Source of the DNA: Acidimicrobiia bacterium
GTDB lineage: Bacteria; Actinomycetota; Acidimicrobiia; UBA2766
NCBI GenBank assembly: GCA_020850945.1
Contig: JADZDR010000012.1
Coordinates: 1 to 42,349, forward strand
Length of the DNA stretch: 42,349 nt
Direction of reading: 5' to 3'
Under the pieces are notes generated by a model. That model saw only the letters and a list, made by a program, of their open reading frames with translations, was not told where the DNA came from and did no database searches. Each line of letters starts with the position of its first letter. Position 1 is the first letter of the stretch. The position numbers and the translations under genes are program-made. Of the stretch, positions 1 through 42,349 are shown in pieces.

Positions 1-938
1 CCACGCGCACCGATCCGCCACCGAGTCCCCGGCCACATGCGGCACCCGAACCGGCACCCGATCCGCCACCGAGTCCCCGGCCACATGCGGCACCCGAACC
101 GGCACCCGAACCGGCACCCGAACCGGAGCCCGGACCGCACGCTCCTCCCCTGCCGGCAGCGCCAGTCGACTCCCCCCCCGCGACGGCAGCACCTGTCCCC
201 CCACCCACAGCGCAGCCTCCCGTCGAGGACCCGTCGCCGACCCCGGCCCAGGACCCTGTGAGCCCCGTGATCGACGATCTCGTCCCCCCCGCCGAGGATC
301 CCCCACCTCCTGACGAACCCGAGCCGGAGGAGAAGGCCGCCACACCGCCCCGAGCCGGCTCGGACGACGACGGCGGCGAGGACGCCGACGCCCCGCCCGA
401 CCCACCGGACCCACCGGACCCACCGGACGTGGTGGAGCCTGATGTCCTGCCGGTACCGGCACCCGCGCGCGTCGATGCACCCGACTCCCTCGCCCTCGGC
501 CCGATCACACCCGACACCTCCATCACGGAGCCGAACAGCGCGATGCAGGCGGTCGTCGCCTGGCTCGGCGACCTCGACAGCACCCCCACCCCGGCCCCGG
601 ACACGCCCGGCGACCCGCTTCGGGTGGTGGCGGCACTCGACGCTCTCGGAGACACCGCGACACGAGACGTGGCGCAGGCAGGGGTGCCGCTCGTCATCCC
701 GACCGACCTCGAGGCCCTCCTTGCCGACACCGGCGCCGGTCACCTCGATCGCCTCACGGCGGCCTGGGCCACGGATCCCGATTCGGGCCAGGCGCGGGTC
801 CTGCGCAGCATGGTGGATCCGACAGGTCTTGCCCCACCGCCCCAATCGGAATCCGACCCCGGATGGGACGTCGTCGATGCCGGGGCCGGCGACTCCGATC
901 TGGGAGGCACGCTCGACTCGCTCTTCGGGGGATCGTGA
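1..938 (+). CDS. Proline-rich acidic protein of unknown function, 5' end outside window
   Basis: The frame is open from the left edge (first full codon at base 3) to a TGA at 936-938, so only the C-terminal part, about 311 residues, is visible. The first 85 codons are almost entirely Pro, Ala, Glu and Arg and include a 16-residue tandem repeat. An acidic stretch rich in Asp, Glu and PPD triplets follows. The last roughly 140 residues look foldable, with helical segments around VVAWLGDLDS and LEALLADTGAGHLDRL. No transmembrane segment or recognised domain was seen. A GTG at 258 could start an internal product, but the open upstream frame argues that it is not the real start. The layout (Pro-rich linker plus C-terminal tail) suits an extracytoplasmic or scaffold protein, but the function is unknown. 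The gene converges on the minus-strand gene ending at 951. Confidence 0.6.
   Translation, partial: TRTDPPPSPRPHAAPEPAPDPPPSPRPHAAPEPAPEPAPEPEPGPHAPPLPAAPVDSPPATAAPVPPPTAQPPVEDPSPTPAQDPVSPVIDDLVPPAEDPPPPDEPEPEEKAATPPRAGSDDDGGEDADAPPDPPDPPDPPDVVEPDVLPVPAPARVDAPDSLALGPITPDTSITEPNSAMQAVVAWLGDLDSTPTPAPDTPGDPLRVVAALDALGDTATRDVAQAGVPLVIPTDLEALLADTGAGHLDRLTAAWATDPDSGQARVLRSMVDPTGLAPPPQSESDPGWDVVDAGAGDSDLGGTLDSLFGGS
11..106 (+). repeat. 48-bp in-frame tandem repeat, two copies
   Basis: Bases 11-58 and 59-106 are two adjacent copies of a 48-base unit that begins CGATCCGCCACCGAGTCC. The unit is 16 codons long, so the reading frame is kept and it encodes DPPPSPRPHAAPEPAP twice. Shorter EPAP units of 12 bases follow directly. 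This is a coding repeat of the kind that expands and contracts by slippage. Confidence 0.85.
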
Positions 939-950
939 GCGGCGTCCCGC

Positions 951-1421
951 TCAGATGATCGTGCGCAGCCTCCCACGCGCGAGCCGGAGGCACCTGTCGG
1001 CGGCCAACGCCTGTCCCGCGGTCCGCGTCGTGTAGACGAGCAGGCTCTCCCGACACCGCATCGTGCCGAGCATCGCATCCACCACGGGCACGGCCTCGAG
1101 GAACGCGAGATCCGCGTCCGGCTCGTCGACGACCACGAGGTCCGCCGCGTCGACGCGCGCGACCAGAAGGTCGATCTCGGCGAGGCGTGAGCCGACAGAG
1201 GCACCGCGCTCGAAGCGGAGGCGCAGAACCTCCCCGGGCGGGAACCCCGACGCGCGGGCACACGCGATCACCTCCCCGGCCAGGTCCTCGAGCTCCACCC
1301 CGCTTGCGCCGAACACGCCGACGCTCGCGCCACCTCGCAGCGGCTCGAGCACTCCCGCTCCGCGTGCCGACGCGGCCGAAAGCCGTCCACCCATGATGTC
1401 TCCCAATATGCGCTTTGCCAC
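951..1421 (-). CDS. Small degenerate ABC-ATPase-like protein
   Basis: The 156-residue product reads like a collapsed ABC nucleotide-binding domain. A Walker-A-like turn (VGVFGASGVELEDL, about residues 34-47) lacks the Gly-Lys-Ser/Thr needed to bind phosphate. A good Walker B follows (LVVVDEPDADL, 95-105, with D99 and E100). The tail resembles the end of an ABC domain (SLLVYTTRTAGQALAADR, then LRLARGRL), with Thr-Arg where the H-loop His should be. No LSGGQ signature is present and the helical subdomain is missing. The start is a GTG at 1421, 10 bases after the stop of the PadR gene, so the two are probably co-transcribed. ATP hydrolysis looks unlikely. Nucleotide sensing or a structural role is possible. 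The family assignment rests on motif resemblance only. Confidence 0.5.
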   Translation of the reverse strand: MAKRILGDIMGGRLSAASARGAGVLEPLRGGASVGVFGASGVELEDLAGEVIACARASGFPPGEVLRLRFERGASVGSRLAEIDLLVARVDAADLVVVDEPDADLAFLEAVPVVDAMLGTMRCRESLLVYTTRTAGQALAADRCLRLARGRLRTII

Positions 1422-1431
1422 CCGGACCAGG

Positions 1432-1932
1432 TCAGCGCTCGAGCGCGTCGAGCACTTCAGTCAGCCATTCCACATCGACCTCGAGATGCGCCAGGACGCC
1501 CCGCAGGGACAGCGCCCGGAACTCCTCGAGATTGTCCTGTTTTAGCACCTTTCGCACCTTGCGTGCAGCGCGGGCGGTGTGGTGGAGCTGATCTTGCACG
1601 GCGTGCACGAGCCCCTCCGGCACCCCCTCCCCGAGCAGATCGAGCTTGAGGTAGAGCTCGGACCGCTGCGGTGTCGCCTTCGCGAAGTCCTCGTCGAACC
1701 AGCGGGCGACCTGCTCGCGCCCCTCGTCCGTGAGGGCGTAGACCGGCTTGCCGGTCTCGTCGGGGTCGGCGGTCGCGAGGCCGGCGGCCACGGCGGATGT
1801 GAGCACTTGGTACACCTGGCCGTCGTTGACCGGCCAGTAGTCACCCATCCTCGCCTGGAGACGGCGGTGGACCTGACTCGAGCTACCCGGATCGAGGCCG
1901 ACCTCGCCCAATATCGCGTTGCGTAGTGACAT
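1432..1932 (-). CDS. PadR-family transcriptional regulator
   Basis: The 166-residue protein starts MSLRNAILGE, the usual opening of PadR winged-helix repressors. It carries the wing/recognition block DYWPVNDGQVYQVLTSAV at about residues 31-48, then YALTDEGRE, and a C-terminal helical dimerisation region rich in Leu, Arg and Glu. The frame stays open upstream to 2001, but a start there would run into the end of the SGNH gene at 1998. ATGs at 1944 and 1932 are available, and 1932 gives the family-like N terminus. PadR proteins usually repress efflux or stress genes that respond to small molecules. Here the likely target is its own operon, including the ABC-like gene just downstream. The ligand cannot be told from the sequence. 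Confidence 0.85.
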   Translation of the reverse strand: MSLRNAILGEVGLDPGSSSQVHRRLQARMGDYWPVNDGQVYQVLTSAVAAGLATADPDETGKPVYALTDEGREQVARWFDEDFAKATPQRSELYLKLDLLGEGVPEGLVHAVQDQLHHTARAARKVRKVLKQDNLEEFRALSLRGVLAHLEVDVEWLTEVLDALER

Positions 1933-1997
1933 GCCTTGCAGCATGTCAGGTGCTCTGCCTACTGACAAGGACCGCTCCGTGCGCAGCGGTATCCGCG

Positions 1998-3104
1998 TCA
2001 ATCGCGGGCGGGATCCCCCTGTCCCGGATCGGGGGCAGGGTTGGCTGCGGCCTCGGCCCGCGCGGCCGCGATCACCTCGAGGATCGGAGCCAGCATACGA
2101 TCCCCCCCGATCTGCGTGAGATGCACGCCGTCACCCCGTCGCATGCGCTGCAGCTCACCGTCGGCGTCCGGCAGGTAGTCGGCGTACGCGCCTTCGTCGT
2201 CTGCGAACAGGTCCCATGTGGGGACGTACACGATCTGGGGCCGCATGCCGGCCTCGGCCCGCTGGAGGCCTGCGATCATCTCGAGGCTGTCGCGCAGCTC
2301 CTTCTCCCTCACGATCGGATACCCGACCCACACGACGCGGCGCCCCTCGCTCGCGAGAACATCCATCGCCGCCCCGACCCGACGGCGGTACTCCGCCTTC
2401 CACGCGTCTGTTCCCAGGACGAGACGCTTCCCGTCCACCATCATGTCCTGGTCGTCGTTGCCTCCCACCGAGAAGACGGCCACGTCCGGGTTGAGCCGAT
2501 GCATGTCGGCGTCGACGGCACCGGCCCAGTCGAACACGTCGGGCCGGGCGAGTCCCGTCGAGATCTGCGTGTTCTCCTCGTATGCCGGTCCGGACGAACC
2601 CTCGGCCCGCTGGAAGGCACGCGCGATGTCGTAGGCCATCGAGTCACCCCCGACCCAGACGAGCGTGCTGCGGGGTGCGAACTGCGGAATCTGCGCGTAC
2701 TCCTCGCCCGCACGGGCGAAGAAGGCGTCGAAGGGCGACGGCAGGCGGGCGCGATCGGACTGCACGTCGGACTCGCCCAGGGCATCCTGGATGGCGTCGC
2801 GGGGGGCGGTGAGGTGGAGCCGGTCGGCGACGAACGCCACCGGCGCGACGGCGTGGGTGGCGAGGCTGCGGCGCCATCCGTAGGGCTGGCTCGCGGCGGT
2901 CTTCTCGAGGCTCTCGACGTTGAAGACCGCGCCGAGGACGAGTGCGAGGAGGACGGCAATCACGGTCTCCCGCGCAGTCCGCGCGCGTCGCCGGACCGGT
3001 CGCCTGACCGTCTCGACGGCCCGGAGCGGCACACGGGCACGGCGTGTCGTTCCCGCCCGCTCGACGGGCGTGGCGGACGTCACGGGTGCCTTGCTCAGTG
3101 CCAT
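1998..3104 (-). CDS. DUF459-type SGNH hydrolase, membrane anchored
   Basis: The protein has 368 residues. A basic N terminus leads into one membrane segment (about 46-62, ETVIAVLLALVLGAVF), placing the rest outside the cytoplasmic membrane. The SGNH hydrolase blocks are visible: GGDSMAYD with nucleophile S155, GGNDDQD with N216, and DGVHLT with D325 and H328. The ATG at 3104 follows the MBOAT stop with one base between (TGACATG), so translation is probably coupled. An upstream in-frame start at 3203 would lie inside the MBOAT gene and was rejected. SGNH proteins paired with MBOAT proteins usually transfer or remove acetyl groups on exported polysaccharides, as in the AlgI/AlgX and PatA/PatB pairs. 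By analogy this enzyme acts on a cell-surface or secreted polymer. The actual acceptor is unknown. Confidence 0.82.
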   Translation of the reverse strand: MALSKAPVTSATPVERAGTTRRARVPLRAVETVRRPVRRRARTARETVIAVLLALVLGAVFNVESLEKTAASQPYGWRRSLATHAVAPVAFVADRLHLTAPRDAIQDALGESDVQSDRARLPSPFDAFFARAGEEYAQIPQFAPRSTLVWVGGDSMAYDIARAFQRAEGSSGPAYEENTQISTGLARPDVFDWAGAVDADMHRLNPDVAVFSVGGNDDQDMMVDGKRLVLGTDAWKAEYRRRVGAAMDVLASEGRRVVWVGYPIVREKELRDSLEMIAGLQRAEAGMRPQIVYVPTWDLFADDEGAYADYLPDADGELQRMRRGDGVHLTQIGGDRMLAPILEVIAAARAEAAANPAPDPGQGDPARD

Positions 3105-3105
3105 G

Positions 3106-4536
3106 TCAGAACCGGAAGTAGATGAACGGGTCGACGGGGAGGTCGACGAGGACGTCGTGCACGGCGTCGGTCGCGACGAGGGCGAGGGCGGCGGTGAGGG
3201 CAAGCGGAACGGGTGCGAGCCGGGCCAGGCCGGCCTGGATGCCCTCGACGCGTCCCGGGGTGAGGACGAACTGGGGCAGGAGGCCGACGAGGATCACGAC
3301 AAGGACGGTGCCAGTCACGAGCGTCGGCACCCGCCATGCGACGAACAGCCTGCTGAGGAGCTCGAGGGCGTCGGCCACGCTGCCGGCCCGGAAGAACACC
3401 CAGGCGAGGCAGACGAAGTTGAACGTGACGAGGCGGCCGAGCCAGCGGCGGGCCGCCGGCAGCGCGGCCGCATCCGCCGGTGTACCCCGCCGGTGTTCGA
3501 AGACGAGACCCGCCCCGTGCAGGCCGCCCCACGCCACGAAGTTCCAGGCGGCACCGTGCCAGAGACCACCCAGGAGCATCGTGATCACGAGGTTGACGGA
3601 GGTCCCCAGCTCCCCCCGTCGGTTTCCGCCGAGGGGCACGTAGAGGTAGTCACGCAGCCAGCGGGACAGCGTCATGTGCCAGCGGTGCCAGAAGTCCCGC
3701 ACGGAGACGGCGGTGTAGGGCGCATCGAAGTTCTGCGGGAACTTGAACCCGAGCAGGAGGGCGACACCGATCGCGATGTCCGTGTATCCGCTGAAGTCGG
3801 CGTAGATCTGCACGGCGAAGGCGTACGTGGCGACGAGAGCGTCGAGGGCGCTCGCCTGGCCGGGTGCGGCGTAGACGGGATCGACGATGGCCCAGCCGAG
3901 GTAGCTCGCGACCACCACCTTCTTCACGAGACCGACGAGGACGAGGTACATGCCGCGACCGAGATCGACCTGACGCGGATCACGGGGCGTCGCGAGCTGG
4001 GGGATGAACTCGCTCGCCCGCACGATCGGGCCGGCCACGAGATGCGGGAAGAAGGACAGGTACACCGCGAAGTCGATCGGCTTGGCCGGCGCCACGGTGC
4101 CCCGATTCACGTCCACCACGTAGCTGATCGCCTGGAAGAGAAAGAAGGAGATGCCTATGGGCAGGAGCACCTCGACGAGCGGCACGTTCGCCGGCAGGCC
4201 GATCGCGCCGAGCAGGCGGTGCAGGCTCTCGGCGAAGAAGCCGAAGTACTTGAACCAGCCGAGGATGGTGAGGTCGGCGACGACGGCGGTGGCGAGGACG
4301 AGCTTGGCGAGGCGGGGGTGGTCCGCCCGTGTGCGTCCGATCGCGGAACCCGCCACCCAGTTGACCAGAGTGGCGGCGGCGAGGAGACCACAGAAACGCC
4401 AGTCCCAACTCCCGTAGAAGACGTAGCTCGCCCCGAGGATGAAGGGCTTCCAGCGGGCGGGACGCGGCATGAGGAGCCAGGACAACGGCAAGACCACCGC
4501 GAAGAACGCCGCGAACGTGATGGTGGGGAAGAGCAT
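3106..4536 (-). CDS. MBOAT-family membrane O-acyltransferase (AlgI/DltB-like)
   Basis: The protein has 476 residues and many hydrophobic segments. It opens MLFPTITFAAFFAVVLPLSW, typical of AlgI-like proteins. Family landmarks are LVAGPIVRASEFIPQL (about 167-181), YADFSGYTDIAIG (245-257), DFWHRWHMTLSRWLRDYLY (281-299), PLGGNR, and the catalytic His region LGGLWHGAAWNF with H327. Such enzymes move acyl groups, usually acetyl, across the cytoplasmic membrane for transfer to an exported acceptor. The gene immediately precedes and is translationally coupled to the SGNH gene, so the two probably act in sequence. Alginate is unlikely as substrate because no alginate genes are present. A cell-wall polysaccharide or exopolysaccharide is more likely. 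The ATG at 4536 is 75 bases downstream of the kinase-like gene. Confidence 0.9.
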   Translation of the reverse strand: MLFPTITFAAFFAVVLPLSWLLMPRPARWKPFILGASYVFYGSWDWRFCGLLAAATLVNWVAGSAIGRTRADHPRLAKLVLATAVVADLTILGWFKYFGFFAESLHRLLGAIGLPANVPLVEVLLPIGISFFLFQAISYVVDVNRGTVAPAKPIDFAVYLSFFPHLVAGPIVRASEFIPQLATPRDPRQVDLGRGMYLVLVGLVKKVVVASYLGWAIVDPVYAAPGQASALDALVATYAFAVQIYADFSGYTDIAIGVALLLGFKFPQNFDAPYTAVSVRDFWHRWHMTLSRWLRDYLYVPLGGNRRGELGTSVNLVITMLLGGLWHGAAWNFVAWGGLHGAGLVFEHRRGTPADAAALPAARRWLGRLVTFNFVCLAWVFFRAGSVADALELLSRLFVAWRVPTLVTGTVLVVILVGLLPQFVLTPGRVEGIQAGLARLAPVPLALTAALALVATDAVHDVLVDLPVDPFIYFRF

Positions 4537-4611
4537 GGCTGGATCCGTTCTGGCAAGTCTCCCAAATCGGCTCCGCGATGTGGCGGTTCTCGGCCGCTTG
4601 GGTGAGCCGGG

Positions 4612-5478
4612 TCAGACCACTCGCCTCAGGGCCGCGTCGAGGGATGCGACGTAGGAGGGACCGAAGAGAGCGACGTGAACGAGGAGGGGGAAGACCTGGT
4701 ACAGGTGAACGCGCTCCTCCCACCCGGGCGAGAGCGGCCTCGCCTCGTCGTACGCGGCGAAGACCGCGGCCCCGAACCCGCCGAAGAGGCGCATCATGGC
4801 GAGGTCGACCTCACGATGCCCTCCGTAGGCGGCCGGATCGACGAGCCACGGGCTCCCCGTCGCGTCCCACACGAGGTTGCCGCCCCAGAGGTCACCATGC
4901 AGGCGGGCGGGCGGCTCCTCGGGGCCCACGTGTTCGGGCATGCGCGCGCAGAGCGCTTCGACGCGGGCGGCGACGTCCCGGGGCAGATGACCCCCGTCGA
5001 TGCAGAGGCGCAGCATGGGGTCGAGGCGGCGCCATGCGTAGAACTCCGCCCACGTGGCACACGGCGCATTGTCGAGGGGTAGTTCGGCGAGCCACGCCTC
5101 GGCCGGGACGGTGTCTGCTCCGCCGCCACCGAAGCAGGGGGCGCCCGAGGCGTGGAGGGCGGCGAGTCCGCGTCCCAGCTCCTCGTCCGATCCCGGCCGC
5201 GCCGTGCCGGCCTCGATCCAGTCGAGGGCGATCCAGCGGGGAGTGTGGGCGACGACCGCCGGGATCCCCACGGCACGGGCGCTCGCCAGCCACCGCAGGC
5301 CTGCCGCCTCCGCTGCGAATGACCCTCGCGGGGCATTCGCGGAGCTCTTGACGAAGATCCACGTCCCGTCCGACAACTCGACGCGCCGCGCGTGGTTGAT
5401 GCAACCGCCGCCCACGTCCTCGACACGTGCGATGTCGCAGGTGATGTGGGCGCGCAACTCCTCTAGGGCCGGGTCCAC
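4612..5478 (-). CDS. Fructosamine kinase / ketosamine-3-kinase-like protein
   Basis: The product of about 288 residues belongs to the fructosamine kinase branch of the APH-like kinases. Key blocks are GGGCINHARRVELSDGTWIFVK (nucleotide-binding lobe, containing the phosphate-binding Lys), LGRGLAALH, the catalytic loop ARLHGDLWGGNLVWD, and the metal-binding VDPAAYGGHREVDLAM. Members phosphorylate ketosamines formed on glycated proteins or small molecules so that the sugar falls off. Bacterial members have also been linked to ribulosamine and free amino-acid adducts. The frame continues upstream to 5550, but the phosphatase gene ends at 5481. The GTG at 5478, right beside that stop, gives a sensible N terminus and is the preferred start. 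Protein repair fits the adjacent phosphatase gene. Confidence 0.85.
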   Translation of the reverse strand: MDPALEELRAHITCDIARVEDVGGGCINHARRVELSDGTWIFVKSSANAPRGSFAAEAAGLRWLASARAVGIPAVVAHTPRWIALDWIEAGTARPGSDEELGRGLAALHASGAPCFGGGGADTVPAEAWLAELPLDNAPCATWAEFYAWRRLDPMLRLCIDGGHLPRDVAARVEALCARMPEHVGPEEPPARLHGDLWGGNLVWDATGSPWLVDPAAYGGHREVDLAMMRLFGGFGAAVFAAYDEARPLSPGWEERVHLYQVFPLLVHVALFGPSYVASLDAALRRVV

Positions 5479-5480
5479 CT

Positions 5481-6014
5481 TCAGGTGTCCGGGGTCGTCC
5501 CGATCATGGCGACGACTTCGTCGAGCAGGCCGGCGCAGGCGACACGGCACATGTCGAATACGACGTTGAAGCCGTCCTCACCCTCGTACGTGTAATAGGG
5601 GTCGGGTACCTCGAGCTCGTCCCCGGCCCCGGGGTCGAACTCGCGCAGTAGCCGGACCTTCGCCCGCTGCCCCTCATGGTCGGTCAACGCGTTCAGATCG
5701 AGGACGTTCTCGAGGTCCATCGCGACGACGATGTCGAAGCGCTCGAAGTCCTCCGCTGTGAAGCGGCGGGCGACACCCTCGATCTCGATGCCGTGCAGGC
5801 GTGCGGCGGCGCGCGCACGGGGGTCTGCCTCCTCGCCTGCGTGCCAGCCGCCCGTGCCGGCGCTGTCGACATCCACCACACCGCTCAAGCCTGCCTCCTC
5901 GACCAGGGCCTCGAACACGGCCTCGGCGGTGGGAGAACGGCAGATGTTCCCGGCACAGACGAAACAGACGCTGAGAGCAGGGGTTTGCATGCCGCACCTA
6001 CGGGGGGATGTCAC
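5481..6014 (-). CDS. Low-molecular-weight protein-tyrosine-phosphatase
   Basis: The enzyme has 177 residues with the phosphate-binding loop CAGNICRS near the N terminus (nucleophile C20, R26) and the general-acid region VPDPYYTYEGEDGF near the C terminus. It is therefore a typical LMW-PTP that removes phosphate from tyrosine or from small phospho-compounds in the cytoplasm. The GTG at 6014 overlaps the upstream stop by four bases (GTGA). The ATG at 5990 would give a start closer to the usual family length. Both are possible. In fructosamine-kinase neighbourhoods, LMW-PTP relatives can act on phosphorylated sugar-amine products, and the adjacency here makes such a role worth considering. Confidence 0.92.
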   Translation of the reverse strand: MTSPRRCGMQTPALSVCFVCAGNICRSPTAEAVFEALVEEAGLSGVVDVDSAGTGGWHAGEEADPRARAAARLHGIEIEGVARRFTAEDFERFDIVVAMDLENVLDLNALTDHEGQRAKVRLLREFDPGAGDELEVPDPYYTYEGEDGFNVVFDMCRVACAGLLDEVVAMIGTTPDT

Positions 6015-6460
6015 ACGTCGGCTGAGACGTGGGGCGGTGCGACCGCATCGTCCCGTTCGCGGGGGGTGCTGTCACCGGCGTCGGCGACGGCGGCCTCCAT
6101 CGCGGGAGGCCGACGGCGGAGACTGCGACCGATCGCCCAACCGAGCCTGAACCAGAGCGGGTACGTGAGGAGGATCAGGGCCGCCACCACGTGTCGGCGC
6201 CAGTTGTTCCGTGCCGGATCGAACCGAAGGAGGCCGAAGCCGATGCGGCCCGAGTTCAGCATGAAGGCCCGCCCCGATTCGGCCCCCCAGAAGCGGGCGA
6301 GCCATGCGACTCGCGGCGAATCGAACCAGAGGGGAACGGAAACCCCCCAGAAGACCAGCATGGTTCCCACGGTCGCCACGTCCTCGAGTTCGTCGTCGAG
6401 GGCAGCGCCTCCGACGGCGCCGACTCCGACGAGCAGGGCGGGGTCGTACAGAAAGCTCAT
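6011..6460 (-). CDS. Small membrane protein of unknown function
   Basis: The protein has 149 residues and starts MSFLYDPALLVGVGAVGGAA. It has two or three hydrophobic segments, around TMLVFWGVSVPLWF and AALILLTYPLWFRLGWAIG, followed by a basic patch and a charged C-terminal tail. No family was recognised. The ATG at 6460 overlaps the thioesterase stop by four bases (ATGA), and the frame upstream of this ATG lies under the thioesterase gene, so longer starts were rejected. The gene sits in a tight run with the thioesterase and the tyrosine phosphatase. Confidence 0.75.
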   Translation of the reverse strand: MSFLYDPALLVGVGAVGGAALDDELEDVATVGTMLVFWGVSVPLWFDSPRVAWLARFWGAESGRAFMLNSGRIGFGLLRFDPARNNWRRHVVAALILLTYPLWFRLGWAIGRSLRRRPPAMEAAVADAGDSTPRERDDAVAPPHVSADV

Positions 6461-6894
6461 GGGACGATCCTGTAGGTCAACAGCGCATGCGCCACTGTCT
6501 TGCCGTCTTGGTCGGTTGCCGTGATCTCGGCGAAGCTCAGTTCCTTCGCCCGCTTCACGCACCTTGCCCGGCAGACTAGGTCCGATCTCCGCGCGGCGCC
6601 GACGTACTGGATGCTGATCGACACCGTGGAGGCTCTCGCACCCTTGTCGAAATCGTGGTTCGACCAGACGGCCGCCGCCCCCGCCGTGTCGATCGCGGCG
6701 GCGATGACGCCTCCGTGATAGAAGGTCCCGTCGTTCGTGAGCTCTTCGCGGTACGGGAGGCGCACGACGACGTCGTCCGGCTCGTACGTCTCGAACCGGA
6801 GGTCGAGCCAGCCGATGAACGGGGTGCGGGGCATGACCTCGATGACACCGCGGCGCAGTTCTGCCTGCTTCTCCTCTGTCAGGCCTTCGGGCAC
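6457..6894 (-). CDS. PaaI-like hotdog-fold acyl-CoA thioesterase
   Basis: The protein has 145 residues. The hotdog active-site helix is visible as GTFYHGGVIAAAIDTAGA (about residues 56-73), preceded by the FIGWLDLRFETYEPDDVVVRL strand region and followed by STVSISIQYVGAAR. This matches the PaaI/YiiD class that hydrolyses acyl-CoA thioesters in the cytoplasm. The GTG start at 6894 has a strong Shine-Dalgarno on the minus strand (AAGGAGGGG, complement of 6898-6906). The gene heads the minus-strand run that continues to 951. The substrate cannot be predicted from the sequence. Confidence 0.87.
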   Translation of the reverse strand: MPEGLTEEKQAELRRGVIEVMPRTPFIGWLDLRFETYEPDDVVVRLPYREELTNDGTFYHGGVIAAAIDTAGAAAVWSNHDFDKGARASTVSISIQYVGAARRSDLVCRARCVKRAKELSFAEITATDQDGKTVAHALLTYRIVP

Positions 6895-6991
6895 TCTCCC
6901 CTCCTTCCCGCGTCAACCTAGTGGTCTGCGCAGCCGACCGGGGCCCGGGGCGGGCGGCATGACGCGAAGTACCCCTTTCTGAGATTCTTCT

Positions 6992-8146
6992 GTGAGTTCG
7001 CTTGCATCCGTGGTTCGGGTCGGACACACTCAGTTGGGGTGTGCAGTCGGACTGGGCGAAGGTGACGTGGGGCGCTTACGGAGATCGAAGGCTGGGGACC
7101 ACGGCGACACGCCGACTCCGCCCGCGCCCACCAGCCCCGCGCCGACTCCTCTGACAGGTGTGTCTCCGCCGTTGCCCCAGGTCACACCGCCGTACGCTTC
7201 ACCCCATGTCATCCCGCCGAACCCGTTCGGGCCGCCCGGCCAGGGTCTGACGACCGGAGCCGCAGTCCCTCTCGGCATGGCACCCCCCCGCAACCTCTTC
7301 GCCGCCCCCGCCGTCCCGCCCCCGCTGCTCGGGGGCGGCTTGGGTAGTGCCGCCCTGGCGAGTGGGAGCGTTTGCGTCGACGACGACGGTTTCGCGTCGA
7401 AGGCGGTAACGGTCGTGGGACGCGTGCTCGTCGCCCTGATCCTGGCAGTCGCCGCCGGCGCGGGCTACATCCTGTTCCGCGACGCCAACCGGGTCGAGAT
7501 CGCGTCAGACGACATGCCCAGCCTCCAGGTACCCCGGCCGGCTCCGCCCATCGCACCGCCGGCTCCCGGAGTCCCTGTGAGCGAGACACCCCCGGCACCC
7601 GTCGAGGAACCGCCCGCCACGTCTCCTCCCGACTTGGGCGAGATCCCGGTCCAGGCTGCCCCTCCCATCGAGGTTGCCGCCCCGCAGCTTCCGCCGGAAC
7701 CACCACCGCCTCCCGCACCGGCGCCGCCCCCCGGGGCGATCGAGTTCATGCAAGGCCTCGACCGCGCAACTGATGCCCACAACGAGGTGGTCGTGTCGCT
7801 CGCGACCACTGTGGCCGACATGAAGACGATCCTCCTCCCGGCCGACCCGAGTGTGGTCGCCGAGGTCGAAGGATCCCTCACCGAGCTCGAGGCCGCGATC
7901 GACTCGATGGCCCAGTACGAGTTCCCCGCGGAATCGGGAGCAGAGGACATCGTCACTTCGCTGCGGCGGGTCCACGCCCTGTTGACCAGGCAACTCGATC
8001 TCCGCACAGACGCGAGATGGCCGACCCTGAATCTGCTCACGCAGTTCAACGGGATCACGGACCAACATCGGGAGAAGGTGAGGGCCCTCAGCGACGAGCT
8101 CATCCCGGCCTATGTCGCCTGGGTAGAGTCCCAGATGTATGGCTGA
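6992..8146 (+). CDS. Proline-rich single-span membrane protein
   Basis: The product is up to 384 residues long. The N-terminal 130 residues are rich in Pro, Thr and Gly. One membrane helix follows (about 138-162, KAVTVVGRVLVALILAVAAG). A second Pro-rich stretch (about 175-250) leads to a helical C-terminal domain (about 250-384) with no clear family match. The layout suggests a cytoplasmic Pro-rich tail, a membrane anchor, and an external helical domain on a stalk. The GTG at 6992 has no good ribosome site and the true start may lie further in. The gene ends 8 bases inside the SnoaL-like gene, so the two are probably translated together. No function can be assigned. Confidence 0.6.
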   Translation: MSSLASVVRVGHTQLGCAVGLGEGDVGRLRRSKAGDHGDTPTPPAPTSPAPTPLTGVSPPLPQVTPPYASPHVIPPNPFGPPGQGLTTGAAVPLGMAPPRNLFAAPAVPPPLLGGGLGSAALASGSVCVDDDGFASKAVTVVGRVLVALILAVAAGAGYILFRDANRVEIASDDMPSLQVPRPAPPIAPPAPGVPVSETPPAPVEEPPATSPPDLGEIPVQAAPPIEVAAPQLPPEPPPPPAPAPPPGAIEFMQGLDRATDAHNEVVVSLATTVADMKTILLPADPSVVAEVEGSLTELEAAIDSMAQYEFPAESGAEDIVTSLRRVHALLTRQLDLRTDARWPTLNLLTQFNGITDQHREKVRALSDELIPAYVAWVESQMYG

Positions 8147-8627
8147 CACGGAACGGGACCGCTGGGCCATCCACGACCTCACGATCGACTACGCCGTGGC
8201 TGTCGACACTCGGGACTGGGAGACTTTCGCGGCTCTGTGGGTTCCCGACGCCCACATCGACTACACGTCGGCCGGCGGCATCGCCGGCAACCCCGCCGAG
8301 GTGACAGCCTGGCTCGCAGAGGCGATGCGGGGCTTCGCGATGACGCAGCACAGCACGTCGACACACCAGGTGCGCCTCGACGGCGACACTGCCTCGGGCC
8401 GTCTCAACGTGCTCGCCCGGCACGGCATCGACGTGGACGGCGAGATGCTGTTCCTCGACGTGGGCGGCTGGTACGAGGATGCCTACGTGCGCACGACCGA
8501 CGGGTGGCGCTTCTCGGCCCGGACCGAGCACACCCTGTTCTTCGACGGCGACTTCGCCGCCCGTCACTCACTCGAGAGGGTGCCGGTGAGCGCCCGCATG
8601 CCCCCGTCCGTGCCCGAGGTCGGATGA
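8139..8627 (+). CDS. SnoaL-like / NTF2-fold protein
   Basis: The protein has 162 residues. It begins with the helical opening WAIHDLTIDYAVAVDTRDWETFAALWVPDA and continues as alternating strands, ending FSARTEHTLFFDGD. This matches the SnoaL_4-type members of the NTF2-like superfamily, which act as small hydrolases, isomerases or dehydratases, or simply bind ligands. The Asp and His pattern (D23, H43 region, H71-H76) could form a catalytic pocket, but no substrate is evident. The ATG at 8139 overlaps the preceding gene, and the stop overlaps the YccF start by four bases, so the three form an operon. Confidence 0.82.
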   Translation: MADTERDRWAIHDLTIDYAVAVDTRDWETFAALWVPDAHIDYTSAGGIAGNPAEVTAWLAEAMRGFAMTQHSTSTHQVRLDGDTASGRLNVLARHGIDVDGEMLFLDVGGWYEDAYVRTTDGWRFSARTEHTLFFDGDFAARHSLERVPVSARMPPSVPEVG

Positions 8628-9016
8628 AGACGATCGGCAACGTCCTCTGGTTCCTCTTCGCCGGTCTCTGGCTCGGCATCGGATACATGATCGCAGGTGT
8701 GATCAACTGCCTCCTGGTCGTGACCATCCCGTTCGGTATCGCCTCCTTCCGCCTCGCCCGCTATGCCTTCTGGCCCTTCGGGCGTGAGGTCGTCAACCGG
8801 GAACGCCGCATCGGATTCTGGGTGAGTGCCGGCAACGTGATCTGGTTCCTCGTCTCCGGCCTCTGGCTCGCGATCGGCCACGTCCTCGTAGGCGCCCTGC
8901 TCTGCGCAACGATCGTCGGGATCCCGTTCGGCATCGTGTCCTTCCGCATGGCCACCCTCGCCCTCGCTCCCCTCGGCAAGGAAGTCGTGCCGAAGCGAGG
9001 CGCCCCCCAAATCTGA
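8624..9016 (+). CDS. YccF domain-containing inner membrane protein
   Basis: The protein has 130 residues made of two copies of the same unit. The first is [21 protein letters not shown] with [13 protein letters not shown]. The second is [21 protein letters not shown] with [13 protein letters not shown]. This duplicated pattern is the YccF (DUF307) family, small membrane proteins of unknown function. Each unit has hydrophobic helices broken by the IPFGI turn. The ATG at 8624 overlaps the SnoaL-like stop (ATGA). The longer frame to the left lies under the SnoaL-like gene and was rejected. Confidence 0.9.
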
Positions 9017-9098
9017 GTCGACATGCGGGGTCCCCCAGGATCTCTTCCACCCCGCCTGCGTGAGGCCGATAACCTCGAACTCAAGCGACCGACCCCAC

Positions 9099-9103
9099 GG
9101 AGG
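9099..9103 (+). promoter_or_regulatory. Shine-Dalgarno site deciding the ilvD start
   Basis: GGAGG at 9099-9103 stands 7 bases before the ATG at 9111. It supports that ATG over the in-frame start at 9060, whose extra residues are not family-like. Confidence 0.7.
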
Positions 9104-9110
9104 CCACCGC

Positions 9111-10991
9111 ATGCGTCCGCTTCGCTCCGACACAGTCACGCAAGGCCGCGAACAGGCCGGGGCCCGTGCCCTGTTGCGTGCCACGGGCATGGGTGACGGC
9201 GATTTCGGCAAGCCCATCGTCGCCGTCGCGAACAGCTTCACGCAGTTCGTACCCGGCCACGTGCACCTGAAGGACGTGGGCCAGATCGTCTGCGACGCGA
9301 TCGCCGCCGCCGGTGGCGTCGGCCGCGAGTTCGACACCATCGCCGTCGACGACGGCATCGCCATGGGCCACGACGGGATGCTCTACTCGCTGCCGAGTCG
9401 TGATCTCATCGCCGACTCGGTCGAGTACATGGTGAACGCGCACTGCGCGGACGCCCTCGTCTGCATCTCGAACTGCGACAAGATCACGCCGGGCATGCTC
9501 CTCGCCGCGCTCCGGCTCGACATCCCGACTGTGTTCGTCTCGGGTGGACCGATGGAGGCCGGACGGACCACGATCGGCGGACGGAGTCGGGCCCTGGACC
9601 TGATCGATTCGATGTACGCGGCAGTGGACGCGTCGGTGCCGGATTCCGAGCTCGCCGCCGTCGAGGCTTCGGCGTGTCCGACGTGCGGATCGTGCTCGGG
9701 CATGTTCACGGCGAACTCGATGAACTGCCTCCTCGAGGCGATCGGCCTCGCCCTGCCCGGCAACGGAACCCTTGTCGCCACGCATGCGGGTCGCCGCCGG
9801 CTCTTCGAGGAGGCGGGACGGGTCGTGATGGACCTCGTGCGCCGCCACTACGGCGACGGGGAGGACGGCGTCCTCCCGCGTGGCATCGCGAGCAGGGCGG
9901 CCTTCGAGAACGCGATGTCACTCGACATCGCGATGGGTGGCTCGACGAACACGGTGCTCCATCTCCTCGCGGCCGCGACCGAGGCGGGCGTCGACTTCGG
10001 CATGGGCGACATCGACCGTCTCTCCCGGCGGGTGCCGTGCATCTGCAAGGTCGCTCCCAACAGCGAGTTGCACATCGAGGATGTCCACCGGGCGGGGGGG
10101 ATTCCGGCGATCCTCGGTGAGCTCGCCCGAGGCGGGCTCCTCGACGAGAAGGCGGCGAACGTCAACTCCCCCACCCTCGCCGATCTGCTGCGGGACTGGG
10201 ATGTGTGCTCGCCCGATGTCCGGGACGAGGCCCGTGTCTTCTGGCGGGCGGCGCCGGGAGGAGTGCGGACCACCGAGGCGTTCTCGCAGGACATGTTGTG
10301 GGACGATCTCGATCTCGACCGCGAGGCCGGGGCCATAAGGGACGTCGCCCATGCCCACACCGCGGACGGTGGACTTGCAGTCCTCTACGGGAACATCGCC
10401 GCGGACGGCTGCATCGTCAAGACGGCAGGTGTCGACCCGTCGCTCTGGACGTTTCGCGGTCCTGCCCGCGTGTTCGACTCGCAGGAGGGCGCCGTCGAGG
10501 CGATCCTCGCGGACTCGATCCGGGCGGGGGACTGCATCGTGATCCGCCACGAAGGACCACGTGGCGGGCCGGGCATGCAGGAGATGCTCTACCCGACGAG
10601 CTTCCTGAAGGGGAAGGGACTCGGGACGAAGTGCGCCCTCGTAACCGACGGCCGTTTCTCGGGTGGGACTTCGGGCCTGTCGATCGGGCCTGTCTCGCCG
10701 GAGGCCGCCGCCCGGGGTGCGATCGGCCTCGTACAAGAGGGTGACGAGATCGAGATCGACATCCCGCAACGTCGCATCCGTCTCGACGTCCCGGACGCGG
10801 AGCTCGCCACGCGGCGTGATGCCGCGGAATCGGATCCCGAGGGCTGGCGCCCCGGGCCGCGCCCGCGGCGCGTGTCGGCGGCGCTGCGGGTCTACGCCGC
10901 CCTCGCCGCCTCCGCCGACAAGGGTGGCGTACGCGACGTCTCGCGCCTCGAACGCCTCGAGGCCACCCTCGAAGCAGACCCGCGCGACTGA
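9111..10991 (+). CDS. ilvD: Dihydroxy-acid dehydratase
   Basis: The enzyme has 626 residues and converts 2,3-dihydroxy acids to 2-keto acids in valine, leucine and isoleucine synthesis. Iron-sulfur cluster ligands are visible in NCDKITPGM (C122) and [19 protein letters not shown] (C192, C195), and Mg-binding residues in [20 protein letters not shown]-terminal hallmarks are [34 protein letters not shown] and [21 protein letters not shown]. The length and motifs match the long IlvD form seen in E. coli and Streptomyces. The start ATG has a good GGAGG. The gene stands alone ahead of the tRNA, with no other ilv genes in the window. Confidence 0.97.
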
Positions 10992-11074
10992 CCGTTTCCC
11001 ACGACTGCTCGTTCGGTCCGCCGCCGAAACCGGGTGCTACGCTCCGGTGGTTTCCCCGGGCCCGTCCGGGGCCT

Positions 11075-11150
11075 TCCGGGGTAGCTCAATTGGCAGAGCG
11101 GCGGACTGTTAATCCGTAGGTTGTGGGTTCGAGTCCCACCCCCGGAGCCA
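11075..11150 (+). tRNA. tRNA-Asn (anticodon GUU)
   Basis: The 76-nucleotide gene folds as a cloverleaf. The acceptor arm is TCCGGGG paired with CCCCGGA, with discriminator G and an encoded CCA at 11148-11150. The D arm contains GCTC...GAGC. The anticodon arm is GCGGA/TCCGT with loop CTGTTAA and anticodon GTT at 11108-11110, hence Asn. The T arm is GTGGG/CCCAC with loop TTCGAGT. The structure appears intact and functional. Confidence 0.97.
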
Positions 11151-11298
11151 CAAGTACCGCGCCACTCGGGCCGGGACCGCCGGGCGACAATAGACGCTCG
11201 CGTGCGGGTCGAGGAGGTTGTATCTAGCATCCTTTGGTGTGGACGAGGATTTCGCGTTGCTTGGGGAGAAACCACCGATTCGGGGGCTAGGGAGATCT

Positions 11299-11304
11299 GG
11301 GAGG
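11299..11304 (+). promoter_or_regulatory. Shine-Dalgarno site deciding the ABC ATPase start
   Basis: GGGAGG at 11299-11304 lies 6 bases before the GTG at 11311. It favours that start over the TTG at 11218, whose extra 31 residues do not resemble an ABC protein. Confidence 0.65.
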
Positions 11305-11310
11305 CATCAC

Positions 11311-11994
11311 GTGGGGCTGTTGTGCCTGGATGGCGTCTCGAAGACGTATGCGTCGGGTTCGCTGCGTGTCGGCGCACTCGTCGATGTCTCGATGCAGGTC
11401 GTTCCCGGCGAATTCGTGGTGGTGACGGGCCCGTCGGGGTCTGGCAAGTCCACGTTGCTGCATGTCGCGGCCGGCTTGGATCGTCCCGAGGCGGGGTCGG
11501 TGACGCTGGACGGCACGGATGTCTACGCGATGTCGGAGCGGCGCCGGCTGCAATTGCGCCGCAAGGATCTGGGGTTCGTGCATCAGTTCTTCAACCTGCT
11601 GGCGCCGCTGTCAGCCGTCGAGAACGTCGCCTTGCCGCTCGTGCTCGCCGGTGTGCGGCCTGACGACGCCAGGGTCGAGGCGGAGGTGGTGCTGGCACGG
11701 CTCGGTTTGGCCGACAGGTTCGGGCACAAGCCGGCTGAGCTCTCCGGTGGGCAGCAGCAGCGTGTAGCGATCGCACGTGCTGTCGTGCACAGGCCGCGCC
11801 TTGTGTTGGCGGACGAACCGACGGGGAATCTGGACAGCAAGGCAGGTGCTGGCGTGCTCGCCCTGTTGTCGGAGCTGTCCGAGGAGCTCGGTGTGGCCGT
11901 TCTTCTCGTGACCCATGACGCGTCGGCTGTGTCATTCGGGGATAGGCATGTGGCGTTGACGGATGGGTATCTGCTCAGCGGAGCTCGGGTGTGA
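11311..11994 (+). CDS. ABC transporter ATP-binding protein, MacB/LolD type
   Basis: The 227-residue ATPase has every motif intact: Walker A GPSGSGKS (40-47), Q-loop Q92 in FVHQFFNLLAPL, signature LSGGQQQRVAIARA (144 onward), Walker B LVLADEPTGNLD with E169, and H-loop H202 in LLVTHD. The DEPTGNLD form and the short N-terminal block are typical of the LolD/MacB/FtsE class that drives FtsX-type permeases by mechanotransmission rather than moving substrate through the membrane. The permease gene follows directly and the degenerate ATPase-like gene comes third, so this is the catalytic subunit of the complex. The operon begins 160 bases after tRNA-Asn, and no integrase or regulator lies between them. 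Confidence 0.92.
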   Translation: MGLLCLDGVSKTYASGSLRVGALVDVSMQVVPGEFVVVTGPSGSGKSTLLHVAAGLDRPEAGSVTLDGTDVYAMSERRRLQLRRKDLGFVHQFFNLLAPLSAVENVALPLVLAGVRPDDARVEAEVVLARLGLADRFGHKPAELSGGQQQRVAIARAVVHRPRLVLADEPTGNLDSKAGAGVLALLSELSEELGVAVLLVTHDASAVSFGDRHVALTDGYLLSGARV

Positions 11995-12031
11995 ACGCGG
12001 CTGCCGGAGCGGTCGGGCGGAGAGTCGGATT

Positions 12032-14632
12032 GTGACTCTCATCGAGGTCCGGCCCCACCGGACGGAGGGGGACCGGGACCAGCTCGGCGGAGCACTGCGT
12101 CGGTCGCGGTGGGCATGGTTGGTTGCGTGGCAATGGGTGCACTGGCGTCATCTCGACTGGCGACGTGGCCTTGCGGTGGTCTTGGGGTTGGGTGTCGGAA
12201 CGGCCGCGATCCTGGCGGTGTTGATCCTGCACGACTCGATCGTGGCGCCTTTCGAGGCGCTGGACGGGCGGATTCATTCTGTGAATCCTGACGCGGTCGT
12301 GGTCCGGTCCAGGATCGGGAACTGGATGCCTGCAGAGGACTTGCGACTGCTGCCTGAATCGTTTCAGCCGGTTCCCGTCGCGGGTGGGTTCGCTGACGTG
12401 GTCGCCGAGGGTTCGGGGAGCCAGGTTGGAGCTCTGGTGATCGGCTCGGACTGCCGGGTTGAGCGTCTCCTGGGTGATTTCGACTGTGAGGGGAACCTGA
12501 AGGCGAACCTCGAGGATGCACCTGCCGGAGTTGGCGTTCCTGTGGCCCTGACTGCTCGGCTCGCCGGGGCGCTCGGGGTCGGCGAGGGGGACCGGCTCGT
12601 CTTTCCGGGTGGTCAGGACGCTTTCGTGCAGGCGGTTCTGGACGATTCACGTCTCGACCAGGTGAACTCGGGGTACCTCGCCGTGGGAGAGGTGATGGGT
12701 GTGGCGGAGCTGTTCGGACATCCCGACGAGTTGTCGGCGATCTACTTGAGCAGCCCAGGGGGCGACATCGAGGCCGATGTTGCAGCGACCTTCGGGGGTC
12801 GGGCTGAAGCCATGCGACCGAACGGCCGGTCCCGTTATCTTGTGCCGGCTCTGGAGAACCTGCGGCGTTTCCTCGTGCTCGGCGGTATGGTCGCGGCCGC
12901 GCTGGCCGTGTTCTTGGGGGCGAGCGTGTTCGTCACCGCCGCGGTTGAGCGCCGCCGCCAGATCGCAACGGTGGAACTGCTCGGCGAAAGTCGTCGGCGT
13001 CTGTTTGTCGGTTTCATGGCGGAGGGCGCCATGTTGGGCGTGGCGGGCGCAGCTGTGGCGTTGCCCGTCGGGGTTGTCCTGGGCCGTTGGCTCATCGGGC
13101 TGTTCACCGCGAACCTGCTCGATGGCACGGGCGTGCATCTCGACTACCAGGTGCCGTACCGGCTGCTCGTGGGCTGTGCCGTGCTCGCTGTCGGGCTCGG
13201 AGTGGTGGCTGCGGTCGTACCGGTCCTCTCGGTGTTCCGTCAGTCGCCGGCCGAGATGCTCGCCCACAATCGGACGCGGGAGTATGCGGGTCTGGCGAAG
13301 GGATCCTGGTCGGTCCTGTTCGCCCTCTTGTGTGCCGGAGGCGTTGGGCTCATGTACGGAGCCGGGTCGGGGCGGCTTCCCGAGGTCGTCGTGTACGGTG
13401 CGCATGTCCTGTTCATCGCCGGCGCCATCGGGGTTACCGTGCTCTTGGCTCCGCGTCTCGTCCTGCGTCTGCCCCGTCCGACGCGGGGTCGACGCCTTCA
13501 TCTCGCCACGTCTTTCGTGCAGACGGACCTGGGTCTGGCGCCGTGGCGGACGGGCTTCACCGTCGCGATCCTCAGTGCGGGTGTAAGTCTCCTTGTCGGC
13601 CTCAACGGCTTGTTGGTCTCGCTCCAGGCGACCGTGGAACATCGCGCTGTCGTACTCGACGACCGTCTCCTGCTGTTGGGCCGGGCCGTGGGTGATCCAA
13701 CCGAGCATGCCCTCGACCCGGACCTCGTCGCCCACATTGAGGGCCTTCCTCAGGTCGAAGCGGTCTCGCCACTTGCCGAGACCGCGCTGGCTGGCAAGAC
13801 CACCGTGTTCGCCTACCCAGCCGAGACACACCGGAGTCGCTTCGTCCTCACCGGCACCGGGGGAGAGGCGGCCGGCCAGGCAGCCGCACTCGGCGCGGGC
13901 AAGGTGCTCCTGAGCCGCTTCGCCGCGAACAGCTGGGGTGTCGGTGTCGGCGATACGATCACGTTGCCAACTCGGGCAGGTTCCCGCCAGCTCGAGGTGG
14001 CCGGCGTTGGCGATCTCCTCATGGGTAGCGACAACGGCTACGGCAAGGTCGTAGTAGCCGACATCGGCATTGCCCGCGACCTGTGGGGAATTCGGGACAC
14101 ATCGCTGCTCGTCGCGACCAAGCCCGCCACGCACGCCGCCGACATAGCCCAGGCTCTGCCGGCAAGGGGTCGAGTTCACGTCTACGACCGTCAGACGATG
14201 ACAGAGGCAGGTCAGCTGCATCTCCGCCGCGGGTTCAGCCCTGTTCTCGGTGTCGGCTGGATGATGCTTGCCATAGCCGCCATCGGCGTTCTGCTCATGC
14301 TGGTGCTCACCCTCTGGGACCGGCGCCGCCAGCGTGCCGCACTGCGCCAGCTCGGCATGAGCTACCCCCAAGAGCTCTGGGCCCTGCTCGCAGACGCCGC
14401 GATGCTCACCTTTCTCGCTGTCCTCTTCGGTACGACCGGCGGGCTCATCTACGGCTGGGGCAACACACTCGCCGGTCCAGTCCTCTTCTCGATCAGCCCC
14501 CCATTCACGATCCCGTGGCATGCGATCGCCGTGGCGACCGCCATCGCCGCTGCCGTGTGCCTGATCGGTGCACTGCTCCCCATCGCATCCACGAGACGCT
14601 TTGACACGCTGAACGCACTCAACGACGACTGA
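12032..14632 (+). CDS. FtsX-type ABC transporter permease, ten predicted membrane helices
   Basis: The protein has about 866 residues with two FtsX-like modules. One helix follows the N terminus (GLAVVLGLGVGTAAILAVLIL). A large extracytoplasmic domain of about 220 residues comes next, then three helices ending near VPVLSVFRQSPAEML. Two more helices, another helix (VAILSAGVSLLVGLNGLL), a second external domain and three C-terminal helices complete it. QSPAEMLAH and the final TRRFDTLNALND are typical of these permeases. The GTG at 12032 is preceded by GGAG at a workable distance, whereas an earlier ATG at 11963 lies inside the ATPase gene. Such permeases export peptides, lipids or antibiotics, or regulate cell-wall enzymes. 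No sequence feature here tells which. It presumably pairs with the upstream ATPase. Confidence 0.88.
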   Translation: MTLIEVRPHRTEGDRDQLGGALRRSRWAWLVAWQWVHWRHLDWRRGLAVVLGLGVGTAAILAVLILHDSIVAPFEALDGRIHSVNPDAVVVRSRIGNWMPAEDLRLLPESFQPVPVAGGFADVVAEGSGSQVGALVIGSDCRVERLLGDFDCEGNLKANLEDAPAGVGVPVALTARLAGALGVGEGDRLVFPGGQDAFVQAVLDDSRLDQVNSGYLAVGEVMGVAELFGHPDELSAIYLSSPGGDIEADVAATFGGRAEAMRPNGRSRYLVPALENLRRFLVLGGMVAAALAVFLGASVFVTAAVERRRQIATVELLGESRRRLFVGFMAEGAMLGVAGAAVALPVGVVLGRWLIGLFTANLLDGTGVHLDYQVPYRLLVGCAVLAVGLGVVAAVVPVLSVFRQSPAEMLAHNRTREYAGLAKGSWSVLFALLCAGGVGLMYGAGSGRLPEVVVYGAHVLFIAGAIGVTVLLAPRLVLRLPRPTRGRRLHLATSFVQTDLGLAPWRTGFTVAILSAGVSLLVGLNGLLVSLQATVEHRAVVLDDRLLLLGRAVGDPTEHALDPDLVAHIEGLPQVEAVSPLAETALAGKTTVFAYPAETHRSRFVLTGTGGEAAGQAAALGAGKVLLSRFAANSWGVGVGDTITLPTRAGSRQLEVAGVGDLLMGSDNGYGKVVVADIGIARDLWGIRDTSLLVATKPATHAADIAQALPARGRVHVYDRQTMTEAGQLHLRRGFSPVLGVGWMMLAIAAIGVLLMLVLTLWDRRRQRAALRQLGMSYPQELWALLADAAMLTFLAVLFGTTGGLIYGWGNTLAGPVLFSISPPFTIPWHAIAVATAIAAAVCLIGALLPIASTRRFDTLNALNDD

Positions 14633-14661
14633 CTGAGACAGACAAACAGGGAGACACGCGG

Positions 14662-15408
14662 ATGCGCACCTGGGAAGCGCGACGTCACAGGCCGGCCGAA
14701 GCTGTGCTCACCCTTGATGGCGTGTGGGCGCAGCGGCCCAACAGCTCGGATCCGGACAGGCCCCGCGTGGAACGTCTCCGCGCTGTCGATCTCAAGTTGC
14801 GCCGTGAGGAGATCACCATCCTCTGTCACACGACGAACCGGCTCCTCGGCGATGTGATCCTCGGTGACCATCCCCGAACTCGTGGCCGCATCTACTACCG
14901 CAACGAGAACCTCGAATGTGCCGGGACCGGCCACCGCAGGCCTGACGGCGTCATCGGCCTAGGCAGCCGAACTCGCCTGCCACCAACCACAGGAACAGTC
15001 GCCCAAGGCCTCCAAGACCTCCTCGTAGCGACCGGGGCCACGCCCCGCGAAGCCCAACGTAGTATCGCCGCCGTCCAGGATCGCCTTGCCGTGGCCGGCC
15101 TCGACGACTACCTCACCGCACCCCACCCAGCACTCAGCCCCGAACAGCTCCGGGCCGTCGACGTCGCACGCGTCATGCTCTGGCAACCCGAGCTCATTGT
15201 CGCTTTCGACCCCTGGTCGAACGCGCATGTGACGACGGCCCGCCGTGTCTGGCTCGATACCCTCGCGGCCGCAGCCCAAACCGGGACCGCCGTCCTGATC
15301 CACACCCGACACGGACGTCCCGATCTGGGCGCGCCTGTCACCACTCGGACCTTCCGCATCAAGCTCACAGGCGACCTCCTACCTGAAAGAAGTGCCGCCG
15401 CTTCCTGA
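14662..15408 (+). CDS. Degenerate ABC-ATPase-like protein (pseudo-ATPase)
   Basis: The protein has 248 residues, the length of an ABC nucleotide-binding domain, and ABC-like order. It has an N-terminal strand block (AVLTLDGVWAQRP), RAVDLKLRREEITILCHTTNRLLGDVILGD where Walker A should be, LSPEQLRAVDVARVMLWQPELIVAF for the signature and Walker B, and TAVLIHTRHGRPD for the H-loop. The P-loop Gly-Lys-Ser is gone. LSPEQ replaces LSGGQ. Walker B Asp-Glu reads Phe-Asp. The H-loop His is Arg. The frame is open throughout with a good start (GGGAGA 8 bases before ATG), so it is a maintained gene rather than a broken one. It probably forms a catalytically dead partner of the intact ATPase or a regulatory subunit. 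This is an inference from motif alignment. Confidence 0.62.
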   Translation: MRTWEARRHRPAEAVLTLDGVWAQRPNSSDPDRPRVERLRAVDLKLRREEITILCHTTNRLLGDVILGDHPRTRGRIYYRNENLECAGTGHRRPDGVIGLGSRTRLPPTTGTVAQGLQDLLVATGATPREAQRSIAAVQDRLAVAGLDDYLTAPHPALSPEQLRAVDVARVMLWQPELIVAFDPWSNAHVTTARRVWLDTLAAAAQTGTAVLIHTRHGRPDLGAPVTTRTFRIKLTGDLLPERSAAAS

Positions 15409-15834
15409 GCGGCCACCCGCCGCACAGACGCACACCGAAATCGCACTGAACGTGGCAGGATCAAGAACCAATTCGACTCCACTGCGTGGTCGACATCCCG
15501 GGAATGACACTCTCCGTCGACAGATCGCATGTGGATTGTCCGTCCCACCTGAGTTGTCCGAATCAAGATCTCGCGCCTGCATTCACATCACGTCCAACGC
15601 CCGTTACCGTCAACCAAGACGGCATGGGTCCGAGTCGGTGGGCGGGGTTGGTGTCTGGCCGTGGGTGGCAGTGTCGGTCCCCGGAACGTACGTTCCGGAG
15701 ACCGACAACCGACCGCTCGTCCTTCGTCGGGCAGCGCCATCCGCTCTGGAGACAGGCGGACGGGACTGTGCGAGCCACCGATGGTAACCCGAGCTCGCCG
15801 ACGGACAGGGTGATTCACGGTGATCTCGCCTCGA
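15409..15834. other. Gene-free interval between convergent genes
   Basis: Between the end of the pseudo-ATPase gene and the end of the lipoprotein gene I see no credible coding region. The only structured element is the 36-bp palindrome at 15672-15707. No tRNA-like sequence or copy of the tRNA-Asn 3' end was seen. Confidence 0.6.
15672..15707. repeat. 36-bp loopless palindrome with GAAC-N4-GTTC core
   Basis: The arms TGTCGGTCCCCGGAACGT (15672-15689) and ACGTTCCGGAGACCGACA (15690-15707) pair in 17 of 18 positions with no loop. The only mismatch is 15680 with 15699. The centre GGAACGTACGTTCC contains GAAC-N4-GTTC, the spacing of the Gram-positive/actinobacterial LexA box. No T tract follows on either strand, so a simple intrinsic terminator is not obvious. 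It lies downstream of both neighbouring genes. Confidence 0.75.
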
Positions 15835-16401
15835 TCAGACGCGGTCGGCCGCGGCCGCGGCGAGTGCCTCGACCTTGGCCTGAATACCCTCGGGCTCGGG
15901 GATGAACGAGGCCTGCACCACGAAGATCGTGTCACCCTTGCGGACCGTGACCGCCGCGAATCCCGGCTCGTAGTAGGCCTCGTCACCCACACCCGGCACG
16001 TCCACGGCGTCTATGGCGGAGGCCTTGTACTCGGCGAAGCGCTCCTCGGGACTCCCCACGGAAGCACCGACCGGGTTCGACACGTTGATCGCGCCCGTGC
16101 CGGGTGCCGACTGGTCCTCTCCGACCTCCCACTCGCAGCCGGCGACGACGTCATCCGGGGTGCCTTCCGAGACGGCGCCGCCTTCGCCGAACTGCGCTTC
16201 GATCTCGGCCTTGTCGAGCACCGTGCACCAGTCGACGTCGGCAGCCGCGTCGCCGCCGGACTCACCGCCGGTCTCGCCACCGGAGGAGTCTTGCGTGGTG
16301 GTCGGAGCAGAGGCCTCGTCGCCGGAATCGCCGGAGCAGGACGCGAGCGCCATCACGCCGACCAGGGCGAGGACACAGAAGGCGAGTCGTCGACACATCA
16401 T
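15835..16401 (-). CDS. Secreted lipoprotein, DUF3558-like
   Basis: The protein has 188 residues. A signal peptide (RRLAFCVLALVGVMALASC) ends in lipobox LASC, so the mature protein is lipid-anchored at the Cys around position 22. A Ser/Gly/Thr-rich linker follows. The folded domain has two Cys in DWCTVLDKAEIEAQFG and AGCEWEVG, likely disulfide-linked, a pattern resembling actinobacterial DUF3558 lipoproteins. The function of that family is not known. GGAGG precedes the twin ATG at 16401/16398. The gene is divergent from the membrane protein starting at 16606. Confidence 0.78.
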   Translation of the reverse strand: MMCRRLAFCVLALVGVMALASCSGDSGDEASAPTTTQDSSGGETGGESGGDAAADVDWCTVLDKAEIEAQFGEGGAVSEGTPDDVVAGCEWEVGEDQSAPGTGAINVSNPVGASVGSPEERFAEYKASAIDAVDVPGVGDEAYYEPGFAAVTVRKGDTIFVVQASFIPEPEGIQAKVEALAAAAADRV

Positions 16402-16594
16402 CAGACCTCCATCTCACCGGCCCCGACTGCCACCCGGAGCTCCACGTGGCCCCCTGAATACCAGCTCCTCGTGCGAGAAGCCACATCGGCGTCCGCGCCG
16501 CCTGCCACTGGGGTCGCGTGCGACAGGCCGAATGCCCCTGCAATGCCGTTGCGCCTTCGCCGACCATGCAGAGGCCGACCATGCGGAGAGGGAA

Positions 16595-16599
16595 GGAGG
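16595..16599 (+). promoter_or_regulatory. Shine-Dalgarno site deciding the start at 16606
   Basis: GGAGG within AAGGAGGGCAGGA lies 6 bases before the ATG at 16606. It rules out the much longer upstream frame, which is the shadow of the lipoprotein gene. Confidence 0.65.
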
Positions 16600-16605
16600 G
16601 CAGGA

Positions 16606-17172
16606 ATGGCTGTTCCCGTGACAGCAGGGACCGGATCAGCGGACGGGGGTACAGGTGACGGGGATGCCCGCACGCACGTCGCCCAGGCCCGCAAGCCACG
16701 GTCCCGCCGCGCAAGGCGGTTCGGCTACCTCGTGGCCGTCGCCGTCAACATCGCCGCCCTCTGGGTCGTGAACCAGTTCCTCGACTGGGGCTGGCCCCCG
16801 TTCCTCACGGGGGACTTCCGTGATCTCCTACCGATCCTCGACGTGTCCTTCGTGGCCGGCGTGGTCGTGAACCTCGTCTGGATGGCCTCGGACCCTCCCT
16901 GGCTGCGCCACGCCGGACAGATCGGGCTCGACGCCGTCGGCCTGGCCGTGCTCGTGCGGACGTGGCAGGTCTTCCCCTTCGACCTCTCCGACTACAGCCC
17001 GGTATGGGAGACGGTCGCCCGCGTCGCGATCGTCGTCTGCATCGTCCTGACCGTGATCGCGACCATCGTCGAGACAGTTCGACTCGTCAGGGCAGCGGGT
17101 CGTACTTCGCGGGATCGGAGAGGTACTCCTTCAGCTCCTGCATCATCACCCCACCCTGGTACCCGTCGATGA
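16606..17172 (+). CDS. Four-helix membrane protein of unknown function
   Basis: The protein has 188 residues. A hydrophilic N terminus with a basic patch (RKPRSRRARR) precedes four predicted helices: FGYLVAVAVNIAALWVV, SFVAGVVVNLVWMAS, IGLDAVGLAVLVRTW and VARVAIVVCIVLTVIATIV. A charged C-terminal tail follows. No family could be named with confidence. The last 86 bases overlap the end of the convergent acyltransferase gene. The GC-rich tail may simply read into it, but no earlier stop exists in this frame. Confidence 0.65.
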   Translation: MAVPVTAGTGSADGGTGDGDARTHVAQARKPRSRRARRFGYLVAVAVNIAALWVVNQFLDWGWPPFLTGDFRDLLPILDVSFVAGVVVNLVWMASDPPWLRHAGQIGLDAVGLAVLVRTWQVFPFDLSDYSPVWETVARVAIVVCIVLTVIATIVETVRLVRAAGRTSRDRRGTPSAPASSPHPGTRR

Positions 17173-17932
17173 AACGGTGGTCGACGCTCACACCGAGGGG
17201 GATCATGTCCCGCGCGACGACCTGACCGTCCTCGACAACCGCCTTGGGTGCCACCTCGCCCACGATGATCGTCGCCACGGCTCGGCTGATCGCGGGCAGA
17301 GGCGCGAATGCGGCCTCGAGGCCGAGCATGCCGACGTTCGACACGAGCACGGATCCAAACGGCCGTGCGTCGAGGCCGAGCGGCGGGATCGCGAGGCCGA
17401 GGTCCTCGACGAGGAACGTGATCACGTCGAGCATGGGCCTCAGCACGAACGGCGGCAGGGACTGCGTGATGTTCTTCGTGCGCTGGAACGTCGGGTCGTG
17501 GCGACTCCGGATCTTCTCGGCGCGGGCGTTGAGCTCGGCCGCGATCGTCCACGGAGGCTTCGTGTCCGTGGCGGTGACCTTGGCGCCGGAGAGGTCGGTG
17601 CGGGCGGCCTCTCCTCCCTCGCGCTCCCCGTCCACGAGATCCGTCCGCAGCGACACGAGGAAGAAGACGTCCGTGGTCGGATTCGGCAGGAAGTTGCCGA
17701 ACAGAATCCTGCCGTTCACTCCCGGCATGGACGCGATCGCCCGCGCCACGGCTTTGCCGACGATGTGGGTCACCGTCACATGCTCGCCTGTCGCACGCTG
17801 CGCTGCCCGTGCGTACTCGACCGGCGCCGCGGCTTCGATGTCGAGGGAGATGCGGATCATCGGATCCTGCGGGCGCTTCCAGGTCGCCATCGCGACCTTG
17901 CGCCACTGCGAGAAGCCCTTCTTCGCTGCCAT
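17087..17932 (-). CDS. Stand-alone 2-oxoacid dehydrogenase E2-type acyltransferase domain
   Basis: The protein has about 281 residues and consists only of the catalytic (CAT) domain of dihydrolipoamide acyltransferases. It ends with the active-site block GVSVDHRFIDGYQGG, the family DHRxxDG motif. SVLVSNVGMLGLEAAFAPLP corresponds to the conserved channel-lining strand region. There is no lipoyl domain and no E1/E3-binding domain, and no E1 or E3 gene is nearby. Classical E2 function is therefore unlikely by itself. The protein may use CoA thioesters directly or borrow a lipoyl partner encoded elsewhere. The ATG at 17932 is preferred over a TTG at 17941. It is divergent from the metallophosphoesterase gene with only about 23 bases between starts. 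Confidence 0.85.
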   Translation of the reverse strand: MAAKKGFSQWRKVAMATWKRPQDPMIRISLDIEAAAPVEYARAAQRATGEHVTVTHIVGKAVARAIASMPGVNGRILFGNFLPNPTTDVFFLVSLRTDLVDGEREGGEAARTDLSGAKVTATDTKPPWTIAAELNARAEKIRSRHDPTFQRTKNITQSLPPFVLRPMLDVITFLVEDLGLAIPPLGLDARPFGSVLVSNVGMLGLEAAFAPLPAISRAVATIIVGEVAPKAVVEDGQVVARDMIPLGVSVDHRFIDGYQGGVMMQELKEYLSDPAKYDPLP

Positions 17933-17955
17933 GCCGGCCAAGCTAGCCTCGGAAC

Positions 17956-19320
17956 ATGGGAGGTGCTTCGTTCCTTTTCGCCCTCGTCATGCTGTTCGCG
18001 GCACAGGGCGCAGGATCCAACCAGACCGATTCGGCATTCCATGTGGGTGAGCTCGAGATCGTCAACGTGACCGACTCGGGCTTCGCCCTCGCCTGGTACT
18101 CGGCGAATCCGACCCGGACCTACGACAAGGGAAGGCCCCTCCCCGTCCCGGCCGACACGGTCGTGAGATACGGCACGAGCCCCGACCCGTCGACGTGGAC
18201 GACCGTCACGTTGCCCGGCTCGACCGCCTACCACTACGTCGAGATCGAAGGCCTCACACCGGACACGCCGTACTGGGTCGAGGCGTCCTCGAACGGCATC
18301 CGCGCCGTGAACGTTTCGTTCGGCAAGAAGACGGTGAGATCTCCCGTCCAACTCCGCACGCTCAGCCGCCCCGCCGGCGAGCGCGTCGCCCGTCTCGTCA
18401 TCGCCAACGACACTCACGTGGGCGAATCGATCTCGGGCGAGGCGGTGCGAGGCTGGCCCCCCGGATTCCGGGTCGACCCGGCGAACCCCTACTGGCGGAA
18501 CTCGACGACCGATCTCGTCGAAGAGGCAACAGAAGCCGCCGCCGACGCCCTGATCGTGAACGGCGACCTCACAGCCGAAGCACGGCCCGCCGAGATCGAC
18601 GAGCTGTTCGACATCCTGGACGGCTTCGCGGGTCCGGTCCTCGTGAACCGAGGCAACCACGACCGTGCGCATGCGGGTCCCGACTGGGAGTCGTGCTCAC
18701 CCGTCCCGGCATCACCCGAGTACCACGACTGCCTCACGGACCGCCTCGGACTTCCCGCCGGATCCCCCGTGAACTGGGTGCGCGACATCGGCCCGGTCGT
18801 TCTCGTGGGCATCCAGTCGAGCAATCTCCTCACCGGATACGGAGAGATCAGCGCCGACACGGCCGCCTTCCTCGACGCCGCCCTCGCCGGCACCCCCGGC
18901 AAGCCGGCCCTCGTGTTCCTCCACCACCCGGCCACGTGGCAGTCCGTCCACAACTGGGTCGTGTGGCCCGGCTTCATGCTCCCCCCCGTCGACCTCGCGC
19001 GTCTCCAAGGCGTCCTCGCCGCCCACGACAACGTCACCGCCGTCTTCTCTGGGCACACGCACCGCAACTACAGATCGGCGAGTCCGACCGTGGACGGGGT
19101 CCTCTTCCAGGAGATCGGCGCCGCGAAGGAGCACATGTCCGGGTACGGGATCCTCGACGTCTACGAGGACGGTCTCGTCTACCGCTTCCAGAAGCTCGAC
19201 TGCGCCGACTGCCTCGTGTGGGCGGAACGCACACGCCACCAGTACTTCGGCCTGTACGGGCACGTCGTGCAAGGCACCCTCTCGGACCGGGCATTCACGT
19301 ACTTCTTCGACGCCGCGTGA
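17956..19320 (+). CDS. Secreted calcineurin-like metallophosphoesterase
   Basis: The protein has 454 residues. It starts with a signal-like hydrophobic segment (ASFLFALVMLFAAQGAG). An FN3-like domain follows (about 28-136, EIVNVTDSGFALAWYS and TPDTPYWVEA), like the N-terminal domain of purple acid phosphatases. The catalytic domain shows the metal-binding blocks in order: NDTH (151-154), NGDLT (202-206), NRGNHD (231-236), HH (323-324) and SGHTHRN (365-371). It should hydrolyse phosphate esters outside the membrane with two bound metals. The substrate is unknown. It converges on rpoD with a 10-base gap. Confidence 0.88.
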   Translation: MGGASFLFALVMLFAAQGAGSNQTDSAFHVGELEIVNVTDSGFALAWYSANPTRTYDKGRPLPVPADTVVRYGTSPDPSTWTTVTLPGSTAYHYVEIEGLTPDTPYWVEASSNGIRAVNVSFGKKTVRSPVQLRTLSRPAGERVARLVIANDTHVGESISGEAVRGWPPGFRVDPANPYWRNSTTDLVEEATEAAADALIVNGDLTAEARPAEIDELFDILDGFAGPVLVNRGNHDRAHAGPDWESCSPVPASPEYHDCLTDRLGLPAGSPVNWVRDIGPVVLVGIQSSNLLTGYGEISADTAAFLDAALAGTPGKPALVFLHHPATWQSVHNWVVWPGFMLPPVDLARLQGVLAAHDNVTAVFSGHTHRNYRSASPTVDGVLFQEIGAAKEHMSGYGILDVYEDGLVYRFQKLDCADCLVWAERTRHQYFGLYGHVVQGTLSDRAFTYFFDAA

Positions 19321-19330
19321 GGAACGCGGC

Positions 19331-20827
19331 TCAGTCGCCGTCCGTGAGGAAGTCGCGCAGCTTGTTGTTGCTCTTGGGATGACGCAGCTTCGAGAGGCTC
19401 TTCGCCTCGATCTGGCGGATGCGCTCCCGCGTGACACGCAGCTCCTGACCAACCTCCTCGAGGGTCCGGGGCTGGCCGGTGTGCAAACCGAAGCGCAGCT
19501 CGAGCACCTTGCGTTCCCGTTCCGAGAGGCCGGACAACGCCTTGTAGATCTCGTCCTGGAGGAGGAGACGCGTCGCCGCGTCCTCGGGCATGACGGCCTG
19601 GGAGTCCTCGATGAACTCGGCGAGCGAGGAGTCCTCTTCCTCGCCGACGGGGACGTCGAGGCTCACGGGATCCATCGAGACACGCAGGATCTCGCGGACC
19701 TTCTCGGGGTCGAGCTCGAGATCGGCGGCGAGCTCCTCCGGTGTCGGATCCCGGTTCAGGCGTTGCACGAGCTCACGCTGCGAGCGCACGAGACGGTTGA
19801 TCGTGTCGACCATGTGCACGGGAATGCGGATCGTGCGAGCCTGGTCGGCGAGCGCCCGCGTTATCGCCTGGCGGATCCACCACGTGGCATACGTCGAGAA
19901 CTTGAAGCCCTTGCGCCAGTCGAACTTCTCCACGGCACGGATCAGGCCGAGGTTCCCCTCCTGGATGAGGTCGAGGAGCTGCATGCCGCGCCCCGTGTAC
20001 CGCTTCGCGATCGAGACGACGAGGCGCAGGTTCGCCTTGATGAGCTGACGCTTGGCGAGGAGCCCGTCACCGTCTATGCGCTGCAACTCGTCGTCCTGCG
20101 CTTCGTCGAAGGGACGGAAGTGCATCGAGACGAACAGGGTGTGCACGAAGTGGGGATGCACCCAGTTGGGGTGCGAGGCACGCTCGCGGGTGGCGGAGGG
20201 GCCGAGGCAGCGGGCTATGCGATCCCGTGCCTCGCAGTCGGCGCTCAGGTCACCCGACGCGAAGACCGCCGTCGCTCCTTCCTCGACCAGCGTGCGCAGT
20301 AGTGGCGCCGTGTCGTCCGCGTCCTGGCCTCTCGTCATGACATCGCCGGCCGCGTCGCACAGGACCTTCTCGATGGTCTCGTGCGCACGCAGCGGCAGCG
20401 GCCTCGCCTCGAGAAGCATCTCCTCGGCGAGTTGCCCCGTCTCCATGAGCTGTGAGAGCTCCCGCTCCTGGACCGCGTCGAGGAGGTCGACGCGGCCGAT
20501 CTCCTGGAGGTAGATGCGGACGGGGTCTTCGGAAGGGCCGCCGGCGTCAAGGTCCGGTTGCACGCGGACCGTCTCGATGTTCGGACGCACCTCGGCCTCG
20601 ACGATGATACCTTCACTCTGCAGGCCGGCGAGGACCTCGTCGAGTTGCTCGGGCGACGAATCCCGCAGCTCGTCGAGGAGGAGGAGCTCGGAGAGATCGG
20701 CGTGGCCGTGGGCACGGTAGCGCCCCAGCAGGCTCCCCCAGGCGGCGAGGTCGAGTCCGCCCGGACCGGCATCCTCGTCTCGCGTGCCGTGGAGGGTGTC
20801 GTCCATCTCCACCTCTTCGGCGGTCAC
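19331..20827 (-). CDS. rpoD: Primary RNA polymerase sigma factor (SigA/RpoD)
   Basis: The sigma-70 protein has 498 residues. Region 1.2 is at about 99-132 ([16 protein letters not shown]). Region 2 is at 258-335, including [18 protein letters not shown] and the -10-reading block [19 protein letters not shown]. Region 3 follows at about 340-415. Region 4 is at 425-495, with the helix-turn-helix [20 protein letters not shown] for the -35 element. The segment between regions 1.2 and 2 is about 120 residues, much longer than in typical actinobacterial HrdB/SigA. The GTG start at 20827 overlaps the dnaG stop by four bases, giving the classical dnaG-rpoD arrangement with dgt upstream. Confidence 0.96.
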
Positions 20828-22623
20828 GCATCCCCCAGTGCTTGCCTTCGATCGATGAACGCTACCAGCCGCGCGTCCAGGGCTTTCACGTCGGCCCAGT
20901 CGCCGTCGGCCTCCGACGTCTCGAGCCTTGCCTGCAGCTCCTTGACTTGCCGGTCGAGCCAGCGACGCTCGAGCGCGCGGGCCGTTTCGCGGGCGTGCAG
21001 CGCACCGTCGTCCACACCGGGTGGATCGAGGACGGCGGCGCGACGGGCGAGTGCGCCTGCCTCCTCCTCGAGTCCCAGGCGTGTGACGTCCACAGGTCCA
21101 CTTCCAGTCGTACCGAGGGCCGCAATGACGGCCTGTGCGACTTCGCGGGGGACTGCAGACGCGAACCAGTCGGGCGAGAAGTCGGGGACTGCGTCCAGGA
21201 ACGCCTGCGGGCTCTGCACGAGCGCCGCCAGAGCATGCTCTTCGACCCGGGGCAACCTCGCCTGTCCCGAACCACGCGCCGCATCCGACCTGATCGTGCC
21301 CTGGCCCGCTCTCCCCGTCCCGCGCCGCGCGGTCTCGACGGCCTTCACGAGTTGGTCCTCCGTGACGTCACGGAGTCGCCGCAGGGTCCTGCGCACGACC
21401 GCCGTTCGCACGAGGGGATCGGGATGCTGGGCGATGGCCGCCGCCACGACCTCGACGGTTCGCGCCTCCCCCTCGCTCGAGTCGAGCCGTGCACGCGAGA
21501 TCTCCCGGTCGATCTTGAACTCGAGGAGAGGTCGTGGCGTGCGCAGCAGCTCCTGCACCGCGTCCTCACCCTCGGATGCCACATCGGCCGGGTCCCGGCC
21601 CGCCGGGAGCACGGCGACACGCACGTCGAGACCGAGCTCGGATGCGGCCCCGAAGGTCCGCTCCGTTGCGGCTGCGCCTGCTGCATCGCCGTCGAACGCG
21701 AGGACGAGCGTCTCGACGTACCGCTTGAGGATGCGCAGGTGCTCCTCGCCGAGAGCGGTCCCGCACGTGGCCACGGCGTGAGACGCGCCAGCCAGATGGA
21801 AGCCGATGACGTCCGTGTAGCCCTCGACGACGACGGCCGTGCCGGCAGCGACCATGGCGGGCCGCGCCCAGTTCAACCCGTAGAGCACACTGCTCTTGTG
21901 GTACAGCGTGCTCTCGGGCGAGTTGAGGTACTTCGGGCCGTCGCCGTCGCCGATGCGTCTGCCCGCGAACGCGACCGGATTGCCCTGCGCGTCGAAGATC
22001 GGGAAGACGACGCGATCGCGCAGCAGGTCGACGTGCCCACCACGAGAAGAGACGGTGGTGAGCCCTGCCTGGGCGAGCTCGTCAGTGAGGAACCCCTTGG
22101 CCTTCATCGCCTTGATCGTCTCGTCCCAACCGGCCGGCGCGTAACCGAGCTCGAAACGATCCGCCGTCTCGCGCCCGTAACCCCGCGATGCGAGGAGGCG
22201 GCGCGCGTCCGCCGCGTCGCCACCCGTGAGGAGGCGGTGGTGGAACCAGGCGGCGGCCGCGGCGACCAGCTCGTGCAGGCGGGGGCGCGCCTCCCGCCTG
22301 CGCCGCTCGTCTGGGGACTCGTCCGTGAAGGTGAGGGTGACGCCGGCCCGGCGGGCGAGGACCTCCACGGCCTCCACGAAGGTCAGGCCGTCGAGCTTCA
22401 TGAGGAACTGGAAGACGTTGCCGGATTCCCCGCAACCGAAGCAGTAGAACAGCCCCGACTCGGGGTTGATCGAGAAGGACGGTGTCTTCTCGTCGTGGAA
22501 GGGGCACAACCCCTGGAAGCGGCGCCCGGCGCGCTTGAGCGACATCCGCTCGGCCGCGATCGAAACGAGGTCGCTCCTCGAGCGAACGGCTTCTATCTCT
22601 GATTCAGGTATCCGCCCGCCCAT
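20824..22623 (-). CDS. dnaG: DNA primase
   Basis: The primase has 599 residues. The N-terminal CHC2 zinc finger is complete ([12 protein letters not shown] with C40 and H43; YCFGCGESG with C61 and C64). The catalytic TOPRIM domain shows [15 protein letters not shown] and [12 protein letters not shown], with acidic metal ligands. The C-terminal region is helical and would bind the replicative helicase. It makes RNA primers for replication. The ATG at 22623 lies 24 bases after the dgt stop, and the stop overlaps the sigma-factor start, so the three genes form one unit. Confidence 0.97.
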
Positions 22624-22647
22624 CGGTGCGAGGTTACCTCTGCGCCG

Positions 22648-23724
22648 TCACACGGAGGTGAGATCGACCGTGCGGCCCGACAGGCGCTCGTACGCCCCGA
22701 TCGCGAACCGATCCGTCATCGACGCGACGTGGTCGACCAGACGCTGCTCACGCGGGTCACCCACGACTCCGGCCGCCTCGGGGAGGCCGCCTGCCTCGCC
22801 GGCGTCGTGATCGAGGTAGTGGGTGATGAGGAACTCGAGGACGCGACGCGCCGCCGACATGTCGGCTGCCACAGCCGGCCCGAGGTAGACGGTCTCGAAC
22901 ATGAAGGTGCGGAACTCGTCCATCACGTCGAACACGGACCGGCTCATCCGGACCCCGGGACAGAGCCCGGGCGCAGACGTGACGTCGCTCGCCTCGACGA
23001 CGTCGGACACGAGTGCCGTGATCCGAGCCGAGGAACCCGAACCGAGGGCACGCCCGACGGCCGAGGGCAGGTCCGACTCGCGCAGGAGCCCTGCTCTGAT
23101 CGCGTCGTCCACGTCGTGGTTGAGGTAGGCGATGCGGTCCGCGTAGCGCACGGCGAAGGCCTCGTGTGTCGCCGGGAGACTCCGGTTCCACGAGCTGTGC
23201 GAGATGCCGTCCCTGACCTCGGCCGTGAGGTTGAGACCGTGGGGCCGCCGTTCGAGCACCTCCACGACGCGCACGCTCTGCTCGGCGTGGTGGAAGGGGA
23301 CACCGAGGACGTCGCGCAGCACGTCTTCGCCGAGGTGACCGAAAGGGGTGTGGCCGAGGTCGTGGCCGAGTGCGATCGCCTCGGCGAGATCCTCGTTGCG
23401 GCGCAGCGCCCGTGCGATCGTGCGGGCGACCTGGGCCACTTCGAGCGTGTGCGTGAGACGTGTGCGGTAGTGGTCACCGTCGGGGGCGATGAAGACCTGC
23501 GTCTTGTGCTTGAGGCGGCGGAACGCAGTCGAGTGGATGATCCGATCCCGGTCTCGCTGGAAGGCCGTGCGGAGCGGGTCGGGTGCTTCGGGCCGCGTGC
23601 GGATTCCGGCGCCCTGCACGCGGGCAGCGCCGGGGGCGAGCCACATGTCGTCGCGTTCCTCTGTTGCCCTGCGGTGGCTCCCGGCATCGTGCGGTGCCTT
23701 CACCCCGGCCGCGACTGCATCCAT
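22648..23724 (-). CDS. dgt: Deoxyguanosinetriphosphate triphosphohydrolase-like protein
   Basis: The protein has 358 residues of the HD superfamily. Landmarks are RDRDRIIHSTAFRRLKHKTQVF, TRLTHTLEVAQVARTIARAL with H92, GHDLGHTPFGHLGE with H121 and D122, and YADRIAYLNHDVDDAI for the distal Asp. These give the HD metal site of dGTPase/SAMHD1-like enzymes that hydrolyse dNTPs to nucleoside and triphosphate, controlling nucleotide pools. The position upstream of dnaG is common in actinobacteria and fits a role tied to replication. An internal ATG at 23646 is an alternative start. Confidence 0.93.
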   Translation of the reverse strand: MDAVAAGVKAPHDAGSHRRATEERDDMWLAPGAARVQGAGIRTRPEAPDPLRTAFQRDRDRIIHSTAFRRLKHKTQVFIAPDGDHYRTRLTHTLEVAQVARTIARALRRNEDLAEAIALGHDLGHTPFGHLGEDVLRDVLGVPFHHAEQSVRVVEVLERRPHGLNLTAEVRDGISHSSWNRSLPATHEAFAVRYADRIAYLNHDVDDAIRAGLLRESDLPSAVGRALGSGSSARITALVSDVVEASDVTSAPGLCPGVRMSRSVFDVMDEFRTFMFETVYLGPAVAADMSAARRVLEFLITHYLDHDAGEAGGLPEAAGVVGDPREQRLVDHVASMTDRFAIGAYERLSGRTVDLTSV

Positions 23725-23763
23725 GCGGCCACCTTACATGCGGCCTGGGACAGCTCCATGCCT

Positions 23764-24528
23764 TCATGTCCCGACCGTGGGTGCCGTGACTATCGGGTCA
23801 CGACTGCGCCATTCGTGGGGGATGCCGCGCATGAGAAGGGCCGAATCGACCTCGACCGAGCCCGCCGGGAACGAGGATGTGTCGTCGAAGAACGACGTCT
23901 CGAGCACCTCGACTTCGAGAGGTGAGATCTCCCAGCTCTCGACGCGCAGCTCCAAACCCTCGAAGACCCCCGACTTCTCGAGAGAGGGCGCATACCCGAG
24001 GGTCTCTCCCTCGAAGAACTCCGTGGCTGCCCGGATGGACCCGAACACCGAGCCGGCTCGGACCTGCCCCGTGGTGTGCGCGATGAGATGCACACGGGTG
24101 GTGCCGTCCCGGCTGCGCATCTCGACGTCGAAACGCCCCCCTCCCTCGTCCACCGCGAACGAGGCGAGCCGGTGGACACCGGGGAAGAGCCTGCCTCCGA
24201 TCGCCGCTGTGAGCCGTGAGCTCGTGTCCCGGCGGGGCATATACGCGCCGCGGCAGATGTCGTCGCCCTCCCGCCACGTCACGGCGACCCGGTGCGCAGC
24301 CGTCTCCGCCGTGAAGCCCCCGGCAGCCGAAGGCAGGAACGCCGGTCTGAGGCGGGCGAGACGAACGAGGTCGAGTCCTGCCATCGCATACCCGCCGACG
24401 AGGCGGGGCTGGAAGGGTCTAGGCAGGATCCCCTGGATCACGGCCGGATCCAGGCGCAGGTTCACGGTGATGCGCCGGTCGATCGTGCCCGCCACGACCG
24501 GAATCCTCAACCGCCTCGGACCTGTCAT
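23764..24528 (-). CDS. DUF2071 family protein
   Basis: The protein has 254 residues. It begins MTGPRRLRIPVVAGTIDRRITVNLRLDP and resembles DUF2071/acetoacetate-decarboxylase-fold proteins, with VIQGILPRPFQPRLVGGYAM, a charged core with YMPRRDTSS, and SALLMRGIPHEW at the end. No catalytic Lys equivalent could be assigned with confidence, so activity is unknown. The ATG at 24528 follows the glycyl-tRNA synthetase stop by one base (TGACATG), so expression is coupled to glyS. The frame reaches 24582, but only under the glyS gene. Confidence 0.7.
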   Translation of the reverse strand: MTGPRRLRIPVVAGTIDRRITVNLRLDPAVIQGILPRPFQPRLVGGYAMAGLDLVRLARLRPAFLPSAAGGFTAETAAHRVAVTWREGDDICRGAYMPRRDTSSRLTAAIGGRLFPGVHRLASFAVDEGGGRFDVEMRSRDGTTRVHLIAHTTGQVRAGSVFGSIRAATEFFEGETLGYAPSLEKSGVFEGLELRVESWEISPLEVEVLETSFFDDTSSFPAGSVEVDSALLMRGIPHEWRSRDPIVTAPTVGT

Positions 24529-24529
24529 G

Positions 24530-25834
24530 TCAGGCCTGGAGGCGCCGCCCCAGCTCCTCGCCGACGGCACTGATCGGCACACGGACCTGGACCATGGAAT
24601 CGCGCTCGCGGATCGTCACAGCCTGGTCTTCGAGCGTCTCGAAGTCGACCGTGACCGCGAACGGGGTTCCGAGCTCGTCCTGTCGCCTGTACCGCCGCCC
24701 GATCGCCTGCGTCTCGTCGTAGTCGACCATCGTGAGCTGGCGTAGGTCGTCGGCGATCTTGCGGGCGACGGGAACGAGATCCGGGTTCTTCGAGAGTGGT
24801 AGGACGGCGATCTTCACAGGCGCGAGTCGGTGGTCGAGGCGCAGCACGACACGCTTCTCCCCCCTCACCTCCTCCTCGTCGTAGGCGTCCATGAGGAAGG
24901 CCAGCGTCGCCCGGTCACAGCCCGCCGCCGGCTCGATCACGTGCGGCAGGTACCGTCTCTCGTTCGGTTGGTCGTAGTACGAGAGGTCCTTGCCGGAGTG
25001 CTCGCCGTGCTGGCGCAGGTCGTAGTCACCCCGGTTCGCGATGCCCTCGAGCTCCCCCCAGCCCCACGGGAACTCGTACTCCACGTCTACGGTCTCGCTC
25101 GAGTAGTGGCTCAACTCGTCCTGCTCGTGCGGCCTGATCCGGAGACGCTCGGGTTTCATACCGAGCTCGACGTACCAGCGACGTCTCTCCTCCACCCAGT
25201 ACTCGAACCACTCGCCCGCCTGCTCGGGCGGGACGAAGAACTCCATCTCCATCTGCTCGAACTCACGCGTGCGGAACGTGAACTTGCCGGGGGTGATCTC
25301 GTTGCGGAAGGACTTGCCGATCTGGGCGATCCCGAAGGGCGGTTTCCGGCGGCTCGTCGTGACGACGTTCGGGAAGTTGACGAAGATGCCCTGGGCCGTC
25401 TCGGGACGCAGATACACGACATGCGTGTCGTCCTCGACGGGGCCGAGGAAGGTCTTGAACATGAGGTTGAACTCGCGTGCCTCGGTGAACTCACAGCCCT
25501 TCTTGTTGTTCGGGCAGTCGCGGTCGTCGAGCTGATCGGCCCGGAAGCGACGCTTGCAGACCGTGCAGTCGACGAGGGGATCGGTGAAGGTCGCGAGGTG
25601 ACCGGACGCCTCCCAGACATCGGGCGCCATGAGTATCGCCGCATCGAGGCCGACGACGTCGTCACGGCACTGCACCATGGAACGCCACCACTGCTCCTTC
25701 ACGTTCCGCTTCAGCTCGACACCCACCGGCCCGTAGTCCCACGTCGACGCGAGACCCCCGTAGATCTCCGAGCTCGGGAAGACGAAGCCGCGTCGCTTCG
25801 CCAGGTTCGTGATGACGTCGAGAAGGTCGGACAT
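24530..25834 (-). CDS. glyS: Glycyl-tRNA synthetase, single-chain alpha2 type
   Basis: The class II synthetase has 434 residues. It opens [28 protein letters not shown] Cys cluster ([13 protein letters not shown] and [10 protein letters not shown]) looks like a zinc site. Motif 2 is [21 protein letters not shown], and motif 3 lies around [21 protein letters not shown]. The C-terminal anticodon-binding domain holds [18 protein letters not shown]. It charges tRNA-Gly. The ATG at 25834 is well placed, and the frame upstream lies under azlD. Genes downstream are recO-to-rpoD cluster members. Confidence 0.96.
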
Positions 25835-25902
25835 GGCCCTTGATAATACGGGCTGCGCGCGGACACACCCCGGCGATTCCCCTCCGACCACCGGGCCCGT
25901 CC

Positions 25903-26214
25903 TCAGATCACGAGATCCGCGAGGAGTGCCGCGAGCCAGCCGGCGAGCATCACGACTGCGAGACGCCGCGTGAACACACAGGTCAGCACACCCACCAGCA
26001 ACCCGGCAGCGCCCGGGCCGACCTCGAAGGAACCGTCGGGCGCGAAGCCCTGCACGACTGCGAGGGACACGAAGAGGGCGACGGGGAACGCGTCCAGGAA
26101 CCGGCCGAACCAGCCCTCGAAGGCCGGCGCGGCCCGCAGCAGGAACGAAACCCGGGACAGGAACGTGATGACACCCGCCACCAAGACCGTGACGACCATG
26201 ACCGGAGTCGTCAT
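25903..26214 (-). CDS. azlD: AzlD-family branched-chain amino acid exporter subunit
   Basis: The protein has 103 residues and is almost wholly hydrophobic, with about four helices. The family block [13 protein letters not shown] is followed by [19 protein letters not shown], and it ends [20 protein letters not shown]. AzlD works with AzlC as a two-part exporter for branched-chain amino acids or their analogues. The ATG at 26214 overlaps the azlC stop by four bases. A longer frame to 26319 lies inside azlC. Confidence 0.88.
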
Positions 26215-26930
26215 GCCAGGTCCTCCCGTCCCGGCTGCGGCGCCCTGTGTAGCGCACGCGGTGGGGGCAGGCTCGCCCCGGCTGCTGCCGTGGCGAGGCC
26301 GGCGACCGTGATGCGCCACGCCGCCGGGATCACGAAGATCGACACCACTGCCGCTCCAGCGGCGGCGACAGCCGTGTAGACGTCCCTGCGGCCGGTCATC
26401 GATTCGCGGGCGAGGCCGAGGAAGAGGAGGGCGAAGAGCGCGCCCGCCCCGAGGGCTTCGACGTCGAGGATGTCTCCGAAGCCGACGCCGGCGACCGTTC
26501 CCAGCACCCAGCCCGTCACGAGCGTCAGGTTCGCGCCGAGCATGAAGTCCTCCGGATGCGGCTCACCGTCGCGGGCCGCACGCATCGTGAGCCCGAACGT
26601 CTCGTCGGTCAACACGTAGGCGAGGGCAAGGCGCTTCGCCCTCGGCACGTCGGGGACGAGCCTGCCGATGGCCGCACCCATCGGCAGATGGCGCAGGCCG
26701 AGTCCGGTCACGGCGACGATGACCGCAAACGGCCCCGCCCCCGCCCCGATGAGTGCGACAGCCGTGAACTGGGCGGCGCCGGAGAGGATGACGAGGGACG
26801 ACGCGATCGCGAGAAGGGGCGGCAAGCCGGCCTGCACGGCACCCACGCCGTAGAGGATCCCGAAACCCGCGACGACGGCGTTGACGCCGAGGCTCGCACG
26901 CACACCGCGGCGGAAGGAGGAGAGGACCAC
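26211..26930 (-). CDS. azlC: AzlC-family branched-chain amino acid exporter subunit
   Basis: The protein has about 239 residues with many helices. It opens with the family pattern [33 protein letters not shown], then [18 protein letters not shown] and LRHLPMGAA, with [10 protein letters not shown] in the middle. AzlC and AzlD together export branched-chain amino acids. The GTG at 26930 with AGGATCGGG upstream gives the usual N terminus. ATGs at 26990 and 26981 are in frame but lie inside the 44-bp palindrome and add a polar extension that is not family-like. The palindrome just upstream could control the operon. Confidence 0.85.
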
Positions 26931-26958
26931 CCGCCCGATCCTAACGACCGGCTCTTTT

Positions 26959-27002
26959 GTTGGGTGCGGTTTGTTGCGCATGCGCAACAAACCGCATCCA
27001 AC
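26959..27002. repeat. 44-bp loopless palindrome between the carboxylase stop and azlC
   Basis: The arms 26959-26980 and 26981-27002 are 22 bases each and pair in all but one position (26964 with 26997, a possible G-U pair in RNA). The centre is TTGCGCATGCGCAA. The right arm ends one base before the TAG of the carboxylase gene (27003-27005), and the left arm begins 29 bases upstream of the preferred azlC start. On the minus strand the hairpin is followed by AAAAG rather than a U tract, so an intrinsic terminator is not clear. An operator for azlCD is equally possible. Confidence 0.8.
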
Positions 27003-30000
27003 CTAGGACCCGAGGTCTCGCTCCATGCCGTCCTCGACAGCGCGGATCAGGCGCGGGCGCAGGTCGGCAACGGCCACGATGTCGTGCACCGATCCCACGT
27101 CGCGTGCACGCCCGATCGTGTGGATCGCGTCGAACTCCTCTGCGACCTCGCCCAGCTTCTCCGCCCGCACGCGGGCAGCCGTCTCGTCGAGACGCGCCAT
27201 GAGTGCCGCCTTCTCGGCCGCATCGGCATCCTCGAGCTCGGCCTCGAGCTCACGCACGCGCGGATCTGCCGAGGTACGGGCCCGCACCTCGCCCGCGAAC
27301 ACGACACCGGCGGCGGGGGCACCGCCGATCACCGACGCGAACGATCCCTCGACGGCCAGCACCTGCATGTTGTCGTGCAAGGCGTGTGAGAAGACGACGA
27401 AGGCGCCACCGTGGTAGCGCGAGACGACACAGAAGACGACAGGTCCGCGGAAGTTGACGACGGCTCGCCCTATCTCCGCCCCGTACTCGAGCTGGAGCTT
27501 GCGCATCGACTCGGGTGAGCCGTCGAACCCGGAGAGGTTCGCGAGGACGACGACGGGCCGGTTCCCAGACGCGGAGTTGAACGCCCGCGCGACCTTCTTC
27601 GACGACTGTGGGAAGAGCGTGCCGGCGGTCCACGTCTCCGGTCCGTCCGCGGGGTGGAATCCGTGCCGGGCAAGCGGTTTGGACTCGATGCCGATCAGGC
27701 ACACGGGATGGCCGCCGAGGTGCGCATCCCAGACCACGGCGGTCTCTGCATCCGCCATGTCGGGCCAGCGCTCGAGTGGCGCGCTGTCCTGATCCGTGAC
27801 CGCCCGCATGACGGCACGGATGTCGAAGGGCCGCTTGCGCTCCGCGTTGCGCTCGGCCGAGAAGACGTCGCCGATCGTCTCGAAGTCCTCACCGGGATGC
27901 GGGGAGAGGCGGACGTCCCGCGTCACGGGGTCGGTGCTGTGCATGTCCCGCGGGAAGTGCTCGCCGCGCGCGACATAGGTGTGGGCATAGTGCTCGAAGA
28001 GGATGCGGCACGCCGCCCGCAGGTCCGGCGCCCAGTACTGCGCCTGGCCGTCGGGACCCATGACCCGGTCATAGCCGCCGATCCCCAGGTTGTCCTCCGC
28101 ACTCACACCGCCGGAGAAGTCCAGCGACTGCTTGCCGGTGAGGACCATGGCGCCTTCGGGTGTCATCACGAGGATCCCGCGGGTGTGCATGAGCATCGTG
28201 GCCTCAGCGTTCCAGTAGGGCTGCGCGCCCACGTTGATGCCGTTCACGACCACGTTGATCTCACCGCCGGTCTGCGTGAAATCGACGATGCGCCGGAGCA
28301 CGCGGCTGATCCAGTCCATGTTCTCCGTGCCGGAGTCCATGGCGATGCGGGCCCCTGCCGAGACGGCATACCACTCGACGGGAACCGACCTCTCCTCGGC
28401 GAGATCGAGGGCTGCCAAGATCCGCCTGCACTCGGCTTCGGCCAGAGCCCCGAGCTGGCGCGTGGGGTCGCCGAGGAGGATCACGCGTTCGACGCCCTCG
28501 GCGTACTTCTCCGTGAAGTTGCGGACGAGTCCGCACACGATGCCCGCCTCGTTGCGACCGTAGGGCCGTGTGACGGGCACGAGACGTGTCCCGTCCGAGT
28601 CGAGGTCGTGCTCCTCGAACTCGCCCGGGGGAAGGTCGGAGTGCCGCGCGTCGCCCGCAGCCGCGAGCATCTCCACGATCTCGTACGGATACGTCGTGCC
28701 GTGGCTGCGTGTCGTCACGACCTTGCGGCGGTAGTCCGACAGGGGTAGGAGGGGTTCGGTCTTCGGTTCCGACCAGTGAAGCTCGATCCCGGAGTGGGCG
28801 GTGCTCGAGATCTCCACCGTCGCGTCCTCGAAACTGCCACCCAAACGCCGGAACCTACCGCGCAGCACGACCTTCTCGATCCCGAGACCCTCGGTGAGCG
28901 GCGCCCCCTTCAGGCTGAGGGCGTAGATCTCGTCACTCGAGATGTCGACCGGTGGCCAGATGTGGAGGAAGACGCGGTTCCAGTGGAGACGGCGGCCGGC
29001 GGGCCGCCGTGACTGGAAGATGCGGATCGCGGCGACGCACTCGTGCAGGACACGCTCGAAGTGCGGCATGCCGACGGCTCGCCCGGCCGCATCCCGGATC
29101 GGCGTCATGTCACGGACTTCAGCGAGTGCAAAGAGTCGCTCGTCCGCCTCGTTCTCACGTGCCACACCCCGGAAGAGCCACACGTCCTCGGACGACGGGA
29201 GGCGCTCGAGGTGGAAGTTGGTGAGCCTGTCGAGCTGGAGGCGGGTCGCCTGGGCGGGATGGATCCCCCGGTACTCGCGGCGTTCCCGCAAGCCGCCGTC
29301 GGAGTCGGGCACGAAGGTGTAGGGCTCGATGCTGTCGGGAGATCCCGGCGTCTTCCCGGTGCCGACAGCAACCGTGAGCCGGGTGGGTGTGCGGGCGAAG
29401 CGGACACTCTGCACGACGCCCGCGACGGTGCCGGCGTCTGGCGCGGGGCCGGCTTCGTCCTCGAGCAGTGTGAGGTCGATGACGATCTCACGCTCGGCCG
29501 GCAGGTCCGCTGTGAGGGCGGCGATGTGGGCGAGAACGGCCGCCATGTCCGTGTCCAGGCACACGGCCGTGACGACGTCCACACGGTCGTCGGCATCGCG
29601 GAGGTGGCAGCGCGCGAGGTCGGTGCCGCGTCCCACGCCTGATTCCGAGGTCACGAAGTCACAGAGGTCCTCACCCCGGTAGATGCGCCGTACGAGCATC
29701 TCGAGAAGGAGGTCCCGCTGCTCCTGCCTCTCCCACAGGGACGTGAGGAGGGGCCTGTCCACCTGGTAGGGGCTCTCCACGAGCGCGCCCATGTGCTCGT
29801 CCCGCGACGCGGTGGGCCCCTCCACGATCGCGACGAGATGCGCACGCGCATCCTCGATGGCACGCCGGCGGGCGGCGGCATAGAGCGGGCCGTCGACGAA
29901 CCGGAAGCGGACCTCGCGGGCGAGGTCCTCCACGGGCGGATGGCGCAACTCCGCAGCCGAGATGAGGCGGTCGAGGAGCATCGCGAACTTCGGGTCCCGG

Positions 30001-32579
30001 TTCGACCGTTCCGACGAGGGGAGCTCGAGGCGGCGTTCGAGGATGGCGAGGACGGCCGGCACGACTCCGTCGAGGTGCCGCTGTGCGCGGGCGATGCGGA
30101 AGAGCGCCTCCTCCAGGTCGGGATCCACCTCGAGATCCCCGACTCCGTATCGGGCGAGGGCACGTTCGAGCCCACGCATGAAGCGGTCCGGCAGGCCGGC
30201 GCCGTGCTGTTCGATGGAGCGGAGGTACTGGTTGAAGTGCTCCCGGGCTGCGCGCCGGGGTGACAGCACCCCGGGTACCCGCTCGGGGCGGTGACGCGAC
30301 AGCACACACATGTCCGCGAAGGCCTCGAGGACTTCGAGCTCTGCCCGCCGTGTCGCGGGATCGTCGACGGGCAAGTCGCGGACGAGCGACGCGTACGATT
30401 CCACGGCCACGCCTGCCTCTCCGTCGGTCACGTCGTAGCCCGAGGCATGGGCCGCCATGTCAGCGAGCGCCCGCAGGCATCTGTCCCGCACGGTCGGCGC
30501 CTCACTCGCGGTCTCGCCGGTGGGCGAGGTGAGCTCACCCGCCGGCTTCGCGGTCTGGCTGCGGTCCACGGATTCGAGGCGGACGAGTGCCGACCCCGCG
30601 TCGACCTGATCGTTCGCCGCCGTCAGGACCTCCCGCACGCGGCCGGCGAACGGGGCCGCCACGGCGAGCTCCATCTTCATCGACTCGAGGACGGCGACGC
30701 GCTCGCCTTCCCGCACCACGTCGCCCTCAACCACGCACACCGTGACGACGACACCCGGCGCCGGTGCCCGCAGCGTCGCCCCGTCGTCGCGCCCGATCGT
30801 GTGCGGGGCGCCGTCCACCTCGACGATCAGCTTCATTCCCTGCGCCACCGCCACGGTCCGGAATGTCGCACCGAGCAGAGTGACGCGGCGTTCGTACGCA
30901 CCGAGGCGCGTCACCTGCGTCTCGTACGTCTGCCCGCCGAGGGTCACGCGGAACCTGTCCCCACCCCGCTGTTGCACACGACCCCGATACGTGGCGCCTC
31001 GATGACGCAGCTCGACATCCCGTCCGACGGCCTCGTCGAGAGTGGCTCGTCCCCGCACGGCACCGGACAGGAACCGTGTGCGTTCGGCTTCCGTCTCGGT
31101 GTCGTACACCTCGATCGCGGCCTGCACGAGGGCGACGGTGGCGAGTCGGACGTCGCCCGTGAGGTCCTCCCCCGCCACTGCTGCCTTGTCGAGCCAGCGG
31201 ATGTCCGCTGTGCCCTCGACGACGCGCGGGTGCGCGGCCAGGTGGAGGAGGAGTCCCTTGTTGGTGGCTCCTCCCTCGATCACGACGGACGTCTCGGCCA
31301 GCGCCCGCCTCAGACGGGCGAGCGACTCGTCACGACTGGCACCCCAGGCGACGATCTTGGCGATCATGGAATCGAACTCGGCGGGGACGGAGTCGCCCGC
31401 CGTCACCCCCGCGTCGACACGGATCCCGGGTCCGGCCGGCGCCCGGAACAAGGCGACACGGCCGGGTGCAGGCGCGAATGCGTTGTCGGGGTCCTCTGCG
31501 CAGAGGCGCACCTCGACGGCATGGCCCCGCGGGCGGGGGGGCTCACCGACGAGGGAACCGCCCGCTGCCAAGCGCATCTGCAGGCGAACGAGGTCGAGGC
31601 CGGTCACGGCCTCGGTCACGGTGTGCTCGACTTGGAGGCGGGCGTTCACCTCCATGAAGGCGAACGCGTCGGTCGCGGGGTCGTAGAGGAACTCCACGGT
31701 CCCGACACCCGCGTACCCGGACACCTCGGCGATGCGGACGGCGGCACGGGCGAGGTCGCCCTCGCGATCGGGCGTGAGCGCGGTCGACGCCGATTCCTCG
31801 AGGACCTTCTGGTGGCGACGCTGCACACTGCAGTCCCGGACTCCCACGGCCCAGACCGTCCCCTGTACGTCCGCGGCGATCTGCACCTCGACGTGCCGGG
31901 CCGCGCCCATCGCCCTCTCGATGAAGACCCGCGCGTCGCCGAATGCCGCCTCCGCCTCTTGACGTGCCCGCACGAACGCCTCGTCGAGCTCGGTCTCGTC
32001 GCGTACGAGGCGGATGCCGCGACCGCCTCCACCCGCCGCTGCCTTCACGACTACGGGATACCCGAGGCGTGCCGCGTGGTAGCGGGCCTCCGCCTCTGTC
32101 TCGACGACTCCTCCACTCCAGGGGACGACGGGAACCTCGGCCTTCTCGGCGAGCTCCTTGCTGCTCACCTTGTCGCCGAGGACACGCATGACATGGGGGG
32201 GAGGACCCATGAACGTGATGCCGTGCCGGGCGCAGAGCTCGGCGAACTCGGCGTTCTCGGCGAGGAAACCCCACCCGGGCCAGACGGCATCCGCTCCGCT
32301 CGCGAGGAGGGCGGCCTCCATGCGACGCAGATCGACGTACACGCTGTGGCGCCGCCCCGTGCGATCGTCGGCCAGGAAGGGCGCCCCGAGGGCGTGCGCC
32401 CGGTCTGCTTCGCGCACGAACATGGCGTGGGCATCGGGTTGCGTGTAGAGGGCGACCGTCTCGTAGGCCGTTCCGTTCTCGGCGTTCTCGTCCCGCACGG
32501 CCCGGATGAGGCGCATCGCAGCCTCACCTCGGTTCGCTATCGCTATGCGGCTGAAGGCTGGTTCGGGTCTCGGGTTCAT
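27003..32579 (-). CDS. Giant single-chain acyl-CoA carboxylase (BC-BCCP-CT)
   Basis: The protein has 1858 residues and joins all parts of a biotin-dependent carboxylase. Biotin carboxylase is at about 8-470, with IAIANRGEAAMRLIRA, the ATP-grasp loop AAAGGGGRGIRLV (180-192), and MEVNARLQVEHTVTEA (309-324). A biotin-carrier domain lies at about 600-670, with the biotinylated Lys at K635 in VLESMKMEL. A long central region (about 675-1340) has no catalytic motif, and a carboxyltransferase fills about 1350-1858 (SAGARIAMDSG, RPVVVLANLSGFDGS, VEGSFASVIGGAPAAGVVFAGEV). The order and spacing resemble eukaryotic ACC more than the separate bacterial subunits. It should make malonyl-CoA or a related product for lipid synthesis. 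The ATG at 32579 is preferred to a GTG at 32696. Confidence 0.92.
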   Translation of the reverse strand: MNPRPEPAFSRIAIANRGEAAMRLIRAVRDENAENGTAYETVALYTQPDAHAMFVREADRAHALGAPFLADDRTGRRHSVYVDLRRMEAALLASGADAVWPGWGFLAENAEFAELCARHGITFMGPPPHVMRVLGDKVSSKELAEKAEVPVVPWSGGVVETEAEARYHAARLGYPVVVKAAAGGGGRGIRLVRDETELDEAFVRARQEAEAAFGDARVFIERAMGAARHVEVQIAADVQGTVWAVGVRDCSVQRRHQKVLEESASTALTPDREGDLARAAVRIAEVSGYAGVGTVEFLYDPATDAFAFMEVNARLQVEHTVTEAVTGLDLVRLQMRLAAGGSLVGEPPRPRGHAVEVRLCAEDPDNAFAPAPGRVALFRAPAGPGIRVDAGVTAGDSVPAEFDSMIAKIVAWGASRDESLARLRRALAETSVVIEGGATNKGLLLHLAAHPRVVEGTADIRWLDKAAVAGEDLTGDVRLATVALVQAAIEVYDTETEAERTRFLSGAVRGRATLDEAVGRDVELRHRGATYRGRVQQRGGDRFRVTLGGQTYETQVTRLGAYERRVTLLGATFRTVAVAQGMKLIVEVDGAPHTIGRDDGATLRAPAPGVVVTVCVVEGDVVREGERVAVLESMKMELAVAAPFAGRVREVLTAANDQVDAGSALVRLESVDRSQTAKPAGELTSPTGETASEAPTVRDRCLRALADMAAHASGYDVTDGEAGVAVESYASLVRDLPVDDPATRRAELEVLEAFADMCVLSRHRPERVPGVLSPRRAAREHFNQYLRSIEQHGAGLPDRFMRGLERALARYGVGDLEVDPDLEEALFRIARAQRHLDGVVPAVLAILERRLELPSSERSNRDPKFAMLLDRLISAAELRHPPVEDLAREVRFRFVDGPLYAAARRRAIEDARAHLVAIVEGPTASRDEHMGALVESPYQVDRPLLTSLWERQEQRDLLLEMLVRRIYRGEDLCDFVTSESGVGRGTDLARCHLRDADDRVDVVTAVCLDTDMAAVLAHIAALTADLPAEREIVIDLTLLEDEAGPAPDAGTVAGVVQSVRFARTPTRLTVAVGTGKTPGSPDSIEPYTFVPDSDGGLRERREYRGIHPAQATRLQLDRLTNFHLERLPSSEDVWLFRGVARENEADERLFALAEVRDMTPIRDAAGRAVGMPHFERVLHECVAAIRIFQSRRPAGRRLHWNRVFLHIWPPVDISSDEIYALSLKGAPLTEGLGIEKVVLRGRFRRLGGSFEDATVEISSTAHSGIELHWSEPKTEPLLPLSDYRRKVVTTRSHGTTYPYEIVEMLAAAGDARHSDLPPGEFEEHDLDSDGTRLVPVTRPYGRNEAGIVCGLVRNFTEKYAEGVERVILLGDPTRQLGALAEAECRRILAALDLAEERSVPVEWYAVSAGARIAMDSGTENMDWISRVLRRIVDFTQTGGEINVVVNGINVGAQPYWNAEATMLMHTRGILVMTPEGAMVLTGKQSLDFSGGVSAEDNLGIGGYDRVMGPDGQAQYWAPDLRAACRILFEHYAHTYVARGEHFPRDMHSTDPVTRDVRLSPHPGEDFETIGDVFSAERNAERKRPFDIRAVMRAVTDQDSAPLERWPDMADAETAVVWDAHLGGHPVCLIGIESKPLARHGFHPADGPETWTAGTLFPQSSKKVARAFNSASGNRPVVVLANLSGFDGSPESMRKLQLEYGAEIGRAVVNFRGPVVFCVVSRYHGGAFVVFSHALHDNMQVLAVEGSFASVIGGAPAAGVVFAGEVRARTSADPRVRELEAELEDADAAEKAALMARLDETAARVRAEKLGEVAEEFDAIHTIGRARDVGSVHDIVAVADLRPRLIRAVEDGMERDLGS

Positions 32580-32720
32580 CCGGTCGAGCTTGTCGGGATT
32601 GCGTTCGTGTTGCGGCGAGGCCGGGACTCCGACCGCCGGGTCCACCACCTCGTTACACCCCCAAGCACCTCTCCCCCTGACAGGAAGATTCGACACACGC
32701 GGCCGATCCCTTGCCCGTCC

Positions 32721-33428
32721 TCAGGAGGGCGCATTGTCGTGATCCGTGATCCCACCGAAACGGCGATCACGCTGCTGGTATCGGGCGATGGCCTCGAAGA
32801 GGTGGCGGCGCCGGAAGTCCGGCCAGAGGGTCCGGGGGAACATGAGCTCGCTGTAGGCACTCTCCCACAGGAGGAAGTTGCTGAGCCGCTGCTCCCCGCT
32901 CGACCTGAGGACGAGATCCGGATCGGGCATGTCGGGGAAGTAGAGGTGCCTGCGAATTGTCTGTTCCGTGATCCGTGCCGGGTCGAGGCTGCCTGCCGCC
33001 ACGTCGGCGGCGATCTCACGCACGGCGTCCACGATCTCGGCCCGGCCGCCGTAGTTGAAGCAGAAGCAGAGCGTCATGCGCCTGTTGCGCCGTGTCATCT
33101 CCTCGGTCTCGGCGATCGTGTCGAGGACCTCCTTGGGAACGGGGCGCCCCCGCCGGCCGAGGAAGCGGATACGGATGCCCTTCGCGTGCGCCTCCTCGCG
33201 ACGCGAGAGGAGGATGTCGCGGTTGAACCAGATGAGGAACTCGACCTCGGCTTTGGGTCTGCGCCAGTTCTCCGTGGAGAACACGAACGTCGAGAGCCAC
33301 TCGATCCCGAGATCGAGGCCGCCGTCGACGACGTCCCAGAGGGCGTGCTCGCCTCTGCGATGCCCCTCCGTGCGGTCGAGCTCACGTCGCTCCGCCCAGC
33401 GCCCGTTGCCGTCGAGGATCATGGCCAC
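32721..33428 (-). CDS. uppS: Isoprenyl transferase (undecaprenyl diphosphate synthase type)
   Basis: Cis-prenyltransferase blocks are clear: MILDGNGRWAE, GHRRGEHAL, STFVFSTENWRRP, FNYGGRAEIVDA, and RSSGEQRLSNFLLWESAYSEL. The enzyme adds isopentenyl units to build the polyprenyl carrier for cell-wall synthesis. From the GTG at 33428 it would be 235 residues. The same frame upstream reads SLPRH before VAMILDGNG, and PxHVA is the family consensus, so the real protein probably starts earlier. No ATG, GTG or TTG exists between an in-frame stop and 33428. The CTG at 33500 is the only plausible earlier start and would give 259 residues with a 49-base overlap with recO. Confidence 0.93.
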   Translation of the reverse strand: MAMILDGNGRWAERRELDRTEGHRRGEHALWDVVDGGLDLGIEWLSTFVFSTENWRRPKAEVEFLIWFNRDILLSRREEAHAKGIRIRFLGRRGRPVPKEVLDTIAETEEMTRRNRRMTLCFCFNYGGRAEIVDAVREIAADVAAGSLDPARITEQTIRRHLYFPDMPDPDLVLRSSGEQRLSNFLLWESAYSELMFPRTLWPDFRRRHLFEAIARYQQRDRRFGGITDHDNAPS

Positions 33429-33451
33429 GTGCCGGGGGAGGCTCCCGGCGT

Positions 33452-34213
33452 CTATCCCGTAGCGTGCGCAGATCTCGTCGCGATCGATGGGGGCCTCCAG
33501 CGCAGGGTCTTCAAGCGGCGTTCGAGATGGTACTCAACGACTCTCTGCACGAGGCCGTCCACCCCGAATGTCGGTACGTCGTCGATATCGTCGAAGCGGG
33601 TCTCCCACAAGGCGCGCAGAACATCGATGTCGGCGGCATCGACACGGGGGGTGCCGGCCGCGGCGCACGTTCCACAGACGAGCCCGCCGTCGTCGAAGGA
33701 GAAGGCCCTGAGCCCCTCACGCCCGCCGCAGGAGACGCAGGCGCTCAAGCCGGGCGCGAAGCCCGTGACACCGAGGAGCTTGAGGAGGAAGGCGGGGCGG
33801 AGCGAGTGGGGAACGGGCCGGCCCTGTGCGACACGGGCCTCGAGTGTCGCGAGGCCGGCCAGGAGCATGCGGTGGAGACGGTCGTTCGTGACGCCCTCGA
33901 CGGCCACCTGTTCGGTTGCCTCGCACATGATCTGGGCGAGCGCGTACGCGTCGTAGTCGTGCCTGATCGAGGCATGCCCCGCGATCAACTCGGCCTGCGA
34001 GATCGTCTGCAGGTCGCTGCGGCCCTCCCAGATCTGAAGGTCGGCATGGGCGAACTGGTCGAGGCGGGCACCGAAGCGGCTCTTCGTGCGCCGTACCCCT
34101 TTCGCGACGGCACGCACGAGGCCGTGCTCGCGTGTGAACAGGGCGACGATCCGGTCCGCTTCGGCCAGCCGGAACGAGCGGAGCACGACGGCACTGTCCC
34201 TGTAGAGGCCCAT
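33452..34213 (-). CDS. recO: DNA repair protein RecO
   Basis: The protein has 253 residues. The N-terminal OB-fold begins MGLYRDSAVVLRSFRLAEADRIVALFTREHGLVRAVAKGVR. A helical domain follows, with a zinc-type Cys cluster, CVSCGG and VCGTCA, about 20 residues apart. RecO loads RecA on gapped DNA in the RecFOR pathway. The frame is open further upstream to 34549, but the ATG at 34213 gives the exact family start. Its end lies just before uppS, the common recO-uppS order. Confidence 0.92.
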   Translation of the reverse strand: MGLYRDSAVVLRSFRLAEADRIVALFTREHGLVRAVAKGVRRTKSRFGARLDQFAHADLQIWEGRSDLQTISQAELIAGHASIRHDYDAYALAQIMCEATEQVAVEGVTNDRLHRMLLAGLATLEARVAQGRPVPHSLRPAFLLKLLGVTGFAPGLSACVSCGGREGLRAFSFDDGGLVCGTCAAAGTPRVDAADIDVLRALWETRFDDIDDVPTFGVDGLVQRVVEYHLERRLKTLRWRPPSIATRSAHATG

Positions 34214-34376
34214 CGGCCCGAAGTTACACGCATGTAGCCCGAGTCGCACCGAGGGCAGACTTGAACGGCGGGAGGGGTCAAGTGCATCATCGTGTGGGAC
34301 CCCGCTGTGGGAGGTGGGGGGCACAGCGCCGACGGGAAGCCTCGACAGGGACTTCCTCGAGATGGGCAGGGTGGCA

Positions 34377-35549
34377 ATGCAGCCGTCGACATGGCAGCCG
34401 GATCCGTGGATCCGCGGGGTGGGAGAGCTACCGACGACGCCGTCGGGCGGTCCCGCCGTGGGTGGAACGCCGCCGGGTGCACGACCGGGGTTGGGCTCCC
34501 TCCTGTTCCAGGGGATACGGGGCTTCTTGCGCAAGTTCTTCGCCTTCACCGGTATCGCCCTCCTCGAGGTCGGAATCGTCGCCGGCCTCCTCTACGGAGC
34601 CTGGGCCCTCGTGGCCTGGATCACCGATGCCGACACCTTGACCGCATTCGGTCAGCGGCCTGACAACTCCACGCTCGTCACCGTCGTCACAACCATCGCG
34701 TCTGCCCTCGTCCTGCTCGTGGTCGTCGTGCTCACGGCCCAACGGGCCGCGCTCGCTCTCGATGCCGCCTCAGGGCGCCGCTTCGGCAGCCTCCGGGCGC
34801 TGCGCGCCTTGCCCCTGTTCCTCGCATGGACAGCGGTCGTCGTCGCACCCTTCGTCGTGATCCTCGTCGTCGAGGGCAGACTCGGCGAGCCCGCCGTCCA
34901 TGTCGCACTCGTCACGGGGGCCCTTGTCGATCCCGCCCGCACCTTCCTCAGCGCCGTCTCGTGGGACCTGGGGATCCCGTTCATCGCCTCCATCGTGTGG
35001 ATCGGTGGGCTCGGCTTCGGGCCGCTCTGCGTCCTCGACGGGAAGGGGAACCCCATCGGGCACAACTTCGCCCTCATCGTGTCCTCTCCCGTCGTGTACG
35101 CCGTCGTCGCCGCGTTCACGCTCGGTGCCGTCTGGGGGCTGGGTGAGGGGGCGATGCGTTCGATCGGATATCTGACCCGCGTCACACTCGATTCCGTCGT
35201 CGTCAACCCGACCCGGGCCGCCGCCCATGTGCCCGCGTGGACCGTGCTCGCCGTGTGGATCGCCTTCCTCGTCGCGATCCAACTCGTCTACGACTTCGCG
35301 CTCTGCGTCCTCGCCGCCGTCTACAGGAGTCGTATCCCGGCCGAATCGCCACACGCCGACCCGCGCGGTCCAGCTTTCCCGCTCGAACATGTCGTGCCGA
35401 CGGATCCCCTCGCCGTCACGGCACCTCTCATCGGCGCGGTCCCGACGTTCGGCCACAGCGACGGGCTCGAACCCGTGTGGGTGACGCCTCCCACGCCGCC
35501 GCGGCCCCCCACGCCGCCACGGCCGCCGTCGCCACCTGCCGGTCAGTAG
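34377..35549 (+). CDS. Multi-pass membrane protein with proline-rich C terminus
   Basis: The protein has about 390 residues. A Pro/Gly-rich N terminus is followed by six or so helices: FTGIALLEVGIVAGLLYGAW, VVTTIASALVLLVVVVLT, PLFLAWTAVVVAPFVVILVV, FIASIVWIGGLGFGP, SSPVVYAVVAAFTLGAVWGL and VLAVWIAFLVAIQLVYDFAL. The tail ends with PPTPPRPPTPPRPPSPP. No family was recognised. The ATG at 34377 is preceded by GGGCAGGG. A GTG at 34314 and an ATG at 34362 are alternatives. It is divergent from recO with about 160 bases between starts. Confidence 0.7.
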   Translation: MQPSTWQPDPWIRGVGELPTTPSGGPAVGGTPPGARPGLGSLLFQGIRGFLRKFFAFTGIALLEVGIVAGLLYGAWALVAWITDADTLTAFGQRPDNSTLVTVVTTIASALVLLVVVVLTAQRAALALDAASGRRFGSLRALRALPLFLAWTAVVVAPFVVILVVEGRLGEPAVHVALVTGALVDPARTFLSAVSWDLGIPFIASIVWIGGLGFGPLCVLDGKGNPIGHNFALIVSSPVVYAVVAAFTLGAVWGLGEGAMRSIGYLTRVTLDSVVVNPTRAAAHVPAWTVLAVWIAFLVAIQLVYDFALCVLAAVYRSRIPAESPHADPRGPAFPLEHVVPTDPLAVTAPLIGAVPTFGHSDGLEPVWVTPPTPPRPPTPPRPPSPPAGQ

Positions 35550-36247
35550 CCCCGGTCAATCACCTCGGGACGAAGAGGGGGGCCGTGGACTTCGCCTTGC
35601 GCATGCTGGCGGCCGAACCCCTCGACCTGGACGGCGCGCGGGGCCCGCGGGGTTCGGGATGGGAGGGCGACCCCGACCTCGGCGTGGATCGAGTTCCTCC
35701 GGGACACCGGCAGTGCAACCTGCGGGCGCCCCCGACGGAGCCCATCTCGACAGCCTGAGACGTCTCCTCGCGAGGGCGACGGTTCTCGAGACGGGCCCGG
35801 TCGACCACGAGCGTGCCGCCGCTTTCGACAGGCAGTGCCGACGAGAGGGTGAGAGCGCATCGACCGACCGGGTTGTCGCTGTCGGTGCGTCCGCCGTTGG
35901 TCCAGTAGACGATGTGGTGGATGCGGAGTCGGCGGGTGCGGTCACAGCCGGGCCAGCGACATGTCATGTCGCGTGCCACGATCGTGCGTGAGATGGGGGC
36001 GGGTACGGATCGTTGTGTACGGCCCAGACCGCTACGCCATCCAGCCCCGACACGCAAGCAATTCCTCGCACCAATCTCATCCCGGGCACGCTGCCTGCCA
36101 TCGCTCACCTTGCAAACGTTCCTCCGCGCCGAAGCCGACGAGAACGCGGACGGCCCGTGTACGCACCGCTGGCCTACGTCTTCGAGTCTGACCCCCTCCC
36201 CGGCCAGGTCACATCGTGCCAGTCTCTCGTCCCACGGTACGGACGCC
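35550..36247. other. Gene-poor stretch with one decayed gene fragment
   Basis: No complete gene was found between the membrane protein gene and trmO. The only recognisable coding trace is the HNH fragment at 35863-36003. The rest shows no repeat, RNA gene or clear promoter. Confidence 0.6.
35863..36003 (-). pseudogene. Remnant of an HNH endonuclease (DUF222/13E12 type)
   Basis: About 47 codons read PISRTIVARDMTCRWPGCDRT, then RLRIHHIVYWTNGGRTDSDN. This is the core of the HNH nuclease domain found at the end of actinobacterial DUF222 proteins (RDGGCRFPGCD, HHIVHWADGG, TDLDN). After this the expected LCxxHH block is missing, and neighbouring frames show only faint traces, so a frameshift or decay has occurred. 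The whole DUF222 N-terminal part is absent. Such genes are often multicopy and mobile, so this is probably a dead copy. Confidence 0.7.
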
Positions 36248-36718
36248 CTACCAGTACGCCGACATGATCTCCCGGGCCCAGGCCGGTTCCCGGACCTCAC
36301 CACGGGGTGCGAAGCCGGACATGTGAGGCTTGACGTCGAGGACTGGCGTACCGTCGATGGCGTCGAGGCCGGCGACCTCGAGGCGCAGTCCGCCGGCCGA
36401 TAGGAGATGGCAGACCGTGACACCGATCCTGTTCGGACGGTCCCTGCCGCGCTGGGCGAGGATGCCGGTCAGCGGCCAGTCCCTCCGCCCCCGCGGGTAG
36501 CGGGCACCGTGGCACACGTCCGCCTCCACGACACGGTCGAACAGGTACACGACCTCGACGTGGGAGAAGGCATCCAGCCCCAGTGTCGCATCGGGGGTCA
36601 GGACAGCGGGATCGAGCACGATCTCCGAACCGACGGCGTCCCAGCCGTCGTCCTCGGCGACGGTGCGGGTCGCCCGAACCGTCCCGATCGGCCGTACGAC
36701 GTACTCGTTCGTGTCCAC
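36248..36718 (-). CDS. trmO: TrmO-like tRNA (t6A37) N6-methyltransferase
   Basis: The protein has 156 residues with the TsaA-like/UPF0066 pattern: VRPIGTVRATR, LGLDAFSHVEVVYLFDRV, RPNRIGVTVCHLL, VAGLDAIDGTPVLDVKPHM, and a C-terminal AWAREIMSAYW. E. coli TrmO uses SAM to methylate N6 of t6A37 in tRNA-Thr. This protein is shorter than E. coli TrmO and matches the single-domain members, so the precise target is not certain. It lies 22 bases downstream of the era stop, on the same strand, at the end of the phoH-era run. It starts with GTG at 36718. Confidence 0.82.
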   Translation of the reverse strand: MDTNEYVVRPIGTVRATRTVAEDDGWDAVGSEIVLDPAVLTPDATLGLDAFSHVEVVYLFDRVVEADVCHGARYPRGRRDWPLTGILAQRGRDRPNRIGVTVCHLLSAGGLRLEVAGLDAIDGTPVLDVKPHMSGFAPRGEVREPAWAREIMSAYW

Positions 36719-36740
36719 GTCTCCTTCGATCCCCCGGGCC

Positions 36741-37619
36741 TCAGTACCCGAGACGGCTCAGCGCGTCGGCTCGGCGCTGCCAGCTCGGCGACACCTTCAC
36801 GCGCAGGGCGAGATGGACGCGTCTGCCGAACAGTGCCTCGATCTGCTCGCGGGCGTGGGTGCCGACCTCCTTGAGCATGGCGCCACCCTTACCGATCACG
36901 ATCCCCTTCTGCGACTCGCGCTCCACGTAGACAGTCGCTTCGATCCGCACGACGTCGTCGTCAGTGTCGAGGCCCTCGATCTCCTCGACGAGGACGGCGA
37001 TGGAATGCGGGACCTCCTCCCGCGTGCGGTGCAACAACTGCTCCCGCACCAGCTCCGACACGAGGTGGCGGTCCGACTGGTCCGTCGTCATCTCGGCCGG
37101 GAACATCGACTCACCCGCCGGAAGGAGCGCGAAGAGCTCGTCGAGCAACAGCCCAACCCCGTCGCCGGACACGGCGCTCACCGGCACCCACGCCGCGAAC
37201 TCGTGCAGCCGCGTGCTCGCCTCGACCTGCGCGGCAATGCGCCCCGGGTCGCACAGATCGGTCTTGTTCAGCACGCAGACGGCAGGAGTCGAGGCGGGGA
37301 GCCACGCGGCGAGCATCTCGTCACCCCGGCCGAGCCCCGCGTCGGCATCCACGACGAAGCACACGGCGTCCACCTCCCCGAGTTGGCGCCGAGCCACGTC
37401 GTTGAGGCGCTCACCGAGAAGCGTCACAGGCTTGTGCACGCCCGGCGTGTCGACGAGTACGAGCTGGTCGTCCTCCCGGTTCACGACCGCCCGGATGGCG
37501 CTGCGCGTCGTCTGTGCGACCCCGGACGTGATCGCCACCTTCTCGCCGACGAGAGCGTTCACGAGCGTCGACTTGCCGACGTTGGGACGTCCGTACAGTG
37601 CCACAAACCCGAAGCTCAC
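36741..37619 (-). CDS. era: GTPase Era
   Basis: The protein has 292 residues. The GTPase domain shows GRPNVGKST (10-18), the switch region SGVAQTTR, DTPGVHKP, and NKTDLCDP. The C-terminal KH domain holds VYVERESQKGIVIGKGGAMLKEVG. Era binds the 3' end of 16S rRNA and assists small-subunit assembly. The GTG start at 37619 overlaps the CNNM/CBS stop by four bases, and ybeY and phoH lie upstream, which is the usual ribosome-maturation cluster. Confidence 0.96.
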   Translation of the reverse strand: MSFGFVALYGRPNVGKSTLVNALVGEKVAITSGVAQTTRSAIRAVVNREDDQLVLVDTPGVHKPVTLLGERLNDVARRQLGEVDAVCFVVDADAGLGRGDEMLAAWLPASTPAVCVLNKTDLCDPGRIAAQVEASTRLHEFAAWVPVSAVSGDGVGLLLDELFALLPAGESMFPAEMTTDQSDRHLVSELVREQLLHRTREEVPHSIAVLVEEIEGLDTDDDVVRIEATVYVERESQKGIVIGKGGAMLKEVGTHAREQIEALFGRRVHLALRVKVSPSWQRRADALSRLGY

Positions 37620-38911
37620 GACGCGGATCTGCCGTCCTCGACGCCGCCCAGGCCGGCCGGCGCATCCGTCGGTGCGCTCACGTCGACGGTCTCCACCCTG
37701 TGACCGTTGACCTCGACGGCCCGGAAACCAACACCCGAGACGGGATCCGTCACCTCGTCGCCTTCCCGTGGAACACGCCCGAGGAGTGCGAGCATGGCCC
37801 CCGCGACCGTGTCGGCATCCTCGACGCGAACTCTCGCCCCGACGAGGGTCGCCAGGTCGTGCAAGGGGTAGCGGCCGGCGACACGGCTCGTGCCGCCCGG
37901 CCCGACGCCGATCGGGACCTCCTCGGTGTCGTATTCGTCGGAGATCTCCCCCACGAGCTCCTCGATGACGTCCTCGAGCGTGACGAGCCCCGCCGTACCG
38001 CCGTGCTCGTCGACGACGATCGCGAGGTGGGCCCGCGCCTGCCGCATCTCGGCGAGGAGGTCGACGGTCCGCTTCTGCTCGGGTACGTGATGGGCGGGAC
38101 GGAGACGGTGCCGGACCGGTTCGCCGTGGTCGATCTCCCTCCCGATCAGGTCCTTGAGGTGGACGAGACCGACTATCTCGTCCACGTCGCCCTCACGAAC
38201 GGGCAGGCGGGTCAGCCCTGTCCGGGAGGCGATGTCGAGTTCCTCCCCGACCGTCGCTTCGGCGTCTACCGTGACCATGTCGGTGCGCGGCACCATGATC
38301 GAACGCACGATCGTGTCGCCGAACTCGAGGACCGAGTGGAGCAGCTCGACCTCGCCCGGCTCGATCATCTCCCCCACCGACGCGCGGTCGAGGACGTCGC
38401 GCAGCTCGATTCCCTCGTCCGTCCCCCGTGGAGCCCGCTGCAGGCGACGCAGAGGTAGCGCGACCGCCACGGCCACCGGCCCGACCACGCGCGAGATCAG
38501 GCGGAGGACCCCGGCGGCCGCCACCGCAACCGACGTTGGACCGCGGCGCACGACGACGAGCCCCACGGCCCGCTGCAACAGGTAGACGAGCACGACGGCG
38601 AGCGGGAGGGCGAAGAGCAGCCAAGCCCCCGTCACGTGGCGAAGGAGGAGCAGGGCGGCGAGGATCGCCGTCGCCTCCGTGAAGAGGACACGGAGGAAGA
38701 TGAGGGCCTCCGGCAGCGGATCCGACTCCACGAACATCGACTCGAGCTTCGCGGCGCGTTTCGATCCCTCCTCGGCGAGCATCCGCACACGAGAGCGCCC
38801 GGCCCGGGCGACAGCGGCATCGAGGGCGGCCATCAACCCCGCGCACGCCGCGAACACGAGGACGAGGATCCAGCCTGCGATGTCCACACCGAGATCCGAG
38901 GGAACGCTCAT
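37616..38911 (-). CDS. CNNM/CBS-domain membrane protein (HlyC/CorC family)
   Basis: The protein has 431 residues. An N-terminal membrane domain with about four helices (GWILVLVFAACAGLMAALDAAV, FLRVLFTEATAILAALLLLRHV, WLLFALPLAVVLVYLL, and a further one) is followed by two CBS domains around VRSIMVPRTDMVTVDAEATVGEELD and HLAIVVDEHGGTAGLVTLEDVIEELVGEI. The C-terminal CorC_HlyC domain ends with FRAVEVNGHRVETV. Family members are linked to magnesium and cobalt export or resistance. The gene lies between ybeY and era with 4-base overlaps on both sides. Confidence 0.9.
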   Translation of the reverse strand: MSVPSDLGVDIAGWILVLVFAACAGLMAALDAAVARAGRSRVRMLAEEGSKRAAKLESMFVESDPLPEALIFLRVLFTEATAILAALLLLRHVTGAWLLFALPLAVVLVYLLQRAVGLVVVRRGPTSVAVAAAGVLRLISRVVGPVAVAVALPLRRLQRAPRGTDEGIELRDVLDRASVGEMIEPGEVELLHSVLEFGDTIVRSIMVPRTDMVTVDAEATVGEELDIASRTGLTRLPVREGDVDEIVGLVHLKDLIGREIDHGEPVRHRLRPAHHVPEQKRTVDLLAEMRQARAHLAIVVDEHGGTAGLVTLEDVIEELVGEISDEYDTEEVPIGVGPGGTSRVAGRYPLHDLATLVGARVRVEDADTVAGAMLALLGRVPREGDEVTDPVSGVGFRAVEVNGHRVETVDVSAPTDAPAGLGGVEDGRSAS

Positions 38912-39375
38912 GAGATGCGCGCGAACTCGTCGAGTAGCTCACGCTCCCGGCTCTCCATGCGCTCGGCATCGGAGTCCTGCACGTGATCGTATCCGAGAAG
39001 GTGGAGGACGCCATGCACGACCAAGAGGTCGAGCTCGGTCTCGAAGTCCGCCGTGTCGCCGGAGACGTTCTCGAACGCCACGTCAGGGCAGACGACGACG
39101 TCGCCGAGGAGGAGGGGGAGCTCCTCACCCTCCTCCTGCGCCGCCCGGCCCCGCGCATCGTCCTCGATGGGAAAGGCGAGCACGTCGGTGGGCATGTCAC
39201 GGCCCATGAAACGCCTGTTGAGTCCGGCCATCGTCTCGCGGTCCACGGTCATGATCGAGAGCTCGGCACTCCGATGGATGCTCTCTTCGGTCAGGACGTG
39301 CTCGGCGAGGGCGCACAGACGCGTGCCGTCCACAGGTCGGACGCTCTGCTCGTCGGCGAAGAAGACGTCGGCCAC
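38908..39375 (-). CDS. ybeY: Endoribonuclease YbeY
   Basis: The protein has 155 residues with the metal site VVHGVLHLLGYDH, matching the UPF0054 consensus HGxLHLxGYDH, and the upstream block MPTDVLAFPIED. YbeY takes part in 16S rRNA 3'-end maturation and ribosome quality control. The GTG at 39375 lies 15 bases after the phoH stop. Its stop overlaps the next start by four bases. Confidence 0.95.
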   Translation of the reverse strand: MADVFFADEQSVRPVDGTRLCALAEHVLTEESIHRSAELSIMTVDRETMAGLNRRFMGRDMPTDVLAFPIEDDARGRAAQEEGEELPLLLGDVVVCPDVAFENVSGDTADFETELDLLVVHGVLHLLGYDHVQDSDAERMESRERELLDEFARIS

Positions 39376-39390
39376 GGACCCCTCCTCGGG

Positions 39391-40416
39391 CTATCTCGCC
39401 CCGCGTCGCGGTACGCGCTTGCCGTGCTTCGTCGGGGTGCCGCGGTCGCCGCCGTGCTGTGGCCTCGGGCGCGGGCCACGCTGCTCGGCGGCCCGGTCTG
39501 CGGCCTCGTAGGCGTCGACGATCTTGGCGACTATCGGATGGCGCACGACGTCTTCGCTGCCGAGCTCCACTCGCGCGACTCCTTCGACCTCGAACACGGC
39601 CGGTGGCACGGACATGAGCCCGGATCTGTCCGAACCGGGCAGATCGATCTGCGTCACATCTCCGGTGACCACCGTCTTGGCGCCGAAGCCGATCCGGGTG
39701 AGGAACATCTTCATCTGCTCGGGTGACGTGTTCTGGGCTTCGTCGAGGACCACGAAACTGTCGTTGAGAGTACGTCCCCGCATGTACGCGAGGGGGGCGA
39801 CCTCGACCGAGCCGCGCTCCATGAGGCGGGCCGTCGCCTCCGGGCCGAGAATGTCGTAGAGCGAGTCGTAGAGGGGCCGCAGGTAGGGGTCGACCTTGGC
39901 GAGCAGGTCGCCCGGCAGGAAACCGAGCTTCTCGCCTGCCTCGACGGCTGGGCGGGTGAGGATGATCCTCTGTACGACGCGTTCCTGGAGGGCGCGGACG
40001 GCCGCAGCCATGGCGAGATACGTCTTGCCCGTCCCAGCCGGACCGATCGCGAACGTGACGGTGTTCTGCTCGATCGCTTCGGCGTAGCGCTTCTGGCCGA
40101 CGGACTTGGGGCGCACGATGCGGGCAGGTGTCGAGATGATGCTGTGAGAGAGCACGTCCGACGGCACCGCCCCGCTGCGCACGATCCGCACGGTCCGCTG
40201 GAGTGCTTCCCGGTCGATCGTGTGGCCCTGCTCCACGAGACGGATCAGGTCCTCGTAGAGGGTGAGGACGGCCTCCGCCTCGGCGGCTTCGGCCGTGACC
40301 GTGATCTCGTTGCCCCGCACGAGGATGTCGGCATCGAACTCCGCTTCGACCACGCGGAGCAACTCGTCGTTCTGGCCGAGCAGCGCGACCATGAGTGCAT
40401 TGTCGGGTACGTGCAC
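39391..40416 (-). CDS. phoH: PhoH-family ATPase
   Basis: The protein has 341 residues in the PhoH family. Landmarks are Walker A GPAGTGKTYLAMAAAV, the Walker B region LNDSFVVLDEAQNTSPEQMKMFLTRIGFG, and VVTGDVTQIDLP. An N-terminal RNA-binding-like domain is rich in small helices. The C-terminal tail is basic (RPRPQHGGDR and KHGKRVPRRG). The GTG at 40416 gives MHVPDNALMVALLGQND. A CTG at 40446, preceded by AAAGGTGA at six bases, would add ten residues (TESTLAEVKV) and has the better ribosome site. PhoH-like proteins are linked to RNA metabolism, in keeping with the neighbouring ybeY and era. Confidence 0.94.
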   Translation of the reverse strand: MHVPDNALMVALLGQNDELLRVVEAEFDADILVRGNEITVTAEAAEAEAVLTLYEDLIRLVEQGHTIDREALQRTVRIVRSGAVPSDVLSHSIISTPARIVRPKSVGQKRYAEAIEQNTVTFAIGPAGTGKTYLAMAAAVRALQERVVQRIILTRPAVEAGEKLGFLPGDLLAKVDPYLRPLYDSLYDILGPEATARLMERGSVEVAPLAYMRGRTLNDSFVVLDEAQNTSPEQMKMFLTRIGFGAKTVVTGDVTQIDLPGSDRSGLMSVPPAVFEVEGVARVELGSEDVVRHPIVAKIVDAYEAADRAAEQRGPRPRPQHGGDRGTPTKHGKRVPRRGAR

Positions 40417-40468
40417 CTTTACTTCTGCGAGGGTGGATTCCGTCAGCGAGAGTCACCTTTCCTGCGGC

Positions 40469-40499
40469 CAGTCCGCACCCAGTCCGCACCCAGTCTACG
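40469..40499. repeat. 11-bp tandem repeat upstream of phoH
   Basis: CAGTCCGCACC occurs at 40469-40479 and 40480-40490, then a diverged copy CAGTCTACG begins at 40491. It sits between the phoH start and the first hairpin unit and may belong to the same repetitive element. Confidence 0.6.
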
Positions 40500-40506
40500 C
40501 CTCCCC

Positions 40507-40560
40507 CTCCTCCACGTGGGCGTACTCAACCACACCTATCGTGGTTCACTACGCCCACGT
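40507..40560. repeat. REP-like hairpin unit, copy 1
   Basis: The 54-base unit is repeated at 40579 with one difference (40535 C versus 40607 A). Inside it, arms 40514-40533 and 40541-40560 (ACGTGGGCGTACTCAACCAC against GTGGTTCACTACGCCCACGT) pair in 18 of 20 positions around the seven-base loop ACCTATC. Confidence 0.85.
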
Positions 40561-40578
40561 AACGCCGCCGACCCCACT

Positions 40579-40632
40579 CTCCTCCACGTGGGCGTACTCA
40601 ACCACAACTATCGTGGTTCACTACGCCCACGT
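40579..40632. repeat. REP-like hairpin unit, copy 2, containing the mtaB stop codon
   Basis: The second copy is offset by 72 bases. Arms 40586-40605 and 40613-40632 surround the loop AACTATC, and the stem can extend two more base pairs here. The mtaB stop codon (minus-strand TAG, 40621-40623) and last residues TTWA are encoded by its right arm and flank. Two copies in tandem next to a gene end resemble the paired REP elements of other bacteria. Confidence 0.85.
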
Positions 40633-41931
40633 GGTTGGGCCGGATACGCCGGAGGCGTCGGCGTGGGCCACGCGCACGTCCACCACGGAGCCGACGGCAG
40701 CGGCGGGGCCGTGCGTCGTGACCTTGAGGTAGTTGTCGGAGGTACCCGTCGAAGTCCCGGCCGACGCGCGCTCGATCATGACCGGGAGGGAGCGGCCCAC
40801 GAAACGGCTCCCGAACGCGGCCGTGAGAGCGGCGCCGGCACTTCGCATACGGGCGGAGCGCTCCTTCTTCACGCTCTCGTCGACCTGGTCCCGAAGGGAC
40901 GCCGCCTTCGTTCCCGGGCGCGGGCTGTACCTGAACACGTGCAGGCCCGTGAGCTCCGATCCGGCCACGAACTCGAGGCCGCGACGGAACGACGCATCCG
41001 TCTCCCCCGGGAAACCGACCATCACGTCTGCCGTGAGACCGGCGTCGGGACCGAGCGTGTCACGCGCGCGCCGCAGGACCTCGGCGTAGCCGGCGGTGTC
41101 GTAGGGCCGCCCCATCGCCCGCAGGGTCATGTCGTCGCCCGCCTGCAGGGGGACGTGGAGGTGAGGGCACACGCGCGGCTCGGCCGCCATCACGTCGAGC
41201 AGCTCCTGAGACACGCAGTCCGCCTCGATCGAGGACAGCCGCAGCCACGCGAGCTCGGGTACGCCGTCGAGGACGCGGCGCACGAGACGCGAGAGGGCGC
41301 CGCTGTCGCCACGGTCGACTCCGTAACGGCCGAGGTGCACGCCCGTGAGCGCGACCTCACGCACTCCCATCTGCACCTGCCCCCTGATACCGGCGACGAC
41401 ACCGGCCTCGGGTCGGCTCACCGGCGCACCCCGTGTGGTCGGGATGATGCAGAACGTGCAGGCGGCGTCGCATCCGGTCTGCACGCCGAACGATCCGCGC
41501 ACCGCGAACATCGCCTCACCCGCCGCAGCGGACCGCGCCGTCCCGGCACAGGCCTCGATGCCGCCCAGGCCGAGGACCGTGCGGGCGAGCGCTTCCTTGT
41601 CCTCGTTCGGGACGACTGCGACCACTCCGGGGACCGCGCACTCGGCGGGTGCGGCCACGGCATGGCAGCCGGTCACGACGACTCTCTCGCCCGCGGCGAC
41701 AGCCCGCCGGATGAGCTTGCGGGACGACTTGGAGGCGTCGCCGGTGACCGTGCACGTGTTCACGATCGTGACGTCGGCGCAGGCGTCGGCTCCGCAGGGA
41801 ACGAGGTCGGCGGCCGTCAGCGCCCGTGCCACCTCGTCGCTCTCGGACTGGTTGAGGCGACAGCCCAGCGTGAGGATGCGGAACGTCGAACCCGGCACGG
41901 GGTTCGGTTCAGACCCGGGCGTCCGTGACAC
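40621..41931 (-). CDS. mtaB: tRNA t6A37 methylthiotransferase MtaB
   Basis: The radical-SAM enzyme has 436 residues. The N-terminal UPF0004 domain has three Cys for one cluster in LTLGCRLNQSESD, VNTCTVTG and VTGCHAV. The radical-SAM CxxxCxxC is CDAACTFCIIP. The C-terminal TRAM domain ends SDNYLKVTTHGP. MtaB adds a methylthio group to t6A37 of tRNA, chiefly lysine tRNA. The C terminus (GVSGPTTWA) and the stop codon come from the REP-like hairpin. The GTG at 41931 overlaps the upstream regulator by 23 bases. A GTG at 41898 is possible. Confidence 0.93.
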   Translation of the reverse strand: MSRTPGSEPNPVPGSTFRILTLGCRLNQSESDEVARALTAADLVPCGADACADVTIVNTCTVTGDASKSSRKLIRRAVAAGERVVVTGCHAVAAPAECAVPGVVAVVPNEDKEALARTVLGLGGIEACAGTARSAAAGEAMFAVRGSFGVQTGCDAACTFCIIPTTRGAPVSRPEAGVVAGIRGQVQMGVREVALTGVHLGRYGVDRGDSGALSRLVRRVLDGVPELAWLRLSSIEADCVSQELLDVMAAEPRVCPHLHVPLQAGDDMTLRAMGRPYDTAGYAEVLRRARDTLGPDAGLTADVMVGFPGETDASFRRGLEFVAGSELTGLHVFRYSPRPGTKAASLRDQVDESVKKERSARMRSAGAALTAAFGSRFVGRSLPVMIERASAGTSTGTSDNYLKVTTHGPAAAVGSVVDVRVAHADASGVSGPTTWA

Positions 41932-42349
41932 CGAGCTCGTGGAGACGGGACTCGAGCTCGTCGCTCGTCATCTCGTAGAGGCAGGCAAGCGCCCGCAGGT
42001 CGTCACGGCGGATCGTGAGCACCCTGCCGTTGAAATCCTGGCGCTGCACCTGGATCATCGAGACGTACCGGCTCACCGGCTCGAGCTCGGAACCGTCGAG
42101 GTCCCCGAGTCGCGTGAGGTCCAGGGTGACACCGCCCACGACGGGGATCTCGCCGCGGCGCACCCCGCGTTCGGCAGGCAGGAGCTGCTCGGCGGGGACG
42201 TCGTAGAACTGGGCGAGCTTGTGGAGGCGAGGTACGGAGATGGCCCGCTCCCCCCGCTCGTAGGCACCGAGCACGGAGGCCTTGAACTCCTGTTGCGACT
42301 GCGCTTCCACATCCTGGAGGGACAAGCCCTTCTGCTTGCGGATGTTTCG
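41909..42349 (-). CDS. BldD-like XRE-family transcriptional regulator, 5' end outside window
   Basis: The frame is open from the right edge and reads RNIRKQKGLSLQDVEAQSQQ, then EFKASVLGAYERGERAISVPRL, LAQFYDVPAEQLLP. This is the XRE helix-turn-helix of actinobacterial BldD-like regulators, with the usual KASVLGAYERGERAIS signature. The C-terminal part lies at about residues 60-140 of the visible chain and holds LDLTRLGDLDGSELEPVSRYVSMIQ. The first few residues lie beyond base 42349. In Streptomyces, BldD senses c-di-GMP and controls development, but whether this protein binds that ligand cannot be judged here. It overlaps mtaB by 23 bases. Confidence 0.88.
   Translation of the reverse strand, partial: RNIRKQKGLSLQDVEAQSQQEFKASVLGAYERGERAISVPRLHKLAQFYDVPAEQLLPAERGVRRGEIPVVGGVTLDLTRLGDLDGSELEPVSRYVSMIQVQRQDFNGRVLTIRRDDLRALACLYEMTSDELESRLHELGVTDARV

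Follow-up and report, generated by a model that had tools for sequence, protein, structure and literature searches.

A degenerate ABC ATPase-like subunit is encoded with a canonical ATPase and a predicted YbbP-like permease in a family of Acidimicrobiia

Introduction

Why would a transporter operon that contains an intact ABC ATPase also keep a second ATPase-like protein without working catalytic motifs? The question is raised by three genes at positions 11311-15408, forward strand, of a 42,349-nucleotide stretch of DNA from an Acidimicrobiia bacterium (assembly GCA_020850945.1, contig JADZDR010000012.1; hereafter the window). In this order they encode a canonical ATPase, a permease with two FtsX domains and a degenerate ATPase-like protein. 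An earlier note on this DNA had described an intact ATPase, an FtsX-type permease and a 248-residue protein in one operon. It interpreted the third protein as a maintained pseudo-ATPase, and proposed a structure prediction of this protein and a search for its homologues as checks. Here we describe both, together with an analysis of the permease and its coupling helices.

Results

The operon and its surroundings

All three reading frames are open and located on one strand, with intergenic gaps of 37 and 29 bases (Table 1). The frames, the motifs of the first product and the two FtsX domains found in the second (PF02687 in Pfam, E 1.7e-21) agree with the operon composition given in the earlier note. 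A tRNA-Asn gene (11075-11150, forward strand) is located directly upstream. Beyond the operon no conserved gene neighbourhood is found between the window and G001, a genome of the same genus. The flanking genes differ, and therefore the neighbourhood provides no clue to the substrate. Given these different surroundings, the operon was possibly inserted beside the tRNA-Asn gene. The operon itself encodes no TesA-type hydrolase, and none was found in the neighbouring genes covered by a Pfam scan. Further along the window (27006-32696, reverse strand), a 1897-residue single-chain acyl-CoA carboxylase carries a biotin carboxylase, a biotinyl domain, a weakly matching eukaryote-type ACC central region (4e-12) and a carboxyl transferase.

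Table 1. Features of the operon, in window coordinates
Feature	Position	Strand	Basis
Canonical (live) ABC ATPase, 227 aa, MacB/LolD/FtsE type	11311..11994	+	All motifs intact; NCBIfam LolD 228 bits
Permease, 866 aa, two FtsX domains, predicted 10 TM and two extracellular domains	12032..14632	+	PF02687, AlphaFold, Foldseek
Coupling helix 1 (aa 306-318), consensus Arg lost at aa 315	12947..12985	+	Alignment of 12 subfamily and 16 outside permeases
Coupling helix 2 region (aa 763-781), subfamily-invariant Arg768 and Glu781	14318..14374	+	Same alignment of 12 and 16 permeases
Degenerate (catalytically dead) ABC ATPase-like subunit, 248 aa	14662..15408	+	Canonical-only HMM, AlphaFold, Foldseek, dN/dS
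Walker A/P-loop remnant HTTNRL (aa 56-61), 3 residues shorter, Lys lost	14827..14844	+	Motif alignment
ABC signature remnant LSPEQ (aa 158-162)	15133..15147	+	Motif alignment
Walker B and D-loop remnant (aa 178-189, LIVAFDPWSNAH)	15193..15228	+	Motif alignment
H-loop position (aa 216), His to Arg, TRH	15307..15309	+	Motif alignment

The first product has the complete set of ABC ATPase motifs, GPSGSGKST, the Q-loop Gln, LSGGQ, LVLADEP and VTHD. Its scores are below the NCBIfam equivalog cut-offs for LolD (228 versus 307.75 bits), FtsE (201 versus 264.85) and MacB (195 versus 966). An FtsX-fold permease with an extracellular domain and a MacB/LolD-type ATPase identify the system as a type VII ABC transporter.

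The third product is a degenerate ABC ATPase-like protein

The third product has no match in Pfam, where the ABC_tran threshold is not reached, and in NCBIfam gives a weak FtsE match alone (2e-6, residues 131-216). However, an HMM built solely from the canonical ATPases of this family detects it (E 3e-9). AlphaFold, supplied with seven degenerate sequences alone, predicted a compact domain (pLDDT 76.7, pTM 0.78); like the permease model below, it was built from a shallow alignment. In a Foldseek search of the PDB with this model, the ABC domain of E. coli MacB is the leading match (E 6e-13; TM-scores 0.67-0.72). The ATPase domains of MacB, BceA and FtsE lead the matches, with LolD close behind. 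Since the HMM contains only canonical sequences and the fold prediction only degenerate ones, the resemblance to ABC ATPases is not a chance one. The third product is thus homologous in sequence to canonical ABC ATPases and is predicted to adopt their fold, not an unrelated one.

In contrast to a functional ABC ATPase, it is altered in Walker A, Walker B, the LSGGQ signature, the Q-loop and the H-loop. In register, Walker A reads HTTN---RL. The Q-loop is IGLGSRT and has no Gln, and Walker B is LIVAFDP, with Phe in place of the Asp and Asp in place of the catalytic Glu. The losses listed in the earlier note stand for the Walker A Lys, the Walker B Asp and the H-loop His, but the catalytic Glu was replaced by Asp and not erased. 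The signature, listed there as lost, is without both Gly and retains its L, S and Q.

In G001, an ortholog with 64% identity is located 3' of the same permease (68%). On the 5' side of this permease, at the contig edge, is the end of a live ATPase gene whose front part is on another contig. The order live-permease-dead is retained, with the live gene cut by the contig end. Between the window and G001, the dead subunit has a dN/dS of 0.21, compared with 0.16 for the permease and 0.12 for the available part of the live ATPase; these Nei-Gojobori estimates are approximate, as dS is about 1.5. Judged from these sequence comparisons, purifying selection acts on the dead-subunit gene. A block that is not part of any catalytic motif, RGRIYYRNENLEC.G.GHRRPD, is strongly conserved between the two closest dead orthologs. 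The intact frame, the ortholog and the low dN/dS support the proposal that the protein is maintained.

Degenerate subunits accompany one permease subfamily and are eroded to different extents

A profile of the degenerate subunit finds exactly seven strong members (261-314 bits; G000:C12, G000:C75, G000:C78, G001:C521, G002:C108, G003:C298 and G003:C222). Each of the four genomes sampled from this Acidimicrobiia family, which are MAGs and in part fragmented, has at least one, and the intact degenerate copies other than those of the window and G001 are spread over three genera. The next match, at 116 bits, is a live ATPase; since the profile was built from the same seven members, this gap and not the scores is the evidence. 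The canonical-only HMM finds each of the seven independently. Every one is linked to a permease of a single subfamily, either adjoining it or in an operon with it, so the homologues are indeed found with FtsX-type permeases. With the predicted ABC fold and the purifying selection, this favors the pseudo-ATPase interpretation of the earlier note.

All seven have lost the signature and the Q-loop Gln, and the remaining motifs are eroded to different extents. The copies in G000:C75 and G000:C78 retain a GKST P-loop and a DEP Walker B and pass Pfam ABC_tran (1e-8). The G003:C222 copy is at the threshold, and the G001 ortholog, like the window copy, has no match. In the window protein, the G001 ortholog and G003:C298, the P-loop is three residues shorter and has no Lys, and another residue stands in place of the Walker B Asp. 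Retention of Walker A and B in the less eroded members suggests that the ancestor was an ATPase subunit of the same system. The ATPase tree groups the degenerate subunits weakly (63/78) and on very long branches; judged from it, a single origin is possible.

The subfamily permeases form one clade (SH-aLRT 100). They are present in all four family genomes and, among over 700 genomes, in that family only. In the other 391 genomes of the class the subfamily is absent, with remote matches in two, and in the phylum sample only remote relatives are found. Searches of genome contigs gave three MAGs only with the permease and, in a broad search, no match with the dead subunit; a plasmid search found none. 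The nearest permeases outside the subfamily have one canonical ATPase adjoining in every fetched stretch that yielded an ATPase at all. A separate pseudo-ATPase gene is therefore as unusual as had been supposed. G000 also carries ordinary one-ATPase systems (G000:C76 and G000:C61). Because these coexist in the same genome, the dead subunit tracks the permease subfamily and not simply the organism.

The position of the live ATPase gene varies. In G002 and G003 the dead subunit adjoins a permease with no live ATPase adjacent, either because the contig ends there or because a stand-alone ATPase is encoded elsewhere. Live ATPases of the same subfamily are found at G002:C14 (L130 5374-6141), at G003:C104 (L129 5029-5817; near a contig end) and at G000:C74 (L131 5345-6103). 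No permease is present beside these three in the fetched stretch, and they could serve permease/dead-subunit sets encoded elsewhere. One subfamily permease, G000:C52, has a live ATPase alone adjoining.

Additional observations concern the surroundings of other subfamily members. The last 89 bases of G000:C75 (L051 4956-5044) are identical to the first 89 of G000:C55 (L052 1-89), and the start of G000:C75 also matches G000:C55. This overlap suggests the order permease-live-dead-permease and is likely an assembly break in a duplicated array. In G002:C108, a gene for an MpaB/Lcp-type oxygenase (L050 6361-7236) is located between three subfamily permeases and is a possible clue to the substrate. 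Near two further subfamily permeases are frames that resemble UbiA-type prenyltransferases by eye (L052 2474-3784 and L053 2-1039).

The two coupling helices of the permease have diverged

The AlphaFold model of the permease (pLDDT 81.5, pTM 0.81) has E. coli YbbAP as its best PDB match in Foldseek (E 1.1e-19). The permease is therefore predicted to be YbbP-like, with two fused FtsX units, 10 TM helices and two extracellular domains. In the model, coupling helix 1 comprises residues 308-316 between TM2 and TM3, and coupling helix 2 comprises residues 765-773 between TM8 and TM9. The two YbbA subunits of YbbAP are docked on separate coupling helices (PMC12646458). In pneumococcal FtsEX, the contacts made by the coupling helix are essential (PMC7468199).

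The full permease alignment was too diverse for a pattern scan, and the coupling helices were compared between 12 permeases of the subfamily and 16 outside it. The BLOSUM similarity between coupling helices 1 and 2 ranges from -30 to 33 in the subfamily and from 28 to 78 outside (p 2e-5); as the divergence is one evolutionary event in one clade, the p value overstates independence and the statistics are descriptive. An Arg at position 315 is found in none of the subfamily permeases and in 13 of the 16 others. Conversely, Arg768 and Glu781 are each present in 12/12 subfamily permeases and 0/16 outside, where these positions are occupied by other, mostly hydrophobic residues. Such divergence is as expected if each coupling helix docks a different ATPase subunit.

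Discussion

These results suggest, with slightly better than an even chance in our estimate, that the operon encodes a YbbAP-like type VII (MacB/FtsX-class) ABC machine whose ATPase pair, usually made of identical subunits, is a live/dead heteromer, with the dead half as a permanent structural partner and ATP used at a single site. The one permease, with its two pseudo-symmetric FtsX halves, would offer two coupling helices. The canonical ATPase would dock on one and the degenerate protein on the other. Composite site A would consist of the Walker A and B motifs and the Q- and H-loops of the live subunit, opposed by the improper signature LSPEQ. At composite site B no working P-loop would be present, so the LSGGQ of the live subunit would have nothing to act on. 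The motor would run on a single, weakened site, with the live subunit binding ATP or hydrolysing it slowly. In mechanotransmission, one permease half would be moved against the other, which would stay fixed.

Since every loss is on the same chain, pairing of the live with the dead subunit would affect both composite sites. By motif count, site A would lack LSGGQ and site B the P-loop Lys, the Walker B Asp and the H-loop His, leaving no composite site fully canonical. In this respect the pair would differ from TAP, TM287/288, Pdr5 and CFTR. These also have eroded ATPase motifs kept by selection, and Pdr5 shows a comparable breadth of loss, including the signature LNVEQ. However, their losses converge on one composite site while the other is canonical (PMC7756269), and they have other membrane folds than that of FtsX. 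The analogy to asymmetric nucleotide-binding domains drawn in the earlier note is imperfect: such pairs are known, but their losses are distributed differently. In the type II importers RbsA and NupO of B. subtilis, one ATPase half has no Walker A Lys, and NupO also has no Walker B Asp and Glu. Their halves are fused in one chain with an importer fold, and one degenerate site is assigned (PMC11466899); the loss in the window protein goes further.

Closer relatives do not provide a precedent. E. coli YbbAP-TesA has the arrangement predicted here, two fused FtsX units with 10 TM helices, two extracellular domains and two coupling helices (PMC12646458), but contains two identical ATPase subunits and the TesA hydrolase, whereas the window operon has a dead ATPase-like gene and no hydrolase gene. 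MacB, LolCDE, FtsEX and BceAB have ATPases of the same subfamily and the FtsX-type permease fold, but two identical ATPase subunits per complex, and no degenerate partner gene is described for them in the reviews searched (PMC5985334, PMC11466899). No type VII system that has a dead ATPase as a gene of its own was found in the literature searched, which covered few subscription papers.

Several observations could be explained differently. With both of its sites compromised, a live/dead pair might be a poor ATPase, and the permease could be driven by a live homodimer without the dead subunit; both considerations run counter to a heteromer. The dead subunit may instead be a regulatory brake on a live homodimer that is the motor, as in YbbAP. 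It would compete for a coupling helix or cap the live ATPase, and thereby switch off or tune the machine. The live ATPase has every motif, and by motif logic swapping in the dead subunit would stop the motor, since the live/dead pair has no fully canonical site. Stand-alone live ATPases in some genomes (G002:C14, G000:C74) would also allow subunit ratios to vary. Nonetheless, both subunits are encoded in one operon in the window, which argues for a fixed stoichiometry, and the coupling helices have diverged in all 12 subfamily permeases, as for permanent and different partners. On the sequence comparison, this divergence is more readily explained by a dead subunit built into the ATPase pair as its second half than by a loosely associated regulator, and we consider a brake unlikely, although it is the most serious of the alternatives.

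Loss of all nucleotide motifs, together with the block conserved outside them in the two closest dead orthologs, would also be consistent with an ABC-like protein recruited to another job outside the motor, for example as a scaffold that binds another protein. This appears improbable to us. All seven relatives are linked to the permease subfamily, the window copy keeps the predicted ABC fold, and the less eroded members with Walker A and B point to ATPase-subunit ancestry in this system. The GKST P-loop and DEP Walker B of G000:C75 and G000:C78 are what a sensor that binds nucleotide in an unusual way might retain, but with a shortened P-loop, no Lys and a replaced Walker B Asp in the window protein, its ortholog and G003:C298, such a role is very unlikely. 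A decaying pseudogene of a second ATPase gene, as the absence of any catalytic motif in the window copy might suggest, is scarcely credible given the intact frame, the 64% identical ortholog, the dN/dS and the intact degenerate copies in three genera. A pseudogene or a chance frame was ruled out on the ortholog, the dN/dS and the predicted fold.

The heteromeric live/dead machine may extend beyond the window. A tentative proposal, which we hold with clearly less confidence than that for the operon itself, is that this bacterial family evolved type VII machines with an obligate live/dead pair and no canonical ATP site. The dead half would be eroded to various degrees in paralogous systems, and in some genomes a stand-alone live ATPase would serve several permease/dead-subunit sets.

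The window dead subunit is invisible to the Pfam ABC model, which is a warning for annotation: dead partners beside other FtsX-type permeases may be overlooked. In MacB, LolCDE, FtsEX and YbbAP, the need for both ATP sites and the route of force to each permease half are usually probed with engineered mutants. The family described here offers a natural graded series, from a partner with an intact P-loop and Walker B to one without any motif, beside permeases with changed coupling helices. Such a series is a test, provided by nature, of why a type VII motor has a second half.

Follow-up and report, generated by a model that had tools for sequence, protein, structure and literature searches.

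A direct hairpin pair at the end of mtaB

The window, a 42,349-nt stretch of DNA (contig JADZDR010000012.1 of an Acidimicrobiia bacterium), carries two 49-nt quasi-palindromes between a gene for an mtaB-like methylthiotransferase and phoH (Table 1). Together with their flanks they form a direct repeat (40500-40560 and 40572-40632). An initial reading of this region, made from its letters alone, had described two 54-base units, 53 of 54 identical and 72 bases apart, and letter comparison bears this out, with a single difference between 40507-40560 and 40579-40632. The same reading gave each unit a 20-bp stem and a 7-base loop. The 7-nt loop stands, and the stem is corrected to 18 of 20 pairs because 2 of its 20 positions are unpaired. 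In each window hairpin, 11 bp are followed by a 3-nt bubble, the middle T-A of which is able to pair, and then by 6 bp more; the arms are 90% and 91% complementary. Folding predicts very stable structures on both strands, far beyond those of shuffled sequences; the z values in Table 1 refer to minus-strand RNAs, which none of 200 shuffles equaled. At the window hairpins, no Rfam family matched above its gathering score; matches below threshold, the best of them to a miRNA family (26.9 bits against a cutoff of 197), were taken as chance.

In profile searches, the product of the mtaB-like gene exceeded the cutoff for TIGR00089, and its best match was to TIGR01579 (MtaB), at a score of 331 that is below that model's cutoff of 357. 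The reading frame closes with CCA ACC ACG TGG GCG TAG, finishing at 40621. Since ACG TGG GCG TAG consists of hairpin 2 bases, the protein ends in PTTWA-stop with its T, W, and A taken from the hairpin, just as the sequence-only reading had proposed for the stop codon and last residues. Under the explanation favored below, this supply of a stop codon to mtaB would be a by-product of the hairpin element.

Table 1. Features of the mtaB-phoH region in window coordinates, and hairpin-bearing junctions shared by the two carrier genomes (G000, the window's own; G001, its congener)
Feature	Position	Strand	Remarks
phoH, downstream of doublet	39391..40392	-	Start uncertain, 40392 or 40416
Hairpin 1 (49 nt)	40513..40561	+	Covariance model match G000:C12:40513-40561, 70.6 bits; fold z -7.8
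Hairpin 1 outer left arm	40514..40524	+	Outer core ACGTGGGCG, near-constant across G000 and G001
Hairpin 1 bubble, 3 nt	left 40525..40527 (CTC), right 40547-40549 (CAC)	+	
Hairpin 1 loop, 7 nt	40534..40540	+	Length fixed; sequence depends on the site and is mostly common within a site
Hairpin 1 outer right arm	40550..40560	+	
Spacer, 23 bp	40562..40584	.	Hairpins 1 and 2 lie 72 bp apart, start to start
Hairpin 2 (49 nt)	40585..40633	+	Direct repeat of hairpin 1; covariance model match, 71.2 bits; fold z -9.6
mtaB codons T-W-A-stop from hairpin 2	40621..40632	-	
mtaB-like methylthiotransferase	40621..41898	-	Own gene caller; start uncertain, alternative from 41931
Shared junctions, G000/G001			L005/L119, L007/L120, L013/L136, L028/L123, L042/L102, L077/L141, L002/L089

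In two genomes of the same family (G002 and G003), mtaB adjoins or lies near phoH without a hairpin, and MtaB has other C termini (GVRGMLV in G002, GVSGTTSLAGRAQAAAP in G003). Between mtaB and phoH, G003 has a short gene (L109, 945-1289) that by eye looks HIT-family-like; it is absent from the window. No clear mtaB orthologue was found in the congener, only homologues of ~30% identity, so mtaB is not comparable there. These hairpin-free mtaB ends, together with one orthologous junction that is filled in only one of the two species, favor the earlier suggestion of insertion at a gene end. The result named beforehand as contrary to that reading, a unit unique in the genome combined with the same mtaB end in all relatives, was not observed.

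A dispersed family in two genomes of one genus

The window's genome (G000; 3.9 Mb in 97 contigs, 98.5% complete) yielded 130 strand matches to a covariance model, corresponding to 65 hairpins. These occupy 42 sites, of which 21 are single, 19 double, and 2 triple. The unit is thus dispersed genome-wide. An 18-nt arm pattern with at most 3 mismatches gave 142 matches in this genome against 10 for the reversed control, which places the repeat far beyond chance. The only other member of the genus among the relatives available, the metagenome-assembled genome "Actinobacteria bacterium ATB1" (G001; 87% complete), has hairpins with an altered inner stem, of which at least 89 were counted, distributed over 70 sites within the 68 stretches taken; this count is a lower bound because 150 candidates were scored in the whole-genome search. 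No hairpin was found in G002 or G003, and a class-wide scan of 395 genomes gave clear matches in G000 and G001 only. One weak match from that scan, in G214 (E value of 3.4e-5), proved by its letters to be a different palindrome and was dropped. In a collection of 84,980 species, from which the window's own genome may have been left out, a pattern scan retrieved ATB1 contigs only. Searches of viral contigs (0 matches) and plasmids found no hairpin.

Placement at gene ends

Gene contexts were assigned with our own codon-based caller rather than from curated annotation. On this basis, the 42 sites of G000 fall into 16 convergent, 23 tandem, and 3 divergent junctions, compared with 4, 29, and 3 among the gene pairs of the window; convergent junctions are accordingly enriched (16/42 versus 4/36; Fisher P = 0.009). 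Thirty-seven of the 42 sites are free of called genes, and at 37 of 42 a gene oriented toward the hairpin has its 3' end no more than 64 bp away. The G001 sites comprise 29 convergent, 27 tandem, and 8 divergent junctions; at the other 6, one side has no called gene. Convergent junctions are enriched here also (Fisher P = 1e-5), and the median distance to the nearest 3' end is 19 bp for the 61 sites having one. The hairpin provides a stop codon at 3/42 sites in G000 and 13/70 in G001. Eight G001 genes (L085, L091, L101, L127, L131, L135, L139, and L146) share a TWAD or TWVD C-terminal tail because their stops fall in the same hairpin frame.

Oriented by the bubble, hairpins at G000 tandem sites run opposite to the upstream gene in 15 cases and with it in 11, with 8 undetermined; among the first 28 G001 hairpins, 5 were opposite and 3 the same. 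Orientation is therefore about even, which fits a DNA rather than an RNA function. No TTTT occurs within 12 nt after the hairpin in any of 142 3' approaches (0/55 in G000 and 0/87 in G001), and a fixed RNA role was rejected on these two grounds.

Two further features of the surroundings were seen in both species. Within 120 bp of hairpins, for example in the flanks of L041, L144, and L158, solo ACGTGGG/CCCACGT motifs reach 3.7 to 4.2 times the density seen farther away, and some of them form short tandem arrays (17-19 bp). The flanks of oriented hairpins are C-rich on the left (47-48% C) and G-rich on the right (40-41% G).

Doublets and helical spacing

Partners within doublets are direct repeats, judged by direct over inverted identity, in 40 of 42 steps (23/23 in G000 and 17/19 in G001). 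Loops are identical between partners in 16 of 23 steps in G000 and 5 of 19 in G001, and partner identity within a G000 site is 0.956. Because partners within sites are nearly identical, the doublets may be recent duplications, with the 61/62 length set by a copying machine rather than by selection.

Spacings fall into classes (60-63, 71-73, 83, 91-94, and 104 bp) separated by steps of ~10.5 bp, the helical repeat of DNA. In G000 they are 61 bp (15 times), 62 bp (4 times), 71 bp (once), and 72 bp (3 times); in G001 they are 60, 62 (8 times), 63, 71, 72, 72, 73, 83, 83, 91, 94, and 104 bp. The best-fitting period is 10.4 to 10.5 bp, with an R of 0.89 in G001; R reaches 0.97 in G000, but the 61/62 class dominates there and any nearby period fits. 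Outside the 62 class, phasing is based on 13 spacings in all. The distinct values among them fall on a 10.5-bp ladder (P = 1.5e-4), and the phasing of four non-62 spacings first seen after the idea had been formed gave a P value of 0.024. Spacer sequences differ across sites (similarity of 0.43, versus 0.35 for shuffles, in G000); therefore, the equal spacing was not simply copied along with a composite element.

Stem sequences and shared junctions

Within G000, the stem is near-constant and shows no compensatory change in an unoriented alignment of 48 copies. Between the two species, the outer core ACGTGGGCG is kept and inner pairs are altered on both arms. These changes, which represent few evolutionary events counted over many sequences, lie chiefly at columns 11-39 (U-A to G-C) and at columns 13-37 and 17-33 (A-U to G-C). 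An asymmetric bubble is present in both species; of 85 sequences, 48 lack pairing at columns 14-36 and 53 at columns 15-35. In G000, a decayed arm at L018, upstream of C26:14055, resembles the G001 stem type (cacgtggacggattgaac) and possibly survives from an earlier state of the family.

The neighboring genes of the 42 G000 sites were compared by BLAST with those of the 70 G001 sites. Seven junctions (Table 1) proved common to both species, with hairpins at a matching gene end or in a matching intergenic gap. For the majority of G000 sites, no counterpart was detected in G001. On an estimate built on a guessed number of gene ends, 0.5 to 2 shared junctions would be expected by chance against the 7 seen (Poisson tail of 1e-6 to 0.005). 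At these junctions, the stem is of the G000 type in all 11 hairpins from G000 and of the G001 type in all 10 from G001. Judged from the sequences, this looks like concerted evolution or like repeated insertion at one place, and the sharing of the seven sites could be due in part to insertion hot spots. One convergent junction holds a doublet in G001 and a gap of ~11 bp in G000; no target-site duplication was seen by eye at this one filled/empty junction.

Relation to known repeat systems

RAYT transposases are the usual explanation for REP-like repeats, and the sequence-only reading had drawn such a link for the window pair. PF01797 had no match in G000 or G001 and one subthreshold match in G002; the RAYT model NF047646 had none in G000 to G003, with controls, including Escherichia coli, positive. 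Since neither carrier has a detectable RAYT/Y1 transposase, the RAYT part of that reading is unsupported. Its comparison with paired REP elements survives in part: the repeat is dispersed, REP-like, and located at gene ends, but its pairs are direct rather than inverted.

According to the available portions of PMC3733652 and PMC2817692, REP elements are multicopy short palindromes that lie at the 3' ends of genes, whether the neighboring genes are unidirectional or convergent, and occur as singles and as pairs; in the first of these sources, their dimers are usually inverted and the ability of their termini to provide stop codons is already on record. As a short extragenic palindrome with 65 copies at 42 sites in G000, singles and pairs, and stop codons supplied to genes, the window family resembles REP/BIME systems in all of these respects except the direction of its pairs. 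It differs in the lack of a RAYT found, in a stem of 20 positions rather than 5 to 13 bp, and in doublets that are head-to-tail and phased by helix turns. It also has no unpaired GTAG or GTGG tag; in alignments A1 and A2, the two ends pair as ACGT with ACGT, and no constant tag is seen beyond them. CGTC-tagged REPs (Rickettsia RPE and Neisseria dRS3), as covered in the available text of PMC3733652, are likewise palindromes without a dedicated transposase that can sit inside reading frames, but their tag is unpaired, their dimers are mostly head-to-head, and their stems are 8 to 9 bp. In the window family, CGT lies paired within the stem; no unpaired CGTC tag was found, nor an 8- to 9-bp stem with a 4- to 5-nt loop.

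Pseudomonas REPIN pairs are inverted and tied to RAYTs. They share with the window family the character of paired repeats that spread within a genome lineage (available portion of PMC3116915). The window family differs in that its pairs are direct and their spacers vary across sites. Integron attC sites resemble the present hairpins in their imperfect pairing, their bubble, and their variable loop. The word Actinobacteria is absent from the available text of PMC3733652, and a literature search, covering mostly open-access papers, returned nothing relevant on such a family in actinobacteria or on ATB1. Our reading draws on the portions available of PMC3733652, PMC2817692, and PMC12306157.

Interpretation

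On the evidence of copies and place, the window pair represents one doublet of a REP-like family that is new and RAYT-less (probability of about 0.9). For the phased direct doublets, the best explanation, held tentatively and at somewhat less than even odds, is a putative protein that binds the palindromes as duplex DNA, on a single helix face. Counted in its favor are the copy number, the placement behind genes with an excess of convergent junctions, the even orientation, the helical steps in spacing across dissimilar spacers, the species-typical stems at shared junctions, and the solo motifs concentrated near sites. The near-identity of partners, the small number of spacings outside the 62 class, and possible insertion hot spots count against it. 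The copies are probably double-stranded binding sites, although the persistent bubble in both species and the concentration of paired changes at three stem positions tell against duplex binding, and recognition of a single strand therefore fits too.

The strongest rival is a selfish, REP- or MITE-like hairpin element copied on single-stranded hairpins by a transposase of a kind other than Y1/RAYT, with the phased spacing as the ruler of a nucleoprotein complex that copies beside an existing copy and gene ends as tolerated targets. We consider this quite possible, if less so than duplex binding. It would account for the orthologous junction that is filled in one species and empty in the other, for near-identical partners within sites, for the conserved bubble, for species-specific stems (as separate bursts), and for the finding of only 7 of 42 sites shared, from which high turnover would follow. 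It must also accommodate the lack of a Y1/RAYT gene and of a target duplication visible by eye, and the seven shared junctions with replaced stems would require repeated reinsertion at the same spots. Bidirectional transcription terminators, or hairpins that protect RNA 3' ends and are kept for RNA structure, are improbable: stability on both strands and a location behind genes and between convergent genes suit them, but T runs do not follow the hairpins, no compensatory change is seen within G000, and termination needs neither a conserved primary sequence nor phased doublets.

Two readings tied to known enzymes fare worse. Classical REP elements of a RAYT, as described in the available portion of PMC3733652, agree with the family in copy number, place, and the provision of stop codons; nonetheless, that reading is largely refuted and very unlikely, since no RAYT was found in G000 or G001, neither GTAG nor CGTC occurs as an unpaired tag, the dimers are direct where those of REPs are inverted, and the stem lies beyond the REP range. 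Least credible of all are integron-like attC recombination sites. The G000 arms happen to include RYYYAAC...GTTRRRY, which we take to be the attC motifs R'' (RYYYAAC) and R' (GTTRRRY), but the G001 arms lack them, which contradicts this reading. The sites are also dispersed rather than in arrays, and no integron integrase (TIGR02249) scored over the cutoff in the four genomes, a cutoff that 0 of 14 controls reached either.

Under the duplex-binding explanation, the palindromes of this genus-specific family would come to lie immediately after stop codons or replace them, and each 49-bp palindrome would be a putative double-stranded site of a trans-acting protein. A second copy would arise by local duplication and be kept when the two lie on one side of the helix, which would bring the bound proteins into contact. 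The inner stem would have changed in concert as the protein changed, or through gene conversion between copies. From the place of the hairpins, and from the gyrase model proposed for E. coli REPs (available portion of PMC3733652), we infer a probable role at transcription ends, as a supercoil or nucleoid boundary. A broader form of the proposal, in which the sites make up a dispersed binding network of a putative chromosome-organizing protein, the helix-phased doublets act cooperatively, and protein and sites coevolve, with concerted rewriting of some 65 to 90 or more sites per species, is on balance rather unlikely.

An actinobacterial family with no detectable RAYT, helix-stepped direct doublets, and concerted stems would offer a testable signature of a putative duplex-binding partner. 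Such a family separates what spreads a repeat from what uses it.
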